Under the pieces are notes generated by a model. It had not been told where the DNA came from. It worked only from the letters and a program-made list of their open reading frames with translations, and searched no databases. The position numbers and the translations under genes are program-made. A stretch of DNA of 64,000 bases from Halogeometricum limi (GTDB taxonomy: Archaea > Halobacteriota > Halobacteria > Halobacteriales > Haloferacaceae). Of the stretch, positions 1-64,000 are shown piece by piece. Where the stretch lies: NCBI RefSeq assembly GCF_900115785.1, contig NZ_FOYS01000002.1:248001-312000 (forward strand), in the 5' to 3' direction. Every line of letters starts with the position of its first letter. Positions within the stretch are counted from its first letter, which is position 1.

Positions 1-312
1 TCCGACGCGGACGCGACGACGTTCTACCACGCGGGCGACACCGGACTCATGTCCGAGATGAAAGACGTCATCGGGCCGTACCTCGAACCCGACGCGGCCG
101 CCCTCCCGTGCGGTGACCACTTCACGATGGGACCGGTTCAGGCCGCCATCGCCGCCGACTGGTTGGACGTCGACCACGTGTTGCCGATGCACTACGACAC
201 GTTCCCGCCCATCGAAATCGACATCCGCGACTTCGAGAAAGAGGTCAAAGCCACGGGGTCGAACGCCGACGTCCAGATTCTGGACGGCGACGAGACGTTC
301 ACGCTGGAGTAA
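1..312 (+). CDS. Metal-dependent hydrolase, UPF0173 type (C-terminal part)
   Basis: This is the last 103 codons of a gene that starts before the window; the frame is open from base 1. The residues read YHAGDTGL, then a Pro-rich stretch ending in GDHFTMGP, then [10 protein letters not shown]. These match the C-terminal half of the metallo-beta-lactamase-fold UPF0173 hydrolases: the Asp of AGDTG and the His of PMHY are metal ligands, and GDHFTMGP is a conserved loop. It is probably a cytosolic metal-dependent hydrolase of unknown substrate. A run of five T follows 33 bases after the stop. An internal ATG at 49 is not the start, because the conserved AGDTG motif lies before it. Confidence 0.88.
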
Positions 313-344
313 CGGCGACACCTGCCGCTGAACTCACCCGTCCG

Positions 345-349
345 TTTTT
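345..349 (+). terminator. T-tract, possible archaeal terminator
   Basis: Five consecutive T in GC-rich surroundings, 33 bases after the hydrolase stop. Archaeal termination often needs only a short T-run, so this is a plausible 3' end. There is no stem-loop. Confidence 0.35.
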
Positions 350-518
350 CGACGCTGGGTTCGCGTCCCGTCTCGCGAAGACACTCGTCACGCCTCCGCG
401 TTCCGCAATCTCGAACTCCAGTCCCGCGAGTAACTACAAGCGATACTGAAAGTACTCCTATACGATAGGTTCATGACGGTTCACGGAGACGGTTGGTAAC
501 AGACCTGTCCCACCGCCG

Positions 519-2168
519 ATGAAACTCCGAACGAAGTTCGCCCTCGTCCTCGTCGTTCTGACACTCGTTCTCGGGAGTGCAACGTACGGCGGACTCGAAC
601 TGTACAAACAGCAGGCGCTCTCGCAGAGTCAGTCGAGCGTCGACGAGTCGGCGACCATCGCCGCGGTCCAGATACAGTCCGCGCTCGACGAACGGGCCGA
701 CTACGTCGGCTACGTCGCCTCGCAACCCGAGACGGCCGACTTCTCGAACGCGAACGGGGTGATTCGGGGGGTGGTTTCGAACAGTCGCTTCTTCGCGGCG
801 CAAGTCGTCGCGGCCAACGGCACCGTCGTCGCCTTCGACGGACAGATAGACGAGTCGGTCCGACGGGACGCTATCGGAACCGACGTGAGCGAGGAGTCGT
901 ACTTCCGGTCGGCGCGCTACCACAGTGCGTCCGTCTCCGACCCCGAGTACGTCGAGTCGCGAGACCAGTATCTCGTCGTCGTCAGCGCGCCCATCATCCG
1001 GAACGGTTCGGTTCGCGGCGTCCTCGCGGCGTCCATCTACGTCTCCTCGGACACGTTCCTCGAACCGGTCGAACCGCTCTCGCGAGAGAACCAGCGCGTC
1101 ACCGTCCACGCGGACGACGCGACGCTGTACGAGAGCAGAACCGAGTTCGAGCAGTCGATAACGGGCCGTGCGACCGTCGACTCCTACGGGTGGACCGTCA
1201 CCGTGCAACGGGACCGCGGACCGCTGAACACCCGACTGCAACAACTCGCGTTCGCGCAGGGCGGCGGACTCTTCTTGATACTCCTGCTCATCGTCGCCCT
1301 GTGGGTGTTGGAGTACGTGTACAACAGCAGGCAGACGAGACTGCTTCTCGACGGGTTCGACGCACTCCGACGGGGTGACCACGGCCACTCGCTCCAGTTC
1401 GACTCCGCAGAGGAGTGGGAGCGAATCAGCGAGGGGTTCAACGCGCTCGCGACGGGACTCGACGAACGCGAGAAGGCCGTCAGAGAGCGCGAACAACGGC
1501 TGGACGTCCTGAACCGCGTCCTCCGACACAACGTGCGAAACGAGATGAACGTCGTCCTCGGCTACGCGGAACTCGTCGCCGACCGCTCGGACGACGAACA
1601 GACCGCGAACGCCGCCGAGACGATTCTCGACAGGGGCGAGCGTCTCGTCTCGGTGAGCGAGAAGGCGCGGTGGTTGGACGGCGAGTTCGACACCGGCGAC
1701 GGTCGAACGGTCGACGCCGCGGACGCGGTGAAGGAAGTCGTCTCCGACGCCCGGAAGGCGTACCCCGACGTCGACGTCTCGCTGTCCGTCGACGGTGACG
1801 CTCACGAACCGACTGCGCCGTCGATAACTCCGGCCGTCAGGAACGTCGTCGAGAACGCCTGCCTCCACAACGACAACGGTGCGCCGACGGTCGACGTCCG
1901 CGTCACACCGGACGGCGACGACGTCGTCGTCTCCGTGGCGGACGACGGCCCCGGCATCCCCGAGCACGAACGGGCGGTTCTCGAGGAGGGCGAGGAGACG
2001 GCGCTGCAACACGGAAGCGGTATCGGACTGTGGATAACGAAGTGGCTCGCCGACAGGGACGGCGGCAGCGTCTCCTTCGGCGAGAACGACCCGCGCGGGT
2101 GCGTCGTCACGCTCCGAATCCCGCGGCGGGAGGGCGGCGACGAGGAACCGGCGAGGGAGTCGAACTGA
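519..2168 (+). CDS. Membrane sensor histidine kinase (extracellular sensor, HAMP-like, HATPase)
   Basis: A 549-residue sensor kinase. An N-terminal membrane helix (about residues 7-29) is followed by an extracellular region of roughly 220 residues with a Cache-like look, a second helix near 245-268, a HAMP-like linker and the kinase core. The H-box LRHNVRNEMN places the phosphorylated His at about residue 337; the N-box NVVENACLHND, G1 DDGPGIP and G2 GSGIGLW are all present. It lacks PAS and receiver domains. It would autophosphorylate on an external signal and pass phosphate to a response regulator that is not next to it. The start at 519 is preferred because the nearest upstream ATG, at 473, is in another frame and meets a stop after eight codons. 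A TATA-like CTATACGATAG lies near 458-468. The signal is unknown. Confidence 0.9.
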   Translation: MKLRTKFALVLVVLTLVLGSATYGGLELYKQQALSQSQSSVDESATIAAVQIQSALDERADYVGYVASQPETADFSNANGVIRGVVSNSRFFAAQVVAANGTVVAFDGQIDESVRRDAIGTDVSEESYFRSARYHSASVSDPEYVESRDQYLVVVSAPIIRNGSVRGVLAASIYVSSDTFLEPVEPLSRENQRVTVHADDATLYESRTEFEQSITGRATVDSYGWTVTVQRDRGPLNTRLQQLAFAQGGGLFLILLLIVALWVLEYVYNSRQTRLLLDGFDALRRGDHGHSLQFDSAEEWERISEGFNALATGLDEREKAVREREQRLDVLNRVLRHNVRNEMNVVLGYAELVADRSDDEQTANAAETILDRGERLVSVSEKARWLDGEFDTGDGRTVDAADAVKEVVSDARKAYPDVDVSLSVDGDAHEPTAPSITPAVRNVVENACLHNDNGAPTVDVRVTPDGDDVVVSVADDGPGIPEHERAVLEEGEETALQHGSGIGLWITKWLADRDGGSVSFGENDPRGCVVTLRIPRREGGDEEPARESN

Positions 2169-2211
2169 CCACAGGGTCGAACTGACGACGGGGTCGAACT
2201 GACGTTCGAGC
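2161..2211 (+). repeat. 17-bp tandem repeat over the kinase stop codon
   Basis: The nonamer TCGAACTGA recurs at 2161, 2178 and 2195, exactly 17 bp apart, with similar spacers. The first copy supplies the kinase stop codon, so the array sits at the 3' end. It looks like replication slippage. Confidence 0.7.
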
Positions 2212-2329
2212 ACGAGTGCCCGTTCTGCGCGATGCCGATACGACGCGCTCCAGCGTTCGCTCTCCCGTGACGCCGCTCTGTCGTCGCGAGACTGACCGGT
2301 GAAAACGTGTCGAAGTCGCGGCCGACCGA

Positions 2330-4114
2330 CTATCGGAACCGGCGTCTGAACCGCGCGCCGAGTGCGACGACGACCACCGCGACGAGCGCTGTCGGGTGGA
2401 ACACGGGACTCGTCGCGCGAATGCCCGAGATTTCGGTCGTCTGCCGTGCGGTCCCCGTCGCACCGGACCGTCGGGTGGTCGTCGGGGGTTCCGTCGCCGC
2501 GCCAGTAGCGGTCGGCGTCTCCGTCTCGCCGACGGACGCGCGGACGACGACGGTACCCGCCAGCACGTCGTTTATCTTCACCTCGTACTCGCCGGAGTCG
2601 GAGATTTGGTGGTCGAACAGCGCCTGCCGTTGTCCGCCCGCGGCGATGGTGAGTTCGCGCTGTTCGACCACGTCGCCGTTGAGGAGGAGTTGCGCGACGA
2701 ACTCGCCGTCCGCGCCGCCGTCGTTCGCAATCTGGACGTGCGCGCGCAGGTCCTCGCCGACGGTAATCTCCGCGACGTCGACGTCGACCGTCTCCACCGT
2801 GAACTTCGGCCGCTTGGCCCCGGCGGCGAACTCGGAGAGGCCGGGCGAGACGGCGCGGAACTCGTACGCCGTCGGCGTCTCACCGACGACTTCGGTCGGG
2901 AGTTCCGTCCACGACCCGTTCTCGTAGCGGTACAGCGCCACTTCGTCGGGTTCGACGTCGTCAGTTTCCATCCGCGTCTTCGACACCCGGAAGTCGATGT
3001 CGACGCTCCCGTTCAGTTCGTCGTTCGAGATGGAGTGGTCGACGCGAATCTGTTTCATCGACTCGGACCCGTCGTCGGTCTCGAAGTCGGGCGACCCCTC
3101 GATTCGGTCGCCGGTCGTCACGTTCATCGTGAACGACCCGTTCCGCGTCGGCGTCAGTTCCATCCCGGTGAGGGTGACGTCGTCCTCGTCGGAGGCGTTC
3201 GTCATCGACTCGTTGTCGACCGATTCGTTCACCGTGTCCGTCTCGTTCGCGCTTCCGTCGGAGACGTTCCCCGGACGGTCCGACGACGAGTTCTTCGGCG
3301 TCCCGTTCGCCGCCGCTTTCGGCGGCGTGAGGTTGATTCGCGTCCGCTCGTTCGCGTCGACGGAACTGACGGTGGCGTCGACTATCTTCACGTCGTCGTC
3401 ATCGCCGTCTGCTTCCGCTTCGCTGTCGTCGTCGCCGTCTCTCTTCTCGGTACCGCTCGCGTTCTCGGAGGCGTTAGCCGTCCGAAGAGAGACTGATACC
3501 GGAGCGTTGGTTACGTTCCGCCCGTCGATTCCCCGAGAGACGTCGTCGTCTTCGTCGTCTTGGTCGTTCTGACCGGGAGCGTCACCGGATTTCCCCGGTG
3601 CGTCGGAGTCGTCGGAGTCGTCACCGTCGGAGTCGTCTTGGTCGTTCTGACCGGGAGCGTCACCGGATTTCCCCGGTGCGTCGGAGTCGTCGGAGTCGTC
3701 TTGGTCGTTCTGGCCGGGAGCGTCACCGAATTTCCCCGGTGCGTCGGAGTCGTCGGAATCTCCCGTCACAGTCGAGATGACGTCCGACACCGTGCTTGTG
3801 CCCGGTACACTGGTCCCGAGGGTACTACTCTCGGGGGTCTCTGTCACGGTCCCGTTATCGTCGCCGTCAGAATCGTCGTCGCCATCAGAATCGTCGTCGT
3901 CAGCGTCGCCGGCGCCGAACAGTCCGCTCCATCCGCTCGAAGCGAGCGGCGAGCGTTCGTACTCGTTGCCCGTCTCACAGGCATCGTCGCCCGTCTGACA
4001 GCCTGTTACCGCCCCCACGGTTCCCCCACCGAGAACACTGAACGGAACGACGAGGAGGAGTACGACCACGAGAGTCACACTCGCCGTCTCCGCTCTGTTC
4101 GTACGCCCTCTCAT
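2330..4114 (-). CDS. Secreted PGF-pre-PGF domain surface protein with Asp-rich repeats
   Basis: A 594-residue exported protein. Residues about 10-35 form a signal sequence. An extremely acidic low-complexity region follows, containing three repeats of the form DAPGKSGDAPGQNDQ. From about residue 290 comes a PGF-pre-PGF type domain (KQIRVDHSISND, VALYRYENGSW, AVSPGLSEFA), then a CARDB-like beta domain (RAHVQIANDGG, QLLLNGDVVE) and a Thr-rich stalk leading to a C-terminal membrane helix with an Arg-rich tail. Numerous N-x-S/T sites suggest N-glycosylation. It is probably anchored in the membrane or S-layer; its function is unknown. It is divergent from osmC, with a 16-bp palindrome in its promoter region. 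Confidence 0.85.
   Translation of the reverse strand: MRGRTNRAETASVTLVVVLLLVVPFSVLGGGTVGAVTGCQTGDDACETGNEYERSPLASSGWSGLFGAGDADDDDSDGDDDSDGDDNGTVTETPESSTLGTSVPGTSTVSDVISTVTGDSDDSDAPGKFGDAPGQNDQDDSDDSDAPGKSGDAPGQNDQDDSDGDDSDDSDAPGKSGDAPGQNDQDDEDDDVSRGIDGRNVTNAPVSVSLRTANASENASGTEKRDGDDDSEAEADGDDDDVKIVDATVSSVDANERTRINLTPPKAAANGTPKNSSSDRPGNVSDGSANETDTVNESVDNESMTNASDEDDVTLTGMELTPTRNGSFTMNVTTGDRIEGSPDFETDDGSESMKQIRVDHSISNDELNGSVDIDFRVSKTRMETDDVEPDEVALYRYENGSWTELPTEVVGETPTAYEFRAVSPGLSEFAAGAKRPKFTVETVDVDVAEITVGEDLRAHVQIANDGGADGEFVAQLLLNGDVVEQRELTIAAGGQRQALFDHQISDSGEYEVKINDVLAGTVVVRASVGETETPTATGAATEPPTTTRRSGATGTARQTTEISGIRATSPVFHPTALVAVVVVALGARFRRRFR
3558..3761 (-). repeat. In-frame tandem repeats encoding DAPGxxGDAPGQNDQ units
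   Basis: Three near-identical units begin at about 3558, 3636 and 3699 on the plus strand. The first two are 78 and 63 bp long, both multiples of three, so copy-number change would keep the frame. They encode 26- and 21-residue acidic Pro/Gly blocks in the surface protein. Confidence 0.85.
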
Positions 4115-4130
4115 TATCTATCTAATGAAT

Positions 4131-4146
4131 GTCTTGTATACAAGAC
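4131..4146. promoter_or_regulatory. Perfect 16-bp palindrome, likely operator
   Basis: GTCTTGTATACAAGAC is its own reverse complement. It lies 17-32 bases upstream of the surface-protein start (4114, minus strand), inside the expected promoter and start-site zone, with a TATA-like TTCATATAG just beyond it. It may bind a dimeric regulator controlling the surface-protein gene and perhaps osmC. The regulator is unknown. Confidence 0.6.
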
Positions 4147-4257
4147 TATATGAATTTTTGGAGTGTTTTTGTGGCGTGCGAACGGGCACGCGTCGAGGAC
4201 GAGTTCGGGTGCCGTTTGAGCAACCTTTAGGGCCACGGCGTCCGACCATCAGGACGC

Positions 4258-4656
4258 ATGAGCGACATCGAAACTTCCACTGTCAGCGAAGAGGGATTCG
4301 CCTCGACGAGTCAGGTCGGCGACTACGAACTCACCATCGACGCGACGGACGAGACGGGTCCGAACCCGAACGCCGTCCTCGTCGCGGACTACGCGTCCTG
4401 TTTCCTGCCCGCGTTCCGCGTCGGCGGCCAACAGCGCGGCCACGACGACCTCGGTAAGATTCAAATCGACGCCGACGCGGACCTCGACGACGACGACGAC
4501 CTCTCTGGCATCCGTTTCTCCATCCACGTGGAAGCGGACCTCGACGACGAGACGTTCGACGAAATCGTCGAGCGAGCAGAGGGTATCTGTCACGTCCACG
4601 CGGCGCTCCGCGAGGAACTCCACGCCGAAATCGACGTCCACGGCGGCGCGTTCTAA
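4258..4656 (+). CDS. OsmC family protein
   Basis: A 132-residue OsmC-like protein, close to the usual family length. Features include the strand VGDYELTIDATDE, the helix ADYASCFLPAFRVGG carrying the first peroxidatic-type Cys, and a second conserved Cys in the EGICHVHAALRE segment. OsmC/Ohr proteins reduce organic hydroperoxides with the Cys pair in the cytosol. The two cysteines are present, so the enzyme could be active; substrate preference cannot be read. It is monocistronic, divergent from the surface-protein gene, and followed by a T-rich tract. Confidence 0.88.
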   Translation: MSDIETSTVSEEGFASTSQVGDYELTIDATDETGPNPNAVLVADYASCFLPAFRVGGQQRGHDDLGKIQIDADADLDDDDDLSGIRFSIHVEADLDDETFDEIVERAEGICHVHAALREELHAEIDVHGGAF

Positions 4657-4672
4657 CGCCGACGCAACTCTC

Positions 4673-4682
4673 GTTTTCTTTT
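4673..4682 (+). terminator. T-rich tract after osmC
   Basis: A GTTTTCTTTTA run begins 16 bases after the osmC stop, in otherwise GC-rich sequence. This is a typical haloarchaeal T-rich termination context. Confidence 0.45.
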
Positions 4683-4749
4683 ACTCGTCAGTCGTCGAGC
4701 GACTGCGCGCAGAACTGGAGACGCCTCGGTTCGCCCGAGGCATGGAGTG

Positions 4750-4920
4750 TCAGCGTCGGTACGCCCGGAAACTCATGGCTTGTCCCTCTACGATGACGAC
4801 CTCTTTCTCTTCGGGGTCGTAGTCGGCGACTTCTTCCACTTCGTCTCGGGAGACGTACGATCCGCGCAGTTCTTCGGCGCCTTCGTCGAAGACGTACGGG
4901 CTGTTCGGCTGACCTTCCAT
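4750..4920 (-). CDS. Small conserved acidic protein, unknown function
   Basis: A 56-residue acidic protein beginning MEGQPNSPYVFDEGAEE and ending in EGQAMSFRAYRR. I do not recognise the family beyond a haloarchaeal style. The ATG at 4920 is chosen over one at 4944 because a TATA-like CTTATAGTGG sits at about 4944-4953 on the minus strand, where it would place transcription near 4920 and make the gene leaderless. No membrane segment or metal motif is visible. Confidence 0.65.
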   Translation of the reverse strand: MEGQPNSPYVFDEGAEELRGSYVSRDEVEEVADYDPEEKEVVIVEGQAMSFRAYRR

Positions 4921-4943
4921 GGTATGTTCTACCGCACCACCCA

Positions 4944-4953
4944 CTATAAGCTT
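4944..4953 (-). promoter_or_regulatory. TATA box for the small acidic protein
   Basis: CTTATAGTGG on the minus strand, centred about 28 bases upstream of the ATG at 4920. This spacing is typical of leaderless haloarchaeal genes. Confidence 0.5.
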
Positions 4954-5005
4954 TGTCAGACATTCTCAAACGAGAGAACTACTCGCACGCGGTGAGAGCG
5001 TCCCG

Positions 5006-5596
5006 TCAGTCGTCCGCGGCGGCCGCTTCCGCCTCGGATATCTCGGTTCCGAGGAGTTCGAGGAACTTCGCCAACCACTCGGGGTGGTCCGGCCACGCCT
5101 GTCCGGTGACGAGGTTTCCGTCCACGGTGACGCCGTCCACCCACGAACATCCGGCGGCCTCTACCTCCGCGCGGACGGCGGGGTAGGCGGTCATCTCGTA
5201 GCCCTCTAAGACGCCCGCCGCCGCGAGAATCTGCGGGCCGTGACAGACGGCCGCGACGGGTTTGTCCTCCTCGAAGAAGTGCCGAACGGCGTCGAGGACT
5301 TCGTCGTACGTCCGGAGATACTCCGGCGCGCGTCCGCCCGGAACGACGAGTGCGTCGTACTCGGCCGGGTCCACGTCGTCGAACGTGGCGTTCACCTCGA
5401 AGTCGTGCCCCCGCGTCTCCAGGTACGTCTGGTCGCCGCGGAAGTCGTGGATAGCGGTCTTCACCGTGTCGCCCGCGGCCTTCTCCGGACAGACGGTGTC
5501 TACCTCGTGACCGACCATCTGAAGCGCCTGAAACGGCACCATCGTCTCGTAGTCCTCGCCGAAGTCGCCGACGATCATCAGAATCTTCTTGCCCAT
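5006..5596 (-). CDS. DJ-1/PfpI family protein
   Basis: About 196 residues from the chosen ATG at 5596 ([17 protein letters not shown]); an in-frame ATG three codons upstream is possible. The nucleophile elbow [13 protein letters not shown] holds the conserved Cys, and E in GDFGEDYE is the expected acidic partner. The length fits single-domain DJ-1/PfpI proteins, which act as chaperones, deglycases or proteases in stress. The C-terminus is Ala/Glu/Asp-rich. It is transcribed alone; the downstream gene is 61 bp away. The exact activity is not deducible. Confidence 0.88.
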
Positions 5597-5648
5597 CGGT
5601 GTCACCTACCGTGACCTGCAGGCGGAGACACCTTAACGATTTGTCTCG

Positions 5649-6443
5649 TTAGGCGTCGCGTCCGTTCAGCACCCGTTCGATGTCGCCCAGCGAGTCGAGG
5701 ACGTAGTCCGGCGCGTGCGAACTCTCGGCCAGCGTCCGTTCGTCGGTCACCCCCGTCTTGACGAGCACCGTCGTCATGCCCGCGCGTTCGCCGAGCGCGA
5801 TGTCCGTGTCGAGTCTGTCGCCGACGACGAGCACCGACTCGGGGGGGACGCCGAGATGTTCGAGCGCCATCTCGCGCGCGGTGTCGGACGGTTTCCCGAG
5901 AACCACGTCCGGGTCGCGTTCGGCGACGCCCGCGATGGCGTTGATGACCGCCCCCGACCCCGGGACGTCGTGTCCGGCGGCCGGAATGACGATGTCGGGG
6001 TCGGTGCCGACGAAGCCGACTCGCTCGTCCGAGAGCGTCCAGAGCGCCTGACAGAGCGTATCGTAGTCGAACTCCCGGTCGATGGAAGCGACGAGGGTGT
6101 CCGGGTCCTCGTCTGCGTCGACGACCGAGAGTCCGGCGTCGGCGAGGAGTTCGACCAGTCCCGGTTCGCCGACGACGAACAGGTCGTCGTCCGGGTGTTC
6201 CTCCGTGAGGTACCGAACCGTCACCGTCCCCGCGGTGACCACCTCCGACGCGGAGACGTCGAACCCGGCGCGGCCGAGGCGCTCGACGTACGCCTCCGGA
6301 GGTTTCGTCGGGTTGTTTGAGACGAAGACGCGTTCGAGTCCCGCGGCGGCGAGTGCGTCTATCCCCGCTCCCGCTCCCGGTATCGGTTCGTTACCTCGGA
6401 CGACGGTTCCGTCAACGTCGAGAACGACGCCTCGATAGTTCAT
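5649..6443 (-). CDS. HAD-superfamily sugar/aryl phosphatase (NagD type)
   Basis: A 264-residue HAD hydrolase. Motif I is DVDGTVVRG with the nucleophile and acid/base Asp, motif II includes VSNNPTKPP, and motif IV is GDRLDTDIALG. The cap is the larger C2b type between residues about 90 and 190, as in NagD, AraL and 4-nitrophenylphosphatase proteins. It probably dephosphorylates a small phosphate ester such as a sugar phosphate or phosphoglycolate in the cytosol, using Mg2+. It is a single gene with a short spacer to the PfpI gene. Confidence 0.88.
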   Translation of the reverse strand: MNYRGVVLDVDGTVVRGNEPIPGAGAGIDALAAAGLERVFVSNNPTKPPEAYVERLGRAGFDVSASEVVTAGTVTVRYLTEEHPDDDLFVVGEPGLVELLADAGLSVVDADEDPDTLVASIDREFDYDTLCQALWTLSDERVGFVGTDPDIVIPAAGHDVPGSGAVINAIAGVAERDPDVVLGKPSDTAREMALEHLGVPPESVLVVGDRLDTDIALGERAGMTTVLVKTGVTDERTLAESSHAPDYVLDSLGDIERVLNGRDA

Positions 6444-6525
6444 CGCTCCTCAGTAGAGCGCTCCCCCTGTTGAATCGCTCGCCGCGCCGCAGCAGAATTA
6501 TGACGTATGGCACCAATGTACACAC

Positions 6526-6795
6526 ATGGTCGTATTCACCGTCGGCGTCGGAGGTGCGAAGTCACATCCGAACTCGCACGCGGTGCGGGACCACTATCTG
6601 CTCGGGGTGGTCGGACTCGTCGTCGCCGCACTGGCGATGTTCGCGGCGTACTCGCTCTTGGTGAGCGTCGCGAACCTCGTTCCACTGCTCTCGACGACGT
6701 TCCTCGCGTTCGTCGGCATCGTGCTGTGGGTGTTCGTCTGGATGGCGCTCGACGTCGTCTACGGGCGCTACACGGGGGACAGGTACGTGGAGTGA
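6526..6795 (+). CDS. Small two-helix membrane protein, unknown
   Basis: An 89-residue protein with a short polar N-terminus (AKSHPNSHAVRDH) and two hydrophobic helices, about residues 24-46 and 52-75. I do not recognise a family. A TATA-like GAATTATGAC about 28 bases before the ATG makes it probably leaderless. There is no linked operon. Confidence 0.65.
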   Translation: MVVFTVGVGGAKSHPNSHAVRDHYLLGVVGLVVAALAMFAAYSLLVSVANLVPLLSTTFLAFVGIVLWVFVWMALDVVYGRYTGDRYVE

Positions 6796-6888
6796 GCAGG
6801 CGCGGAGTGAGTCCCGACCGTACGACGTGGTAGCACCGCCCGCTCGTGGAACCAAAGAACGATATGCGCGAACTCCGTCTCAGAGAGT

Positions 6889-7674
6889 GTGACGAACACG
6901 CAGCTCTCGCTCATCCAGATAGACAACTACGGCCCGTGGACGGTCACCCCCGAGCCACGCCGAGAGATGGACCTGCAGACGCTCCAGTCGCGGCTGTTCG
7001 CCGACCTCGCACAGTTCGTCGGAAGCCGAGACGGCTACGTCTTCTTCACCCGCTTCGACAACATGGTCGCGGTCACGAACGGCCTCGACGAGGCGGACCA
7101 CGAACTCCTGCAAGAGTCTATCGCGAACCGCTATCCGGTGACGATAAGCCTCGGAACCGGCGTCGACGCATCGCCCGTCGAGGCGCTCGAATCGGCGACG
7201 GCCGGCCTCCAAACCGCCGGGAGCGCGCAGGACGGCGACAGACGAGAAGTGCTGTCGGGTGACGTCCTCGCCGAGAGCGACAGGATGCCCGAGGACCTCC
7301 AGATTGCCCACTTCGACGTGAACGACGCGACGGGCAAGTACACCGACCGACTCAACGAGTTCGACTCGTTCATCCAGATCGAACAGGGGTACGCGACGCT
7401 GATGCGGTATCTCCGCGAGGAGTACGGCGCGCTCTCCTTCTTCGTCGGCGGCGACAACATCATCTCGGTCTGTCCCGACATGGACGAAGCGGACTACCGC
7501 GACGCCATCGCACACGTCGAACGGGAGGCGGGCGTCGAACTCAAAGTCGGCGTCGGAACCGGACGGACCGCACACGTCGCCGGGTTCGCGGCGAAGCACG
7601 CGCTCGAAGTCTGCCGCGAGGAAGGAACCGACGTGGAGTTCGACCGGCCCCACGTCGAAGTCGCCGACGACTGA
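6889..7674 (+). CDS. gch3: GTP cyclohydrolase III (GTP to 2-amino-5-formylamino-pyrimidine nucleotide)
   Basis: A 261-residue archaeal GTP cyclohydrolase III. The N-terminus QLSLIQIDNYGPWTVTP is the family signature; two GGDEF-like halves follow, the first with FFTRFDNMVAV and the second with FFVGGDNIISV. These metal-binding FDN and GDN turns match the duplicated ferredoxin-like folds of the enzyme. It hydrolyses GTP to the formylamino-pyrimidine phosphate used for riboflavin and F420, acting in the cytosol. A GTG at 6889 is taken as start because it immediately precedes the conserved TNTQLSLIQ segment. A creatininase-family gene at 49.9 kb could supply the next deformylase step. Confidence 0.92.
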   Translation: MTNTQLSLIQIDNYGPWTVTPEPRREMDLQTLQSRLFADLAQFVGSRDGYVFFTRFDNMVAVTNGLDEADHELLQESIANRYPVTISLGTGVDASPVEALESATAGLQTAGSAQDGDRREVLSGDVLAESDRMPEDLQIAHFDVNDATGKYTDRLNEFDSFIQIEQGYATLMRYLREEYGALSFFVGGDNIISVCPDMDEADYRDAIAHVEREAGVELKVGVGTGRTAHVAGFAAKHALEVCREEGTDVEFDRPHVEVADD

Positions 7675-7934
7675 GCCGAATCGACTGCGGAAACGACGAC
7701 TGACGACTGACAACCGACGGCCGGCGACCGGGTGCCCGCAGAAAATGTTTGTTCGAGCATCTATCTGCACTCCCTGTGAGTGTCCCGTAGCGACCGTGAC
7801 GGCGGCAAAGAAAACAATTATACCACTGTAGGAATCGTATCGATTCGAAGCGCAGTCTTCCTGGTGGTGGTGGCTCTCCCGTGCCGAACTGGAGTGCGCC
7901 CCGGCGGTGGAGACTGCAGGTGGGAATACACTAC
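7675..7934. other. Intergenic region with promoter of the HalOD1 gene
   Basis: 260 bp without a credible gene. It holds an AT-rich patch at about 7810-7840 with TTATACCACTG, a likely TATA box. Open frames across it have no conserved features. Confidence 0.5.
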
Positions 7935-8219
7935 ATGGGGAAGACCACACCAACGCACGCAGGGACCGGAGCAGGAGGAGCATCGATTCGCGAGTGCACG
8001 ACCTTGGAGATAGTCTCCCGCGTCGCCGACGTGAAGGGGTGCCGAGCCGTCGACCTCGAACCGCTCTCGAACGTGACCGACCCGGACGCACTGGAGAACC
8101 TCCTCGCCGCGACGCCGAACGCCGAGTTCGAGATTCGGTTCGCGTATGAGGGCGGACACGTGACGCTCGCGTCCGACGGCACCGTCGACTTCGAGTACGT
8201 CTCGGACCGCTCGGCGTAA
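7935..8219 (+). CDS. HalOD1 output-domain protein
   Basis: A stand-alone haloarchaeal output domain of 94 residues. The pattern TTLEIVSRVADVKGCRAVDLEPLSN, then DPDALENLL and the C-terminal strand GGHVTLASDG, matches HalOD1. These domains often accompany receivers in two-component systems; alone it may be a downstream or partner module. ATG 7935 (MGKTTPTHAG) is chosen; an upstream ATG at 7881 adds an Arg/Trp-rich unconserved tail. The partner is unknown. Confidence 0.8.
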   Translation: MGKTTPTHAGTGAGGASIRECTTLEIVSRVADVKGCRAVDLEPLSNVTDPDALENLLAATPNAEFEIRFAYEGGHVTLASDGTVDFEYVSDRSA

Positions 8220-8430
8220 CCGCTCGTTCGTCTCTCTCGTCTTGTCTCTCCCCGGCAGAGCGACCTCTTCTCACACCTTTTATCATTCGACAGATATTTT
8301 GATTCGTCCTCCACCTCTCTCCCTATTCGACTGTCCAGTCCGGGGATAAACCGCCTCCGCGCCACCTCTTCCCGATGAATTTCTCCTGAGCGCAACTGTT
8401 TTGTGAGACGAAACGAATAGCAGTTCAATC

Positions 8431-8955
8431 ATGAATTCTGATACGAGAGCAGTGAGTCCCGTCGTCGCGACTATCTTGATGGTCGCGGTCGTCGTCGTGC
8501 TCACAGGGGCGACGGGCGGGTACCTGTTTCAGTTGACCGACAGCGTCGACGACGCACCCAACACCGCGTTCTCGGCCGAGTACGATACCTCGACGCGCGA
8601 CAACGTCGGAACGTCGCCGGACGGCCACTACCTCAACGTCACGCACACCGCCGGCGACACGCTCCAGACGGGCGCGCTCAACATCTCGGTGACGGGGGCG
8701 TGGAGCAGAGACACGGACGACCCGAACGACAACGAGCCAGCGGTGTACGTCGGCCCGAACCCGTTCGCGTCGCAGGCGGGGAGCGACTTCACTGCCGCAG
8801 AGACGGTCTCCATCAACAGCAGTAGTTTCAGAGAGGCCGGCGGCGCGGCCATCGACAACAGCGACTATCTGGACCTGCAGGATGCGACCGTCCGAATCGT
8901 CTGGCAGTCGTCTTCGACGGACGACTCCGTGACGCTCTGGACGTGGGAGTTCTAG
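8431..8955 (+). CDS. Archaeal type IV pilin-like protein
   Basis: A 174-residue protein with the archaeal pilin N-terminus: MNSDTR, then AVSPVVATILMVAVVVVLTG, a helix preceded by a short basic leader cut by prepilin peptidase, probably just before AVSP. The rest is a polar, Asn/Ser-rich beta-type head ending SVTLWTWEF. It would assemble in or through the membrane as a pilus subunit or minor pilin. No pilus assembly ATPase or PilC is nearby, so it is an orphan pilin, common in haloarchaea. A T-rich promoter lies upstream. Confidence 0.9.
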   Translation: MNSDTRAVSPVVATILMVAVVVVLTGATGGYLFQLTDSVDDAPNTAFSAEYDTSTRDNVGTSPDGHYLNVTHTAGDTLQTGALNISVTGAWSRDTDDPNDNEPAVYVGPNPFASQAGSDFTAAETVSINSSSFREAGGAAIDNSDYLDLQDATVRIVWQSSSTDDSVTLWTWEF

Positions 8956-9102
8956 GTACTCTCGCGGCGCTTCCGACCCGGTTCGGGGTCGCCTCTTCGC
9001 TCTCGTCTTTCCTCCGTGGTCGGCGCGACGACTATCTCTGACTGTCGTTCTCGGCCGGCGTCGACGATACGCCCAGAACCTCCCGGGAGGCGCGTCTCGC
9101 GG

Positions 9103-9423
9103 GCGACAGAGCGCTCGCTGGGTGGATGAGTTCAGAGTAGAAGTGGGGTCGGAGGGATTTGAACCTCGGTCGCTCCGCTCCCTGGTTCAAATCCTCCTCG
9201 GAAACGTCACCTGAACTCACGCCGTACGCGAGCGACAGAGCGCTCGCTGGGTGGGTGAGTTCAGAGTAGAAGTGGGGTCGGAGGGATTTGAACCTCGGTC
9301 GCTACGCTCCTTGGTTCCAATCCTCCTCGGAAACGTCACCTGAACTCACGCCGTACGCGAGCGACGGAGCGCTCGCTGGGTGGGTGAGTTCAGAGTAGAA
9401 GTGGGGTCGGAGGGATTTGAACC
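9103..9423 (-). repeat. 129-bp tandem repeats carrying the tRNA-Trp 3' end
   Basis: Units begin at 9103, 9232 and 9361, with a period of 129 bp; the third copy merges into the real tRNA-Trp gene at about 9402-9423. Each unit holds the 3' terminal T-arm/acceptor segment (minus-strand GGTTCAAATCCCTCCGACCC), a conserved flank, and an inverted GGATTTGAACC...GGTTCAAATCC pair, perfect in the first unit. A second hairpin, CGAGCG-N6-CGCTCG, lies at the unit junction. Copies differ by a few bases. The array could be stacked attachment sites left by integration at the tRNA. Apparent proteins read through it contain translated tRNA and are rejected. Confidence 0.85.
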
Positions 9424-9580
9424 CCCGATCGACTGATATCTCCGGTGTAGCGCCTCGGAACTCCAGAGGGTCGTCAACACGACCGATGATCAGTCGGTCG
9501 CTCGGTATATCAGTCTGGAGTTTCGTCCCGGGCGCGTTGCCTCTGGAGTCAGTCGCCATGCCGGGCTTGGCCACGACCCC
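9402..9580 (-). tRNA. trnW: tRNA-Trp (CCA anticodon) with 105-nt intron
   Basis: Reading the minus strand, acceptor GGGGTCG pairs with CGACCCC, the D arm is GCC/GGC, the anticodon stem ACTGA pairs with TCAGT around loop CTCCAGA, and the T arm GGGGG-TTCAAAT-CCCTC is intact, with discriminator A at 9402. The intron lies between positions 37 and 38 (9542 down to 9438). CCA is not encoded. A TATA-like TCCTTTAAGT at 9610-9619 lies upstream. The exon pattern and intron location match the well-known haloarchaeal tRNA-Trp. Confidence 0.96.
9438..9542 (-). ncRNA. tRNA-Trp intron with box C/D methylation guides
   Basis: The intron has two antisense segments. At 9515-9506 GACTGATATA pairs with the 3' exon junction, and the A five bases before a CCGA D-like box faces U39. 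At 9468-9459 CTCTGGAGTT pairs with the anticodon loop, and the G five bases before another CCGA faces C34. A C'-like TGACGA is at 9476-9471. A hairpin GACCGA-N7-TCGGTC sits between them. This agrees with the established Haloferax role: the intron guides 2'-O-methylation of C34 and U39 in the pre-tRNA. The D boxes here read CCGA rather than CTGA. Confidence 0.85.
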
Positions 9581-9609
9581 CACTTGTGCGTCTCTTCGTA
9601 TGGCGATTC

Positions 9610-9619
9610 GACTTAAAGG
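9610..9619 (-). promoter_or_regulatory. TATA box of tRNA-Trp
   Basis: TCCTTTAAGT on the minus strand, 30-39 bases upstream of the tRNA 5' end, in an AT-rich pocket between two GC-rich genes. Confidence 0.5.
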
Positions 9620-9637
9620 AATTTCGATTGACGGTCG

Positions 9638-9862
9638 TCAGTCGCGGTCGGTCTCACTCCAGTCGCAGTCTTGGCACTTGTAGGCCGTCACGAACTCCGT
9701 CACGCTCGGCATGTAGCCCACCGAGATGACGTTGCCGCCGCAGTCGGGGCAGTCTCGGTCGGCGTCCTCTATCGCCTCGGCTTCGAGCGGTCGCTCTCCC
9801 TCGACGAGTTCGGCGAGTCGTTCGGGCGTCACCATCCGTCCTTGGACGACGCGGTTGCTCAT
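9638..9862 (-). CDS. Small zinc-ribbon protein, DUF5795-like
   Basis: A 74-residue protein (MSNRVVQGRMVTPERLAELVEGE) with a C-terminal zinc ribbon formed by CPDCGG and CQDCDW. It resembles the haloarchaeal family I remember as DUF5795. The ribbon probably binds Zn and could contact nucleic acid or protein; the function is unknown. It lies downstream of the DUF5794-like membrane gene on the same strand with a 73-bp spacer, and the pair may be co-transcribed. Confidence 0.8.
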   Translation of the reverse strand: MSNRVVQGRMVTPERLAELVEGERPLEAEAIEDADRDCPDCGGNVISVGYMPSVTEFVTAYKCQDCDWSETDRD

Positions 9863-9935
9863 ACTGGCGCAGACGACCGGCGGACTGGTAACTCCTTCGT
9901 GTACGGCGTTCTCCGAAAAGCTGGTCGAACCCGGC

Positions 9936-10877
9936 TCAGAGCCACGGCGCGCGCGAGTCGTTCTCGCTCGGGTAGCCGTAGCCGGGGTCTTCCGCCGCCG
10001 TGGAGGGTTCGTCCTCCAGCGCGGAGTCGTCGTCCGTCTCGCCGCGTTCGCCGCCGTCGGCGACGGCCGCGGCCGTCGGAACGCCGTCGGGCGTCTCCGG
10101 CCCGTCCGCGCTGTCGTCGTCCGCGACGTCTTCGACGGACGGGTCTCCGGCGGAGGGGTCGTACGCGAACAACGCCGTCACGCCGAGGACGCCCAGTGCG
10201 ATGGGACGCTCCGTCGGGAGGACGCCGAGCACGTCGATGGCGAGCATCCCGAGAGCGACGGCGCTCCCGAAGCGGAAGCGGTCGATGTCGACCGCACCGC
10301 GCAGGCGCGGCGCGGACAGAGCGACGGCGAGGGCGAACGCGACGCCCGTCCCGGCCGCGGCGACGGCGTGCAGGATGGTCGTCGGGTCGGGCGTCAGTAT
10401 CAACTGCGCGCCGGAGGGTTCGAAGCTCGCGACCAGTCCGAGACCGATAATGACGCTCGGCGAGGGGAGCTTCTCACCGACCTCCGAGGACGCCGTCTTC
10501 GCCGCGACGGCGAGGATGACGAGTCCGGCGAACCGGTGGAACACCTCGAAGTTCAGCACCGTCTTGATGGTCTGTGCGAACGCCGCTTCCAACCCCGCGA
10601 CGGGTAACAGCACCGCGGCGAGAAGCAGGATGGACGTGACCTGTTCGCGGCGCGTCCCCTCCATCTCGGCGAGGATGACCGCGACGGTGGCTGAGCCACC
10701 GAAGATGAGCAGTCCGGTCTGGAGGATGCCGACGGGACCGCTCAGCGCACCCGCGATGACGAGTGCGGGGAAGATACCGTCGACGAGCGGAAGCGCCATG
10801 ACCGTCGCGAGCAGGCGCGTCGCGCCGCCCACCTGTTGCTCTAAGCGAAGCGCGACCGGATGCTGTGAGACACTCAT
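9936..10877 (-). CDS. Multispanning membrane protein, DUF5794-like
   Basis: A 313-residue integral membrane protein with about seven or eight hydrophobic helices between residues 20 and 235, starting TRLLATVMALPLVDGIFPALVIAG, and an acidic disordered cytosolic tail of about 75 residues. It resembles the haloarchaeal family I know as DUF5794; transport or enzymatic residues are not identifiable. Its neighbour on the same strand is the DUF5795-like ribbon protein. Confidence 0.8.
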   Translation of the reverse strand: MSVSQHPVALRLEQQVGGATRLLATVMALPLVDGIFPALVIAGALSGPVGILQTGLLIFGGSATVAVILAEMEGTRREQVTSILLLAAVLLPVAGLEAAFAQTIKTVLNFEVFHRFAGLVILAVAAKTASSEVGEKLPSPSVIIGLGLVASFEPSGAQLILTPDPTTILHAVAAAGTGVAFALAVALSAPRLRGAVDIDRFRFGSAVALGMLAIDVLGVLPTERPIALGVLGVTALFAYDPSAGDPSVEDVADDDSADGPETPDGVPTAAAVADGGERGETDDDSALEDEPSTAAEDPGYGYPSENDSRAPWL

Positions 10878-11149
10878 TCGGGTCTAACGGCCGTCACCAT
10901 CGGCCAAGCGGTGATACGAACGTAACCGACTCGACTCGTCGTCGGTGGCTCGTCCGAGTACTCCGAGTCCGAGATTCGGGAGGGCCTGTTTCCCGAATGT
11001 AAATGTTCGCCACATCGCGATAAATTTGAGGAGAATGCCGGAGCGGAAGCTCGTCTGACCGGCGATACGCGATGCAGCGGGACGCTCGGAGTCCATGTCT
11101 GCACAGAGTCGCACTAATCTATTAAAATTTGTGTGAGATGTGGGTGCAT

Positions 11150-11163
11150 GGGTGTAGACACCC
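11150..11163. promoter_or_regulatory. Palindrome upstream of the orphan TATA box
   Basis: GGGTGT-AG-ACACCC, a perfect inverted repeat lying 10 bp upstream of the TATA box at 11174. The place fits an activator or repressor site touching the BRE region. Confidence 0.5.
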
Positions 11164-11173
11164 TTCAGTCATA

Positions 11174-11183
11174 TACTTAAATA
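11174..11183 (+). promoter_or_regulatory. Strong TATA box, orphan promoter
   Basis: TACTTAAATA followed by GG is among the best haloarchaeal-type TATA boxes in the window. A transcript would start near 11205, about 220 bases before guaB. Confidence 0.5.
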
Positions 11184-11426
11184 GGACTACGAATCGTTGG
11201 CTGAGGGAAGAATAATCTCGGATTCGTTCTCCTCTCGTGGCGGTTCGGGTGATACTTGCGAGGTCTGTCGGCGCCGCTCGTCGACTCGCGTCCCGTCACG
11301 ACCATCCCGACTCGTCGCGGCCGACAGATATCCTCGAACGTGTATACATCTCGGGAACGGCTGGCAACAGTCTGCACACCCGTGCTATCTCGCAACCCTT
11401 TTGTCGCAGTAGTCTGGACGATTTAC

Positions 11427-12923
11427 ATGGCGAACGACGTTCCCGAACGAGAATCCTTCTCCGAGAAACTGCGCGTTCCAGAGGCACTGACGTTCGACGA
11501 CGTACTGCTGCGACCGATGGAGAGTCGCGTCGAACCCGACGACGCCGACGTGTCGACTACCGTCTCGAAGAACGTCGAACTCAACCTTCCCGTCCTCTCG
11601 GCGGCGATGGACACCGTCACCGAGAGCGGGATGGCCATCGGGATGGCCCGCGAGGGCGGACTCGGGGTGCTCCACCGAAACATGAACGTGGAGGCGATGG
11701 TCGCCGAGATAGAGCGCGTCAAGCGCGCGGACGAACTCGTCATCCGCCGTGAGAACGTCGTCACGGCCCGCGCGGCACAGACGATTCGCGACGTGGACGA
11801 GATGATGGAACGCGAGGGCGTCTCGGGTGCCCCCGTCGTGGACGAGGACGACGTCGTGCTCGGAATCATCTCCGGGACCGACATCCGTCCGTACCTCGAA
11901 GTCGGCGAGTCCGACGAGGTGCAGGAAGCGATGACGGACGAAGTCATCACCGCTTCTCGCGACGTCACGGCCCGCGAAGCGCTCGAACTCATGTACGACC
12001 ACAAGATAGAGCGCGTGCCCGTCGTGGACGAGGGCGGTCACCTCGTCGGTCTGGTCACGATGCAAGGCATCCTCCAGCGTCGCGAACACGAGAACGCCGC
12101 CCGCGACGAGGACGGGCGTCTCGTCTGCGGTGTCGCCGTCGGTCCGTTCGAGACCGACCGCGCGGAGGCCGCCGACGAAGCGGGTGCGGACGTCCTCTTC
12201 ATCGACTGCGCACACGCGCACAACCTCAACGTCCTCGACAGCGCGCGCGACATCAAACAGACCGTCGAAGCGGACGTCGTCGTCGGCAACGTCGGCACGC
12301 GAGAGGCCGCCGAGGCGGCCGTCGACTTCGCCGACGGTCTCAAAGTCGGCATCGGGCCGGGGTCCATCTGCACGACGCGCGTCGTCTCGGGTGCCGGGAT
12401 GCCGCAGATAACCGCCGTCGCCGAAGTCGCCGACGTGGCGTCGCGCGAGGGCGTCCCCGTCATCGCCGACGGGGGGATTCGTTACTCCGGCGACGCCATC
12501 AAGGCCATCGCCGCGGGCGCGGACGCCGTGATGCTCGGGTCGTACTTCGCCGGCACCGACGCCGCCCCCGGCCGCGTCATCACGATGAACGGGAAGAAGT
12601 ACAAACAGTACCGCGGGATGGGGTCGGTCGGCGCGATGAAGTCCGGCGGCGGTGACCGTTACCTCAAGGACGCCGACGACGACGAGGAGTTCGTCCCCGA
12701 GGGCGTCGAAGCGGCGACGCCGTACAAGGGAACGCTCGCGTCCGAACTCCACCAACTCGTCGGCGGGATGCGCTCCGGGATGGGCTACGTCGGCGCCGAG
12801 ACGCTCCCCGACTTCAAACAGCGCGCCGAGTTCGTCCGCGTCTCCAGTGCGGGCCAGACGGAAGGCCACCCGCACGACGTGATGATCACCGACGAAGCGC
12901 CGAACTACAGCCCGCAGGAGTAG
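11427..12923 (+). CDS. guaB: Inosine-5'-monophosphate dehydrogenase
   Basis: A 498-residue IMP dehydrogenase, the usual length. It oxidises IMP to XMP with NAD+, the committed step to GMP in the cytosol. The start [30 protein letters not shown] is standard. Two CBS domains lie at about residues 100-215. The active loop [15 protein letters not shown] carries the catalytic Cys at about 315, followed by [11 protein letters not shown] and the flap [11 protein letters not shown]. The frame is open further upstream to 11256, but that extension is unlike any IMPDH, so ATG 11427 is used. Monocistronic; promoter discussed in the upstream region. Confidence 0.97.
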
Positions 12924-13086
12924 TCTCCGCCGCGGGCGGTCTCGACTACCGGTCGGACCGTGGTCTCTCCGTTCCCCGGTTTCTTCGCCGGCCGCGACGC
13001 CGTCGATTCGCGCGCGATTCGGTACACCACCTGTCGTATCTCTCCGGAACAATGATGAGTGACGCTGGGGTAGTCGCAACGTACCG

Positions 13087-14163
13087 ATGGACCCCACGGA
13101 ACTCCGCGACGCTCTCGAAGATGCTGGTCTCTCCCAGTACCAAGCGGAGGCGTACAGCACGCTCCTCCGGTTGGGAACGGCGAGTGCGACCGAGTTAGCG
13201 GACGCCTGTGCGGTCCCCACGGCCCGCATCTACGACGTGCTTCGAGACTTGGAGGCGAAGGGCTACATCGAGACGTACGAGCAAGACAGCCTCCACGCGC
13301 GGGCGTGCGACCCGCAGACGGTGCTCGCCGACCTGCGCGGGCGGGCGTCGATGCTCGAAGAGGCGGCCGACGAGATAGAGGAACGCTGGGAGGCGCCGGA
13401 GGTGAATCGACACATGCTGAGCATCGTCAAGCGGTTCGACACGGTGTTTCAGCGAGCGAAATCGCTCATTCGGGACGCCGAGAGCGAGGTGCAACTGTCG
13501 GTCACGCCCGCGCAGTACGAGGAGTTGGTCCCCGCACTCCGCGAGGCACACGACGACGACGTGATTGTGAAAGTCTCGCTGCACACCGACCCGGAGTTCG
13601 ATCGCTCCACGCTGGAGGCCGAGAACTTCGCGGGCGTCGTCACCGAGGCGCGTCACCGGACGCTTCCGACGCCGTTCGTCCTGTTGGTCGACCGGACCGG
13701 GACGTGCTTCGCCCCGCACGCGCACTCGCTGAACCAGTACGGGGTGCTCGTCGACGACTACACGCTCACCTACGTCTTCCACTGGTACTTTCAGACCTGT
13801 CTCTGGGAGGTGTGGGACGTGCTCTACTCCGAACACGGCGGCGACCCGCCGTTCGCGTTCGCGGACATCAGGCGGTGTGTCCGGACCGTCGAACCGCACC
13901 TCGCGGCGGGCGAGACGGTTCGCGCGACGGTCACCGGGTTCGAGACGGCGAACGGCGCGTCGGTCGAACTCGACGGAGAGATCACCGACGTCTACTACTC
14001 TAGCGCCGCCGAGGTCGACGGCGAACCCGCACTGTCGCAGTTGGCGGGACAGGTGTCTCTGACCCTCCGGACGGCCGACGGACGCTACAGCGTCGGTGGG
14101 TGGGGCGCGGTCCTCGAAGACGTCGAGGCGACGCGCGTGACCATCACCGACGTCTCGGCCTGA
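13087..14163 (+). CDS. TrmB-family transcriptional regulator
   Basis: A 358-residue regulator. Residues 1-75 form a winged helix (LSQYQAEAYSTLLRLGTASATELADACAVPTARIYDVLRDLEAKGYIE), followed by a coiled-coil helix (MLEEAADEIEERWE) and a PLD-like effector domain from about residue 105 (SVTPAQYEELVPAL). This is the TrmB order. TrmB proteins in haloarchaea sense sugars and control metabolic genes. The C-terminal region also resembles the extended TrmB sugar-binding part. No sugar operon is adjacent, so the regulon is unknown. Confidence 0.88.
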   Translation: MDPTELRDALEDAGLSQYQAEAYSTLLRLGTASATELADACAVPTARIYDVLRDLEAKGYIETYEQDSLHARACDPQTVLADLRGRASMLEEAADEIEERWEAPEVNRHMLSIVKRFDTVFQRAKSLIRDAESEVQLSVTPAQYEELVPALREAHDDDVIVKVSLHTDPEFDRSTLEAENFAGVVTEARHRTLPTPFVLLVDRTGTCFAPHAHSLNQYGVLVDDYTLTYVFHWYFQTCLWEVWDVLYSEHGGDPPFAFADIRRCVRTVEPHLAAGETVRATVTGFETANGASVELDGEITDVYYSSAAEVDGEPALSQLAGQVSLTLRTADGRYSVGGWGAVLEDVEATRVTITDVSA

Positions 14164-14400
14164 CGCACCGGCGTTCGGTGTGACGGCGCACCGCCGGGAT
14201 ATAAATTAGCCGACAAATGGCTCATCGTACGTCTTCCGATAGCCAAAAATTATAACACTACCACACCGCTAAGGCTTTCTCAGACTCTCGTGGTGGCAGA
14301 AAGTTCGAACGTTCAGGCGGGACAGAATAAGGGGTATCTTGATATGGCCCCGTGTTTCATTCGATGATGTGCGTGTTCCCGCAACACCACGAACATACAA
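14164..14400. other. AT-rich promoter region before the HalX regulator
   Basis: 237 bp with several TATA-like tracts (ATATAAATTAG near 14200, AAAAATTATAAC near 14245, GTATCTTGATATGG near 14335). No ORF of interest. More than one start site is possible. Confidence 0.45.
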
Positions 14401-15003
14401 ATGAGTGCTGACCAGCCGCTCGTGCTCATCGTGGAAGATGAGCCGGACCTCGCCGACTTGTACGCAACGTGGCTCAGAGAGAACTGTCGCGTCCGCGTCG
14501 CCTACGGTGGCCACGAGGCGCTCGACGAACTCGACGAAGACGTCGACGTCGTCCTCCTCGACCGCCGCATGCCAGACCTCTCCGGAGACGAAGCCCTCGC
14601 CGAGATACGGAATCGAGGCTTCGAGTGTCGCGTCGCCATGGTGACGGCCGTCGAACCCGACTTCGACATCGTCGCGATGGGGTTCGACGACTACCTCGTC
14701 AAACCGGTCTCGAAAGAGGCGCTCGAAGACACGGTAGACAACCTCCTCTTGAGAAACAGCTACGACGACGGCGTACAGGAACTCTTCTCGCTCGCGTCGA
14801 AGAAGGCGCTGTTAGAGTCCGAGAAAGAATCCATCGCCCTCGAAGAGAACGAAGAGTACCGCGAACTCGACGCGCGCCTGTCCGAACTGCGCGCAGACCT
14901 CGACGAGACCCTCCACCAGTTCGACGAGGAACGAGACATCGCCGCGGTCTACCGTGACCTCGGTGACAACTCCGCGTTCGAGAACCTCGAACGCGACGAG
15001 TAG
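14401..15003 (+). CDS. HalX-domain response regulator
   Basis: A 200-residue regulator. The receiver (residues 1-115) has the acidic pocket VEDEPDLA, phospho-acceptor Asp at about 54 in VVLLDRRMPDLSG, a switch residue in AMVTAVEP and Lys in YLVKPVSK. The C-terminal HalX domain is a long charged coiled coil (LASKKALLESEKESIALEENEEYRELDARLSEL is its region). HalX regulators have no DNA-binding domain and probably act by protein contact. No kinase is adjacent. It lies just before the CHAT locus on the same strand as the small membrane protein. Confidence 0.9.
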   Translation: MSADQPLVLIVEDEPDLADLYATWLRENCRVRVAYGGHEALDELDEDVDVVLLDRRMPDLSGDEALAEIRNRGFECRVAMVTAVEPDFDIVAMGFDDYLVKPVSKEALEDTVDNLLLRNSYDDGVQELFSLASKKALLESEKESIALEENEEYRELDARLSELRADLDETLHQFDEERDIAAVYRDLGDNSAFENLERDE

Positions 15004-15104
15004 CACCGACCGGTTGGCACTCTTCTCTCCGACGCATTTCCTCCGAGTGACGACTGTCTGCCCAATTTGACGGTCGTACGACCGTTAGAGACGCTCTCTG
15101 CAAC

Positions 15105-15206
15105 GCTCCGAGTTTATTCGTTAGAAATTAAACCTAAATTGAGTTAATTTCATATCAGAACTACTCGAAAATATTCATCTATCGCCCGGGATATGGACTA
15201 TACGTC
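15105..15206 (+). promoter_or_regulatory. AT-rich promoter of the 47-residue membrane protein
   Basis: A conspicuously AT-rich stretch with a TATA-like AAATATTC at 15168-15175, about 35 bases before the ATG at 15207. Further tracts TTAGAAATTAAAC and GAGTTAATTTC lie upstream and could bind regulators. Confidence 0.5.
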
Positions 15207-15350
15207 ATGTCCGAAACTGACACGAACGCAGTCGCACAGTACCTGGCCGACCACCCCCGCATGATGGGCGTCCTGTTCACCGCGCTCTTGCTGCTCTCGC
15301 AGGCGGGCTCCGTCGCGGCGGGGAACAACACGGGAATTTACGGTCCGTAG
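15207..15350 (+). CDS. 47-residue membrane protein, CHAT-locus partner (DUF7503-like)
   Basis: A 47-residue protein: a polar N-terminus SETDTNAVAQYLADHPRM, one hydrophobic helix MGVLFTALLLLSQAGSVAAG, and a short tail ending NTGIYGP. I recall a family of such tiny haloarchaeal proteins (DUF7503), but cannot confirm it. Its stop ends 1 bp before the convergent stop of the CHAT protease gene. The hydrophobic stretch could be a membrane anchor or signal peptide. It is a candidate small effector, substrate or sensor of the protease; that is inference. Synonymous GC bias and leaderless promoter support a real gene. Confidence 0.75.
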   Translation: MSETDTNAVAQYLADHPRMMGVLFTALLLLSQAGSVAAGNNTGIYGP

Positions 15351-15351
15351 A

Positions 15352-17517
15352 TCAACGAAGAGAATCAGTATCGAACGCGTCGCTCCAACGAAGTTTTCCT
15401 TCGACGAGTACCGGAATATTCTCTAGCTCCAAGAAACTGTTCAGCTCCTCTGTGGAGAGCGAAAAGACATCGACGGCTCCCGAGCCCAAGTAGTGTTTGT
15501 TGATCTCGGGAAGCATCGGCTTCACTAATCCTCCCATTCCAACGTAGCTACTCGGATATATGTTATACTCGACGTCGAATCCTTCCGATGTTTGCTCGAT
15601 ACGGCACATATTAGCGTAGACACCACTGCTCTGCGCGACGGACAGTCCCCCGTCGCCGAGGACGATGTAGTTGTCACCGGCGGCGTTCTCGCCCCGGACG
15701 AGTTCGAGCGCGCTCCGGATGGGGAACCCGCCGTTCAGCAGTCGCGCGAGCATCGACCCCACGTCGACGGCGCTACTGTTCACCACGTCGTCGAGGGTTA
15801 CGACGCCAGCGATTGCGCCGGCGTCGACGAGGTGCATCCCCTGTTCGTACGAGCGACAGGCGTTGAGCAAGAACGCGTCCATGCCCACGTCCGACAGCGT
15901 CGAAGCGTCGAGGGTGCCGTCGGAACAGTGGAAGCCGTAGTCGTCGATGTGTCCGATGTAGTGAAAGAAGTCCACGTCGGTCGCCAGCGCGTCTCTGAGT
16001 TCCTCTCGCGTCAGTTCGTACGCGACTCGCACGTCGAACGGGAGCTTCTCGCGCGACCCGTACACTGACTCCACGTCGTCACGCTCGGCGGCCATCTTCG
16101 GGTCGTTGCAGACGACGGTAATCGATATCTCGCCCTCCGTCGGCGACCGGTACAGTCGGTTGTGGTACGCCTGTAGCGACGCCTTGCTCGCGCCGATGGG
16201 CGTCCCCTGCCCGACCCACGCCTGTTCGAGCGAATCCGTCTTTTCCGGTTGGACGTAGGTCCGGTCGGGCAACGGCGACGTCTGGCTCGCACTCCGGACG
16301 AATCCACCGTCGGTGACGCGCGGCGTCGACCGGAGGAACTCCCCGACGGAGGCCGCCTGCGTCGCCGAACTCGCCGTCGGTTTCGCTCTCGGCGTCCGAA
16401 CGATGGCGAGGTCGTTCGCGACGAAGGGGAGGAGTTCGACGTTCGACGGCGTCGGCGTCACGTGCGTGGTGAGTTTCCACTCGGGAACGTGCTCGGCGAC
16501 GTCGTCGTAGGGGACGCCGAGGTACGCTTCGACCTGTTCGGCCAGCGACCGGTCGTACAGGTCGGCGAAGTCGAGGTCGACGTGGCCTTCGACCGCGCGC
16601 CGTTCGTGGAGGTCGACCTGGTAGTAGCCCTCCGTGCGCGTGACGCAGTCGAGGAAGAACGTCTGCTTCAGGACCCGTTCGACGGTTCGCTCGTATCCCG
16701 CGGGTCCGTCTAACTCGTACGTGAACCCGTTCTCGGTCCGGAGTCGCGGCGTCTCCCCTTCGACGACGGTGGCCCCGAGGTAGTACGCCAACGGTGCCGC
16801 CACGTAGACGTGCCGGTGGGTCGGGGGGAGTTCCAGCGTGACGCCCGTCTCCGGCGCCGCCATCGCCGGCGGTGCGGAGAATCGCTCGCCGCGTTCGACG
16901 AGGGGCGGATGCCCCCGGAGCGTCGGGTACGACCGCTCGGGCGTGGTCGTCTTGAGCGCCGACCCCAGAAGCGACACCGCTCGCATGATAGAATGGGGGT
17001 CGTCGGGGGTCGTTATCGTCGCCGCCGGCCGCTTGTGGTGCGAGCGCGCGCCGACGAGGACGTCCACGGTTTCGTCGAACGAGAGCGTCGTCCGGGCGTC
17101 GTTCGACCGTATCGTCACCGGCCCGTCGACGCGCACGTACGTCTTCACGGGTGCGAACAGTTCGATACCGTACGTCCCGTCCGGAAACGACTCGGTCGCG
17201 AAGTGGTCGGTCTGCCCGAGCATCTGTCCCGCTTCGTCGCGGACGCAGACCGAGACGACCGTCTGCAGGTCGAGACGGTCGGTTCGAAACTGGACCGCCG
17301 CGTCGGCCGGAAACGTGAACGCGGCCGGGTCGGCCGGTTCCGGCGCGACCGGTCCGGGCGTCGAGAGTTCGAACTGGTGTCGTTCGATGGGGTCGGTGAC
17401 GACGACGCCCTCACCGCCCGGGGCCTCGTCGATAGAGAGCTCCAGATACGAACCCGGAGCGTCGAACGACGAGTGACTCTCAGGATTCCCGGACGGTTCC
17501 ATCATCTTCTCTGTCAT
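15352..17517 (-). CDS. CHAT-domain (caspase-like) protease
   Basis: A 721-residue protein. The first 430 residues are a beta-rich region with no family I know. The CHAT domain spans about residues 430-640: FFHYIGHIDDYGFHC gives the catalytic His at about 523, and LLNACRSYEQG gives the catalytic Cys at about 554, followed by VVTLDDVV and the helix SMLARLLNGGFPIRSALELVR. A 75-residue C-terminal extension follows. CHAT proteases are caspase relatives used in defence and programmed death; the intact dyad implies activity. The last 90 codons are clearly lower in GC than the rest. Transcribed after the RecA-like gene, 58 bp downstream. Confidence 0.9.
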   Translation of the reverse strand: MTEKMMEPSGNPESHSSFDAPGSYLELSIDEAPGGEGVVVTDPIERHQFELSTPGPVAPEPADPAAFTFPADAAVQFRTDRLDLQTVVSVCVRDEAGQMLGQTDHFATESFPDGTYGIELFAPVKTYVRVDGPVTIRSNDARTTLSFDETVDVLVGARSHHKRPAATITTPDDPHSIMRAVSLLGSALKTTTPERSYPTLRGHPPLVERGERFSAPPAMAAPETGVTLELPPTHRHVYVAAPLAYYLGATVVEGETPRLRTENGFTYELDGPAGYERTVERVLKQTFFLDCVTRTEGYYQVDLHERRAVEGHVDLDFADLYDRSLAEQVEAYLGVPYDDVAEHVPEWKLTTHVTPTPSNVELLPFVANDLAIVRTPRAKPTASSATQAASVGEFLRSTPRVTDGGFVRSASQTSPLPDRTYVQPEKTDSLEQAWVGQGTPIGASKASLQAYHNRLYRSPTEGEISITVVCNDPKMAAERDDVESVYGSREKLPFDVRVAYELTREELRDALATDVDFFHYIGHIDDYGFHCSDGTLDASTLSDVGMDAFLLNACRSYEQGMHLVDAGAIAGVVTLDDVVNSSAVDVGSMLARLLNGGFPIRSALELVRGENAAGDNYIVLGDGGLSVAQSSGVYANMCRIEQTSEGFDVEYNIYPSSYVGMGGLVKPMLPEINKHYLGSGAVDVFSLSTEELNSFLELENIPVLVEGKLRWSDAFDTDSLR

Positions 17518-17575
17518 CGTTCACGAGTAAAAACGTGTTGGTCACTCACACGCCACGTTCGGAGACGCTGGACGG

Positions 17576-18328
17576 TCATCCGAGACATAGCCAGTCCGAC
17601 GAGAGGTCGACGTCCCGGAAGTGCCAGCGCTGTTGCAGATGCGTCTCCTCGAGACGGAGTTCGACCGTCGCGTCGAACAACGGTTCGAGCGTGCGGACGA
17701 GTTGGTCGTCTCGGTCGCGCGGGAGCCAACAGTGCACCATCCCATCCACCCCGCGGATGTGGTTCGCGAGAACGTGCGAGAAGCGGAACGCCGTCTCTTC
17801 GCCGTACTCGGCGACGAGCGTGGGGAGACAGTCGAACGCCACTCGAAGTTCGGCGGGCGCTAACCCACCCGAGATGCGCTCGAACTGGTCGACCGTCTTC
17901 GCGATTTCGATACCCAACTGCGCGACGTCCCCCTCGACGCGGCGTCTCAGCGAGTCGGGGTTGAACGTCGCCTCCATCGACGTGTCGGGCGAGGACGGCG
18001 TCGCAGTCGTCCGGGATGGCGTCGCCGTCGCCGCTCCGCGAGCGAGTCCGTCGAACTCCAGGAGGCGCGTCCACTCCGGCGTCCGTCGGCGGACGACTTT
18101 CAGTCGGGAGTCGCGTTCGCCGTCACTCGCGCCGGTGACGAGCAGTCGGCGCCTCGGGGCACTCCCGCCGTCGCCGAGCATCTGTGCGGAGACCTCGCGG
18201 TAGACGTCCGCCGGGACGGCACCGACGACCAACAGCGCGCTCCCGCGCCGCTTCAGGTCGTCGAGAGCCGCTGTAAGCCCCGGAGACACGTCCGCCTGCG
18301 CCGCACAGTCTTCGTCTCCCGTATCCAT
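17576..18328 (-). CDS. RecA-fold-like regulatory protein, DUF7504-like
   Basis: A 250-residue protein. N-terminal strands ALLVVGAVPADVYREVSAQML and RRRLLVTGASDGERDSRLKVV look like a degenerate RecA/KaiC core, since no Walker A GKT/S is present. A second half (VEGDVAQLGIEIAKTVDQFE, FRFSHVLANHIRGVDGMVHCWLPRD, then ELRLEETHLQQRWHFRD) fits haloarchaeal DUF7504-type proteins as I remember them. It is the first gene of a two-gene operon with the CHAT protease. A TATA-like AGTATTATTTG about 30 bases before its ATG suggests leaderless initiation. It could sense or control the protease; no nucleotide use is predicted. Confidence 0.75.
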   Translation of the reverse strand: MDTGDEDCAAQADVSPGLTAALDDLKRRGSALLVVGAVPADVYREVSAQMLGDGGSAPRRRLLVTGASDGERDSRLKVVRRRTPEWTRLLEFDGLARGAATATPSRTTATPSSPDTSMEATFNPDSLRRRVEGDVAQLGIEIAKTVDQFERISGGLAPAELRVAFDCLPTLVAEYGEETAFRFSHVLANHIRGVDGMVHCWLPRDRDDQLVRTLEPLFDATVELRLEETHLQQRWHFRDVDLSSDWLCLG

Positions 18329-18466
18329 TCAGCTTGACTCACGGAACCGCGACAAATAATACTTTGTGTATTTGATGAGTCTCACACGGACGGGAGTATC
18401 CACCGTCGGTACGACGTGTGAGGCGTGACTGTCTGTCAGAAAGAAATCCGTATCGCAGCTGAACGT

Positions 18467-19618
18467 TTACGCGCGGAGGAACGACTCGATACGATTCAGC
18501 GCCGTCTTCAACTCGGCCATCCCCGTCGCGTAGGAGACGCGGAGGTGGCCCGCACCGCTCTCGCCGAACGCGCTTCCGGGGACGAGTGCGACGCGTTCGG
18601 CTTCGAGGAGGGCCTCCGCGAACGCCTCGTCGTCGTCCCACCCGGGCGGACACTCGGGGAAGACGTAGAACGCGCCTTTCGCCTCGAAGCAGTCCATCCC
18701 GAGTTCGTTGAACCGCGAGATGACGAACCGACGGCGACGGTCGTACGCGCGGCGCATCTCGCCGACGGCGTCGTCACACGACCGGATGGCTTCGAGAGCG
18801 GCGTACTGCGCCGTCGTCGGCGCCGACAGCATCGTGTACTGGTGGATGCGGTTCATCGCGCCGACGACGCCGGACGGTCCCAGCGCGTACCCGAGTCGGA
18901 GCCCGGTCATCGCGTACGCCTTCGAGAAGCCGTTGAACACGACGGTTCGCTCGCGCATCCCCGGCAGCGTCGCGATGGAGGCGTGGTCGTCTTCGTACCG
19001 GAGCGCGGCGTAAATCTCGTCGGAGAGGACGAACAGGTCGTGTTCTCGGGCGAACTCGGCGACCTCTCGTAGTCCGTCCAGCGACATCACCGCCCCCGTC
19101 GGGTTGTTCGGATAGCAGAGGACGAGGACGTCGGCGTCCGCCGCGCCGGCGCGTTCGAGGTCGTCGTACCGAAGCGCGAAGTCCTCCTCGGCGCGCGTCG
19201 GAACCGAACACGTCTGGCCGCCGGCGAACGTCACCGTCGGTTCGTACGAGATGTACGACGGTTCGGGCACGGCCACCACGTCGCCGGGGTCGACCAGCGC
19301 ACGCATCGCCAAGTCGACGGCTTCGCTCGCGCCCGCGGTGACGAGTATCTCGTCGTCGGGGTCGTACTGCTGGTCGTAGCGCTCGACCCGTTCCGCGATG
19401 GCCTCGCGGAGTTCGCGCATCCCGCGGTTCGACGTGTAGGAGGTGCGTCCGCGTTCCAGCGAGTCGATGGCGGCCGTCCGGGCGGCCCACGGCGCGGAGA
19501 AGTCCGGTTCGCCGACGCCGAGCGAGATGACGTCGTCCATCTCCGCGGCGAGTTCGAAGAACCGACGGATACCCGACGGCGGCGTCTCGCGCACGCGCTC
19601 TGAGACGTATCCGCTCAT
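18467..19618 (-). CDS. Class I/II aminotransferase (aspartate aminotransferase-like)
   Basis: A 383-residue PLP enzyme of fold type I. It has ISLGVGEPDF, the PLP contact AGASEA, CYPNNPTGA, SDEIYAAL and the Schiff-base Lys in FSKAYAMTGLRLGY at about 233; an Arg in HLRVSYAT contacts the substrate carboxylate. It transfers amino groups between an amino acid and a 2-oxo acid in the cytosol; substrate cannot be assigned. Its ATG overlaps the stop of the upstream Lrp gene by 4 bases (ATGA), so the two are translationally coupled and the regulator probably controls amino-acid metabolism. Confidence 0.92.
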   Translation of the reverse strand: MSGYVSERVRETPPSGIRRFFELAAEMDDVISLGVGEPDFSAPWAARTAAIDSLERGRTSYTSNRGMRELREAIAERVERYDQQYDPDDEILVTAGASEAVDLAMRALVDPGDVVAVPEPSYISYEPTVTFAGGQTCSVPTRAEEDFALRYDDLERAGAADADVLVLCYPNNPTGAVMSLDGLREVAEFAREHDLFVLSDEIYAALRYEDDHASIATLPGMRERTVVFNGFSKAYAMTGLRLGYALGPSGVVGAMNRIHQYTMLSAPTTAQYAALEAIRSCDDAVGEMRRAYDRRRRFVISRFNELGMDCFEAKGAFYVFPECPPGWDDDEAFAEALLEAERVALVPGSAFGESGAGHLRVSYATGMAELKTALNRIESFLRA

Positions 19619-20103
19619 GGCGAGAACGTGAGCCTGTCGTCCTCGTCGGTGTCTCCGAGTTCGATGCCGCGCTCTTTGTACGTCTCCATGATGAAGTGCG
19701 TGACCGTCTGCGTGACCTCCGGGATGGGCGCGACGCGTTCGGAGACGAACGTCGAGACGTCGTGCATCGAGTCGCCCTCGACGTCCACGGCGAAGTCGTA
19801 GTCGCCCGAGACCAAGCGGAGCGACGACACCTCGGGGAACTTCGCGATTCGGCGCGCAATCTCTTCGTACCCCGTCTCGCGGTCGAGTTCGACGTTCAGT
19901 TCCAACTGCGCCTCCACGTGCTCTTCGTCCACGCGGTCCCAGTCGACGACCGCTTGATAGCCGCGGACGACGCCGTCGGCCTCTAACTCTTCGATGAGTG
20001 CTTCGACCGCCGCCGCGTCGAGTCCCGTCTGTCGAGCGATGTCTTCTGGGCTCTCACGAGCGTTGCGGAGCAGCAGGTCGAGCAGTTCCCGCTTGTCGTC
20101 CAT
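19615..20103 (-). CDS. Lrp/AsnC-family transcriptional regulator
   Basis: A 162-residue regulator: N-terminal helix-turn-helix (MDDKRELLDLLLRNARESPEDIARQTGLDAAAVEALIEELEADGVV is its region) and a C-terminal RAM ligand-binding domain (VEAQLELNVE, PEVSSLRLVSGDYDFAVDVEG). The start is ATG 20103; the frame is open to 20340, but the extra residues are unlike any Lrp. It forms an operon with the aminotransferase and probably responds to an amino acid. Confidence 0.92.
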   Translation of the reverse strand: MDDKRELLDLLLRNARESPEDIARQTGLDAAAVEALIEELEADGVVRGYQAVVDWDRVDEEHVEAQLELNVELDRETGYEEIARRIAKFPEVSSLRLVSGDYDFAVDVEGDSMHDVSTFVSERVAPIPEVTQTVTHFIMETYKERGIELGDTDEDDRLTFSP

Positions 20104-20556
20104 ACTACCGGGTTGCGGTCCCCGGTGAAATGGTTTGCTCACGGCGCAAGCTTGCGAGTCGACCGACGTGAATCGGATAACGCGATAAGAAACGTGACTG
20201 TATCCGAAGAGAGAACGTCTGCGACGAGTCGCGCTTCGACGCGAGGCCGGGGGCGACGAGAGAGTAGCGAGGACGAGACGGCGCGTCGCGACGGTTCGGT
20301 TGACGGACGTCCGCGAAACGGACGAAAACTGGTCGCGCATACACCTTAAGGACTAAAAGCTCGAATATATATTGTCCCAATGGTCACTTAGGATGGCCTG
20401 AACTGCTGTTTGTCAACGCTTAGCATTATTAGGGGGAAGGCCATCACGTTCTCCCGTGATGTGCTTCGCAAATGCGTATGAAAATACGAAAATAGTGGAC
20501 GAGTGGTCTATAATAAACGTACACGATAGACGTTCGAACGGGATGGAGGCCGTCTG
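20104..20556. other. 453-bp regulatory region between lrp and narK
   Basis: No gene found. The region contains AT-rich tracts at about 20363-20375 (GAATATATATT), 20428-20438, and a TATA box TCTATAATAAACG near 20508-20520 upstream of the transporter, plus a 7-bp-stem hairpin at 20442-20461. Confidence 0.55.
20442..20461. promoter_or_regulatory. Inverted repeat upstream of the NarK-type transporter
   Basis: CATCACG-N6-CGTGATG is a perfect 7-bp inverted repeat about 50 bases before the transporter TATA box, a plausible activator-binding site. Confidence 0.45.
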
Positions 20557-21870
20557 ATGGGTCTCGTGAAGATGACGAAGTACCGGACGTTGCTGCTCGC
20601 GACCGTCGGGTTCAACTTCTCGTTTCTCATCTGGTTCTCGTTCGCGCCGTTCACCGGGCCGATGGCCGACGAGTTCGGTCTCTCCCTCGCGGAGATCGGT
20701 ATCCTCGCGAGCGCCGCGATTTGGCTCGCGCCGTTCGGCCGCATCGCGACCGGGTGGCTCTCCGATAAGTTCGGCGCGCCATCGGTGTTCGCCATCGTGT
20801 TGGGGTACGTCGGCGTGTTCTCCATGGCGTCGGCGTTCGCGCAGTCGTACGCGGTGTTCTTCGTCGAACGCCTCGTCGTCGCGACGGCGGGCATCACGTT
20901 CGTCATCGGCATCCAGCACGTCTCCGAGTGGTTCGAGGAGGACGAACTCGGCACGGCGGAGGGCATCTACGCGGGCGTCGGGAACGCCGGGGCGGCCGGG
21001 GGCGCGTTGATTCTCCCCCGCGTGTTCGGCCCCGAGTGGAACGGACCGCTGTTCTCGACGAACTGGCGCGCGGCGTTCTTCTACACGGGCGTCGTCTCCG
21101 TCGTCCTCGCCCTGGCGTACTACACGCTCGGCGAGGCCGCAAAGAGCGAGGAGAAGCGGCGGGCGACGGCGGAGAACACGAGCTTCGAGGGCTGGTTCTT
21201 CACCGCGACGCGCTACGGCACTATCGTCCTCGCCCTCGCGTACGTGATGACGTTCGGACTCGAACTGTCGATGAACGGGTGGCTCGCCACCTACTACCGC
21301 GAGGGGTTCGACACCAACAACCTCGTCTTGGCGAGCACGTTCGCGGCGACGTTCTCCATTGCGGCCGGCCTCCTCCGTCCAATCGGCGGCTACGTCAGCG
21401 ACGTGCTGGCGCGCAGGGAGAGGGACATCCTCCCGGTGTTCACCGGTCGCTACCGCGAGCAGTGGACGTTCGTCTCGCTGTGTTTCGTCGTCGTGGCGAT
21501 GCTCGGGATGACCGTCGCGGGACTGTCGGGCGAGGTGCTCGTCGCCGTCGGCGCGGGCTTCCTCGTCGGGATGGGGTGTGCGTTCGCCGAGGGAGCCATC
21601 TTCGCGCAGGTGCCGGCGATGTTCCCGAACAGTTCCGGGTCCGTCGCGGGCGTCGTCGGCGGTATCGGCACCGTCGGCGGCATCGTCTACCCCCTCGTCT
21701 ACTCCGCGCCGTTCCTGCCGAACCTCCACACCGGCTACGCCGTCGTCGCCGTCTCGATGATTCCCATCGTGCTCCTCACGTCGTGGGTGTTCCGCCCGAA
21801 GGTGGCCCGCGTCGCCAACGAGGCGGGATTCGGAAGCACGCGTAGCGAGGGGGTCACGCGGAGCGACTGA
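20557..21870 (+). CDS. narK: NarK-type nitrate/nitrite MFS transporter
   Basis: A 437-residue MFS protein with about 12 helices. It carries nitrate/nitrite porter signatures: [14 protein letters not shown] in helix 1, the glycine-rich [15 protein letters not shown] in helix 5, and [18 protein letters not shown] in helix 11, with an Arg in LVVATAG. These match NarK/NNP nitrate/nitrite porters in the membrane. No nitrate reductase lies beside it. Upstream are a TATA box and an inverted repeat. Assignment to nitrate rather than another anion is inference from signatures. Confidence 0.85.
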
Positions 21871-21918
21871 GCGACGACCGCTTCCGAGACTGAAGCCCGC
21901 TACTCCGTTCTCTTCCGC

Positions 21919-22335
21919 TCACTCGAACGCGCCGAGTCGCGCCTGCGTCGCCGCGGACTCCCCTTCGAGGAGTCGCCGCTTCTGGTCGACGCCGCCGTCG
22001 CCGGAGAACCCGACGAGGCCGCCGTCGGACCCGACGACGCGGTGGCAGGGCACTATCAGCGGCACCGGATTCCGACCGCACGCCTGCCCGACGGCGACCG
22101 GACTCGTGTCCAACTCGGCCGCGAGTTCGCCGTACGTCCGCGTCTCGCCGTACGGAATCTCGGACATCGCTCGCATCACTTCGCCAGTGAACGAGTCGGG
22201 GTAGGCGACCGAGAGGTCGAACGTCCGTCTGTCGCCGCGTTCGTACTCGCGGATCTGTTCGGCGATTTCCGACGCGTCGGCGTCGAGATACGACTCGTCT
22301 AAGTCCAGTCCCGTCCCGTGAATCTCCACGCGCAT
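21919..22335 (-). CDS. ogt: Methylated-DNA--protein-cysteine methyltransferase
   Basis: A 138-residue single-turnover DNA repair enzyme. The methyl-acceptor Cys is at about 97 in IVPCHRVVG; helix-turn-helix residues [21 protein letters not shown] precede it, including the Asn hinge and Arg finger. It removes O6-alkyl groups from guanine. It is shorter than bacterial Ogt because the N-terminal domain is reduced, as in haloarchaea. Transcribed towards narK; the PNPOx-like gene lies upstream on the same strand. Confidence 0.93.
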
Positions 22336-22368
22336 ACGTCCGCTACTCGCCGGGACGGCATAACTGGT

Positions 22369-22884
22369 TCACTCGCCGTCGAACCGCCACCGCGTCGCGT
22401 CCGTCGGATACTCCGACCACGCGAGGACGCGCGTCGGGCGAATCGAGAACACCGGCGTCCCGTGGCGAATGCCGTACTTCTCCTCGTAGGCGTCGTCGAT
22501 GCGTTCGAGGCGCGCGGCGTCGGCCGTCTCGGCGTCCAATCGCTCGGCGATGCCGTCGAGGATGACGACGTCTTCGCCGCTCTCGCGGTGGACGACGATA
22601 CGGGGGTCGCGCGCGACGTTACGCACCCACCGCGTCTCCTCGCCGCCGCCGCAGTGGAGTCGCCCGTCGACGAACACGCCCCACACCGGTCGGGCGTGCG
22701 GACGGCCGTCGGGCAGCGTCGTCGACATCCAGAACGTCCGGTCTTCACGGAGACGGTCGGCGACGAACGACCAAGGAAGCAGTCCCGCCTCGTCGTCGGG
22801 AATCCCGTAACTCGCCTCGGTCACCGGCCTGTCGCGCGCCGCGTCCGGCGGCGTCTCGTCGGCCGCGCCGTTCCCCTCTCTCAT
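22369..22884 (-). CDS. Pyridoxamine-5'-phosphate-oxidase-fold protein
   Basis: A 171-residue split-barrel protein. Features: FWMSTTLPDGRPHARPVWGVFVDG, then GGGEETRWVRNVARDPRIVVH, typical of F420- or FMN-binding members of the PNPOx-like superfamily. It probably binds flavin or F420 and oxidises or reduces a small molecule; in this group substrate cannot be read. It is the first gene before ogt on the minus strand, with a 33-bp gap. Confidence 0.82.
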   Translation of the reverse strand: MREGNGAADETPPDAARDRPVTEASYGIPDDEAGLLPWSFVADRLREDRTFWMSTTLPDGRPHARPVWGVFVDGRLHCGGGEETRWVRNVARDPRIVVHRESGEDVVILDGIAERLDAETADAARLERIDDAYEEKYGIRHGTPVFSIRPTRVLAWSEYPTDATRWRFDGE

Positions 22885-22958
22885 ACCCGAGACGACGCGC
22901 GGCGAGACGATGAACGCTCGTCTCTCCGCGGCACTCGCGCCTCCGTCCGTCGCGTTCG

Positions 22959-23453
22959 CTACTCGTCGTCGGGGCCCGCACCGAACCGGAGCGTCTCCGC
23001 GCCGCAGGACTCACAGGAGAGCACGTACTGCGGGCCGTCGTCTCCCGCTACGCGTTCGTACTCGCGTCCGCCGACGACGCCGCACGCCGGGCACGCCTCT
23101 TCGATGACGGCGTGGTCCGCGTCCTTCGGCGCGCCCACGGCGACGACTTCCGCGGGTTCGTCGGCGGCGTTGTGCGCGCGGTTCTTCTCGCCGGCGGCGA
23201 CGAACACGGCGTCGCCCGCGTTCGCTCTCACCGGGCCGTCCTCGGTGTCGACGGTGAGCGTCCCCGAGACGACGTAGAACAGTTCCTCGTGTTCGGGGTG
23301 GGAGTGATAGCCCCACGGCACCTGTTCGCCCGGCCGCACTTCGAGGACGTTGAACCCGAACGCCGTCGCGCCGACGGCCTCGTCTACCTCTCGCTTGTGA
23401 CTCGTCGGGTTCGGCGTGTCGGGGATGTCCGACACGGTGACTCGTTCGACCAT
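22959..23453 (-). CDS. Cupin-domain protein with zinc ribbon tail
   Basis: A 164-residue protein with a single cupin barrel: metal-ligand motif GYHSHPEHEELFYVVSGT (His, His, Glu) and a second half AHNAADEP. A C-terminal zinc ribbon (CPACG ... CESCGAE) follows, an unusual added module. The frame extends to 23543, but ATG 23453 (MVERVTVSDIPDT) is the conserved-style start. Cupins bind metal in sugar or sulfur metabolism or act as sensors; activity unknown. Confidence 0.85.
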   Translation of the reverse strand: MVERVTVSDIPDTPNPTSHKREVDEAVGATAFGFNVLEVRPGEQVPWGYHSHPEHEELFYVVSGTLTVDTEDGPVRANAGDAVFVAAGEKNRAHNAADEPAEVVAVGAPKDADHAVIEEACPACGVVGGREYERVAGDDGPQYVLSCESCGAETLRFGAGPDDE

Positions 23454-23610
23454 GCCTGACGTCTGCCCCACCGAGTGATAAACGTCCGGCACCGTCCTCG
23501 CTCTCCCCGTCCGGTCGACCCCCCGAGAGACCAGTAGCGACACCTGAATATTTTCCGTGACCGGTCGCGTTGGAAAAGAGCCAAGAGGCGTGCGAACAGC
23601 AACTCAGTCG

Positions 23611-25407
23611 ATGGCCCTCGCCGACGTCTTTCTCACCCCCCTCGGATTCGCCGCCCTCGCGGCGGCGATTCCCATCATCATCCTGTATCTCGTCCGTCCC
23701 GACCCGCGCCGAGTCCGCCTCCCCACGTACCGCTTCCTCTCGGCGGACCGACGCGAAGACCGGTCGAACCCCCTGTTCGAGCGACTCAAACGGAGCCTGC
23801 TCCTGTTGCTCCAACTGCTCGCAATCCTCCTGTTCGCGACGGCGCTCGCGACGCCGTACGTGCCCGTGTCGGAGTCTTCGACGGTCGAAGAGACGGTGCT
23901 CGTCGTCGACGCCAGCGCCAGCATGAGCGTCGAGTCGGACGGCCAGACGCGGTTCTCGCGCGCAGTGACCGAGGCGCGAAGCGCCGTCACCGGAACCACG
24001 TCCGTCGTCGTCGCCGGGTCGAACGCGGACGTCGCACTCCGCGGCGGCGACCCCGAGCAGGCGCGGACGGCGCTGTCGGACCTGTCGGCCACGGCCGCGC
24101 CCGGCGACTTGCGCTCCGCCATCTCGACGGCGACGGCCATCGCGGGAGAGGGGTCGCGAATCGTCGTCGTCAGCGACTTCGCCGACGACGGCGCGTGGCA
24201 GGACGCCGTCCGCGTCGCCCGCGCCCGCGGCCTGTCGGTCGAACTCCGCCAGTTCGCCGACGGCGGGACGGGCAACGTCGGCATCGTCGACCGGTCGTTC
24301 TCCGGCGACGAGGTGACCGTCTCGCTGAAGAACTACGGCGACAGCGCCGTGGCCCGGTCGGTGTCGCTCGGCGGCCAAGAGAAGACGCTCTCGCTGGGTC
24401 CCGGCGACGTTCGGTCCGTCTCACTTCGGATTCCGGGCGGCGGCGGGACGGTCCGGCTTTCGCCGGGCGACGACTTCGCCGCGGACGACGTCTCCTACGT
24501 CGCCGCACCCTCCGACGCCGTCGTCGACGTGCTCGTCCTCACGAACGACGAGAACCGCTATCTGACGACGGCGCTCTCGGTCGTCGACAACGTCGAGGTG
24601 ACGGTCCGAAACCCGCCCACCTCGGTCACGGAGACGTACGACGTCGTCGTCTACTCGAACGTGAACGGCGAGCGACTGCTGGCCGGAAACGTCGAGGCGG
24701 GACGCGACGCCATCCGAGAGGGCGGCGGCGTCGTGATTCAGGCGCAGGACCCGATGCCCGGGAAGTACGGCGACCTGCTCCTCGTCTCACCGAACGGCAC
24801 GGCGACGAACCCGACGCTCGGGACGCCCGCGCAGTCCGAGTTGACGCGCGGTATCGACTTCCCGCCGCCGGAACTGTACGTCACCGGCGAACTCCGGGAG
24901 GGTCGGGCGCTGCTCTCCACGACGGACGGGTCGCCCGTCCTCGCCACCGCTCAGCGCGGGAACGGGAAGGTTCTCTACTACGGCTACATCGAGGAGCACT
25001 CCGCGTTCAAGTACGACTATCAGTACCCCGTGTTCTGGAAGCGCGCGGTGTACGACCTCGCCGGGCGGCCGCCGCTCTCGCAGTTGAACGCGGAGACGGG
25101 GGCGCGACTCTCGTTCGGGAACGAGACCACCGTGTCGACGCCCGGGGGCGAGGTGACCGCGTCCGCCGTCAGACTCGACGACGCCGGGTTCTACGAGGCC
25201 GACGACACGCGGTACAGCGCGTCGCTTCTGAGCGAGTCCGAGTCGGACGTCGTCGCCCCGGACATCGAATCGGCGGGGAACGACACCGTCCCCGCGCGCG
25301 AAGAGGAACGGACCGTCCCGGACCCGCTCACCGAGTGGGTGGCACTCGCCGTGATGGGCGGCGTCGTCCTCGAAGTCGCCTACCTGCGCAAGCGAGGTGA
25401 CCTCTGA
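23611..25407 (+). CDS. BatA-type membrane protein with VWA-like domain (MoxR operon)
   Basis: A 598-residue protein. The N-terminal BatA motif is two membrane helices around LTPLGFAALAAAIPIIILYLVRPDPRR, where LVRPDPRR marks the conserved loop, then RSLLLLLQLLAILLFATALA. A VWA-like domain follows (VLVVDASASMSVES, MIDAS DxSxS), then adhesion-like beta domains and a C-terminal helix near the end (WVALAVMGGVVLEVAYLRKRGD). It is in the membrane with the VWA outside or inside unresolved. First gene of a six-gene overlapping operon. Confidence 0.87.
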   Translation: MALADVFLTPLGFAALAAAIPIIILYLVRPDPRRVRLPTYRFLSADRREDRSNPLFERLKRSLLLLLQLLAILLFATALATPYVPVSESSTVEETVLVVDASASMSVESDGQTRFSRAVTEARSAVTGTTSVVVAGSNADVALRGGDPEQARTALSDLSATAAPGDLRSAISTATAIAGEGSRIVVVSDFADDGAWQDAVRVARARGLSVELRQFADGGTGNVGIVDRSFSGDEVTVSLKNYGDSAVARSVSLGGQEKTLSLGPGDVRSVSLRIPGGGGTVRLSPGDDFAADDVSYVAAPSDAVVDVLVLTNDENRYLTTALSVVDNVEVTVRNPPTSVTETYDVVVYSNVNGERLLAGNVEAGRDAIREGGGVVIQAQDPMPGKYGDLLLVSPNGTATNPTLGTPAQSELTRGIDFPPPELYVTGELREGRALLSTTDGSPVLATAQRGNGKVLYYGYIEEHSAFKYDYQYPVFWKRAVYDLAGRPPLSQLNAETGARLSFGNETTVSTPGGEVTASAVRLDDAGFYEADDTRYSASLLSESESDVVAPDIESAGNDTVPAREEERTVPDPLTEWVALAVMGGVVLEVAYLRKRGDL

Positions 25408-27827
25408 TGCCCGGCGTCGTCGCCGCGGCACCCACTGCGGCCGTCTCCGCCGCCGCCTCGCTTCCGGTCGGGAGCGTCGAAGTCGCACTCGGCGAGGTGA
25501 CGGCCGGTCTCGAACGACCCCTGTTCCTCCTCGCACTCCCGCTCGGGGCGCTCCTCCTCTGGGGCCTCGTCTGGTACGGCGCCGACGGGACGGCCTCCGA
25601 GCGGAGTCGCCGCTGGTTCTTCGCCGCGCGCGTCCTCACCGTCGCCCTCCTCGTCGTCGCCGCGGCGGGGCCGTACACCGTCCAGTCGACGGAGACGCTG
25701 GGCGACCCGCGCGTGACGCTCCTCGTCGACCGCTCGGACAGCACGGGCGTCGCACCGGCCCGCGCGGACCGACTCGCCACGGCCGTCGAGGAGGCGGGCG
25801 TGCCGGTGACGACGACGACCATCGCCACCGGGAGTTCCTCGCCCGTCGGCGACGGCGTCGCGGCGAACCTCAGGGAGAACGGGAGCGTGGTCCTCCTCTC
25901 GGACGGCCGGGTCACCGAGGGACGGTCGATACCGGAGGTGACGGAACTGGCCCGGTCGCTGAACGCCACCGTCTCCGTCGTCTCGCCGACCCCCGGCGAG
26001 ACGGAACGACACGTCACCGTCAACGGCCCCTCGAAGACGAGCGTCGGCGTCGAGAGCACGTTCCTCGTCAGCGTCGGCGGCGTCGAGATAGACTCGCCCA
26101 CCACCGTCACAGTCGAAGTCGACGGCGAACGGGTGCTCGAAGAGACGATACAGAACGCGTCGGACGCCCGCGAGTTCACCTACACGTTCTCGGAGACGGG
26201 GACGCACGAGGTGACCGCGCGCATCGACTCCGTCGACCAGTTCGAGCAGAACGACGTGTTCTACAAGACGGTCCGCGCCGTCGACCGACCGAAGATTCTG
26301 TACGTCTCTCAGCGGTCGTACCCGTTCGAGAGCTACCTCGAACAGGTGTACGACGTGGAGACGGCGTCGTCGGTCCCCGACGACCTCTCGCCGTACTACG
26401 CCGTCGTGATGCAGGATACGCCCGCGAGTCAGGTCGGTAACGTCGACGCCTTACAGGAGTTCGTCATCGACGGCAACGGTCTCCTCGTGGTCGGCGGCCC
26501 GAACGCCTTCGAGAACGGCGGCTACGAGGGGTCGTCGCTGGCGTCGATGCTCCCGGTCACGACCGGCGAAGGGACGGGACAGGCGACGAACATCGTCCTC
26601 ACCATCGACGTCTCCGGCAGTTCGCAGGGCGGGATGCGCGTCCAGAAGGCCGTCGCCCTCTCGGCGCTCGAACAACTCGGCAACCAGAACGACGTCGGTA
26701 TCGTCGGGTTCAACCAACGCGCCTACAGCGTCGCGCCGATACAACCGCTCGGACCCAACCGCGAGGGACTCTCCGACAGAGTGCGTCGCCTGCAGGCGGG
26801 CGGTGCGACCGATATCGCGGGCGGCCTCCGCGGCGCGGGCGAGATGCTCGGCGACGACCCGGGGACGGTCATCCTCATCAGCGACGGCCACGACAACCCC
26901 GACGCCTCGGTCCAGTACGCGAACCGCCTGCGGTCGCAGGGCAAGCAGATAATCGCCATCGGCGCGGGCGACAACCCCAACGAGGATAACCTCCGCGCCA
27001 TCGCCCGCGCGTCCGGCGGGAGCTACTTCCGCGCCACCGAGACGAACCGGCTGAACCTCCTGTTCGGCGGCGGGCAGTCGTACGACGGCGAGGGACTGAC
27101 CATCGTCGACCCGAACGACTTCGTCACCTCCGGCGTGCGCCTGACGGCCAACCCGGGGTCGACGAACGACGTCTCAATTCGGCGCGGCGCGAACTTCCTC
27201 GTCGCCAGCGACGACGGCACGCCCGCCGTCGCGACGTGGCGCTACGGCCTCGGTCGCGTGGGAACCATCACCACCTACGCCGCCGACGGCAGTCTCGATG
27301 GCCTCCTGGGCCGCCCGGACTCGCTGCTCCTCACCAAGTCGACGAACTACGTCATCGGCGACCCCGAGCGGAAGGCGACGGGCGTCGTCGGCATCCCCGA
27401 CACTCGCGTCGGCGTCCCGACGACGGTGACGTACCGCGGCGGCGAACGCCCGGCGACCGAGGACGTCTCGTTCCGTCAGGTCGGCGATGAGACGTACCGC
27501 GCGTCGGTGACGCCGAACGAGGCGGGCTACCACGACGTCCTCGACGCGGCGTACGCCGCGAGCTATCGGCAGGAGTACGCCGCCTTCGGTCCCGACCCGG
27601 CGTTGGAGACGCTGGTAGAGGACACCGGCGGGCGGGAGTTCACCGCGAGTCAGGGCGAGGCGATAGCCGAGTTCACCCGCGAAGAGTCCCGTCGAGTTCG
27701 GTCGGTCCGGACCGACTGGACGTGGGCGCTTCTCGTCGTCGCACTCGCGTTGTTCACGCTGGAGGTCGTCTACCGGCGGGTTCAAGTTCGTCGCAGCAGT
27801 ACCGCGGGAGAAGGAGGCTTGACATGA
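25407..27827 (+). CDS. VWA-domain membrane protein with two N-terminal helices
   Basis: An 806-residue protein. N-terminal hydrophobic helices (FLLALPLGALLLWGLVWYG, VLTVALLVVAAAGPY) precede a glutamine-amidotransferase-like/VWA architecture. The VWA domain has the MIDAS in IDVSGSSQGG (Asp about 401) and GFNQRAY, with the Thr of GATDIAGGL, and ISDGHDNPD. A C-terminal helix WTWALLVVALALFTLEVVYRR ends it. TGATG: the start overlaps the stop of the BatA gene by 1 base. It works with MoxR and DUF58 as a possible metal-insertion or protein-folding complex. Confidence 0.85.
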   Translation: MPGVVAAAPTAAVSAAASLPVGSVEVALGEVTAGLERPLFLLALPLGALLLWGLVWYGADGTASERSRRWFFAARVLTVALLVVAAAGPYTVQSTETLGDPRVTLLVDRSDSTGVAPARADRLATAVEEAGVPVTTTTIATGSSSPVGDGVAANLRENGSVVLLSDGRVTEGRSIPEVTELARSLNATVSVVSPTPGETERHVTVNGPSKTSVGVESTFLVSVGGVEIDSPTTVTVEVDGERVLEETIQNASDAREFTYTFSETGTHEVTARIDSVDQFEQNDVFYKTVRAVDRPKILYVSQRSYPFESYLEQVYDVETASSVPDDLSPYYAVVMQDTPASQVGNVDALQEFVIDGNGLLVVGGPNAFENGGYEGSSLASMLPVTTGEGTGQATNIVLTIDVSGSSQGGMRVQKAVALSALEQLGNQNDVGIVGFNQRAYSVAPIQPLGPNREGLSDRVRRLQAGGATDIAGGLRGAGEMLGDDPGTVILISDGHDNPDASVQYANRLRSQGKQIIAIGAGDNPNEDNLRAIARASGGSYFRATETNRLNLLFGGGQSYDGEGLTIVDPNDFVTSGVRLTANPGSTNDVSIRRGANFLVASDDGTPAVATWRYGLGRVGTITTYAADGSLDGLLGRPDSLLLTKSTNYVIGDPERKATGVVGIPDTRVGVPTTVTYRGGERPATEDVSFRQVGDETYRASVTPNEAGYHDVLDAAYAASYRQEYAAFGPDPALETLVEDTGGREFTASQGEAIAEFTREESRRVRSVRTDWTWALLVVALALFTLEVVYRRVQVRRSSTAGEGGLT

Positions 27828-28429
27828 GCTTCATCGGCCGTCCGATCAACCTCGCCCTCGTCGCCGTCGTCGCCCTCCTCCTCACCGGAACGGTCGGCGC
27901 GACGGTCGTGTATCAGTCGTCGGCGGGTGGTCTGGAGGCACAGAACGAGGAGTTACGCGACCGGAACGAGAACCTCCGGGAGGAACTCGCGGAGACGCGC
28001 GAGGACCTCCAGCGCGTCAGAGAGCGACTGCAGGAGTTGAACCAGAGCCTCGAACGGTCCCAGGGCGACGTGGGACAGGTCGCGAGCGAACTGGAGACGA
28101 CGGAGAACCTGCTGAACCAGACGCGAAACGAGTTGGACCGCACGGAGTCGTCGCTGCAGGAGACTCGCCAGCAGTTAGACGCCGCCCGCGAGGACCTCAC
28201 CGACGCACAGAGCACCATCGGGGAACTCGAACAGCAGGTGAACGAACTCGAACAGGAGAACGCTCGGTTAGAGAGCGAGGTGTCCGACCTCGAAGCCGAC
28301 AACGAGGACTTGCAGGGTGACGTCGACCGTCTGGAGTCGGACCTCGACGACGCCGAGAGCGACCTCCGGAGCGTCTGTAACGAGTGGGAGGAGTCACAGA
28401 ACAGCTCCAAACCGGCGGAGTGTCCCTGA
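27824..28429 (+). CDS. Membrane-anchored coiled-coil protein
   Basis: A 201-residue protein. Residues 7-29 are a membrane helix (INLALVAVVALLLTGTVGAT), followed by roughly 150 residues of continuous heptad coiled coil, rich in Glu/Arg/Leu (ENLREELAETREDLQRVRERL). The last residues contain a lone Cys near a SSKPAECP end. ATG 27824 overlaps the previous stop by 4 bases (ATGA). Probably an accessory scaffold for the VWA proteins; no known family. Confidence 0.8.
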   Translation: MSFIGRPINLALVAVVALLLTGTVGATVVYQSSAGGLEAQNEELRDRNENLREELAETREDLQRVRERLQELNQSLERSQGDVGQVASELETTENLLNQTRNELDRTESSLQETRQQLDAAREDLTDAQSTIGELEQQVNELEQENARLESEVSDLEADNEDLQGDVDRLESDLDDAESDLRSVCNEWEESQNSSKPAECP

Positions 28430-29418
28430 TGTCCGGTGACGACGAACGGGAGTTCGACGCCGAGTCGGGATTCGAGGCGACGACCGAGACGGTGGGTGGC
28501 GGAGACGACGCCGCGACCGGAGGCGACCCCGACGCGGCCACCGTTCGGATACGGAAGGCGCTCGCCGAGGTCCGACGCGAGGGCCGCAAGGTCGCGTTCC
28601 TCTACGCCGCCCTCGACGCCGCCCTCGTCGCCCTCGTCGTCAACGTGACCCTTCGGTTGTTCCGTCCCGCGGCCCTCGGTGACGTGCTGACGCTCCCCGC
28701 GGCCCTCGCGGGCGCCGGCGGCGTCGTCCCGCGGACGATTCACGCCGCCGCCGTCGTCGGCCTGGCACTCGGTGCCGTGACGTTCGCCGCCGAGTACGTC
28801 GCCCGGTCACGACGGCCCCTCGTCGAGCAGTTCGAGTCGGCAAACCCGGCCGTGAGAGAGTCGCTTCGAACCGCCCGCGACACCGTCGACGACGGCGCGA
28901 ACACAGACATGGCCCGCCGCCTGTACGAGGACGTGCTCTCCGGCCTGCGCGAGACGTCGACGTTCGAACTCGTCGGGACGCGCCGCGTCGTCGTCACGAC
29001 GCTGTTCGTCGTCCTCGTGAGCCTCGCCAGCATCCAGGTCGCCGTCGTCGACCTGGACCTCACGGAGACGCTGGACGGGCGGAACGGGCAAGACGACGAC
29101 GTACCGAGCGACAGACAAGAGACCGAACGGGAGGACGACGAACTGCAGGACGGCGACCAGATTCTCGGCGACCCCGAGAACGTGACGGCGGGCGACGAGA
29201 GCATCAATGCATCCGTCCAGGGTTCCGAGAGCGGCGAGGGTCAGGGCGGGTCGACCGCACCGCCCTCGGCGTACGACGACGGCGGGTTCTCCGACGCGGC
29301 CGTGGAGAGCCAAGACGCGGGGTACGCCGAGTCCGAGAACGTCGAGGACGCCGAACTCATCCGCGAGTACAACTTGCAGATACGCGAGAACGACGACGAA
29401 GACGACGAAACCAGCTAA
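28429..29418 (+). CDS. Haloarchaeal membrane protein in the MoxR operon
   Basis: A 329-residue protein with an acidic N-terminus, about four helices (FLYAALDAALVALVVNVTL, IHAAAVVGLALGAVTFAAEYV, VVVTTLFVVLVSLASIQVAVV), and a conserved-looking helical domain (PAVRESLRTARDT, NTDMARRLYEDVLSGLRETSTFELV). The C-terminal third is disordered and acidic. Its ATG overlaps the previous stop by one base. No enzyme signature; function unknown. Confidence 0.75.
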   Translation: MSGDDEREFDAESGFEATTETVGGGDDAATGGDPDAATVRIRKALAEVRREGRKVAFLYAALDAALVALVVNVTLRLFRPAALGDVLTLPAALAGAGGVVPRTIHAAAVVGLALGAVTFAAEYVARSRRPLVEQFESANPAVRESLRTARDTVDDGANTDMARRLYEDVLSGLRETSTFELVGTRRVVVTTLFVVLVSLASIQVAVVDLDLTETLDGRNGQDDDVPSDRQETEREDDELQDGDQILGDPENVTAGDESINASVQGSESGEGQGGSTAPPSAYDDGGFSDAAVESQDAGYAESENVEDAELIREYNLQIRENDDEDDETS

Positions 29419-29420
29419 CA

Positions 29421-30365
29421 ATGTCAGTAGACGACATCGACCGAGTGCAGGAGAAACTGACCCGCGTCCGCGGTGAGATAGGAAAGCGAATCGTCGGCCA
29501 GTCCGACGTGGTAGAGCGACTGCTCGTCTGCATCCTCTGCGACGGCAACGCCCTCTTGGAGTCGAATCCGGGTCTCGGAAAGACGACGCTCGTCCGCACC
29601 GTCGCCGAAGTGACGGACCTCTCCTTCTCCCGAATCCAGAACACGCCGGACCTGATGCCCTCCGACATCACGGGTACCGAGATAATCCGCGAGTCGGCGC
29701 AGGGAAGAGAGTTCGTCTTCGAGAAGGGGCCGGTGTTCGCGAACCTCGTCCTCGCCGACGAGATAAACCGCGCGACGCCGAAGACGCAGGCGGCGCTGCT
29801 GGAAGCGATGCAGGAGAAACAGGTGACGGCGGCGGGCGAGACGTACGCCCTCCCGGAACCGTTCTTCATCCTCGCCACGCAGAACCCCATCGACCAGGGC
29901 GGGACGTACCCGCTTCCGGAGGCGCAGACCGACCGCTTCCTGATGAAGATTCTCGTCGACTACCCCTCTCTGGACGAGGAGTTCGAAATCGTGGACCGCT
30001 ACACCGGCGGACAGTCCGCGCCCGCCGTCGAACAGGTGCTCTCCCGCGAGGAACTCAGGGCCGCACAGCACTACGTCCGCGAGATGCCCATCGCGGACGA
30101 CATCCGGAACCGGACGGTCCAACTCGTCCGGTCGACGAGACACGCAGACAGCATCGAGTACGGCGCGAGTCCCCGCGCGAGCATGGGTCTCGTCCTCGCC
30201 GCGAAGGCGCGGGCGTTCGTCTCCGGCCGGTCGCACGTCAGTTGGGAGGACGTCGTCGCGATGGCACCGCCGGTTCTCCGGCACCGCATCCTCCTCGACT
30301 TCCGCGCCGAACGCGAGGGAACGACGCCGGACGACGCGGTGCACCAACTCCTCGACGAGGTATAA
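29421..30365 (+). CDS. MoxR-family AAA+ ATPase
   Basis: A 314-residue AAA+ ATPase. Walker A NPGLGKTTLV, Walker B LVLADEINRATPKTQAALLEAM, sensor ILATQNPIDQGGTYPLPEAQTDRF and arginine-finger context are intact. MoxR ATPases are chaperone-like and act with VWA proteins to activate or insert metal into partners. It is followed by DUF58 with a one-base overlap and preceded by VWA proteins: the classic MoxR/DUF58/VWA set. Confidence 0.95.
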   Translation: MSVDDIDRVQEKLTRVRGEIGKRIVGQSDVVERLLVCILCDGNALLESNPGLGKTTLVRTVAEVTDLSFSRIQNTPDLMPSDITGTEIIRESAQGREFVFEKGPVFANLVLADEINRATPKTQAALLEAMQEKQVTAAGETYALPEPFFILATQNPIDQGGTYPLPEAQTDRFLMKILVDYPSLDEEFEIVDRYTGGQSAPAVEQVLSREELRAAQHYVREMPIADDIRNRTVQLVRSTRHADSIEYGASPRASMGLVLAAKARAFVSGRSHVSWEDVVAMAPPVLRHRILLDFRAEREGTTPDDAVHQLLDEV

Positions 30366-31225
30366 TGGCTATCGACCCGGAGTTCTTCGCCGAACTCGCC
30401 CGTTTCGACGCCTCGCTGAAGCGCATCTCCGAGGACACCCAGCAGGGCGAACAGGACTCTCGCAGCGTCGGCGAAGGGCTGACGTTCAGCGACTACCGGC
30501 GGTACGCCCCCGGCGACGACACGCGCCTCATCGACTGGCGGGTGTACGCGCGCACCGAGGAGTACTACGTCAAGCAGTTCGAAGAGGAACGGAACCTCAC
30601 CGTCCACGTCCTCGTCGATACCTCCGCGTCGATGGACTACGGCGAGGGCGAGGCGAACAAGTTCGAGTTCGGCGCGAAGGTGGGACTCGGGTTCGCCTAC
30701 CTCACCGTCGAGGAGAACAACGACTTCCGCTTCTCGACGTTCCGTGACCGGCCGCGCCGCCTCGACACCGGGCGGTCGAGTCGCGGTGACCTCCTCCGAA
30801 CCGTCGACCTGCTGAACGAGGCGGAACTGGGGGGCGAGGCCGACCTCGTCGGGTCGCTCGAAGAGTACGCGAGCACCATCCGCTCTCGGTCGTTGGTCGT
30901 CGTCGTCAGCGACTTCCTCGCGGACCCCGACGAGGTGGAGGCGGCCGTCGCGGCCCTCGAAGACAACGACGTGCTCCTCGTCCAGACGCTCGCACCGGAC
31001 GAACTCGACCCGAACGTGACGGGCGACACCATCTTCGAGGACCCCGAATCGGGCGACTCCCGCCGGTCGTACTTCGGCGGGTCGCTCGCCGAGCAGTACC
31101 GCTCGCGACTGGAGGCGCACGTCGAGGCGGTGTCGGACCGGGCGGCGACGCTCCGCGCGGACCACGTCCTCGTGAACACCGGGTCGGAGTTCTTCGACGC
31201 CTTCGCCGACGTCTGGGTCGGGTAG
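30365..31225 (+). CDS. DUF58 protein (VWA-like)
   Basis: A 286-residue DUF58 protein with the signature YAPGDDTRLIDWRVYARTEEYYVKQFEEERNL and a VWA MIDAS in VDTSASM. ATG 30365 overlaps the MoxR stop by 1 base (TAATG), matching known MoxR-DUF58 pairs. The frame is open upstream but inside the MoxR gene. Likely binds MoxR and a VWA protein. Last gene of the operon. Confidence 0.93.
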   Translation: MAIDPEFFAELARFDASLKRISEDTQQGEQDSRSVGEGLTFSDYRRYAPGDDTRLIDWRVYARTEEYYVKQFEEERNLTVHVLVDTSASMDYGEGEANKFEFGAKVGLGFAYLTVEENNDFRFSTFRDRPRRLDTGRSSRGDLLRTVDLLNEAELGGEADLVGSLEEYASTIRSRSLVVVVSDFLADPDEVEAAVAALEDNDVLLVQTLAPDELDPNVTGDTIFEDPESGDSRRSYFGGSLAEQYRSRLEAHVEAVSDRAATLRADHVLVNTGSEFFDAFADVWVG

Positions 31226-31303
31226 TCGCTCGGACGCCGGCCCGCGAGTCGCCCTGTCGCCGCTTTCCGCGCCTATTTGTCCGCCCGCGTGCGACCGACG
31301 CAC

Positions 31304-32590
31304 GTGTCCAGTCAGTCCCGTCGAGTCGTCGGCCTCGTCTCGGGGTCGCACTTCGTCCACCACGCCTACATCGTCGTCCTCGCGCCACTCGTCGGCGTCC
31401 TCGCCGCCGAGTTCGACGTGAGTCTCGCGGCCATCGGACTGGCAATCGGCGTCCAGAACGCCGTCGTCATGCTGTTGCAACTCCCCTACGGCCACGTCTC
31501 CGACACGTACAGTCGAGCGCTCGTCCTCGCCGTCTCCTTGGTCGTCGCCACCGCCGGTCTCACGCTCACCGCGTTCGCGCAGTCGTACGAGTGGCTCCTC
31601 GCCGCACAGGTCGTACTCGGCGTCGGTATCGCGGGACACCATCCCGCGCACTACCCCCTTCTCGCCGCCGTGTCGACCGACGGGTCTCGCGGTCGGGCGT
31701 ACAGCGCGCACGCCTTCGGCGGGTCCGTCGGGTTCGCGGCCCCGTACGCCGTCGTCGCCGCTACCAGCGCGCTGTCGCTCTCGTGGCGCGTCGCCGTCGG
31801 CGTCGTCACCGTCGTCGGCGCGGCGTACACGCTCTCGACGCTGTTCGCCCTCCGCGGTGTCGACGACGCGGTGAAGTACCCGACCGACGGCGCGACGGCC
31901 CCCGCGCGGCCGACGCTCGCGTCGGTGCGCCGCGGCGGGCGCGCGCTCCCCCGTTTCGTCCGGTCGACTCCGCGTCGCCTCCGCGGGTTCGTCGCCACGT
32001 TCGCCGACGCACCGGGCATCCTCGGCCTCACGCTGCTCGCGTTCTTCACGTCAGCGGCGGCGTGGTGCATCCGGACGTACACGCCCCAACTGCTGACCGT
32101 CGGCTACGCGCTCCCGGACGGGACGGCGAACCTCCTCGTCTCGGCGATGTTCGGCGTCGGCGCGACGCTCATCCTCGCGGGCGGCGCGCTCACCGACAGT
32201 GTCGGCGAGACGCCCGTCGTCTACGCCGGCTACGCCGGCCTCGCCGTCCTCGCGTTCGCGCTCTCGACGCTCGTACTTCCCTCGGTCGCACTCGTCGTCG
32301 TTCTCCTGTTCAGCGGCAGTATCAGCTTCTCTCGCCCGGCGCGGTCCGCGCTCGCGGACCGTCTCTCCGCGCGGACGGACCTCGGCAAGAACTTCGCGCT
32401 CGTCACCATCGGTATCTCGCTCGGTGGCACCGTCGCGCCGCCCGCGTTCGGCTACCTCCTGCAGACGGTGGGCGTCTCGGCCGCGTTCGCCGTCGTCGGC
32501 GTCCTCGGACTGCTCTCGTTGGCACTCGTGCGGTGGATTCTGGGGACGAGCGACGGCGAGACCGGTGCCGCCGCGACGAGTAGTGACTGA
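31304..32590 (+). CDS. MFS transporter (fosmidomycin-resistance-like)
   Basis: A 428-residue, about 12-helix MFS protein, beginning VVGLVSGSHFVHHAYIVVLAPLVGVLAAEF, a pattern like Fsr/FsrA-type MFS proteins; motif A GHVSDTYSR is in loop 2-3. GTG 31304 is chosen because a TATA-like CTATTTG sits about 30 bases before it and an upstream TTG at 31277 would add no conserved residues. Substrate unknown. Confidence 0.8.
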   Translation: MSSQSRRVVGLVSGSHFVHHAYIVVLAPLVGVLAAEFDVSLAAIGLAIGVQNAVVMLLQLPYGHVSDTYSRALVLAVSLVVATAGLTLTAFAQSYEWLLAAQVVLGVGIAGHHPAHYPLLAAVSTDGSRGRAYSAHAFGGSVGFAAPYAVVAATSALSLSWRVAVGVVTVVGAAYTLSTLFALRGVDDAVKYPTDGATAPARPTLASVRRGGRALPRFVRSTPRRLRGFVATFADAPGILGLTLLAFFTSAAAWCIRTYTPQLLTVGYALPDGTANLLVSAMFGVGATLILAGGALTDSVGETPVVYAGYAGLAVLAFALSTLVLPSVALVVVLLFSGSISFSRPARSALADRLSARTDLGKNFALVTIGISLGGTVAPPAFGYLLQTVGVSAAFAVVGVLGLLSLALVRWILGTSDGETGAAATSSD

Positions 32591-32660
32591 GTGGTCGCAC
32601 CGAAAACACGGGAGGGCCGAAGCGATGCGGGGACGTTCGAGCGGCGGCGTTCGAAGACGA

Positions 32661-32858
32661 CTAGCCGGACCACTCGCCGCGCATGTCGTTCGCGACGGTG
32701 GTTCGCCACGTGTCGAACCCGCGTTTGCAGACGGGGCTCTCGTCCAAGTGGGCGACGAACCCCGAACCGGGGTCCGCCAACTCGTCGAGGCAGAACGGAC
32801 ATCGGTTCGGGTCGTCCCACGTGTACGCGACTTCTGAGGGGGTTGTCGATTGGGACAT
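32661..32858 (-). CDS. Small zinc-binding protein, DUF7501-like
   Basis: A 65-residue protein with CPFCLDEL, a His in VAHLDESP, and Cys in VCKRGFDTW, a treble-clef-like zinc site. I recall it as resembling haloarchaeal DUF7501, unverified. ATG 32858 (MSQSTTPSEV) is preferred to 32897. Monocistronic and convergent with the MFS gene. Function unknown. Confidence 0.7.
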   Translation of the reverse strand: MSQSTTPSEVAYTWDDPNRCPFCLDELADPGSGFVAHLDESPVCKRGFDTWRTTVANDMRGEWSG

Positions 32859-33017
32859 ACAACCAGAGATACCCTCAACAGTGATAAATGTAGGCAACTC
32901 TCGCAGATTTTGACGCTTGTTTTGAGTTCTATTCCGAACCTTAGAGCGAGGTTTTCAATAAATGTCTTCGAGAGAGGTCGAAACGGTCAACTCTCCGCCT
33001 CCGATACTCCGACGTAG

Positions 33018-33443
33018 ATGAGTTACCTCCCGTGGGCCGTCCTCGCGTTGGCCGCGTACGCGTTCGTCTCGCCGCTGATGAGCGTCGCGACCACCGGTTC
33101 GACGAAGATTCCGAGCAACGTCGCCGCCCTGTTGGCCAACTCGCTTCTGGTCGTCGGGACGGCGGCCATCGTCGTCTACAACGACTCCGATGCGCTCACC
33201 TACCTCGTCCACCCGAAGACGAAGTTCGTCCTCGCCGCGGGCGTCTGTCTCACCGTCGGCATCCTCGCGTACTACCGCGCGCTCTCGATGGGGCCGGTGA
33301 GTGTCGTCTCGCCGATATTCGGGATGTTCCTGGTGCTGAGTTCTCTCGTCGGTGTCGTCTTCTTGAACGAGTCGCTCACCGCCCGGAAGGCGCTCGGTAT
33401 CGGACTAGCCGTCGTCGCCGTCTACCTCGTGACCGTCGAGTAA
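33018..33443 (+). CDS. EamA/DMT-family membrane protein (single domain)
   Basis: A 141-residue protein with five hydrophobic helices and EamA motifs at the C-terminal half (YRALSMGPVSVVSPIFGMFLVLSSLVGVVFLNESLTARKALGIGLAVVAVYLV). It is half the length of usual EamA transporters, so it probably dimerises or is a small multidrug-type unit. Substrate unknown; the redoxin gene begins 35 bp downstream. Confidence 0.85.
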   Translation: MSYLPWAVLALAAYAFVSPLMSVATTGSTKIPSNVAALLANSLLVVGTAAIVVYNDSDALTYLVHPKTKFVLAAGVCLTVGILAYYRALSMGPVSVVSPIFGMFLVLSSLVGVVFLNESLTARKALGIGLAVVAVYLVTVE

Positions 33444-33478
33444 CGTCTTTGGCCGTCGAAGCCCTACCTCCTCGCGAG

Positions 33479-34039
33479 ATGGTCCTGAAGGAGTCAGATT
33501 CGACGTTGTCGCACGGCGACGCCGCCCCGGCGTTCTCGCTTCCGGGGACCGACGGCGAGACGTACACGCTGGAGTCGTTCGCGGCGTACGACGCACTCCT
33601 CGTCGTCTTCACGTGTAACCACTGCCCGTACGCGAAGGCGAAGTTCGACGAGTTGAACTACCTCACGCGAGCGTACGACGACTTGGCGGTGGTCGGTATC
33701 AACCCGAACGACGCCGAGGAGTACCCCGACGACTCGTTCGACCGCATGCGGGAACTCGTCGAGGACGGGACGATAGGCTACACCGCCTACCTCCGCGACG
33801 AGTCGCAAGCCGTCGCCCGCGAGTACGGCGCGGTGTGCACGCCGGACCCGTTCCTCTTCTCCCGCGAGGACGACGAGTTCCGACTGGCGTTCCACTCGCG
33901 CGTCGACGACGCGATGAGTCCCGACGACGAGGTGACGGACTACGAGATGCGCACGGCTATCGAGGCGGTCATCTCGGACGAGGAGATACCGATAGACGAG
34001 ACGCCGTCGCAGGGGTGCTCGATAAAGTGGCGCGACTGA
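33479..34039 (+). CDS. Thioredoxin-like redoxin (AhpC/TSA-like)
   Basis: A 186-residue thioredoxin-fold protein. FSLPGTDGETYTLESF begins the fold; the motif FTCNHCPYAKAKFDEL holds CxxC (CNHC), followed by GINPNDAEEYPDDSFDRM and CTPDPFLF. The family includes bacterial redoxins with NHCPY. It is cytosolic; likely thiol-disulfide or peroxide reduction. Its ATG follows the EamA stop after 35 bp. Confidence 0.9.
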   Translation: MVLKESDSTLSHGDAAPAFSLPGTDGETYTLESFAAYDALLVVFTCNHCPYAKAKFDELNYLTRAYDDLAVVGINPNDAEEYPDDSFDRMRELVEDGTIGYTAYLRDESQAVAREYGAVCTPDPFLFSREDDEFRLAFHSRVDDAMSPDDEVTDYEMRTAIEAVISDEEIPIDETPSQGCSIKWRD

Positions 34040-34040
34040 C

Positions 34041-34505
34041 TCAGTCGTCCGCGTCCGACTCGTCTTCGTCGCCCATCTCCGCCGCCTGCCGTAACGCCTC
34101 CCGCGCGTTCTCGACGGCCGCCTCCTTCTTCGCCGGGTAGGCTTCCACCTTGGCGCGGAAGGTGATTCCGGGTCCGAGGCGGACGTCGCCGCCGAAGGCC
34201 GCCTGCTTGTCCAGTCGCATGAACAGTTCGCAGTTCTCGGTCACTCTCTCGTCCAGTTCGTCGACGAGGCCCTCGAAGTCCTCGATGGCGGAGAGCGCAG
34301 AGAGCACGTCTCGGACCTCCGCGGCGCGTTCGACGCGCGCGGAGAAGACGACGATTCGGTCGCCGTGGTGCCCGGTGTTCTCGACGCGTTCGACCTCGAA
34401 CTCGTCGGGGAGAAGCGTCCGAAGCGCCGCTTCGACGCGCTTGTCGTCTTCGGTCTCGTAGCAGAACGTCCGCAGGTCGATGTAGTGAAACGGGACGCGA
34501 GGCAT
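34041..34505 (-). CDS. RNA-binding protein, archaeal exosome-associated type
   Basis: A 154-residue protein of the COG1325-like group: MPRVPFHYIDLRTFCYETEDDKRVEAALRTLLP is its start, with NTGHHGDRIVVFSARVE and RLDKQAAFGGDVRLGPG. The dsRBD-like fold implies binding of structured RNA; archaeal members are linked to exosome or rRNA processing. Acidic tail. Followed on the plus side by the convergent redoxin end, 1 bp away. Confidence 0.85.
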   Translation of the reverse strand: MPRVPFHYIDLRTFCYETEDDKRVEAALRTLLPDEFEVERVENTGHHGDRIVVFSARVERAAEVRDVLSALSAIEDFEGLVDELDERVTENCELFMRLDKQAAFGGDVRLGPGITFRAKVEAYPAKKEAAVENAREALRQAAEMGDEDESDADD

Positions 34506-34545
34506 GTTCTATCTCGCGTTCGCACCGCGGCGGAAAAAACTCGTC

Positions 34546-34755
34546 CTATTCCTCGTCGGCGTCGTCGAGTTCGTCGTCGTCGGCCGCGTCGAGTTGGTCG
34601 GGCGAGATACCGACTTCTTGCCCCTCGTCGAAACTCACGACGTACTGTTCGTCGCCGAACATCGTCTCGATGACCTGCGTGATCTTTCCGACCTGTCCGT
34701 CGAACTCGCTGTGCTTGTCGTGCAGAACGACGGCGTCGCCTTCGTCGAATTCCAT
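34546..34755 (-). CDS. Small SH3/KOW-like acidic protein, unknown
   Basis: A 69-residue protein: EGDAVVLHDKHSEFDGQVGKITQVIE, GDEQYVVSFDEGQEVGI forms a small SH3/KOW-like barrel, then an acidic tail. It may bind RNA or protein; the family is not known to me. It is just upstream of the RNA-binding gene (40 bp) on the same strand, which suggests a shared RNA-related role. Confidence 0.7.
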   Translation of the reverse strand: MEFDEGDAVVLHDKHSEFDGQVGKITQVIETMFGDEQYVVSFDEGQEVGISPDQLDAADDDELDDADEE

Positions 34756-34905
34756 ACCTGCGTTGGGAACCGCGGAGGTGAAAAGGAAACTGGTTCGCCG
34801 TGACGCTCACGCTCGCGGTGTCGAAGGCATCTTACGCCGGCCGGCCGAAACGCCCCGCATGACCCTCACGGACACCCGAACGACGCCGCCGCCCGACCGC
34901 GAGCG

Positions 34906-35469
34906 ATGGTCGTAGACGACCTCTGGTTCCTCGCGGACGAAGCGAGTCAACGCGCCGAACAGGCGTACCACCGACTCGGCGAACGCTACTCCGACTACCT
35001 CGACGACCGGCGGACGCGACACGTCTCGCGGGGGCAGTTCCGGACGCTCGCGGCCCGAGTCAAACGCACCGGCGCGCCGTACGGCGCACAGACCATCGTC
35101 TCCCGAACCGGCGACGAACTGCTCCTCGTGCGCCACGACGGCGTCGACATGTGGGTCCTCCCCGGGGGAGAAGTCGACGACGAGGAGACGTACCACGAGG
35201 CGGCGGTCCGCGAACTCGGCGAGGAGGCGGGCGTCTCGGCGGACTACCGCGGACTCGCCGTCGCCGCCCGCGTCGATATCTGCTGTGCGGAGTACGGGAC
35301 GTGGGGCGTCCTCCCGGTGTTCGCCGCGACTGCCGACGACGCCGAACTCCGCGTCGAAGACCCGGACGACGAGATTTCCGCCGCGGAGTGGTTCCCCGTC
35401 TCCGACCTCCCGGAGGACACCCGCGACCGGTCGGAGATTCTCACGTGGTGCGACCGATTCTCGTGGTGA
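34906..35469 (+). CDS. Nudix hydrolase
   Basis: A 187-residue Nudix protein. The Nudix box GGEVDDEETYHEAAVRELGEEAGV fits G-x5-E-x7-R-E-U-x-E-E-x-G-U with all metal-binding Glu present. A helical N-terminal extension (RAEQAYHRLGERYSDYLDDRR) precedes it. It hydrolyses a nucleoside diphosphate derivative in the cytosol; substrate unassigned. Start ATG 34906. Confidence 0.92.
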   Translation: MVVDDLWFLADEASQRAEQAYHRLGERYSDYLDDRRTRHVSRGQFRTLAARVKRTGAPYGAQTIVSRTGDELLLVRHDGVDMWVLPGGEVDDEETYHEAAVRELGEEAGVSADYRGLAVAARVDICCAEYGTWGVLPVFAATADDAELRVEDPDDEISAAEWFPVSDLPEDTRDRSEILTWCDRFSW

Positions 35470-35615
35470 GAACCCACCTGCGGCCGATTTTCTCGGTTAC
35501 GTGTCAGTCAACTACACAAGGTACTTAACGGAGCCGTCATCTATTTTACACGCCCCCCCTCCAGGCGGTGGAATCGCTCGTGGTAGGCCGATTACCACCG
35601 CAGAGACATCCAACA

Positions 35616-38600
35616 ATGACACAGCACACACACGGACTGCGCGCGCTCCTTCTCTCGGCGTTGCTGGTGACGTCGGTCGTCGCCACCAGCGTCGCCTTCT
35701 CCGGAGCGGCCGCGGCAGTCGCCGGAACGGTGACTCCCGTCGAATCCGAGGTCGGTATCGGAGACGACGCGAACTTCACCGTCGAAGACGACGACGAGGC
35801 ACCGACCGAGATAGCGTACTTCAGCACGTCCGACCCCGTCAGAAACGTCTCGGACACGAGAACCGGTGACGGCACCACGACCACGTTCGCCCTCGACACG
35901 GGGCCCGTCGTCGACGACGACGTCGACGAGTCGCTCCTCGACGAGGTGTCTGTCACCGTGAACGGAAGCGCGGCGACCGTGACGGGCGTCGACCCGTACG
36001 CGAACGAAGTGACCCTCCAGACCGCCCCGGAGACGGACGCCACGGTCGAGTTCACGTACACCATCGCGCCAGAGGCGCAGGACATCACCCCGACGGCCAG
36101 CGGAATCAACGTCACCATCGGAACGGCCGAAAGCGACTCGAACACGGGTAACGACGTCCTGCAGGTCGCCGACGGCGACACTATCACGGCGCTCTACTGG
36201 GACCCCAGCGAGGGACTCTACCAGTCCGCCACCGTCGACGTCGGCGCGAACGCGGCCCCGACGGCGAACGACGACACCGCGACGGTGAACGTGAGCGAGA
36301 GCGTCGTCGTGCCCGTCCTCGACAACGACGACGACGCCGACGGGACGCTGAACGACTCCTCCGTCGCCGTCGTCACCGACCCGACGGACGGGACGACGAC
36401 GGTGCACGCGAACGGAAGCATCACGTACACGCACACGGGTGACGACCCGACGACGGACTCGTTCACCTACGAAGTCGCCGACGACGACGGCGCCGTCTCG
36501 AACGAGGCGACGGTGGACGTAACCGTCCAGACCCCCGGTCCCGACGAAGATGCCCCCGAGTACTTAGAGAGCGTCCACTACGACGCCGACAGGGGAGACG
36601 ACGAGACAGAGTTGGAACTCTCCTTCAGCGAACCCGTGCAGAACCTCGACGACGCGCGGGTGTACGTCGACGACCGACCGCGGGGAACGCTCGACGACTT
36701 CGCTTCGAGTCTCACCAACGACGGCGGCCGGTACGTCGCGACGATAGACAGCGACCAGGTCGAGACCGGTGAGATTCGGATTCGGTTGACGACCGACGTC
36801 ACCGACGCGGCCGGAAACGAGTTGCAGAACGCCGGGAACAAGACCGTCGTGGTCGCGCCCGTCACCGTCTCCGCGGCCCGCACGGACGTGAACGCCTACG
36901 TCGGGTCGAACGTCGCCGTCGTCGCCGACGCCGACGAGACGCCCGTCGAAGTGACCGACGGCAACTTCTTCCGGTCTGGTTCGACCGGCGAGAACAGTCG
37001 GGTCTACGTCTTCTCGACGGCGGACCGCGACCCCGACACCTACGACGTGACCATCGGCAGCGGCGCCGGTGAAGTCGACGCCGAAATCGTCCTCCGCGAA
37101 CTCGGCCTCGACGTCGACGTCGACGACCGAAACGTGACGACCAGAGACGAGATAACGGGTCTCATCTCGGCGAACGCCGGCAGTAGACCCATCCTCCTCG
37201 AACTCCGCGACGACGACGGTGACGTCGTCGACGGCGGCGTCCTCTGCGCGGAACTCGACGGCCAAGCCGAGTACGAGTTCACCTTCGACGCGGAGTCGCT
37301 GGACCTCGACCCCGGCGAGTACACCGTGACGGTGGTCGACAACCAGTCCGGCGTCGACGCCGAATCCAGCGTCGTCACCGTGACCGAGGCCGGCGTCGGA
37401 ACCGCCGACATCGCCGGCGACGGAATCAGCACCGACGAACGCGGCGACGTGGCCTCCATCCCCATCGAGATAGAGAACACGGACACCGCGACGGTGACTA
37501 TCGGGTCCTCGGATATGGGCTTCGTCACCAACGTGACCGTCGAAGACGACGGTGACGGCCGCGTCGACCTCCTGTTCAACACGTACGCGGTCACGGACCT
37601 CGAAGGCGAACTCTCGAACGACGAACGGGACGCCGTCTTCTCGACCGAGGACGCGGACGACGAGGTGGAGAGCGCCGACGTCGACGAGGATAACTCGGTC
37701 GGTGACCTCCTCGACAGCGCCGAGTACGAACTCGAAGTGCAGTCGGGCACGGGCTCGGACCCCGACGACTCGCAGGGCGTCGGAACGCTCGTCCTCAGAG
37801 AGCGCGAGACGAAGTCGCTCGGGAGTTGGACCGCCGCCTCGCAGACGACGCTCGACGACGCGGAAGACGTGTACGCCGCCATCGAGAACGACAACCTCAC
37901 GCAGGCCGACGAGATAGCGTTCGGTGACCTCATCGTCCACCGAATCGAGGCGTCCGGTCTCGAAGGCGCCCTCGAAGCCGAGGACAGCGACGCGACGGAC
38001 GCGTTCTTCGAACTCGAAGACGACGGGACGCTCCAGTTCACCGTCGAACAGGCCGAGGCGGGACCGAACCGCGAACCCTTCGAACTCGTCCTCGACGGCT
38101 CCGACTCGGACGTCGTCGCCGACCCGGCGAACGACACCTACTTCGTCGTCGTCGACACCGACGACGTGGAGACGACCGGGAACGACCTGGACGCGGGCGA
38201 GGAACTGACGGCCAACTTCACCGTCCCCGAAGACACGCCGCTGGCCGACGACCGACAGACCGTCGAGACGGCGTACGAACTCGTCGAGGCCGAACACGTC
38301 GTGGAGGAACCCATCGAAGTTTCGGCGACGACGGGCCAGACGATTCGCGGCGAGACGAACGTCGCGCCGGGCACTCGACTCGACGTGCGCATCCGGTCGA
38401 GCGGTGACACCCGACCGCGCTTCCTGAAGACGGCCACCGCCTACGTCGCCGAGAACGGGTCGTTCCAGAGCACGTTCGACTTCTCCGAGGAACGCGTGAA
38501 CGACACGTTCGAGATGACCGTTCGCGGCGGCGCCGCCCCGTCGATAACCGCCGAGGGCGTCGTCGCCGACGACGGCCAGACGCCGACGCCGACGGACACC

Positions 38601-38804
38601 GTGACGCCGACCGATACGGAGACGGAGACGGACACGTCGACGGCGACGCCGACGGACACCCAGACACCGACGGCGACGCCGACGGACACCGAGACGGAGA
38701 CGGCAACGCCGACGCTCACGCCCGTCGGAACGCCCGGGTTCGGCGTCGTCGCCGCCGTCGTCGCCCTCCTCGCGGCCGCACTCCTCGCGGGTCGCCGCGA
38801 CTGA
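35616..38804 (+). CDS. Large surface glycoprotein with PGF-CTERM anchor
   Basis: A 1062-residue secreted protein. Signal peptide: LRALLLSALLVTSVVATSVAFSGAAAA, resembling haloarchaeal S-layer glycoprotein signals. A cadherin/VCBS-like repeat lies near residues 205-310 (DDTATVNVSESVVVPVLDNDDDADGTLNDSSVAVV), a BGTF-like surface region near 700-980 (AIENDNLTQADEIAFGDLIVHRIEASGLEGAL), and a Thr-Pro-rich stalk (TPTDTETET). The end TPGFGVVAAVVALLAAALLAGRRD is a PGF-CTERM motif processed by archaeosortase. Many N-x-S/T sites occur. Start ATG 35616 immediately precedes the signal; the upstream residues lack it. A possible S-layer-like or accessory surface protein. Confidence 0.9.
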   Translation: MTQHTHGLRALLLSALLVTSVVATSVAFSGAAAAVAGTVTPVESEVGIGDDANFTVEDDDEAPTEIAYFSTSDPVRNVSDTRTGDGTTTTFALDTGPVVDDDVDESLLDEVSVTVNGSAATVTGVDPYANEVTLQTAPETDATVEFTYTIAPEAQDITPTASGINVTIGTAESDSNTGNDVLQVADGDTITALYWDPSEGLYQSATVDVGANAAPTANDDTATVNVSESVVVPVLDNDDDADGTLNDSSVAVVTDPTDGTTTVHANGSITYTHTGDDPTTDSFTYEVADDDGAVSNEATVDVTVQTPGPDEDAPEYLESVHYDADRGDDETELELSFSEPVQNLDDARVYVDDRPRGTLDDFASSLTNDGGRYVATIDSDQVETGEIRIRLTTDVTDAAGNELQNAGNKTVVVAPVTVSAARTDVNAYVGSNVAVVADADETPVEVTDGNFFRSGSTGENSRVYVFSTADRDPDTYDVTIGSGAGEVDAEIVLRELGLDVDVDDRNVTTRDEITGLISANAGSRPILLELRDDDGDVVDGGVLCAELDGQAEYEFTFDAESLDLDPGEYTVTVVDNQSGVDAESSVVTVTEAGVGTADIAGDGISTDERGDVASIPIEIENTDTATVTIGSSDMGFVTNVTVEDDGDGRVDLLFNTYAVTDLEGELSNDERDAVFSTEDADDEVESADVDEDNSVGDLLDSAEYELEVQSGTGSDPDDSQGVGTLVLRERETKSLGSWTAASQTTLDDAEDVYAAIENDNLTQADEIAFGDLIVHRIEASGLEGALEAEDSDATDAFFELEDDGTLQFTVEQAEAGPNREPFELVLDGSDSDVVADPANDTYFVVVDTDDVETTGNDLDAGEELTANFTVPEDTPLADDRQTVETAYELVEAEHVVEEPIEVSATTGQTIRGETNVAPGTRLDVRIRSSGDTRPRFLKTATAYVAENGSFQSTFDFSEERVNDTFEMTVRGGAAPSITAEGVVADDGQTPTPTDTVTPTDTETETDTSTATPTDTQTPTATPTDTETETATPTLTPVGTPGFGVVAAVVALLAAALLAGRRD

Positions 38805-38826
38805 CGACGCGAACTCCGAGCCACTC

Positions 38827-38831
38827 TTTTT
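38827..38831 (+). terminator. T-tract after the surface glycoprotein
   Basis: A five-T run 22 bases after the stop of the surface glycoprotein, in GC-rich flanks, probably marking termination. Confidence 0.4.
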
Positions 38832-38880
38832 CGAGGCGCGCCGACAACTACGACCGTCCGAGGCGCGTACGTCGAAGACG

Positions 38881-39072
38881 ATGCCTCTCGTGAGCGTTCC
38901 CTGCCCCGCCTGTCACGCGTCGACGTATCTGTCGCTCCCCGACGGACACCGCTTCGTCACGGCCGAACCCGGCGAGGGCGACGACGGACGCGACGACTTG
39001 ACCGACGAGACGCTAACCTGTGAGGCGTGCGGGACGGAGTTCCCGGTTCGGTACGGCCCCGCCCGCGACTGA
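38881..39072 (+). CDS. Small zinc-ribbon protein
   Basis: A 63-residue protein with CPACHAS and CEACGTEF, a zinc ribbon, and a conserved RYG end. Not recognised further. It may bind nucleic acid. It begins about 50 bp after the T-tract and ends 17 bp before the convergent ferredoxin gene. Confidence 0.7.
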   Translation: MPLVSVPCPACHASTYLSLPDGHRFVTAEPGEGDDGRDDLTDETLTCEACGTEFPVRYGPARD

Positions 39073-39089
39073 CGACTCGAAGGCGGTGA

Positions 39090-39422
39090 CTACGACTCCT
39101 CGTCCGTCTCCGTGTGCTGTCCCCAGAACCCCGGATGCTTCTCGACGGTCAGGTCGCCCAGGACGCGAGTCTGACACGCCAGTCTGAGCCCCGACTCCGG
39201 GGCGTGCGGCGGAAACGACAGGCGCGCCGTCTCGCGTCGCGTCCGGTCCGTGACCGCTCCGGTGACCGAGACGGCACAGGTGCCGCACGACCCGCTTCCG
39301 CGACAGTTCAGGACGCGCGACCTGCCGTTGTGCGGCGAGTCGTCGCCCGCGATGAGGACGTCTCTGAGGACGTCCCCGCGGTTACAGGGAAAGTCGCGAC
39401 CGCGAAACCTGACTGTCGGCAT
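39090..39422 (-). CDS. [2Fe-2S] ferredoxin
   Basis: A 110-residue plant-type [2Fe-2S] ferredoxin: VLNCRGSGSCGTCAV provides three Cys and LACQT the fourth. ATG 39422 (MPTVRFRGRDFPCNRGD) is used; the frame is open to 39449 with unconserved residues. The length suits a small electron carrier. It precedes, in opposite direction, a thiol-redox cluster; a partner reductase is not identified. Confidence 0.9.
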   Translation of the reverse strand: MPTVRFRGRDFPCNRGDVLRDVLIAGDDSPHNGRSRVLNCRGSGSCGTCAVSVTGAVTDRTRRETARLSFPPHAPESGLRLACQTRVLGDLTVEKHPGFWGQHTETDEES

Positions 39423-39542
39423 GGACGAACGAGGGCGCCGGACGAGCATAGCGTCGCCGGTGTCCCGCCGCTGACTAGTCGGCCCCGGTCACGGCTGCCG
39501 GTTCACGGTGGTCCTAAATACGGTGACACCTTGGGTGGAACT

Positions 39543-40217
39543 ATGCGAACGACCCGACGCGCCTACCTCGCCGCGGCCGGTGGTGCCCTCGCCGCGACCA
39601 CCGGCTGTCTGGGCGGCGGTGGCGGAAGCGGCTACGCCGCCCTCTCGTGTGACGTGGGACAACTGGAGCAGGTGGACTCGCTCCCCCGACCGACGCTCGG
39701 CCCCGACGACGCCGCCGTCACCGTCGACGTGTACGAGGACTTCGCGTGCCCGCACTGCGCGACGTACAACCTCGACGTCTTCCCGAAGGTCAGAGAGGAG
39801 TACATCGCGCCCGGCGACATCCGCTACCGATTCTTCGACTTCCCGCTCCCCGTGAGCGAGCAGTGGTCGTGGGGCGGGGCCGTCGCCGCCCGCGCGGTGC
39901 AGGACCGCGCGGACGCCGAGACGTACTTCGACTACGCGAAGGCGCTGTTCGACCGACAGGACGACCTGACGAGCGACGGCTACACCGTCGTCCACGACGT
40001 GGCCGAGGAGTTCGACGTGGACGGCTGTGAGGTCGCCGCCGCGGTGGACCAAGACGCCTACCGACCCGTCGTCGAGAGCGACCGACAACGCGCCGTCGAC
40101 AGGGGGATACAGTCGACGCCCACCGTCGTCGTCAACGGCGAGACGCTGGCGAACTACGACTGGGCGACAGTCCAGAACGGCATCGAAGGCCACCTGAAGT
40201 CCGCCTCGAAGTCGTAG
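39543..40217 (+). CDS. DsbA-family thioredoxin lipoprotein
   Basis: A 224-residue protein with a Tat-like signal and lipobox: MRTTRRAYLAAAGGALAATT, then GC, then a Gly-rich spacer. The DsbA motif ACPHCATYNLD has CxxC (CPHC) and the cis-Pro is in QSTPTVVVNG. This is an extracytoplasmic, lipid-anchored oxidoreductase that forms or isomerises disulfides. It sits upstream of a TlpA-like and CcdA pair. Start ATG 39543 chosen for the twin-Arg signal. Confidence 0.9.
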   Translation: MRTTRRAYLAAAGGALAATTGCLGGGGGSGYAALSCDVGQLEQVDSLPRPTLGPDDAAVTVDVYEDFACPHCATYNLDVFPKVREEYIAPGDIRYRFFDFPLPVSEQWSWGGAVAARAVQDRADAETYFDYAKALFDRQDDLTSDGYTVVHDVAEEFDVDGCEVAAAVDQDAYRPVVESDRQRAVDRGIQSTPTVVVNGETLANYDWATVQNGIEGHLKSASKS

Positions 40218-40308
40218 ACTGCGCGCCGAAGATGCACGACCGCACACCGACTTTGTACCGTGACCGCGTCCGTACCGGTATGAGCGACACGTCCGCCATC
40301 GGCGGTGC

Positions 40309-40833
40309 ATGGCCGTGAAGCGGCGCGAACTCCTCGCGGGCGTCGCCGGACTCGGCGTCGTCGGCGGCGCGGGCTACGTCGCCCTCGAGGGCGTCGGACT
40401 CGGCGACGACGGCCTCCCGCTACAGGTGACCACGCTGGACGCTCCGGGCTCCGAGGCGGGACAACGACCCGTCCCGGTCCCCGGGTCGCCAACCGTCCTC
40501 GACCTGTTCGCGACGTGGTGCGTCCCGTGTTCGGCGCAGATGGAGTCGCTGACGAGCCTCCACGAGGAGTTCGGCGACCGCGTCGCGTTCGTCTCCGTGA
40601 CGAACGAACGCTTCGGCGGCGGTCTGACGGAGGCGGACGTGCGCCGGTGGTGGGTCGACCACGACGGCGCGTGGACGCTCGGCCACGACCCCGAGAGCCG
40701 CCTGATGCGCGAACTGCAAGCCGGCGGCCTCCCGTATCTCGCCGTCGTCGACGCCGACGGGACGGTCACGTGGACGCACCGCGGCCTCGCGAGCGAGGCG
40801 AGCCTCCGCGAGCGGATTCGGGCGGTGCTGTGA
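40309..40833 (+). CDS. TlpA-like thioredoxin
   Basis: A 174-residue thioredoxin-fold protein with a signal-like N-terminus (KRRELLAGVAGLGVVGGAGYVAL), DLFATWCVPCSAQMESL (CVPC active site), and GGLPYLAVVDADG with the cis-Pro. It is a membrane-anchored reductant outside the membrane, of ResA/TlpA type used in cytochrome c or oxidase maturation. The CcdA gene overlaps its stop by 4 bases (TGATG). Confidence 0.9.
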   Translation: MAVKRRELLAGVAGLGVVGGAGYVALEGVGLGDDGLPLQVTTLDAPGSEAGQRPVPVPGSPTVLDLFATWCVPCSAQMESLTSLHEEFGDRVAFVSVTNERFGGGLTEADVRRWWVDHDGAWTLGHDPESRLMRELQAGGLPYLAVVDADGTVTWTHRGLASEASLRERIRAVL

Positions 40834-41528
40834 TGCAGACGGCGGGCGCTCTGCTGCAGACGGCGGGCGCGTCGAACGCGTTCGTCGGAACCGTCGCCTT
40901 CGCCGTCTCGGCGGGCGTCGCCACCTTCCTCGCGCCCTGCGCGTACCCGCTTCTCCCCGGCTACGTCGGCTACTACGTTGGACGCGAGGACGCCGACCTG
41001 AACGGGGCGCTCGTCCGCGGCGGGGCCGCCGCCCTCGGCGCACTCGTCGTCCTCGCCGGTATCGCCGGACTCCTCTTTACGGCCGGAAGCGCCGTCGTCG
41101 CTCGACTCACGCTTCTGGAACCGGTCGTGGGCCTCGCCCTCGTGGTCCTCGGGACGCTGTTCGTCCTCGGGCGCGCGCCGACGCTCCACCTCCAACTCCC
41201 CGAGCGTCGCGCGTCGGTCGGGGGATTCGCCCTGTTCGGCGGCGTCTACGCCCTCGCCGCCGCCGGCTGTGTCGTCCCCGTCTTCGTCGGCGTCGTCACC
41301 CAGTCGTTGACGCTGGCTCCGGCGGAGGCGACGCTCGCCCTCCTCGCGTACGCCCTCGCCGCCGCCGTCCCTCTCGCCGCGGTGACGGTGCTCGGCGCTC
41401 TCGGGAGTGACGCGTTCAAACGAGTCTCGAAGCACGTCGGGTCCGTCCAGCGTCTCGCCGGAATCGTGATGATTCTCGCGGGTCTGTGGCAGGTGGCCAT
41501 CTCGGTGCAGTTCCTCGGGTGGGTGTGA
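40833..41528 (+). CDS. ccdA: CcdA/DsbD-type thiol transporter
   Basis: A 231-residue integral protein with six helices. Conserved Cys pair: APCAYPLLPGYVGYYVG in helix 1 and AAAGCVVPVFVGV in helix 4. CcdA carries reducing equivalents from cytosolic thioredoxin across the membrane to TlpA/ResA-like proteins for cytochrome c maturation. It is co-translated with the TlpA-like gene (TGATG), which supports this. Confidence 0.9.
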   Translation: MQTAGALLQTAGASNAFVGTVAFAVSAGVATFLAPCAYPLLPGYVGYYVGREDADLNGALVRGGAAALGALVVLAGIAGLLFTAGSAVVARLTLLEPVVGLALVVLGTLFVLGRAPTLHLQLPERRASVGGFALFGGVYALAAAGCVVPVFVGVVTQSLTLAPAEATLALLAYALAAAVPLAAVTVLGALGSDAFKRVSKHVGSVQRLAGIVMILAGLWQVAISVQFLGWV

Positions 41529-41570
41529 CCCCACTCGGCGAGACGACGTCTCACAGCGTCGCTTCCGCGT

Positions 41571-41984
41571 TCACCAGTCGTCGCGGTTCGACTGCCGACT
41601 CCGAATCCTGCTGACGGCCTCGGGATGGTGTCTCGCGACGTCCGTCGTCGTCACGATACCGACCACGTCGAGTCCGTCTCGAACCGGGAGTCGCTTCACC
41701 CCGTGACGTTCCATCGTCTCGATGGCCCGCGTCACGCTCGCCTTCGGCGTCGTCGTCACCAACCCGCGACTCATCACGTCGGTGACGGCGAACGCCGAGA
41801 GAGAGCAGTCCTCCCGGTACGTCGCCGCGAGGACGTCCGTGTCCGTGACGATTCCGACCGGTCCGGCGTCGACGACGACGACGCTTCCGACGCCCCGTTC
41901 CAGCATCGCACCGACCGCCTCACGAAGCGTCGCGTCCGTGCTGACCGTCTCGACCGGAGCACTCTGTATCTGGCGCACTTGCAT
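41571..41984 (-). CDS. CBS-domain pair protein
   Basis: A 137-residue protein of two CBS motifs: VSTDATLREAVGAMLERGVGSVVVVDAGPVGIVTDTDVLA and TTPKASVTRAIETMERHGVKRLPVRDGLDVVGIVTTTDVA. Stand-alone CBS pairs bind adenine nucleotides and regulate other proteins. The frame continues upstream to 43274, but that is antisense to another gene, so ATG 41984 is used. Function unassigned. Confidence 0.9.
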   Translation of the reverse strand: MQVRQIQSAPVETVSTDATLREAVGAMLERGVGSVVVVDAGPVGIVTDTDVLAATYREDCSLSAFAVTDVMSRGLVTTTPKASVTRAIETMERHGVKRLPVRDGLDVVGIVTTTDVARHHPEAVSRIRSRQSNRDDW

Positions 41985-42061
41985 CTCTGGCGGCCGGCCA
42001 GACGGATAGGAGGGGCTTAGCTGTTCGGCGTGTGAGTCCGTCGCCGCCGCGGGACCGCCGC

Positions 42062-43351
42062 TCAGCGAGGTGCCTCGCCCGTCGGCGACGGGAGGGCCCG
42101 GAGCGACCGCGGCGGGACGAGGAAGTTGCCGCGGCGTCGCACGAAGATGTACTCCAAGATGCCGTTGTTCACCCGTTGTCGAATCGTGGGGATGTCGGTC
42201 AGGTCCGACCCGTTCATCGCCTCGCGCACCTCCTCGAAGTCGGTGATGCGTCGCTGGAGACTCGGGAAGTGCAGGCTGGCCTCGCCGTCGTCGGTGGACT
42301 CGAAGTGTCTGCGGAGGAGACGGACGTTGCCGTCGGCGTCGCGGTTGCCGCGGGCGGCCTTCTGCGCGTGGCCGACGCGTCCGAACGTTTCCGCGTGGTC
42401 GCGAATCCGGTCGACGATTTCGGGCGTGATTCCGCTGTCGTCGCCGAGGTTGTCGCCGACGCCTTCGACGAGTCCGTCCGCGGCGTGGACCGGCGAGAAC
42501 AGTTCCATCACGCGCTCTTCGAAGTCCTGCTCTCCGTACCAGTCGTCCAGACGCTGACGGATGTTCGCGACGTGTTTCGTCGTCGCGCCCGCGAACGGCC
42601 CCTCGTCGATGGTCACGTAGTCTTCGGACGCCTGATTCTTCGCGAACCCGGCTTTGAACCCCATGAACAGCGGCGACTCCTCCGGGACCGGACCCGACTC
42701 CGGGATGCCCTTCAACTCCCCCTGTCGCTCGGCGGGCATCCCCGCACCGACGAACCCCGTTCGCCTGTCGGCGACGGTGAACACGTCCGTCAGTGGCGCG
42801 GCCACGTCGACGGTGTTCAGCGTGTCCGTCTCCCCGCGGAGGGCCTCTTCGGCCGCGAGGACGGCGTCCGCCCTGTCGGAGGCGAGGTGGAGGAGGGCGT
42901 CCTGCCGGTCGAACTCGGGGTCCTCGAACGACGAGAGGGCGCGAGGTTCCGGGAGGTCGAGCGTCTCGGGAAGCGGGTCGTCGTACCGCGAGAAGTAGCG
43001 CGGCGAGTAGGCGATGGAGTAGACGAGGCCCCGGTTGCTCCGTTCGTACGCGCGGTCGAGCGTCGTCAGGGCGTCCTCGACCGTCTGCCGGTCGTCGCCG
43101 TCGGGGACGCCGTCGCCGTCGAGAGAGAGGTACAGGAGGACTTGATGTCGCGGGAGGACGACGTTTCCGGAGTCGTCTCTCGGGAGCGAGTCGTTCCACG
43201 CGTGCTGACGTCGCGGGAGCGACGAGGGGTCGTCCGTTCCCGATGGTATCGGCTCGTCGGCCCGTGACACGCACGCCGAGAGCGCCGTCGCCCCGCCGAC
43301 GGCGACGGCGGCTTTCAGAAACGCTCGGCGCGATGCGTCGCCCTCGAACAT
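42062..43351 (-). CDS. Tat-exported protein, DUF7405-like
   Basis: A 429-residue secreted protein with a Tat signal and lipobox: SRRAFLKAAVAVGGATALSAC. Conserved-looking stretches include RRQHAWNDSLPRDDSGNVV, HQVLLYLSLDGDG, GFVGAGMPAERQ, GFKAGFAKNQASEDYVTI and TTKHVANIRQRLDDWYGEQDF. It resembles the haloarchaeal family I remember as DUF7405, whose members some annotation relates to Dyp-type peroxidases; haem binding is not proven by what I can see. It is beside a SCO gene, suggesting an extracytoplasmic redox role. ATG 43351 precedes the Tat motif. Confidence 0.78.
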   Translation of the reverse strand: MFEGDASRRAFLKAAVAVGGATALSACVSRADEPIPSGTDDPSSLPRRQHAWNDSLPRDDSGNVVLPRHQVLLYLSLDGDGVPDGDDRQTVEDALTTLDRAYERSNRGLVYSIAYSPRYFSRYDDPLPETLDLPEPRALSSFEDPEFDRQDALLHLASDRADAVLAAEEALRGETDTLNTVDVAAPLTDVFTVADRRTGFVGAGMPAERQGELKGIPESGPVPEESPLFMGFKAGFAKNQASEDYVTIDEGPFAGATTKHVANIRQRLDDWYGEQDFEERVMELFSPVHAADGLVEGVGDNLGDDSGITPEIVDRIRDHAETFGRVGHAQKAARGNRDADGNVRLLRRHFESTDDGEASLHFPSLQRRITDFEEVREAMNGSDLTDIPTIRQRVNNGILEYIFVRRRGNFLVPPRSLRALPSPTGEAPR

Positions 43352-43472
43352 AGTCGGGGCTAGGGCGGTGACGGTCAAGTGGGTTCTGGTGCGGGCGTCG
43401 TGAGGGGTGCGTCTCTCGAACGACGCGCCGCCAACCACACGGTTCTTAGCCGTCGATGTGCAAGTGTGGACG

Positions 43473-44168
43473 ATGAATCGACGCTCGTACCTGCGCGCCG
43501 CCGGACTCGTCGGCGCGACGGGACTGGCGGGGTGTGTCGGGAGTTCGGTCGCCGGGTTCGGCGACGACGACCCGAACGTCGTCCTCCGAGAACCCGACCG
43601 CGACCCCGAACTGGAGAGTTCCGACCTCCCGTACCCGGCGTGGGGTGAACGCGTCCCCGACGTGACAATTCCGCACGCGTTCTCCGGCGAGGGCGTGTCC
43701 GTCCGCGACATCGACGGCCCGCACTTTCACACGTTTTTCTTCACGAACTGCATGACCGTCTGTCCGGTCCTCATCAGCGCCCTCCGCGAGGTACAGGTCC
43801 ACTCGGTCACCGAGGGCTACGCCGACGAGGTGTCGTTCTACCCGGTGTCGTTCGACCCCGCCCGCGACGACGAGGCGGCCTTCAGAGCGGAGGCCGACCA
43901 GATGAACGTCGACACGGACGCCGGGAACTGGCACTTCCTCCGGCCCGACGGCGAGAGCGAGGCCCGGAGAATCGTCGACGACGAGTTCGGCGTCTTCTTC
44001 CAGAAGCAGGACCCGGAGAACGAGGGCGACCCGTACATGTTCGCGCACACGAGCGTCGTCCTCCTCGTGAACGGCGACGGCTACGTCGAACGCGCCTACC
44101 GCGGCACAGAACCGGACGAGACGGTTCTCATCGACGACCTGAAAAAGGTCCGACGAGCGTCGAACTGA
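43473..44168 (+). CDS. SCO1/SenC-family copper chaperone
   Basis: A 231-residue protein with a Tat/lipobox N-terminus (NRRSYLRAAGLVGATGLAGC). The metal-binding CxxxC is in TNCMTVCPVLI and the third ligand His in FAHTSVVLLVN. SCO proteins deliver Cu to the CuA centre of cytochrome oxidase or act as thiol reductases, outside the membrane. Adjacent genes (CcdA, TlpA, DsbA) fit such maturation. ATG 43473 chosen for the RR motif. Confidence 0.93.
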   Translation: MNRRSYLRAAGLVGATGLAGCVGSSVAGFGDDDPNVVLREPDRDPELESSDLPYPAWGERVPDVTIPHAFSGEGVSVRDIDGPHFHTFFFTNCMTVCPVLISALREVQVHSVTEGYADEVSFYPVSFDPARDDEAAFRAEADQMNVDTDAGNWHFLRPDGESEARRIVDDEFGVFFQKQDPENEGDPYMFAHTSVVLLVNGDGYVERAYRGTEPDETVLIDDLKKVRRASN

Positions 44169-44257
44169 CGGACGACGCACCCCGAATCGACCGAGACGAC
44201 GACGGCCACGACCACGACGAACGACGCGGCTTTCCCTCCCCGACTCGACTCACTCAC

Positions 44258-45460
44258 ATGAACAGACGGACCGAGCGACGACGACTCGCACTCGCGGTGT
44301 GGGCGGTGTTGGTCTCGCAGGTCCTCCTCTACCCGGGCGTCTCGGACCTCGTCCGGACGCTCGGCGGCGCGGGCGACGTGCGGGCCGGAATGTGGTTCCT
44401 CGTCGCCGAGTTCGCCGCGTTCGTCGCGTTCGCGGGCGTCTGGGGCGCGGCCAGCGACTCGCTCGGCCGCCGTCGTCCCCTCGTCGTCGCGGGCGCACTC
44501 GGCGGCGCACTCGGCTATCTCGCCCTCGCGGCCGCCCCCTCGCTCGACCTCTCGTTCGCCGCCGTCCTCCTCGTGCGCGTCCTCGGCGGGGCGATGACCA
44601 TCGGCGCGTTCTCGCTGTCGATGACGGCGCTCGCGGACCTCTCCTCGGAGAACGGCCGGAACATGGGCGCGGCGGGCATCGCCATCGGCCTCGGCGCGGC
44701 CCTCGGTTCGGTCGTCGGCGGGCGACTCTCCGACGCGGACCCGCTCTACCCGCTGTACGGCGCGGCCGTCCTCCTCGTCGTCGCCGCGGCACTCGTCGCC
44801 ACCGTCCCCGACCGAACCCCGGACGGCGTGCGGGTGCGCCTCGGCGTCGCCCTCGGCCGCCTCCGGGAACGACCCGAGTTGGGAATCCCGTACGCGTTCG
44901 GCTTCGTCGACCGGATGACGGCCGGGTTCTTCGCGCTCGTCGGCGTGTTCTACTTCAGAGAGACGTTCGGCCTCGACGCCTTCGGCGCGGGCCTCTCGCT
45001 GTTCGCGTTCTTCTTCCCGTTCGCGATTCTGCAGTATCCGCTCGGCGTGCTCTCCGACAGGGTGGGGCGGTTCGTCCCCGTCGTCGTCGGTTCCGTCGGC
45101 TACGGCGTCACCATCGTCGCCGTCGGCGTCGCGCCGACGCTTCCCGTCGCCCTCGGGTCGATGGTCCTCGTCGGCGTGTTCGGCGCGCTCGTCGCTCCGG
45201 CGACGATGGCGCTGGTGACGGACGTGGCGAGTCCGGAAGAGCGAGGGGCCGCGCTCGGCGGCTTCAACGTGTTCGGCAGTCTCGGTTTCTTGGCCGGGTT
45301 CCTCGTCGGCGGACTCGCGACGTCGACGGCGGGCTACCTCACCGCCTTCCTCGCCGTCGGCCTCTCGGAAGTCGCCATCGCCGTCGTCGCCGCGCGGGCG
45401 GTCAGGCGCCTCTCGTCGGGGGGATTCGGCGTCGGCGTCGTCGACGGCGCGGGTGACTGA
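44258..45460 (+). CDS. MFS transporter
   Basis: A 400-residue protein with 12 hydrophobic helices. Motif A SDSLGRRRPLVVAG is in loop 2-3 and the second half repeats it as LSDRVGRFVPVVVG. Resembles drug-proton antiporters (DHA1-like). Ligand unknown. Starts 89 bp after the SCO gene, so it may have its own promoter. Confidence 0.9.
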   Translation: MNRRTERRRLALAVWAVLVSQVLLYPGVSDLVRTLGGAGDVRAGMWFLVAEFAAFVAFAGVWGAASDSLGRRRPLVVAGALGGALGYLALAAAPSLDLSFAAVLLVRVLGGAMTIGAFSLSMTALADLSSENGRNMGAAGIAIGLGAALGSVVGGRLSDADPLYPLYGAAVLLVVAAALVATVPDRTPDGVRVRLGVALGRLRERPELGIPYAFGFVDRMTAGFFALVGVFYFRETFGLDAFGAGLSLFAFFFPFAILQYPLGVLSDRVGRFVPVVVGSVGYGVTIVAVGVAPTLPVALGSMVLVGVFGALVAPATMALVTDVASPEERGAALGGFNVFGSLGFLAGFLVGGLATSTAGYLTAFLAVGLSEVAIAVVAARAVRRLSSGGFGVGVVDGAGD

Positions 45461-45472
45461 CCCGGGACCGAG

Positions 45473-46447
45473 TCAGTCGTGCCCGGAGACGCGAACCGGT
45501 TCGTACGGTTCTTCGAGGTAGTCCATCTCCGAGGACGTGAGTTTCACGTCGAGGGCTTCGACGGCGTCTTCGAGGTGTTCGATGCTCGTCGTCCCGACGA
45601 TTGGCGCGTCGACGGTGTCTTTGTGGAACAGCCACGCCAGCCCTATCTGCGCCATCTTCACGCCCTTCTCCTCGGCGAGTTCTTCGATGCGCTCGTTCAC
45701 CTCGACGCCGCCGCCCGCTAAGTAGGGGTGGTCGTGCGCGAGCGAGTCCGTCTCGCCGCGTTTCGTCGAACGGGCGTCCTCGTGCGGGCGGGCGACCCAC
45801 CCGCGGGCGAGCGGCGACCACGGGATGACCCCGACGTTCTCCTTCTCGCAGAGCGGGAGCATCTCGCGCTCTTCCTCCCGATAGAGGAGGTTGTAGTGGT
45901 TCTGCATCGTCGCGAACCGGTCCAGACCGAGGCGCTCGGACGTGTGGAGGGCGTCGGCGAACTGGTGCGCCCACATCGACGACGCGCCGAAGTAGCGCGC
46001 CTTCCCGCGCCGCACGACGTCGTCGAGGGCGCGGAGCGTCGTCTCGACGGGCGTGTCGTAGTCCCAGCGGTGGATCTGAAGCAAGTCGACCGTGTCCATG
46101 CCGAGTCTGTCGAGGGAGTTGTCCACCTCCTGTTCGATGGCCTTCCGCGAGAGGCCGCCCGAGTTCGGGTCGTCTTCGTCCATCTGGAAGTACACCTTCG
46201 TCGCCACCACCGCCTCGTCGCGGCGGCCTTCCAACGCCTCGCCGAGGATACGTTCGGACTCGCCCGCAGAGTACATGTTCGCGGTGTCGAAGAAGTTGAT
46301 TCCGAGGTCGATGGCCCGGTCGACCAACTCCTTGCCCTCCTCCTCGTCTAACACCCACTCGCGCCAGTCGCTCGTCCCGAAACTCATACAACCGAGGCAG
46401 ATTTTCGACACTTCCATCCCGGTGTCACCGAGCGTCGTGTACTCCAT
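45473..46447 (-). CDS. Aldo/keto reductase
   Basis: A 324-residue NADPH-dependent oxidoreductase. The tetrad is visible: Asp in FFDTANMY, Tyr in NMYSAGESE, Lys in VVATKVYF, His in LQIHRWDY. GTTSIEHLEDA near the end binds the cofactor phosphate. Length fits AKR families such as AKR11/13 (YakC-like). ATG 46447 (MEYTTLGDTGMEVSKICLGC) is standard; upstream frame is nonconserved. Reduces aldehydes or ketones; substrate unknown. Convergent with the MFS gene, 12 bp apart. Confidence 0.93.
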   Translation of the reverse strand: MEYTTLGDTGMEVSKICLGCMSFGTSDWREWVLDEEEGKELVDRAIDLGINFFDTANMYSAGESERILGEALEGRRDEAVVATKVYFQMDEDDPNSGGLSRKAIEQEVDNSLDRLGMDTVDLLQIHRWDYDTPVETTLRALDDVVRRGKARYFGASSMWAHQFADALHTSERLGLDRFATMQNHYNLLYREEEREMLPLCEKENVGVIPWSPLARGWVARPHEDARSTKRGETDSLAHDHPYLAGGGVEVNERIEELAEEKGVKMAQIGLAWLFHKDTVDAPIVGTTSIEHLEDAVEALDVKLTSSEMDYLEEPYEPVRVSGHD

Positions 46448-46667
46448 GGTGGCCGTACACACACCCGCACGGACGAAAAAACCACGCGAGGCGGTTCGGA
46501 CCACCGCATTCTCGACGACGCTCCGGTTCAGAGACGAAGACGGGGTCGGTGAGAAGACAGATATTCGCACGTCACAGCGGTTCACGCGGCGTTTATCGGC
46601 TATCACGTCGTACTGACGAACGAGAGCGAAGCGGTTCAGTGGGGACCGCTCGTTCGAGGTGTTCGCC

Positions 46668-47768
46668 ATGCACACTACGTCGGTCAGGAGACTACTCGCC
46701 GTCCTCGTTGCACTCCTCGTCTTCACGGGGAGCGTCGCGGGGGTCGCGAGCGCGCAGCAAGAGCCCTTCGGGGCGACGGTCGTCGTCGCCGAAGGTGAGA
46801 CCTACGTCGGAACGCTCGAAGCAGTCGCGGGCAGCGTCGTCGTCGCGGGGACGGTCGAGGGCGACCTGCAAGCGGTCGCCGGAACCGTCGTCCTCACCGA
46901 CACCGGTCGGGTGACCGGGTCGGTCGAGGCGGCCGCCGGGACCGTCACGATAGACGGAGCGGTCGGCGGGTCCGTCGGCGTCGCGAGCGGCGTACTCGCC
47001 GTCGGCGAGACGGCCACCGTCGGCGGCGACCTCGAAGCGGGCGCGGGTGACGTCCGACTCGCCGGGACCGTCGACGGCGACGTGACCGTCGGAGCCGAGA
47101 CGTTCGTCGTCGCCGGAACCGCCGTCGTCGGCGGCGCGGTCACGTACGACGCCGAGACGTTCACGCTCGCGGACGACGCCTCGGTCGCCGGACCGGTCAC
47201 CCGAGACACGTCGCTCACGGTCGGAACGCCCGTCGTCGGGAGCGACTTCGACGGCTTCGTTCTCCCCCCGGGAGTCGTCGCCGCCTACGGTCTCTTCGTC
47301 AACGCCGTCCTCGGTGCCGCACTCTTGCTCGTCGCGCCTCGGTTCGCCGCCCGCGTGACCACCGTCGGTACCACGGGTGCGGTCAGAAGCGGCGGTGTCG
47401 GCCTCCTCGTGCTGGTGGGCGTCCCCGTCGCACTGGTGTTGCTGCTCCTCACCGTCGTCGGCATCCCGATTTCCCTCGCGGGACTGCTCGCGTTCGCCCT
47501 CGTCCTCTGGGTGACGAGCGTCTACGGTGCACTCGTCCTCGGGACGTGGCTCCTCTCGCTCGGTGACTACGAGAACCGGTGGGCCGCCCTACTGGTCGGC
47601 CTGTTCCTCGTCAGTCTCGTCGGGTTCGTCCCCCTCGGCGGCGTCGTGCAGTTCGTCGTCCTCCTCGTCGGCCTCGGTGCGTTCGCACTCGCGGTCCGCG
47701 GCGAGGGTGGCGACGACGGCGACGACTCCGTGGAGTCGTTCGGCGGCGACGAAGCGCCGATGGCGTGA
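46668..47768 (+). CDS. Secreted bactofilin-like polymer-forming protein with membrane domain
   Basis: A 366-residue protein. A signal peptide (RRLLAVLVALLVFTGSVAGVASA) precedes a beta-helix of repeated valine-glycine strands (AVAGSVVVAGTVEGDLQAVAGTVVL, TVGGDLEAGAGDVRLAGTVDGD), like polymer-forming cytoskeletal proteins. From about residue 205 there are five or six hydrophobic helices and an acidic tail. A signal-bearing beta-helix fused to a membrane domain suggests an outside-facing scaffold rather than a cytosolic filament. ATG 46668 is used; a GTG at 46659 is possible and a GAGGTG lies upstream. Confidence 0.8.
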   Translation: MHTTSVRRLLAVLVALLVFTGSVAGVASAQQEPFGATVVVAEGETYVGTLEAVAGSVVVAGTVEGDLQAVAGTVVLTDTGRVTGSVEAAAGTVTIDGAVGGSVGVASGVLAVGETATVGGDLEAGAGDVRLAGTVDGDVTVGAETFVVAGTAVVGGAVTYDAETFTLADDASVAGPVTRDTSLTVGTPVVGSDFDGFVLPPGVVAAYGLFVNAVLGAALLLVAPRFAARVTTVGTTGAVRSGGVGLLVLVGVPVALVLLLLTVVGIPISLAGLLAFALVLWVTSVYGALVLGTWLLSLGDYENRWAALLVGLFLVSLVGFVPLGGVVQFVVLLVGLGAFALAVRGEGGDDGDDSVESFGGDEAPMA

Positions 47769-48179
47769 CTCTCCCCGGAACCGAGAGATTCTTCGCGAAT
47801 CGTCCTGATATAAACTGAGTCAGCAATTGTGTAAGCAAGGAAACAATTTTTATCTAATGCAACCGTACGAGCAGACGGGAGTTCCGGAAGGCGACCGCGA
47901 GAGAAGCGCCGCTCCTCCGTTCTTCGGCGCTTTCGACCGTTTCGAGACGGATTCGAGAGGGAGCACAGCGACCGACGAGTGTCGCGAGTTCTCGCGACAC
48001 TTTCACGACGTCTCTCGTTCCGTCGCGTCCGACACGACGCCGCGTCGGTACGCGAGCGAGAGGTACTGTCTCGACCCGAACACGTCGGCGCAGACTCGTT
48101 TCGCGAGAGCGCCATCGAACGGGAGACCCATCGGTTCCGTGACCCAAATCATTATTCATCACGTTTCCGATTGAGAGGC
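47769..48179. other. 411-bp intergenic region with a hairpin, possible small RNA
   Basis: No convincing protein. A promoter-like TTTTTATCTA is at 47847-47856 and an isolated perfect hairpin at 47979-48000, so a transcript of about 120 nt is possible. A second promoter CATTATTCATC near 48146-48156 precedes the acyl-CoA ligase. An open frame from 47827 is Arg/Ser-rich without conserved features. Confidence 0.5.
47979..48000. other. Perfect 10-bp-stem hairpin
   Basis: GTGTCGCGAG-TT-CTCGCGACAC, a perfect inverted repeat with a 2-base loop, followed by TTTC. As RNA it would be very stable. It may end a small RNA or be a protein-binding site. Confidence 0.6.
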
Positions 48180-49832
48180 ATGGCACTGTCATACGACGAC
48201 GCGGTCGGCGAGTTCGAGTGGGACATCCCGGACGACTACACGCTCCCGTCCGTCGTCGCCTCGCACGCCGACGCGTTCGGTGACCGAGTGGCGCTTCGCT
48301 TCCGCGACGACGACGGCGGGCGCGAAGAACGGACCTACGCCGACCTGCGCGACGATATGAACCGCTTCGCGAACGCTCTCGAATCGATGGGCGTCGAGAA
48401 GGGTGACCGCGTGATGCACCTCGTCCCGCGACACCCCGACGTGTTCGCCGTCCAACTCGGCGCGCTGAAACGCGGCGCACTCCTCGTCCCCTCCTCGGCG
48501 ATGCTGAAGCCGAAAGACATCGCCTACCGCGCGAACGACTGCGAGGCGACGACGGTGGTGGCGCACGACTCTCTCGTGGAGATGGTCGACGACGTTCGCG
48601 AGGAGACGCCGTTCGAGAACTTCGTCTGTCTCGGCGGGTCGCCGGAGGGGTGGGAGTCGTTCGAATCGCTCGTCGACGGGCGGGAGACGACGCACGAGGG
48701 CCCCGAACTCGGCGCGTCGGACCCGATGTCTATCAACTACACGTCGGGGACGACGGGGCAACCGAAACCCGTGATGCACCGCCACCGCTGGATGCGCTGT
48801 TTCGAACTCGTCAACGCGCCGTACTGGTGGGGCGTCACCGCCGACGGCGTCGTCCCGCCCGGCGAGTCCGACGAACCCGCCGACTTAGCGGACGAACTCC
48901 TCTGGGCGACGACGGGAACCGGGTGGGCCAAGTGGTTCTGGAGTCCCGTCGGCGTCGGTCTCACGACGGGAGCGACCCAACTGCTCTACGACGGCGAGTT
49001 CGACCCCGAGACGTTCCTCTCCATCATGGCCGACGAGGGCGTGACGCGTCTGTGCGCCGTTCCGACCCAGTACCGGATGTTCTCGCAGGTGGACCTCTCG
49101 GCGTACGACATCGACCTCAGGGCCGCGCTCTCGGCCGGCGAACCGCTGAACCGCGAACCCATCGAGGAGATAGAGTCGGCGTTCGGCGTCACCCCGCGCG
49201 ACGGGTACGGACAGACCGAGACGGTCGCTCTCGTGACGAACTACCCCGGCGTCGAGGTCAAACCGGGGAGCATGGGCAAGCCGACGCCGGGTCTCGGGAC
49301 GACGATAATCGACGACGACGAGAACGAACTGGAGGCGGGCGAAATCGGCGAGATAGCGGTTCCCGTGGACTGTCCCGGCATCTTCGACGGCTACTACGAA
49401 CGCGACGACTTGGACCGCGAGACGTTCTTCGGGGAGTTCTACCGCACCGGCGACTTGGCCTCCCGCGACGAGGACGGCTTCTTCTTCTTCGAGGGCCGCG
49501 CGGACGACATCATCATCTCCGCGGGCTACCGCATCGGTCCCTTCGAGGTGGAGGACGCACTCGTCTCGCATCCCGCCGTCGCGGAGGCGGCCGCCGTCGC
49601 CTCCCCGCACGAGGAACGCGGCGACGTCGTGAAGGCGTACGTCGTCCTCGCGGACGGTTACGAGGGGTCAGACGAACTGGTGACCGAGATACAGACGTTC
49701 ATGAAAGAGGAGACGGCCCCGTACAAGTATCCGCGCCGAGTCGAGTTCGTCGACGAACTGCCGAAGACCTCCTCGGGGAAGATTCGGCGCATCGAACTCC
49801 GGAGTCGAGAAGAGGATGCGTTCGGACGGTAA
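48180..49832 (+). CDS. Acyl-CoA synthetase / AMP-dependent ligase
   Basis: A 550-residue adenylate-forming enzyme. P-loop-like YTSGTTGQPKPVMH binds ATP; DGYGQTETVALVTNYPG, YRTGDLASRDEDGFFFFEGRADDIIISAGYRI and the C-terminal Lys in PKTSSGKIRRIEL are the A4-A10 motifs. It activates a fatty or other carboxylic acid to acyl-CoA via acyl-AMP, in the cytosol. The medium-chain acyl-CoA ligase subgroup fits best. The frame is open to 47979, but ATG 48180 is preceded by GAGAGG and the conserved start. Confidence 0.93.
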   Translation: MALSYDDAVGEFEWDIPDDYTLPSVVASHADAFGDRVALRFRDDDGGREERTYADLRDDMNRFANALESMGVEKGDRVMHLVPRHPDVFAVQLGALKRGALLVPSSAMLKPKDIAYRANDCEATTVVAHDSLVEMVDDVREETPFENFVCLGGSPEGWESFESLVDGRETTHEGPELGASDPMSINYTSGTTGQPKPVMHRHRWMRCFELVNAPYWWGVTADGVVPPGESDEPADLADELLWATTGTGWAKWFWSPVGVGLTTGATQLLYDGEFDPETFLSIMADEGVTRLCAVPTQYRMFSQVDLSAYDIDLRAALSAGEPLNREPIEEIESAFGVTPRDGYGQTETVALVTNYPGVEVKPGSMGKPTPGLGTTIIDDDENELEAGEIGEIAVPVDCPGIFDGYYERDDLDRETFFGEFYRTGDLASRDEDGFFFFEGRADDIIISAGYRIGPFEVEDALVSHPAVAEAAAVASPHEERGDVVKAYVVLADGYEGSDELVTEIQTFMKEETAPYKYPRRVEFVDELPKTSSGKIRRIELRSREEDAFGR

Positions 49833-49882
49833 TCGCCCCACGCACGTACCTTCTTACCACTCGTTTCCCTTTCAGTGAGTAG

Positions 49883-50680
49883 ATGTACGTCGCAGACCAG
49901 ACGTGGCCCGAACTCCGAGAGTACGTCGCCGAAGAGTCCGTCGCACTCGTTCCGCTCGGTTCGACAGAACAGCACGGCCCGCACCTGCCACTCGCCACCG
50001 ATCACCTCATCGCGGAGGCGTTGGCGCGCGAGGCCGCGGACCGGACGAGCGTCCTCTGCACGCCCACGGTGAACGTCGGCGTCAGTCCGCACCACCGACA
50101 GTTCCACGGGACGATGTGGGTGGACGCCCCCCAGTTCCGCGACTACGTGGAGTCGCTGACGCGCAACCTCGCGTACCACGGCATCGACCGGGTCGTCTAC
50201 GTCAACGCGCACGGCGGCAACGCCCAACACCTGCGCGAAGTCGGCCGTCGCCTCCGCGACGACGGGACGATGTACGCCATCGAGTGGATGTGGGACGAGT
50301 CGATTCCGGACCTCGTGAGCGAGGTGTTCGAACACAACGGCCCGCACGGCGGACCGAAGGAGACGGCGATGATACAGCACGTCGCTGGCCACCTCGTCCG
50401 CGAAGACCAGTTGGAGGCGGCCCGGGACGGCGGACTCGTGGACCTCGACGACTCGGAGAACTACATGATGCACGGCGCTCGGACGTTCTACGACGCCGTA
50501 GAGAACTCCGGGAACGGCGTCTTCGGCGACCAGACGGACGCGACGGCGGAGAAGGGCGAGCAGTTGTTCGAGGCGGCGACCGAGCAGTTGGTGAAACTGG
50601 TCGAGTGGTTAGACGCGAGTCGGTTCGAGGACCTGATGGCGCCGGCGCATCTGGACCCGCAACCGGGCAGTCGCCGATAG
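49883..50680 (+). CDS. Creatininase-family amidohydrolase, possible ArfB-like
   Basis: A 265-residue protein with creatininase metal motifs: LGSTEQHGPHLPLATD (Glu, His, Asp), NAHGGNAQHL (His) and a late Glu near GGPKETAMIQHVAG. In methanogens a member of this family (ArfB) deformylates the GTP cyclohydrolase III product in riboflavin/F420 synthesis. This gene could fill that role with gch3 at 6.9 kb, but other amidohydrolase activities exist in the family. ATG 49883; monocistronic. Confidence 0.87.
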   Translation: MYVADQTWPELREYVAEESVALVPLGSTEQHGPHLPLATDHLIAEALAREAADRTSVLCTPTVNVGVSPHHRQFHGTMWVDAPQFRDYVESLTRNLAYHGIDRVVYVNAHGGNAQHLREVGRRLRDDGTMYAIEWMWDESIPDLVSEVFEHNGPHGGPKETAMIQHVAGHLVREDQLEAARDGGLVDLDDSENYMMHGARTFYDAVENSGNGVFGDQTDATAEKGEQLFEAATEQLVKLVEWLDASRFEDLMAPAHLDPQPGSRR

Positions 50681-50835
50681 GCGGCCGCGGTCCGCCGCAT
50701 CTCGAAGCACCGTCTCGGCGGGATGCCGCGACAGGGAGGAGAACGAGGCTGTCGCTCGCGAGGGGTAAAATACCGCAGAATCGTGGTGAGAATCGACGTG
50801 ACCGCCGACCGCAGTACCGCTATCGTGTTGCGTTC

Positions 50836-51030
50836 TTAGAGACGCTGGAGGTTCTTGGCGCGCGGGCCTTTGTCGGCCTGCTCGATGTCGAACTCCACCT
50901 CTTGGCCTTCTTCGAGGTCCGGACCTCCAACGTCTTCCATGTGGAAGAACACGTCTTCGTCCGCGTCGTCTGATTCGATAAATCCGTAGCCGCCTGTGTC
51001 GTTAAAGAACGCAACCGTACCTTTCGCCAT
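50836..51030 (-). CDS. cspA: Cold-shock domain protein
   Basis: A 64-residue CspA-type protein: MAKGTVAFFNDTGGYGFIESDDADEDVFFHMEDV has the RNP-like GYGFI and VFFH motifs that bind single-stranded nucleic acid. Acidic, as in haloarchaea, ending RAKNLQRL. It acts as an RNA chaperone. The frame is open to 51144, but ATG 51030 is the standard start. Confidence 0.95.
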   Translation of the reverse strand: MAKGTVAFFNDTGGYGFIESDDADEDVFFHMEDVGGPDLEEGQEVEFDIEQADKGPRAKNLQRL

Positions 51031-51094
51031 TGCATGTGACCAGAGAACGACTGTCCTGATAAGGCTTCCGCCGTCTCTCGGTTTTCCGAGAGTG

Positions 51095-51490
51095 TCAGAC
51101 TTCCGACGCAGTGAGCGACAGCACGGAGACCCGATGGACCGCATCGAAGTCCCGCAGTCGGTAGACGAGTCGACGCACGGCCTCTGCGGGGCCGTCGCAG
51201 AAGGCCACCTCGAAGCACCACTCGCCGTGGTGCGTGTGACTCGTCGCCTCTATCACGTCCTCGAAGTCGTGTTGGACGGTGTGTAACTCGCCGATGACGG
51301 CCTCGTGTTCGTAGTCGAACGCGACGACGGCCGCGATGTCGCCGTCGGCTTCTTCCAACCGCGTGTGCGACTCCACGTACTCCAGCATCGCCTCTCGGAT
51401 GGCGCGAGAGCGAGACTCCAACCCCTCCGCTTGCCAGACGGCGTCGAACTCCGCGAGGACGTCGTCGGGCACGTTCAGACTGGTTCGCAT
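51095..51490 (-). CDS. nikR: NikR-type nickel-responsive regulator
   Basis: A 131-residue regulator: N-terminal ribbon-helix-helix (MRTSLNVPDDVLAEFDAVWQAEGLESRSRAIREAM region) for DNA binding and a C-terminal ACT-like domain. Metal ligands appear as His74, His85, His87 and Cys92 (residues HTVQHDF, SHTHHGEWC), with the Cys one residue nearer the His pair than in E. coli NikR. It is divergent from the NicO-type transporter, with an inverted repeat between them, so it probably represses the transporter with nickel. ATG 51490. Confidence 0.9.
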   Translation of the reverse strand: MRTSLNVPDDVLAEFDAVWQAEGLESRSRAIREAMLEYVESHTRLEEADGDIAAVVAFDYEHEAVIGELHTVQHDFEDVIEATSHTHHGEWCFEVAFCDGPAEAVRRLVYRLRDFDAVHRVSVLSLTASEV

Positions 51491-51514
51491 GTCCGTTGGT
51501 CCGCAGACGAGCCC

Positions 51515-51545
51515 TAAGAACCGTCGCATCCGCGCACGGTTATTA
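51515..51545. promoter_or_regulatory. Candidate NikR operator in the divergent promoter
   Basis: TAAGAACCGT-N11-ACGGTTATTA: two 10-bp arms with one mismatch, 31 bp in all, midway in the 113-bp gap between nikR and the transporter. It overlaps the likely TATA zones of both genes (TTCTTAG on minus, TTATTACGG on plus). A dimeric regulator such as NikR would fit such spacing. Confidence 0.6.
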
Positions 51546-51603
51546 CGGAGTCGCCGTTTCGGTCTTAACAGCCGTTATCCGCCGGTGAGACCCAAGCGTA
51601 GCT

Positions 51604-52446
51604 ATGGTGAGCGAACTCCTCGGACTGTTCGCCGGCGCGGTGGGACTCGGACTCGTCCACGGCGCGGAACCGGGCCACGGGTGGCCCATCGCCGCCTCGT
51701 ACGCGATGGAGAGAAAGAACAAGTGGCTCTCCGGGGCGGCGGCGGCGACGGTTCTCGGTATCGGGCACCTCGTCAGCAGTATCGCGATGGTCCTCGTCTT
51801 CTTCGCGGCGAAGTCGTACTTCGAGTTGACGCAGTTGACGTGGCTCCCGCAGGTCGCCGGCGTCCTCCTGATTCTCCTCGGACTCAACGAACTCCGGGGC
51901 GGCGGCCACCACCACGGGCACGGAGACGCGGAGGGCGACTATGCCCACACGCACGACGGCGACGGTGACGACGGACACAAGTACGCCTTCGTCGCCGTCG
52001 ACGGCCACGGCCATTCACACGCGGACGCTCACGAGGGAGGCCACTCGCTCGATTCTCACGACCACGGAGACGACGGCGCTCTCGCCCGTTTGAAAGCCGC
52101 GCTTCCGTTCGGCGGCGGCCACGCGCACTCGCACTCGCACGGACTCGACGCGGACCCCTCGAACACGAGTCTCCGGAGTCTCGCGTGGTTCGCCTTCCTC
52201 CTCGGCTTCGCTCACGAGGAGGAGTTCGAGATACTCCTGCTCTGCACCGGGTCGAACTACTGTCTCGAACTGATGACCGTCTACGCCCTCACCGTCGTCT
52301 TCGGTATCGTCGCGCTGACGCTCCTCCTCGTCGCGGGCTACTACCGCTACGAAGAGCGGATGGAGGCGGTGGCCGAACACTTCCCCACCATCTCCGCCGC
52401 GATTCTGATACTGATGGGTCTCGGGTTCGTGTTCGGCGTGTTCTGA
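51604..52446 (+). CDS. Nickel/cobalt transporter (NicO/RcnA-like)
   Basis: A 280-residue integral protein with six helices. A His/Asp-rich cytosolic or external loop (residues about 100-185, with HHHGHGDAEGD, HGHGHSHADAHEGGH, HAHSHSHG) is between helices 3 and 4. N-terminal GLGLVHGAEPGHGWPI resembles the HX4DH-like metal signature. Homologues transport Ni or Co in or out. Divergent from nikR. Confidence 0.88.
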   Translation: MVSELLGLFAGAVGLGLVHGAEPGHGWPIAASYAMERKNKWLSGAAAATVLGIGHLVSSIAMVLVFFAAKSYFELTQLTWLPQVAGVLLILLGLNELRGGGHHHGHGDAEGDYAHTHDGDGDDGHKYAFVAVDGHGHSHADAHEGGHSLDSHDHGDDGALARLKAALPFGGGHAHSHSHGLDADPSNTSLRSLAWFAFLLGFAHEEEFEILLLCTGSNYCLELMTVYALTVVFGIVALTLLLVAGYYRYEERMEAVAEHFPTISAAILILMGLGFVFGVF

Positions 52447-52456
52447 GACTCGCCGG

Positions 52457-53044
52457 TCACTCCTTCGTCTCTCTCCCCAACGTGTGGAACTCGTCGTTCG
52501 GTCGCATGTCGGCGAACATCGCCATCCGGTTCGAGAGGTTGAAGAAGGCCGTCACGGCGGCGATGTCCCACATCGCCTCTTCGGAGTAGCCCACGTCTGC
52601 CAGTCTGTCGAGGTCCGCTTCGGTCACCGCTCTGGGCGACTCGGTGAGTTTCACGGCGACGTCGAGCATCGCCATCCGTTTTTCGGAGATGTCGGCCTGT
52701 CTGTAGTTGGCGACGAGTTGGTCCGCGAGCGTCGGGTCCTTCGCGTAGATGCGGACGAGTGCGCCGTGCGCGACGTTGCAGTAGTAACAGTGGTTGACGC
52801 CGGAGACGGCGACGACTATCATCTCCACCTCTTCTCTGTCGAGTGCGGAGTCCTCGACGAGGGCGTCGTGGTAGTCGAAGAACGCGCGGAAGTGACTCGG
52901 CTTGTACGCGAACGCCGAGAAGACGTTGGGAGTGAAGCCCGCGCGCTCCGTCTCGGCGTCGATTCGGTCTCTGAGGTCCTCCGGGAGTTCGTCGTAGTCG
53001 GGGACGGGAAAGCGCGTCATCGCGTCGTCGTCGAGTTCGGCCAT
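52457..53044 (-). CDS. AhpD-like peroxidase-related protein
   Basis: A 195-residue carboxymuconolactone-decarboxylase/AhpD-fold protein. The active site is NHCYYCNVAHGALVR, with CxxC and His, and the helical region RMAMLDVAVKLTESPRAVTEADLDRLADVGYSEEAM. Members act as thiol peroxidases or AhpC reductases. Probably oxidative-stress related and cytosolic. Convergent with the nickel transporter gene. Confidence 0.92.
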   Translation of the reverse strand: MAELDDDAMTRFPVPDYDELPEDLRDRIDAETERAGFTPNVFSAFAYKPSHFRAFFDYHDALVEDSALDREEVEMIVVAVSGVNHCYYCNVAHGALVRIYAKDPTLADQLVANYRQADISEKRMAMLDVAVKLTESPRAVTEADLDRLADVGYSEEAMWDIAAVTAFFNLSNRMAMFADMRPNDEFHTLGRETKE

Positions 53045-53141
53045 ACCTGTGACTATCCCGGTCGATGCTTAAGGACTGCCCCGCGTTCGGTCCGTCCGGG
53101 GGTGGGAAAACGATTAGCGTCTCTCGCCCGAGGTGTACTCC

Positions 53142-54008
53142 ATGTACGAACGAATCCTCCTCCCCGTCGACGGGAGCGACGGTTCGACGGAGGCGCTGTA
53201 CCACGCGGGAGAGATAGCGCAGTGGTCCGACGGAACGATACAGTTGCTCAACGTCGCCGACACCGCCCGCGACAGCGTCACCGTCGTCGACGGCGACGTG
53301 GTGGACGCCCTCGCGGAGGCGGGAGACGAAGTCCTCGAAGAGGCGGGACGCATCCTCGATTCGCTCGACGTCGACTACTCGGCGGACGTGATACAGGGCG
53401 ACCCCGTCTCGGCCATCGTCGACTACGCCGCGGAGTACGACTACGACGTCATCGTGATGCCGACGCAGGGCCGAGACGGCGTCTCGGAGCAGTTGCTCGG
53501 GAGTGTCACCGAGAAAGTCGTCCGCCTCGCGTCGCGCCCGGTGCTCACCGTCCGAACCGGCACCGACCGTGAACTCGCCTTCCCGTACGAACGACTCGTC
53601 GTCCCGACGGACGGGAGTTCGGCGGCGATGCACGCCGCAGAGCACGCCCTCGACGTGGCCGAAGCAGTCGGCGCGACGGTACACGTCCTCGCCGTCGTCG
53701 ACGACGCGATGTTCGGCATCGACGTGCGCTCTGCGATGGCGGAAACCGCGGGCGAGGACGCCGCCAGAGAGGCCGTCGAGAACGTGGTGCTGGCCGCCGA
53801 GTCGCGCGATATCGACGTGGTCGAACACGTCGAACGCGGGTCGGCGCACGAGGAGATTCTCGACTGCGTCGCCGAGAACGGCGCGCACGCCGTCGTGATG
53901 GGGACGACCGGAAAGCGCGGCGTCGACCGCATCCTCCTCGGGAGCGTCGCGGAGAAGACGGTTCGAACGTCGCCCGTCCCCGTCGTCACCGTCCGCGAAG
54001 AAGAGTGA
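53142..54008 (+). CDS. Tandem universal stress protein
   Basis: A 288-residue protein of two UspA domains, about 1-142 and 150-288. Each begins with LLPVDGSDGS or LVVPTDGSSAAMHA, and each ends with a G2xG9-type ATP motif (MPTQGRDGVSEQLLGSVTEK and MGTTGKRGVDRILLGSVAEK). Both appear competent to bind ATP. Cytosolic stress protein, common in haloarchaea. ATG 53142 (MYERILLPVDG) is chosen over an ATG three codons before. Confidence 0.93.
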   Translation: MYERILLPVDGSDGSTEALYHAGEIAQWSDGTIQLLNVADTARDSVTVVDGDVVDALAEAGDEVLEEAGRILDSLDVDYSADVIQGDPVSAIVDYAAEYDYDVIVMPTQGRDGVSEQLLGSVTEKVVRLASRPVLTVRTGTDRELAFPYERLVVPTDGSSAAMHAAEHALDVAEAVGATVHVLAVVDDAMFGIDVRSAMAETAGEDAAREAVENVVLAAESRDIDVVEHVERGSAHEEILDCVAENGAHAVVMGTTGKRGVDRILLGSVAEKTVRTSPVPVVTVREEE

Positions 54009-54126
54009 GAGAACGACCGGTGACCAGCGACCGAGACCCCCGCGTCGGCGTCGCGGCCGGCGTTGATGCCACAGTTCGGAGTCGGCGTCGCGGTCGACGT
54101 GCGTGTCGCCGTCGGCGTCGACGCAC

Positions 54127-54633
54127 TCAGACCGTCGCCGCGAGGTAGAGTGCGCCCGCGACGGCGAACACGCCGACGCCGAACAGGCCGTAGTTCGCGA
54201 CCGAGTTGCCCGCCGTCCACAGCGACAGCGAGTAGGTCCGTCCCGAGAGCGGCCAGAGGAAGTTCACGCCCGCGGGGGTGAGCGCGTCGCCGAGGAGGTG
54301 CGCGAACACGGTGAGAAAGCCGACGAGGAACGCGAAGACGACGACGCTGCCGTCGGCGACGGCGGCGGGGCCGACGTTCCCGACACCCGCGGACGCGAGT
54401 GCTTGCCCGACGCCCGCGAAGACGCCGCCGACGAGAGCGGCGAACGCCAGCGAGTGCGTCGGTCCGCGGTGCGGCACGCCGGGGATTCGGTGGTCGACGT
54501 CGGGGAGCATCGCCAACCAGAGCATCGCCGCGCCGACGACGAACGCCAACTCGGGGCGCCCGAGACGGACGAGGACGAATCCGACGGGCGCGAACGCGAT
54601 GAGAGAGACGCCGTAGTGGCCCTGACGGAGCAT
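54127..54633 (-). CDS. Membrane-bound metal-dependent hydrolase (YdjM type)
   Basis: A 168-residue protein of about four helices. Conserved metal-binding residues: GHYGVSLIAFAP, LPDVDHRIPGVPHRGPTHSLAFAALV, AHLLGDALTPAGVNFLWPL. The Asp/His pairs (DVDHR, HRGPTHS, HLLGD) fit the LexA-regulated YdjM-like group. Function unclear. Confidence 0.9.
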   Translation of the reverse strand: MLRQGHYGVSLIAFAPVGFVLVRLGRPELAFVVGAAMLWLAMLPDVDHRIPGVPHRGPTHSLAFAALVGGVFAGVGQALASAGVGNVGPAAVADGSVVVFAFLVGFLTVFAHLLGDALTPAGVNFLWPLSGRTYSLSLWTAGNSVANYGLFGVGVFAVAGALYLAATV

Positions 54634-54726
54634 ACTCGCCCTCTCGGTCGGACTCGGAAAAACCGATTGGTCCGTGACGACGACGATACGAGAAACTGTT
54701 ATCTCGTATCGAGTGGAACTTCAGCC

Positions 54727-55869
54727 ATGCTCGGCCCACTCTCGGACCTACTCGCGGGCCTCTCGGCGGTCGAGGCCACCGTCGGACTCCTCCTCGTCTC
54801 CGTCGTCGCCGCCCTGGCTTTGGAGTTCGTCGTCCTCCGGGCGGCGCGGCGGTACGTCACCCACACCGACGGGTCGTACGACGACATCGTCATCTCCGAG
54901 TTGCGCCTCCCGTTGGTCGTCACCGCCGCCCTCACCGGCGTGTTGCTCCTCTCGCAGGTGCCCGCCGTCAGGGAGTCGACGGTGTTCACGACGACGACGC
55001 TCGACACGTTCTTCGGTCGGCCGTCGCTCTCGATAATCGTCCTCGTCTGGGCGTACGCGGCCAACCGCGTCGTGAACCGTCTCGTCGAAGAGGTGAACGA
55101 CAAGGGGAGTCGGTTCGACTTCGCCCCCGTCTTCTCGAACGTCTGGACGCTCGTCGTCCTCCTCGGCGGCGCGGCCACCCTGCTTTGGCTCTGGAGCATC
55201 GAGATAACGCCGCTTCTCGGCGCGGCGGGCGTCGCCGGTATCGCCGTCGGGTTCGCCGCGAAAGACACCGTCGCGAACTTCTTCGGGGGCATCGCGCTCT
55301 ACTTCGACGACACGTACAAACTGGGCGACTTCATCGTCCTGGACGACGGCACCGCCGGGTCGGTGGTGAAAGTCGGCATTCGCTCGACGACGCTTCTCAC
55401 CCGCGACGAACTGATGGTCACCGTCCCGAACTCCGTGCTCAACGCGGCGAAGATAACGAACGAGTCCGCGCCGCAGCGACGACGGCGTATCCGCGTCCCC
55501 GTCGGCGTCGCCTACGGGACGGACGTGGACGCCTTCGAGGAACTCGCAGTCGACGTCGCAGAGGCCGAACCGCTCGTCCTCGACTCGCCGAAACCGCGGA
55601 TGCGACTCCGCCGGTTCGGCGACTCGGCGCTGGAGTACGAACTGCTCTGCTGGGTGAACGGTCCGACGCGCCGCCGCCGCGCCCAACACGAACTGAACCG
55701 GTCGCTATACAAGGCGCTGAACGACGCTCAGATAGAGATTCCGTACCCGAAGCGCGACCTGACGTTCTCGCCGCCCGCGGGCGCGAGCGTCGAAGAACTC
55801 GCCGACGGGGAGAGCGAACGGGCGTCCGAAGCCGAACTCGCCTCGGACGGTCCGAGCCCGAAACGGTAA
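54727..55869 (+). CDS. mscS: Small-conductance mechanosensitive channel (MscS)
   Basis: A 380-residue MscS-like channel with several N-terminal helices and the pore helix (LLGAAGVAGIAVGFAAKDTVANFFGGIALYFDD, with the glycine/alanine packing of TM3). The beta domain YKLGDFIVLDDGTAGSVVKVGIRSTTLLTRDELMVTVPNS and alpha/beta cytosolic domain follow, with an acidic disordered tail. It releases solutes on osmotic down-shock. ATG 54727. Confidence 0.95.
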   Translation: MLGPLSDLLAGLSAVEATVGLLLVSVVAALALEFVVLRAARRYVTHTDGSYDDIVISELRLPLVVTAALTGVLLLSQVPAVRESTVFTTTTLDTFFGRPSLSIIVLVWAYAANRVVNRLVEEVNDKGSRFDFAPVFSNVWTLVVLLGGAATLLWLWSIEITPLLGAAGVAGIAVGFAAKDTVANFFGGIALYFDDTYKLGDFIVLDDGTAGSVVKVGIRSTTLLTRDELMVTVPNSVLNAAKITNESAPQRRRRIRVPVGVAYGTDVDAFEELAVDVAEAEPLVLDSPKPRMRLRRFGDSALEYELLCWVNGPTRRRRAQHELNRSLYKALNDAQIEIPYPKRDLTFSPPAGASVEELADGESERASEAELASDGPSPKR

Positions 55870-55893
55870 CTCGCGGGAGACCGAATCACCGGT

Positions 55894-56124
55894 ATGCCCG
55901 CGGTACTCCAGACGGTGGTCGCCGAGTTACTCGACGGACTGGTCAACGCGTACGGGCCGTTCGTCATCCCGGTGTTGCTGTTCGCCGTCGGTGCGGTCGG
56001 CTACCTGTTTCTCGTCGCCGTCGGCCGCGCGGGACTCACCGCCGAAGCGTCGCGCGCGGAGACGCGCCGAGAGTTCGAGCGTCAGTCCGGCGAGTCGGGC
56101 GACGACGCGGACGAACGGTCGTAG
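55894..56124 (+). CDS. Small membrane protein, unknown
   Basis: A 76-residue protein with one or two helices (YGPFVIPVLLFAVGAVGYLFLVAVGR) and a charged tail. It starts 24 bp after the MscS gene on the same strand, so it may be co-transcribed and act with the channel. No family recognised. Confidence 0.65.
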   Translation: MPAVLQTVVAELLDGLVNAYGPFVIPVLLFAVGAVGYLFLVAVGRAGLTAEASRAETRREFERQSGESGDDADERS

Positions 56125-56183
56125 TCGCAAACCGTCGCCAGCAGTCGCAAACCGTCGTCGGTAATCGCAGTCACGAACCGTCG

Positions 56184-56981
56184 TCAGTGCCACGGCGCGG
56201 CGTCGGGGTCGATGACGCGCCGCGTCTCGTCGATGTCGTCGATGGTCCGCAGGTCCTCCTCGTCCAGTTCCAACTCGGTGGCCGCGAGGTTGTCCGCGAC
56301 GTGGTCGCCCGTCGACTTCGGGATGGGGACGATGTCGTTCTGGACCGCCCACGCGAGACACACGCGCGCCGTCGACACGTCGTACTTCTCCGCCACGTCG
56401 GTGAGGACGGGGTGGTCGAGAATCTCCCCGCGGCCGAGCGGTGAGTAGGCGACGAGGCGGTGGCCGTGTTCCTTCGCGTACGCTCGGAGTTCTTCTTGCG
56501 GCAGGAGGGGATGACACTCGACCTGATGCGCGGCGATGGGCGCGTCGAGTATCTCGCGCGCCTCGTCCAGCAACTCGGGCGTGAAGTTGCTCACGCAGAC
56601 GTGGTCGGTCACGCCCGCCTCGCGGAGTTCGTCGAACGCGGGGAGCGTCTCCTCGGCGTCGTACGCCGAGGTGGGCCAGTGGACGTACAGCATCTCCACC
56701 TTCTCGACGCCGAGACGGTCCAGACTCTCTCTCGCGGTTCGCTTCGCGTCCTCGGGCGCGAGGTTGTCCGGGTGGACTTTCGTCGCGAGAACCACCTCGT
56801 CCCGGTCCACGCCGCTCTGTTCGATGCCCGCGCCGACGTCCGCCTCGTTGTCGTACATCTGCGCGGTGTCGACGTGGCGGTAGCCGACGGCGAGTGCGTC
56901 CGCGACGGCGTCCGTCCACGCGTCGGCCGTCTCGTCGCCGGAGGTGCCGAAGCCGATGTCTGGCAGGTCGAGGTCCGTCAT
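56184..56981 (-). CDS. Aldo/keto reductase (AKR5-like)
   Basis: A 265-residue NADPH-dependent reductase of the 2,5-diketogluconate reductase type. The tetrad Asp (HVDTAQMY), Tyr (QMYDNEADVG), Lys (VLATKVHP) and His (LYVHWPTS) is intact, with IPKSTGDHVADNLAA for cofactor binding. Cytosolic. Substrate unknown. It is convergent with the small membrane protein. Confidence 0.94.
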   Translation of the reverse strand: MTDLDLPDIGFGTSGDETADAWTDAVADALAVGYRHVDTAQMYDNEADVGAGIEQSGVDRDEVVLATKVHPDNLAPEDAKRTARESLDRLGVEKVEMLYVHWPTSAYDAEETLPAFDELREAGVTDHVCVSNFTPELLDEAREILDAPIAAHQVECHPLLPQEELRAYAKEHGHRLVAYSPLGRGEILDHPVLTDVAEKYDVSTARVCLAWAVQNDIVPIPKSTGDHVADNLAATELELDEEDLRTIDDIDETRRVIDPDAAPWH

Positions 56982-57054
56982 GGACGCCGAGACGGGAGGC
57001 CGAAAGAAAGGTGTGGGGAAGGCGGAGAACGAGTCGAGTCGCGTGCGCCGTCTC

Positions 57055-58641
57055 TCAGTCGGCGCGGGTCGGCGAGTCGTCGTCGCGGACGAACCGGTCG
57101 TACGCGGAGGCGAAGTCCTCGTCGGCCTCCGCGGACTCTTCCCACTCGTTCAGGCCGCGTTCCTCGCGGGTGCCCTCGATGGTGTTGTCGAGGACGAAGG
57201 CGAACAGGCCGCCGACGGCCATCCCCGTCGACCCGATGACGAAGACGGTGTTCGAGACGACCTGCGTGCCGAGAATCGGCCCGAGGTACGCGACGGCGGC
57301 CATCCCCTCTTGGAACGCCTGCGCGGACCCAACGTTCGTCATGTAGGTGGGGACGGCGAGGCCGACGAAGAGGGCGACGCCGACGACGAAGATGTTGCGC
57401 GAGGAGTCGAGGTCGACGTACTTCAGGTTCGAGAGGCCGACGGCGACGATTTGGCCGAACATGGCGATGTAGAGGCCGCCGACGATGGGGTCGGGGATGG
57501 TCGCGACCAGTTGGCCGAAGTAGCCGACGAAGCCGACGAGGAGCATCACCGCCGCGCCGACCTGGACGACGTAGCGCGAGGCGACGCCGGTGAGACCGAT
57601 GGCGCCGATGTTCTCCGAGTAGGAGGTCGACCCCGACCCGCCCATGAGGCCCGAGAAGACGTTCATGATGCCCTCCATGCCGATGCCGTGGTTGATGCGC
57701 TTCTCGGAGGGGGCACCGACGCCCGAGAGGCGGGCGACGGCGTGGTAGTCGCCGAGACTCTCTATCATCGACGCCGCGACGCCCGCGAGCATCCCGACGA
57801 CGAACGACGAGGTGAACTGTGGGATGCCGAAGGCGACGGACCCGACGAACGGGAGCGCGACGGTCGCCGTGTTCGGGCCGCCCGCGAAGCCCCACTGGAG
57901 GGGGTAGATGGGCATGAACGCCGGCGCGGAGAGGATGGCGGCGAAGTCGACGTAGCCCGAGGTTCCGGGCGCGTAGACGCCGACGGCCGAGAGGACGCCC
58001 GCGAACGCGTAGGCGACGACGATACCGAGGAGGACGGGGAACAGCTGGAAGACGCGATGGGCGGTGTCGATGTACTGCGAGAACAGGACGATGAGGAGGA
58101 GCGTCAACGCGAGGAGGGGGACGTTCGTCGTCGCAGACGTGACCTGCGGCGTGTTGAACAGCGAGAGACCGATGAGGGCGATGGTGGGTGCGATGACGAC
58201 CGGCGAGAGGAACGAGCGGAGTTTACCGAGGAGGCCGAAGTAGCCGACGACGACTTCGGCGAGGGCGGCGGCGATTATCGCCCCCTGTAACTGTAACAGC
58301 GCCGTCTGCCACGCCGGCCCCGACGGGTCCGTCGCGGTGACGACGCCGACGACGGCGAGGGCGGGCGCGAGCATCGAGAACGGCGCGCCCTGGACGATGG
58401 GGTACCGGTTCCCGAACGTCGTCTGCGCCAGCGTCGCCACGCCGGAGACGACGAAGAACGTCCCGACGAACCGCGGGATAATCTCGTCGGGCATCCCGAG
58501 TGCGCCCGCGAGGATGAGTGGGACGGCGATATTCGCGCCAACCATCGTGAGGTAGTGTTGAACGCCGAGAAGGAGAGAGGTTCCGAGGGGTGGTTGGTCT
58601 TCGATGCCGTACTCCACGAAGGAGTCGTCCGACTTGCTCAT
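57055..58641 (-). CDS. Nucleobase permease, NCS2 (uracil/xanthine) family
   Basis: A 528-residue permease with 12-14 helices. Family motif: SGLMGGSGSTSYSENIGAIGLTGVASRYV region (QH...NxG) includes the conserved E/N; the N-terminal LGVQHYLTMVGANIAVPLILAG has the QH motif. It imports uracil, xanthine or related base with a proton or ion in the membrane. C-terminal acidic tail. Specificity unknown. Confidence 0.93.
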   Translation of the reverse strand: MSKSDDSFVEYGIEDQPPLGTSLLLGVQHYLTMVGANIAVPLILAGALGMPDEIIPRFVGTFFVVSGVATLAQTTFGNRYPIVQGAPFSMLAPALAVVGVVTATDPSGPAWQTALLQLQGAIIAAALAEVVVGYFGLLGKLRSFLSPVVIAPTIALIGLSLFNTPQVTSATTNVPLLALTLLLIVLFSQYIDTAHRVFQLFPVLLGIVVAYAFAGVLSAVGVYAPGTSGYVDFAAILSAPAFMPIYPLQWGFAGGPNTATVALPFVGSVAFGIPQFTSSFVVGMLAGVAASMIESLGDYHAVARLSGVGAPSEKRINHGIGMEGIMNVFSGLMGGSGSTSYSENIGAIGLTGVASRYVVQVGAAVMLLVGFVGYFGQLVATIPDPIVGGLYIAMFGQIVAVGLSNLKYVDLDSSRNIFVVGVALFVGLAVPTYMTNVGSAQAFQEGMAAVAYLGPILGTQVVSNTVFVIGSTGMAVGGLFAFVLDNTIEGTREERGLNEWEESAEADEDFASAYDRFVRDDDSPTRAD

Positions 58642-58846
58642 GGGGTATCCCCGTCCATGCCTGTCGTTCGTCTCCGACTAGAGATACATATATCCGACGT
58701 TTTCGACCGCTTTCGGCGTCGTGGCGGCTGTTTGTGCAGTGACACTCCCCCGTTCGTCTCGCCGGCGTCCGTCCCGCGCGCGGTCCGCCGCCGCGGGTTC
58801 GTTCGGATTGCCAACTCCTTTCTAAGGGTCGGTCGTGTGACTGAGC
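58642..58846. other. Divergent promoter region of permease and MFS gene
   Basis: 205 bp without a gene. An AT-rich ATACATATATCC patch at about 58684-58696 could be the permease TATA box on the minus strand. A TTTCTAAGG near 58818-58826 sits about 25 bases before the GTG of the MFS gene. Confidence 0.5.
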
Positions 58847-60178
58847 GTGAACACGACGAAACGTCCCGACGACACGTGGCTGTACGGGTGGGCACTCGGA
58901 TACGCGGCGGTGGGTGCGGCGTCGCTTCTCGTCCCCCTGTACGCCATCGACCTCGGTGCCGGCGCGTTCCTCGTGAGTCTGGTCGCCGCGACGGCGGCGT
59001 TCGCCGGCGTCCCCGGCGCGATTCTCTGGGGGCGACTCGTCGCGAAGACGCACCGGCGACGCCCGTTCATCCTCGTCGCACTCGGACTGACCGGCGGCGT
59101 CCTCCTCTGTACCACGTTCCTCTCGTCGCCGTGGACGGTCCTCGTCGCCAACGCGATGCTGTGGTTCGTCGTCGCCGCGGCCGCACCGGTGTTGAACCTC
59201 GTCGTCGTCGCCGGATACGACCCCACGGAGTGGCCCGTCCGCTTCGGCCGCCTGAACGAGTACCAAGGCTACGGCTGGTTGGCGGGACTCGTCGCGGGCG
59301 GGGCGTGGTCCGCCGTCGCCGGGGCGGTGTTCGGCGTCGCGCCCCTCCCGGCGAAGCGACTGTTCTTCGTCGCGAGCGCCGTCCTCGCCCTCCTCGGCTT
59401 CCTCGTCGTCTACGTTCGCTACCCCGAACGGCCGAGTCTGTCCGAACGGCGGTACGTCCGTCTCCTACGTCACGTCCGACAGAACGGACTCGTCGGCGGG
59501 CGGTCGACGCGGGCCGTCCCGTTCGGTCCGACGCGCGTCTACTGGGCCGTCCGGTCGCTCCAATCGCGAGACGGCTTGCGGTCGCGCCTCCGCGGTCGGT
59601 TCTCCGGTTCTCTGAGCCGGTACCTGGCCGCGGCGACGCTGTTCTTCGCCGGGTTCGCCGTCTTCTTCGCGCCGCTTCCGGCGTTTCTGACGGACGCGGG
59701 CTACGGAACCGGCGAGGTGTTCGCCCTGTTCGTCGTCTCGGCGGCGGCGTCGGCCGTCTCGTACGCCCGCGTCGGGACGCTCGCGACGCACGTCGACAGT
59801 CTGCGCCTCCAGACGGGAGCGCTCGTCTCGCGGGCCGTCCTCTTCCCCCTCGTCGCCGTCGCCGGCGGCGTCGTCGCGCCGCCGGTCGGACCGGTCGCCG
59901 TCGGCGTCCTGTTCGCCGCAATCGGCGTCTCGTGGGCCGTCATCGCCGTGACGGCGACGGGACTCGTCACCGACTTCGCTCCCGAACCGGTCCGGAGCGA
60001 AGCGCTCGGCGCGTACACGGCGCTCGGGAGCCTCGGCGGCGGACTCGGCAGCGCCGTCGGCGGCGTCGTCGCCGCCGCACTCGGCTACGCGGCGGCGTTC
60101 CTCCTCGCCGCCGGGTGCGTCCTCGTCGCCGTCCTCGTCGTCGCGCGCGAAGACCGGCCCGTCGGGTCCGGACTGTAG
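58847..60178 (+). CDS. MFS transporter
   Basis: A 443-residue MFS protein with 12 helices. Motif A-like GRLVAKTHRRRPFILVALG and a wide central loop (RYVRLLRHVRQNGLVGG). The start is a GTG at 58847, matching a TATA-like box 25 bases before. Drug or metabolite efflux is possible; ligand unknown. Confidence 0.88.
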   Translation: MNTTKRPDDTWLYGWALGYAAVGAASLLVPLYAIDLGAGAFLVSLVAATAAFAGVPGAILWGRLVAKTHRRRPFILVALGLTGGVLLCTTFLSSPWTVLVANAMLWFVVAAAAPVLNLVVVAGYDPTEWPVRFGRLNEYQGYGWLAGLVAGGAWSAVAGAVFGVAPLPAKRLFFVASAVLALLGFLVVYVRYPERPSLSERRYVRLLRHVRQNGLVGGRSTRAVPFGPTRVYWAVRSLQSRDGLRSRLRGRFSGSLSRYLAAATLFFAGFAVFFAPLPAFLTDAGYGTGEVFALFVVSAAASAVSYARVGTLATHVDSLRLQTGALVSRAVLFPLVAVAGGVVAPPVGPVAVGVLFAAIGVSWAVIAVTATGLVTDFAPEPVRSEALGAYTALGSLGGGLGSAVGGVVAAALGYAAAFLLAAGCVLVAVLVVAREDRPVGSGL

Positions 60179-60179
60179 C

Positions 60180-60310
60180 GAGCGAACGACGCGTGAGACG
60201 GAGGGAGAGGAGAGTGAGAGCGAACGGAGGGGAGAAGAGCGGAGCGTGAGGGCGAAGAGAGGAGAGAGTGAGAACGACCGGAGGAGAGAAGAACCGAGAG
60301 AAGAGCGAAC
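60180..60310 (+). repeat. Purine-rich low-complexity tract with a 54-bp imperfect duplication
   Basis: Almost all A and G on the plus strand between two convergent genes. AGAGTGAGAGCGAACGGAGG at 60211 recurs as AGAGTGAGAACGACCGGAGG at 60265, 54 bp apart. Such tracts can form triplex-like or pausing structures; here it lies in a terminator position for both genes. Confidence 0.7.
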
Positions 60311-60325
60311 GGGTCCGTCGCGAAC

Positions 60326-60805
60326 TCAGCGCTGGGCGACGGCGTCGACCGGCGAGATCCAGATGACGAGTTCGCCGTCGCGCTTGATGACGCCCTCGAT
60401 GGAGTCGTCTTTCTCCAGCGGTGGCTGTTCTATCTCGTCCATCGAGACGCGGACGACCTGGTACACCTCGTCTACCAGCCATCCGATGGCGGCGTCGTCT
60501 TCGAACTTGTTCGCGTCGAAGATGACGATACGCTTCGATTCGCCCTCGCTGTCGACGTTGAGAAGCGCTTTGGGGTTGACGATGGAGGTGGTCCGACCGC
60601 GGAGGTCCATCACCCCGTCGACGTAGTCGGGCGCGTTCGGGACGGCCGTGAGCGAGCCTTTGTCGACGATTTCGGAGACGTACTCGATGTCGACGCAGTA
60701 CGTCTCGCCTCCGAGTTTGAACTCGAGGACCTGTATCTCACGAACGGACTCTTCGTCTTCCCCGTCTGGGCTGGGGACGGCAGCGGTCTGTGGTTCCTGC
60801 GACAT
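60326..60805 (-). CDS. cheW: Chemotaxis coupling protein CheW
   Basis: A 159-residue CheW: QVLEFKLGGETYCVDIEYVSEIVDKG, then VDGVMDLRGRTTSIVNPKALL with the family LRG motif, and WLVDEVYQVVRV. It links receptors to CheA in the cytosol. It is divergent from cheB and cheA by 274 bp. Confidence 0.96.
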   Translation of the reverse strand: MSQEPQTAAVPSPDGEDEESVREIQVLEFKLGGETYCVDIEYVSEIVDKGSLTAVPNAPDYVDGVMDLRGRTTSIVNPKALLNVDSEGESKRIVIFDANKFEDDAAIGWLVDEVYQVVRVSMDEIEQPPLEKDDSIEGVIKRDGELVIWISPVDAVAQR

Positions 60806-60914
60806 GGTGTAATCCCCCGTGACGCGTCGTGCGCCACCGGCTTGTCACACTCTCGCGTCAAATCGGGCATAAAGGTACGTACCCGATTATCAGCCGTGAT
60901 TCTCGCCGGCGAGC

Positions 60915-60923
60915 GTTTAAGAC
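60915..60923 (+). promoter_or_regulatory. TATA-like box upstream of the cheB leader ORF
   Basis: GTTTAAGAC, about 30 bases before the ATG of a 44-codon ORF and 160 before cheB. It may drive the che transcript. Confidence 0.45.
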
Positions 60924-60948
60924 CCCTACTCAGGAAGCATAGACAGAG

Positions 60949-61083
60949 ATGAGCGGTCAGAACGGAGGACGAAACGCGCCGTCCGCAAGACTGTGTGCAG
61001 ACGGTCAGGAGGACCGCTCCGCGCAGTACGGGGACGTGCGACGAGTACTCCGAACGGGGCGCGTGCGAGGTGGGGGACGGTGA
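60949..61083 (+). CDS. Candidate 44-residue leader ORF coupled to cheB
   Basis: An ORF of 44 codons (MSGQNGGRNAPSARL ... RVRGGGR) whose stop TGA overlaps the cheB start GTG (GTGA at 61080-61083). A TATA box about 30 bases before its ATG fits leaderless initiation. The peptide is Arg/Gly-rich with one Cys and has no family that I know. Its base composition and basic charge are unlike neighbouring acidic proteins, so it may be a leader rather than a functional protein. Confidence 0.35.
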   Translation: MSGQNGGRNAPSARLCADGQEDRSAQYGDVRRVLRTGRVRGGGR

Positions 61084-62255
61084 GTACCGCGTCGGAGTCG
61101 AACGCGGGCGGTGAAACGACGCGTGCGGTCGTCGTGGACGACTCGCGGTTCATGCGGACGCTCATTCGTACGCTCCTCGAAGACGGAGACATCGACGTCG
61201 TCGCCGAGGCGGCCGACGGTGCCGCGGCGATAGACACCGTCGCGGAGTACAGTCCGGACGTGGTGACGATGGACATCGAGATGCCCGAGATGAACGGCAT
61301 CGAAGCGGTGGAAGCCATCATGGACGACCACCCGACGCCGGTGTTGATGCTCTCGGCGCACGCCGAGGACGACGCCGACGTGACGTTCGAGGCACTCGAC
61401 AAGGGCGCGGTCGACTTCGTCACGAAACCCGGGGGCGAGGTCACGTCGTCGATGCCGCGCGTCAAGCGCGAACTCGTCGAGAAGGTCCGTTCCGCCGCGG
61501 CGGTGGACCTCTCTGCGACCCGGCGCACGACGACGCTGGGCCGCCGAGAGATGCCACGGAGTACGGGCACGCGAACCGCCGAACGGAGTCGGAGTCGGAG
61601 TCGCCGCGAGAGCGACGAGCGGACGGCGACCGACGACGCGTCCGACTCGCCCGCGGACGCCGACACGCCGTACCCGGACCTGTCGACACTCGTCGTCGGC
61701 GCGTCCACGGGCGGTCCGAACGTCGTCGAACGCGTCCTGTCGGACCTTCCGGCGATGGCGAACCTCCGCGTCCTCGTCGTCCAGCACATGCCCGAGGGGT
61801 TCACGCGACGGTTCGCCGACCGCCTCGACACGCGGTCGGCGTACGACGTGCGGGAGGCGACGGACGGCGAACGAATCGGCGTCGGCGACGCGCGCGTCGC
61901 CCCCGGCGGGTCGCATCTGGTGACCGAACGCGACCGGAACGGCCGACTGTCGCTGAAGCTCACGGACACGAAACCGATTCACGGCGTGAAGCCCGCGATA
62001 GACCTCACGATGGCCTCTGCCGTCGAGACGGTCGACGGCCCCCTCGTCGGCGCTCTCCTCACCGGGATGGGACGGGACGGCGTCGACGGGATGGGCCGCA
62101 TCCACGAGGCGGGCGGACACACGGTCGCACAGGACGAAGACACGTCGGCAATTTTCGGCATGCCGAAGCGAGCCATCGAGACGGGGTGCGTCGACGCAGT
62201 CTCCCCCGCCGACGACATCGCCTCGCACATTCTTGCCGGACTCACAGAGGAGTGA
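61080..62255 (+). CDS. cheB: Chemotaxis protein-glutamate methylesterase CheB
   Basis: A 391-residue CheB. The receiver (residues 13-130) has VVVDDSRFMRTL and the phospho-Asp at about 65 in VVTMDIEMPEMNG. After an Arg/Ser-rich linker, the methylesterase has Ser at about 209 in VGASTGGP, His at about 236 in VVQHMPEGFT, and Asp in LTGMGRDGVDGM. It demethylates and deamidates transducer glutamates. GTG 61080 gives a conventional N-terminus. cheA starts 3 bp after its stop. Confidence 0.95.
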   Translation: MSTASESNAGGETTRAVVVDDSRFMRTLIRTLLEDGDIDVVAEAADGAAAIDTVAEYSPDVVTMDIEMPEMNGIEAVEAIMDDHPTPVLMLSAHAEDDADVTFEALDKGAVDFVTKPGGEVTSSMPRVKRELVEKVRSAAAVDLSATRRTTTLGRREMPRSTGTRTAERSRSRSRRESDERTATDDASDSPADADTPYPDLSTLVVGASTGGPNVVERVLSDLPAMANLRVLVVQHMPEGFTRRFADRLDTRSAYDVREATDGERIGVGDARVAPGGSHLVTERDRNGRLSLKLTDTKPIHGVKPAIDLTMASAVETVDGPLVGALLTGMGRDGVDGMGRIHEAGGHTVAQDEDTSAIFGMPKRAIETGCVDAVSPADDIASHILAGLTEE

Positions 62256-62258
62256 ACG

Positions 62259-64000
62259 ATGGACGAAGAACTCTACCAAGCATTCATCACCGAATCCGAA
62301 GAGAGCATCACCCAACTGAACAACTCGCTGCTCGAACTGGAGTCGAACCCCGACGACACCGAGGCAATCGACGACATCTTCCGTCAGGCGCACACCCTGA
62401 AGGGGAACTTCGGCGCGATGGGTTTCGACAACGCCGCGACGGTGGCGCACGCCGTCGAGGACCTGTTGGACGAGATTCGGCACGGCCGACTGGAGGTGAC
62501 GCCGGAGCGGATGGACCTCGTGTTCGACGGGATGGACGAGATTCTCGACATCCTGCACGACATCGAAGAACACGGCGAGTCCAAGAGCGACCCGATGGAC
62601 CTCGTCGAAGAGATTCGCGCGGCCGCCGAAGCGGACGGCGAAGAGGCGGGAAACGCGGACTCGGCGGCGACTGACGACGCGTCGGGCGGAGCGGACGCAC
62701 TGGCCGTCGCCGCCGAGACGCTCGACACCGACGCCGACGAGTTCGCGGAGACGGAACTGCTCTACCACGCGGCCATCGACCTCGACGCGGGTGAGATGAA
62801 GGGCGTCGACGCGGGCCTGTTCCTCGGCGGCGTCCCCGACGAGGTGAACGTCGTGGGGTCGGTCCCCGACATCGACAGCATCGAAGAGGGCAGATTCGAG
62901 AACGGCTTTGCGCTGTTCGTCGCGGACGTCCCCGAGTCCGAACTCGGCCCGACGCTCGCGGACCTCTGGAAGGTCGAACGCGTCGAACTCACCGACGTCT
63001 CCGCGATTCTCACCGACGAGTTCGACGCGGACGCCGACGGGACGGCCGCGGACGTCGACGAGAGCGCGGGCGCAGACGCCGAACCGCGGAACGAGGCGGA
63101 CGAGGCGGGCGCGGACGCTCCGGACGGCACCGACGAGACGGAGGCGGAGACGGCGGACGCCGAAGCGGAAGCGACGGACGTGGCGGACGCCGAAGCCGAG
63201 GCGACCGGCGCTTCGGACGCCGACGGCGACGGTATCGACCCCGCCGAGGCGGCCGAAGCGGTCGCGGCCGTCGAAGCCGCGTACGCCGGGTCGTCGACTG
63301 ACGACGCGGAATCCGCGGCCGACCACGCCGAGTCAGAGACGGACGCGGGAGTCGAATCCGACGCAGAATCCGTCGACGCATCCGATGCGGAACCCGACGC
63401 GCAGACGCCCGCCGAAGCCGGGACGGCCGCCGAGGCGACGCCGGCAGTCGACGCCGTAGACGCTCCCGGCGGCACCGACGAGAGCGACCAGACCGACGAC
63501 ACCGACGACACCGACGACACCGGCGATTCGTCGCGGGAAACCCCCGACGACGAGACGGCGACGCCCGGCGGTCAGGAGACGTCCGAGGCCGAGAGGACCG
63601 AGACGCGCGAGAAGAAGGACAAAGACCGGTCCATCTCGGCGGTCAAGTCCGTCCGCGTCGACGTGGACCAACTCGACCAACTCCACGAACTCGTCGAGCA
63701 ACTCGTCACCAGTCGTATCAAACTCCGGCAGGCGATGGAGGGCGAGACCGACCAGACGGGCGGACTCGACACGTTGGACGAGTTGGACAAGATTTCGACG
63801 AACCTCCAGAACACCGTCATGGACATGCGACTCATCCCGCTGAAGAAGGTGTTCGATAAGTTCCCGCGCATGGTCCGCGACATCGCTCGCGAACAGGACA
63901 AGCGCGTTCGGTTCAACGTGGAGGGCGCGGACATCGAACTCGACCGGACCATCCTCGACGAGATATCCGACCCCTTGATGCACGTCCTGCGGAACGCCGT
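62259..64000 (+). CDS. cheA: Chemotaxis histidine kinase CheA (N-terminal part)
   Basis: 580 codons are visible before the window ends. HPt domain: FRQAHTLKGNFGAMGFD, with phospho-His at about 45. A P2-like domain lies at about 150-250. About 190 residues of extremely acidic Ala/Asp/Glu/Thr low-complexity linker follow (to about residue 450), then the dimerisation helices (VDQLDQLHELVEQLVTSRIKLRQAM) and the start of the kinase domain (PLMHVLRNA). It phosphorylates CheY and CheB. ATG 62259 lies 3 bp after cheB, so the genes are co-transcribed. The catalytic domain continues outside the window. Confidence 0.96.
   Translation, partial: MDEELYQAFITESEESITQLNNSLLELESNPDDTEAIDDIFRQAHTLKGNFGAMGFDNAATVAHAVEDLLDEIRHGRLEVTPERMDLVFDGMDEILDILHDIEEHGESKSDPMDLVEEIRAAAEADGEEAGNADSAATDDASGGADALAVAAETLDTDADEFAETELLYHAAIDLDAGEMKGVDAGLFLGGVPDEVNVVGSVPDIDSIEEGRFENGFALFVADVPESELGPTLADLWKVERVELTDVSAILTDEFDADADGTAADVDESAGADAEPRNEADEAGADAPDGTDETEAETADAEAEATDVADAEAEATGASDADGDGIDPAEAAEAVAAVEAAYAGSSTDDAESAADHAESETDAGVESDAESVDASDAEPDAQTPAEAGTAAEATPAVDAVDAPGGTDESDQTDDTDDTDDTGDSSRETPDDETATPGGQETSEAERTETREKKDKDRSISAVKSVRVDVDQLDQLHELVEQLVTSRIKLRQAMEGETDQTGGLDTLDELDKISTNLQNTVMDMRLIPLKKVFDKFPRMVRDIAREQDKRVRFNVEGADIELDRTILDEISDPLMHVLRNA

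What the first reader, a model, noticed from the sequence alone, without database searches (positions are those of the whole stretch)
9103..9423. Three stacked 129-bp units carrying the tRNA-Trp 3' end
Two extra copies of the T-arm/acceptor end of tRNA-Trp lie in tandem directly downstream of the gene, with identical flanks and internal inverted repeats. Archaeal integrases target tRNA 3' ends and leave duplicated att sites, but here no element separates the copies. This may be the scar of repeated integration/excision, or a terminator-like or tRNA-derived array.
Basis: partly seen in the sequence, partly recalled or inferred. Interest (0 to 1): 0.55.

Follow-up and report, generated by a model that had tools for sequence, protein, structure and literature searches.

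The report
Self-copied tRNA ends in tandem
Salt-loving archaea often carry, right behind a tRNA gene, a tandem array of copies of that same gene's last twenty or so letters separated by palindromes; whole units come and go, and the copied stretch is also where a mobile element was seen to insert.

Summary
In detail: 129-bp units (2.5 copies) repeat the last 22 nt of tRNA-Trp behind the gene. It is not an isolated scar. In this Halogeometricum genome 23 of 48 tRNA genes have a copy of their own 3' end within 320 nt (1 of 960 shuffled flanks), and a T-arm palindrome pattern hits 76 of 81 sampled genomes of its order against 16 of 311 elsewhere in the phylum (reversed control 0 and 8). A unit is: own tRNA end, palindromic spacer, inverted T-arm, a loop often of shared consensus, next tRNA end. 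Two relatives differ by exactly one unit, broken at the repeated tRNA end. In a sister species a 4.2-kb integrase-bearing stretch sits between a tRNA and its array, so the same block serves as an att core; but stretches of four related virus records lacked the palindrome. Array stems show no excess of G-U over A-C (24:35; 27:41 without one conserved T-G position, 95:36 in a smaller set with it), tRNA stems do (44:1, 46:6): no sign of selected RNA helices. Best reading: a DNA-level recombination array anchored on tRNA 3' ends; its first origin is unknown. Nine literature searches found no description.

The parts
9402..9580 (-). intron-containing tRNA-Trp gene; its 3' block 9423-9402 is the repeated sequence F
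   Evidence: Rfam RF00005, 45.6 bits; coordinates checked; isotype by reading
9341..9392 (-). palindromic spacer A, unit 1 (TGAACTCAC ... GTGAGTTCA)
   Evidence: inverted repeat I2
9313..9326 (-). inverted T-arm R, unit 1 (GGAGGATTGGAACC, one difference from unit 2)
9295..9312 (-). loop B, unit 1 (AAGGAGCGTAGCGACCGA)
9273..9294 (-). first extra copy of the tRNA 3' end (F')
9212..9263 (-). palindromic spacer A, unit 2
   Evidence: inverted repeat I1
9184..9197 (-). inverted T-arm R, unit 2 (GGAGGATTTGAACC)
   Evidence: pattern hit G000:C6:257158-257193:-
9166..9183 (-). loop B, unit 2 (AGGGAGCGGAGCGACCGA)
9144..9165 (-). second extra copy of the tRNA 3' end (F'')
9098..9143 (-). truncated third trailer and spacer, where homology to the unit ends
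   Evidence: TRF boundary 9098

Best explanation
The array is a DNA-level recombination array anchored on the 3' end of the tRNA gene, one member of a family spread over the order Halobacteriales. Each unit is a copy of the host tRNA's own last 20-22 nt, then a palindromic spacer, an inverted T-arm, and a loop (often of a shared consensus) that leads into the next copy. SHOWN: the anatomy; that the copy matches its own tRNA; that two relatives differ by exactly one unit with the break at the repeated tRNA end; that in a sister species an integrase-bearing stretch lies between a tRNA and its array, joined at the same block. INFERRED: that units are gained and lost by recombination between the repeated tRNA ends (by the host's short-repeat recombination or by a tyrosine recombinase); that the duplication in the window is a recent local amplification of one older unit; that the array has no required role and acts at most as a cluster of spare att cores. 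NOT EXPLAINED: how the first unit arises behind a new tRNA gene.
For: Own-tRNA copy: the acceptor part of the unit copy is on average 0.90 identical to its own tRNA (median 1.0; at least 0.8 in 90 of 111) against 0.44 for other isotypes (at least 0.8 in 11 of 10,752); identity is 0.74 at the discriminator, 0.58 at the next base, then 0.28-0.52. Location: 114 of 126 strict-consensus hits in named genomes have a same-strand tRNA upstream within 1,500 nt, 92 of them at 23-80 nt. Frequency, not chosen by pattern: 23 of 48 tRNA genes here. Whole-unit difference: L339 and L357 differ by one unit, break at the tRNA end, 281 of 309 other aligned positions identical; in L349 against L359 one of two gaps is of this kind. 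Near-identical array: four extra copies behind a tRNA-Leu, period 87, 98% matches. Att core: in G003 4.2 kb with a PF00589 integrase (4.5e-11) separate tRNA-Arg(ccg) from its array; in G004 they touch; shared block CAAATCCCGTCGGGTCCG. L200: integrase (1.5e-11) next to a 13-nt remnant and the array, tRNA not on the stretch held. DNA rather than RNA: G-T to A-C 24:35 in spacers and 27:41 in R-B-F' stems without one conserved position, against 44:1 and 46:6 in tRNA stems. Dispensable: at tRNA-Ser(GGA) 16 of 30 genomes, chosen by tRNA similarity alone, have a copy by the script's criterion.
Against: Part of the loop and the inverted T-arm recur across genera, more than a neutral array seems to need. 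One position of the R-F' stem is T-G in 88 of 108 units; with it a set of 92 unique R-B-F' stretches gives 95:36 in favour of G-T. Halorubrum tRNA-Ser(TGA) spacers gave 10:5. The second gap between L349 and L359 breaks inside loop B, not in the tRNA end. An acceptor-only 13-mer with up to 3 mismatches is found behind its own tRNA in 26 of 48 but also behind other isotypes in 226 of 2,140. No recombination was observed and no recombinase is assigned. Loops are more alike between tRNAs of one genome than of different genomes (0.771 against 0.709; 4 of 1000 permutations), a hint of spread that this account does not explain; relatedness was not controlled.
Confidence: 0.5

Rival explanations
1. 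Units are cargo-less miniature integrative elements: each was inserted at the T-loop/3' end of a tRNA by a tyrosine integrase acting in trans, and the tRNA-end copies are attL and attR.
For: The copied block is the joint of an integrase-bearing stretch in the genus; exact whole-unit difference L339/L357; 27 tRNA species among 114 hits.
Against: A pattern scan of four virus stretches with related integrases (SNJ2, HHPV4, HRPV9, LSV-48N; L372-L375) found no inverted T-arm; attP positions were not established and the record ends were not scanned. Two of nine integrase genes of the genome are near tRNA genes. The copy matches the local tRNA, so an incoming element would have to be specific for each tRNA.
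Confidence: 0.2
2. The array is transcribed with the tRNA and its hairpins act as RNA, for example in 3'-end formation, tRNA 3' processing or as a decoy for processing enzymes.
For: Orientation to the tRNA is nearly fixed (one reversed loop, L156); the one T-loop position left free by the search pattern on both sides pairs in 94% of 111 units; a T-G position kept in 88 of 108; T at the first base after the tRNA in 91 of 111.
Against: No excess of G-U over A-C outside that position while tRNA stems show a strong one (exception 10:5 in one subset); only tRNA matches in Rfam; no clear copy behind 14 of 30 orthologous genes.
Confidence: 0.15
3. Nothing but local slippage or unequal crossing-over: a chance palindrome behind the tRNA was duplicated.
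For: The two complete units in the window agree at 125 of 129 positions, so the last step here is very likely such an event.
Against: Copies of the same block with inverted T-arms recur behind 27 tRNA species in many genera, and own-end copies stand behind 23 of 48 tRNA genes here.
Confidence: 0.1

Closest known systems
Duplicated att sites at tRNA 3' ends (tyrosine-integrase elements; review PMC8371274, passages seen)
   Same: Direct repeat of a tRNA 3' end that begins in the T-loop; the same block is the joint of an integrase-bearing stretch in the genus
   Different: No element between the copies; palindromic spacer and inverted T-arm; behind 23 of 48 tRNA genes; no such palindrome in the four virus stretches scanned
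Palindromic intergenic repeats (REP/BIME and MITE types; recalled, not tested)
   Same: Short, non-coding, dispersed, hairpin-forming, variable copy number
   Different: Position behind tRNA genes; part of each unit is a copy of the local gene rather than of the family
Repeat-mediated deletion in Haloquadratum walsbyi (PMC3119063, passages seen)
   Same: Deletions between short direct repeats, partial tRNA duplications among them
   Different: There single deletion events; here standing arrays with a recurring architecture
Integron cassette arrays (recalled, not tested)
   Same: Tandem units separated by imperfect palindromes beside an anchor site
   Different: No gene cargo seen, no integrase assigned, the anchor is a tRNA gene

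Membership tests
attL/attR scar of an integrative element | direct repeat of the tRNA 3' end | tested here: met
attL/attR scar of an integrative element | an element or integrase remnant between the copies | tested here: not met
   the 107-nt intervals in the window hold only spacer, R and B
attL/attR scar of an integrative element | the block is used by an integrase element | tested here: met
   for another tRNA of the genus: G003 against G004, tRNA-Arg(ccg); not shown for tRNA-Trp
attL/attR scar of an integrative element | flanking arms resemble attP arms of related elements | tested here: inconclusive
   pattern scan of L372-L375 found none, but attP positions were not established and two record ends were not scanned
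known RNA family (Rfam 15) | match to a family other than tRNA | tested here: not met
   window 8500-10500 at E up to 1; 15 loci at the gathering score
RNA selected for structure on the tRNA strand | G-U tolerated more than A-C in its helices | tested here: not met
   24:35 and 27:41 (95:36 in a 92-sequence set if the conserved T-G position is counted); one subset 10:5; controls 44:1 and 46:6
MITE | terminal inverted repeats, dispersal not tied to one kind of gene | tested here: inconclusive
   T-arm inverted repeats bound loop B, but 28 of 32 regions and 114 of 126 hits have a tRNA close by
integron cassette array | cargo genes between recombination sites | tested here: not met
   of 114 hits behind a tRNA, 92 begin at 23-80 nt and 113 within 300 nt
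integron cassette array | dedicated integrase | not tested
   only PF00589 positions in the own genome were looked at
any of these | transcription or in vivo recombination of the unit | not testable with these tools
   needs RNA-seq or excision assays

The most novel reading that the evidence does not exclude
Haloarchaeal tRNA genes anchor a cargo-less, integron-like cassette system: the R-B-F' palindrome is the recombining hairpin site, the tRNA T-arm is the primary site, and a recombinase of the host or of its viruses exchanges spacer cassettes among tRNA loci, so that tRNA genes keep renewable spare landing sites for mobile DNA.
Probability: 0.1. Interest if true: 0.85.

Novelty: new variant of a known kind. 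Interest (0 to 1): 0.6.

Why it matters
tRNA 3' ends are favoured entry points for mobile DNA in archaea (passages of PMC8371274). If about half of a haloarchaeon's tRNA genes carry extra, turning-over copies of that entry point, a tRNA-end repeat alone is no proof of an element in these genomes, and partial tRNAs behind tRNA genes get another explanation. The arrays are also a natural, variable system for measuring recombination at tRNA genes.

Tried and rejected
Viral collection: the strict consensus had 0 matches in viral contigs; the loose pattern gave 45 loci, of which by eye one looks haloarchaeal (L291, behind tRNA-Glu) and the rest look like chance or bacterial palindromes. Virus attP arms gave no support, with the limits stated. 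The 12 strict hits without a near tRNA: six lie at the end of the stretch held (L100, L113, L161, L170 twice, L199); L114 lies 3.1 kb behind its tRNA-Val, with no integrase domain among the five reading frames scanned; L151 and L171 follow partial tRNAs, by eye; L200 lies beside an integrase; L141 is unexplained; L156 has the loop reversed relative to its tRNA. An outgroup genome with six loose-pattern hits (G307) holds mostly one AT-rich repeat of another kind. Two Halogeometricum regions (L067, L071) have no tRNA; I take them for chance matches. Ascertainment: the strict pattern itself fixes most T-arm letters of R and F' and the loop ends, so pairing and conservation there are largely by construction; only one T-loop position, the T/C of the T-G position and everything outside are free. 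With the loose pattern, which leaves the loop free, 18 of 35 places in 32 regions of the genus show the loop start AGRGAGYG. Where F and F' differ, R follows the tRNA at 16 positions and the copy at 2, as expected from constraint on the tRNA. Dropped rows: three edge rows; units more than 110 nt from the tRNA and hairpins under a score of 12. The 30 Halorubrum loci are the best of 52 genomes by similarity to a query that has a unit, so their unit numbers are biased upwards. The 23 of 48 includes the upstream tRNA-Asp, whose twin gene follows within 320 nt. Counts for one search were made by eye from its table. Literature: the nine searches gave listings in which I saw no description; passages of two papers were read; the library holds open-licence papers only.

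Full report
Observation. The array is real: period 129, 2.5 copies at 9098-9423, behind an intron-containing tRNA gene on the minus strand at 9580-9402. Read on the tRNA strand, a unit is the tRNA end F, a palindromic spacer A, an inverted T-arm R, a loop B and the next tRNA end F'. The two complete units agree at 125 of 129 positions, so the duplication in the window is probably recent.

Not a single case. A loose pattern (inverted T-arm, gap of 14-44, T-arm) hits all five genomes of the genus, with no hit for the reversed pattern. Of 32 regions fetched around these hits, ARAGORN found a tRNA in 28; of the four others, L078 is the intron-bearing tRNA-Trp, L082 has its tRNA 4.2 kb away, and L067 and L071 have none. 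The tRNAs are of Leu, Val, Arg, Asp, Ser, Met, Gly, Glu and Pro type, besides Trp. In the window's genome, without choice by pattern, 23 of 48 tRNA genes carry a copy of their own last 20 nt within 320 nt (at most five mismatches), against 1 of 960 shuffled flanks; a weaker acceptor-only test gave 26 of 48 for own and 226 of 2,140 for other isotypes. One of the 23, the upstream tRNA-Asp, has its twin gene just behind it. The genus is Halogeometricum by an equal contig length (G002:C27 and a Halogeometricum pallidum contig, both 213,867).

Breadth. In the family 88 of 99 genomes match the loose pattern. In a draw of 392 genomes from the phylum 92 match: by my count 76 of 81 in the order and 16 of 311 outside; the reversed control hits 0 and 8.

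What is copied. Over 111 units the copy matches its own tRNA through the T-loop and the acceptor strand; identity is 0.74 at the discriminator, 0.58 at the next base and then 0.28-0.52. Beyond the T-loop R resembles its own tRNA end (58 of 111 above the 95th percentile for other tRNAs). Pairing inside the T-loop is mostly fixed by the search pattern; the one position free on both sides pairs in 94%. The loop is often but not always of one type: 18 of 35 places in the genus, with other loops at the same tRNA in other genera.

Dynamics. Between tRNA-Ser(TGA) and a conserved downstream gene (superoxide dismutase by my reading, not searched) in 30 loci of 52 Halorubrum-group genomes the interval holds no copy in 8, one in 18 and two in 4. 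L339 and L357 differ by one unit, with the break at the tRNA end and 281 of 309 other aligned positions identical. L349 and L359 differ by one such unit and by a second gap that breaks inside loop B. At tRNA-Ser(GGA), 16 of 30 genomes show a copy by the script's criterion, the others decayed traces or none. A further genome has four extra copies, period 87, behind tRNA-Leu. So whole units come and go, at least sometimes exactly at the repeated tRNA end.

Link with integrases. In G003, tRNA-Arg(ccg) and its array are separated by 4.2 kb with a tyrosine-integrase gene next to the array, 45% identical to that of SNJ2 over 99% of the query. In G004 the array touches the tRNA. The stretch most simply entered at the tRNA end, and the shared block starts in the T-loop. 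L200 has an integrase gene next to a 13-nt remnant of the tRNA end and an array; its tRNA is not on the stretch held. But of nine integrase genes in the window's genome two lie within about 1 kb of a tRNA gene, and a pattern scan of four virus stretches with related integrases found no array-like arm, with the limits that attP positions were not established. I therefore take the array to be resident, and the elements to be visitors that use the same door.

DNA or RNA. If the hairpins were selected as RNA on the tRNA strand, G-U pairs should outnumber A-C mismatches. They do in tRNA stems (44:1 and 46:6; 140 unique tRNAs). They do not in spacers (24:35; 86 hairpins) nor in R-B-F' stems (27:41; 108 unique) once one position that is T-G in 88 of 108 is left out; with it, a 92-sequence set gives 95:36. 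A small Halorubrum set of spacers gave 10:5. In Rfam only tRNA matches.

Conclusion. The finding is a local amplification within a widespread haloarchaeal architecture for which nine searches found no description: tandem, palindrome-separated copies of a tRNA gene's own 3' end. Recombination at that end explains its turnover best; its first origin and any benefit remain open.

Noticed in passing
L305 1104-1162, L309, L310, L316, L318, L331, L335 (viral contigs): Near-perfect palindromes of what looks like a bacterial tRNA 3' part in GC-rich viral contigs, T-arm at both ends, loop of variable length, with shared flanks in several contigs.
   Followed up: partly
L156 4116-4171: Loop B lies in reverse orientation relative to its tRNA-Val: a possible inversion between oppositely oriented T-arm copies, seen once among the 126 strict hits.
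   Followed up: no
G000:C3:57195-62373: Two integrase genes close to tRNA-Gly(ccc), a partial tRNA match and tRNA-Thr: a probable integrative element in the window's genome.
   Followed up: no
window 3554-3757: Near-perfect 78- and 63-bp tandem repeats inside a 594-aa reading frame (2330-4114, minus).
   Followed up: no
L379 446-993: Behind tRNA-Ser(tga) two kinds of loop alternate in a 242-bp higher-order repeat, 2.3 copies.
   Followed up: no
L291 13744-13908: A viral contig with a haloarchaeal-looking tRNA-Glu and an array unit behind it, near the contig end.
   Followed up: no
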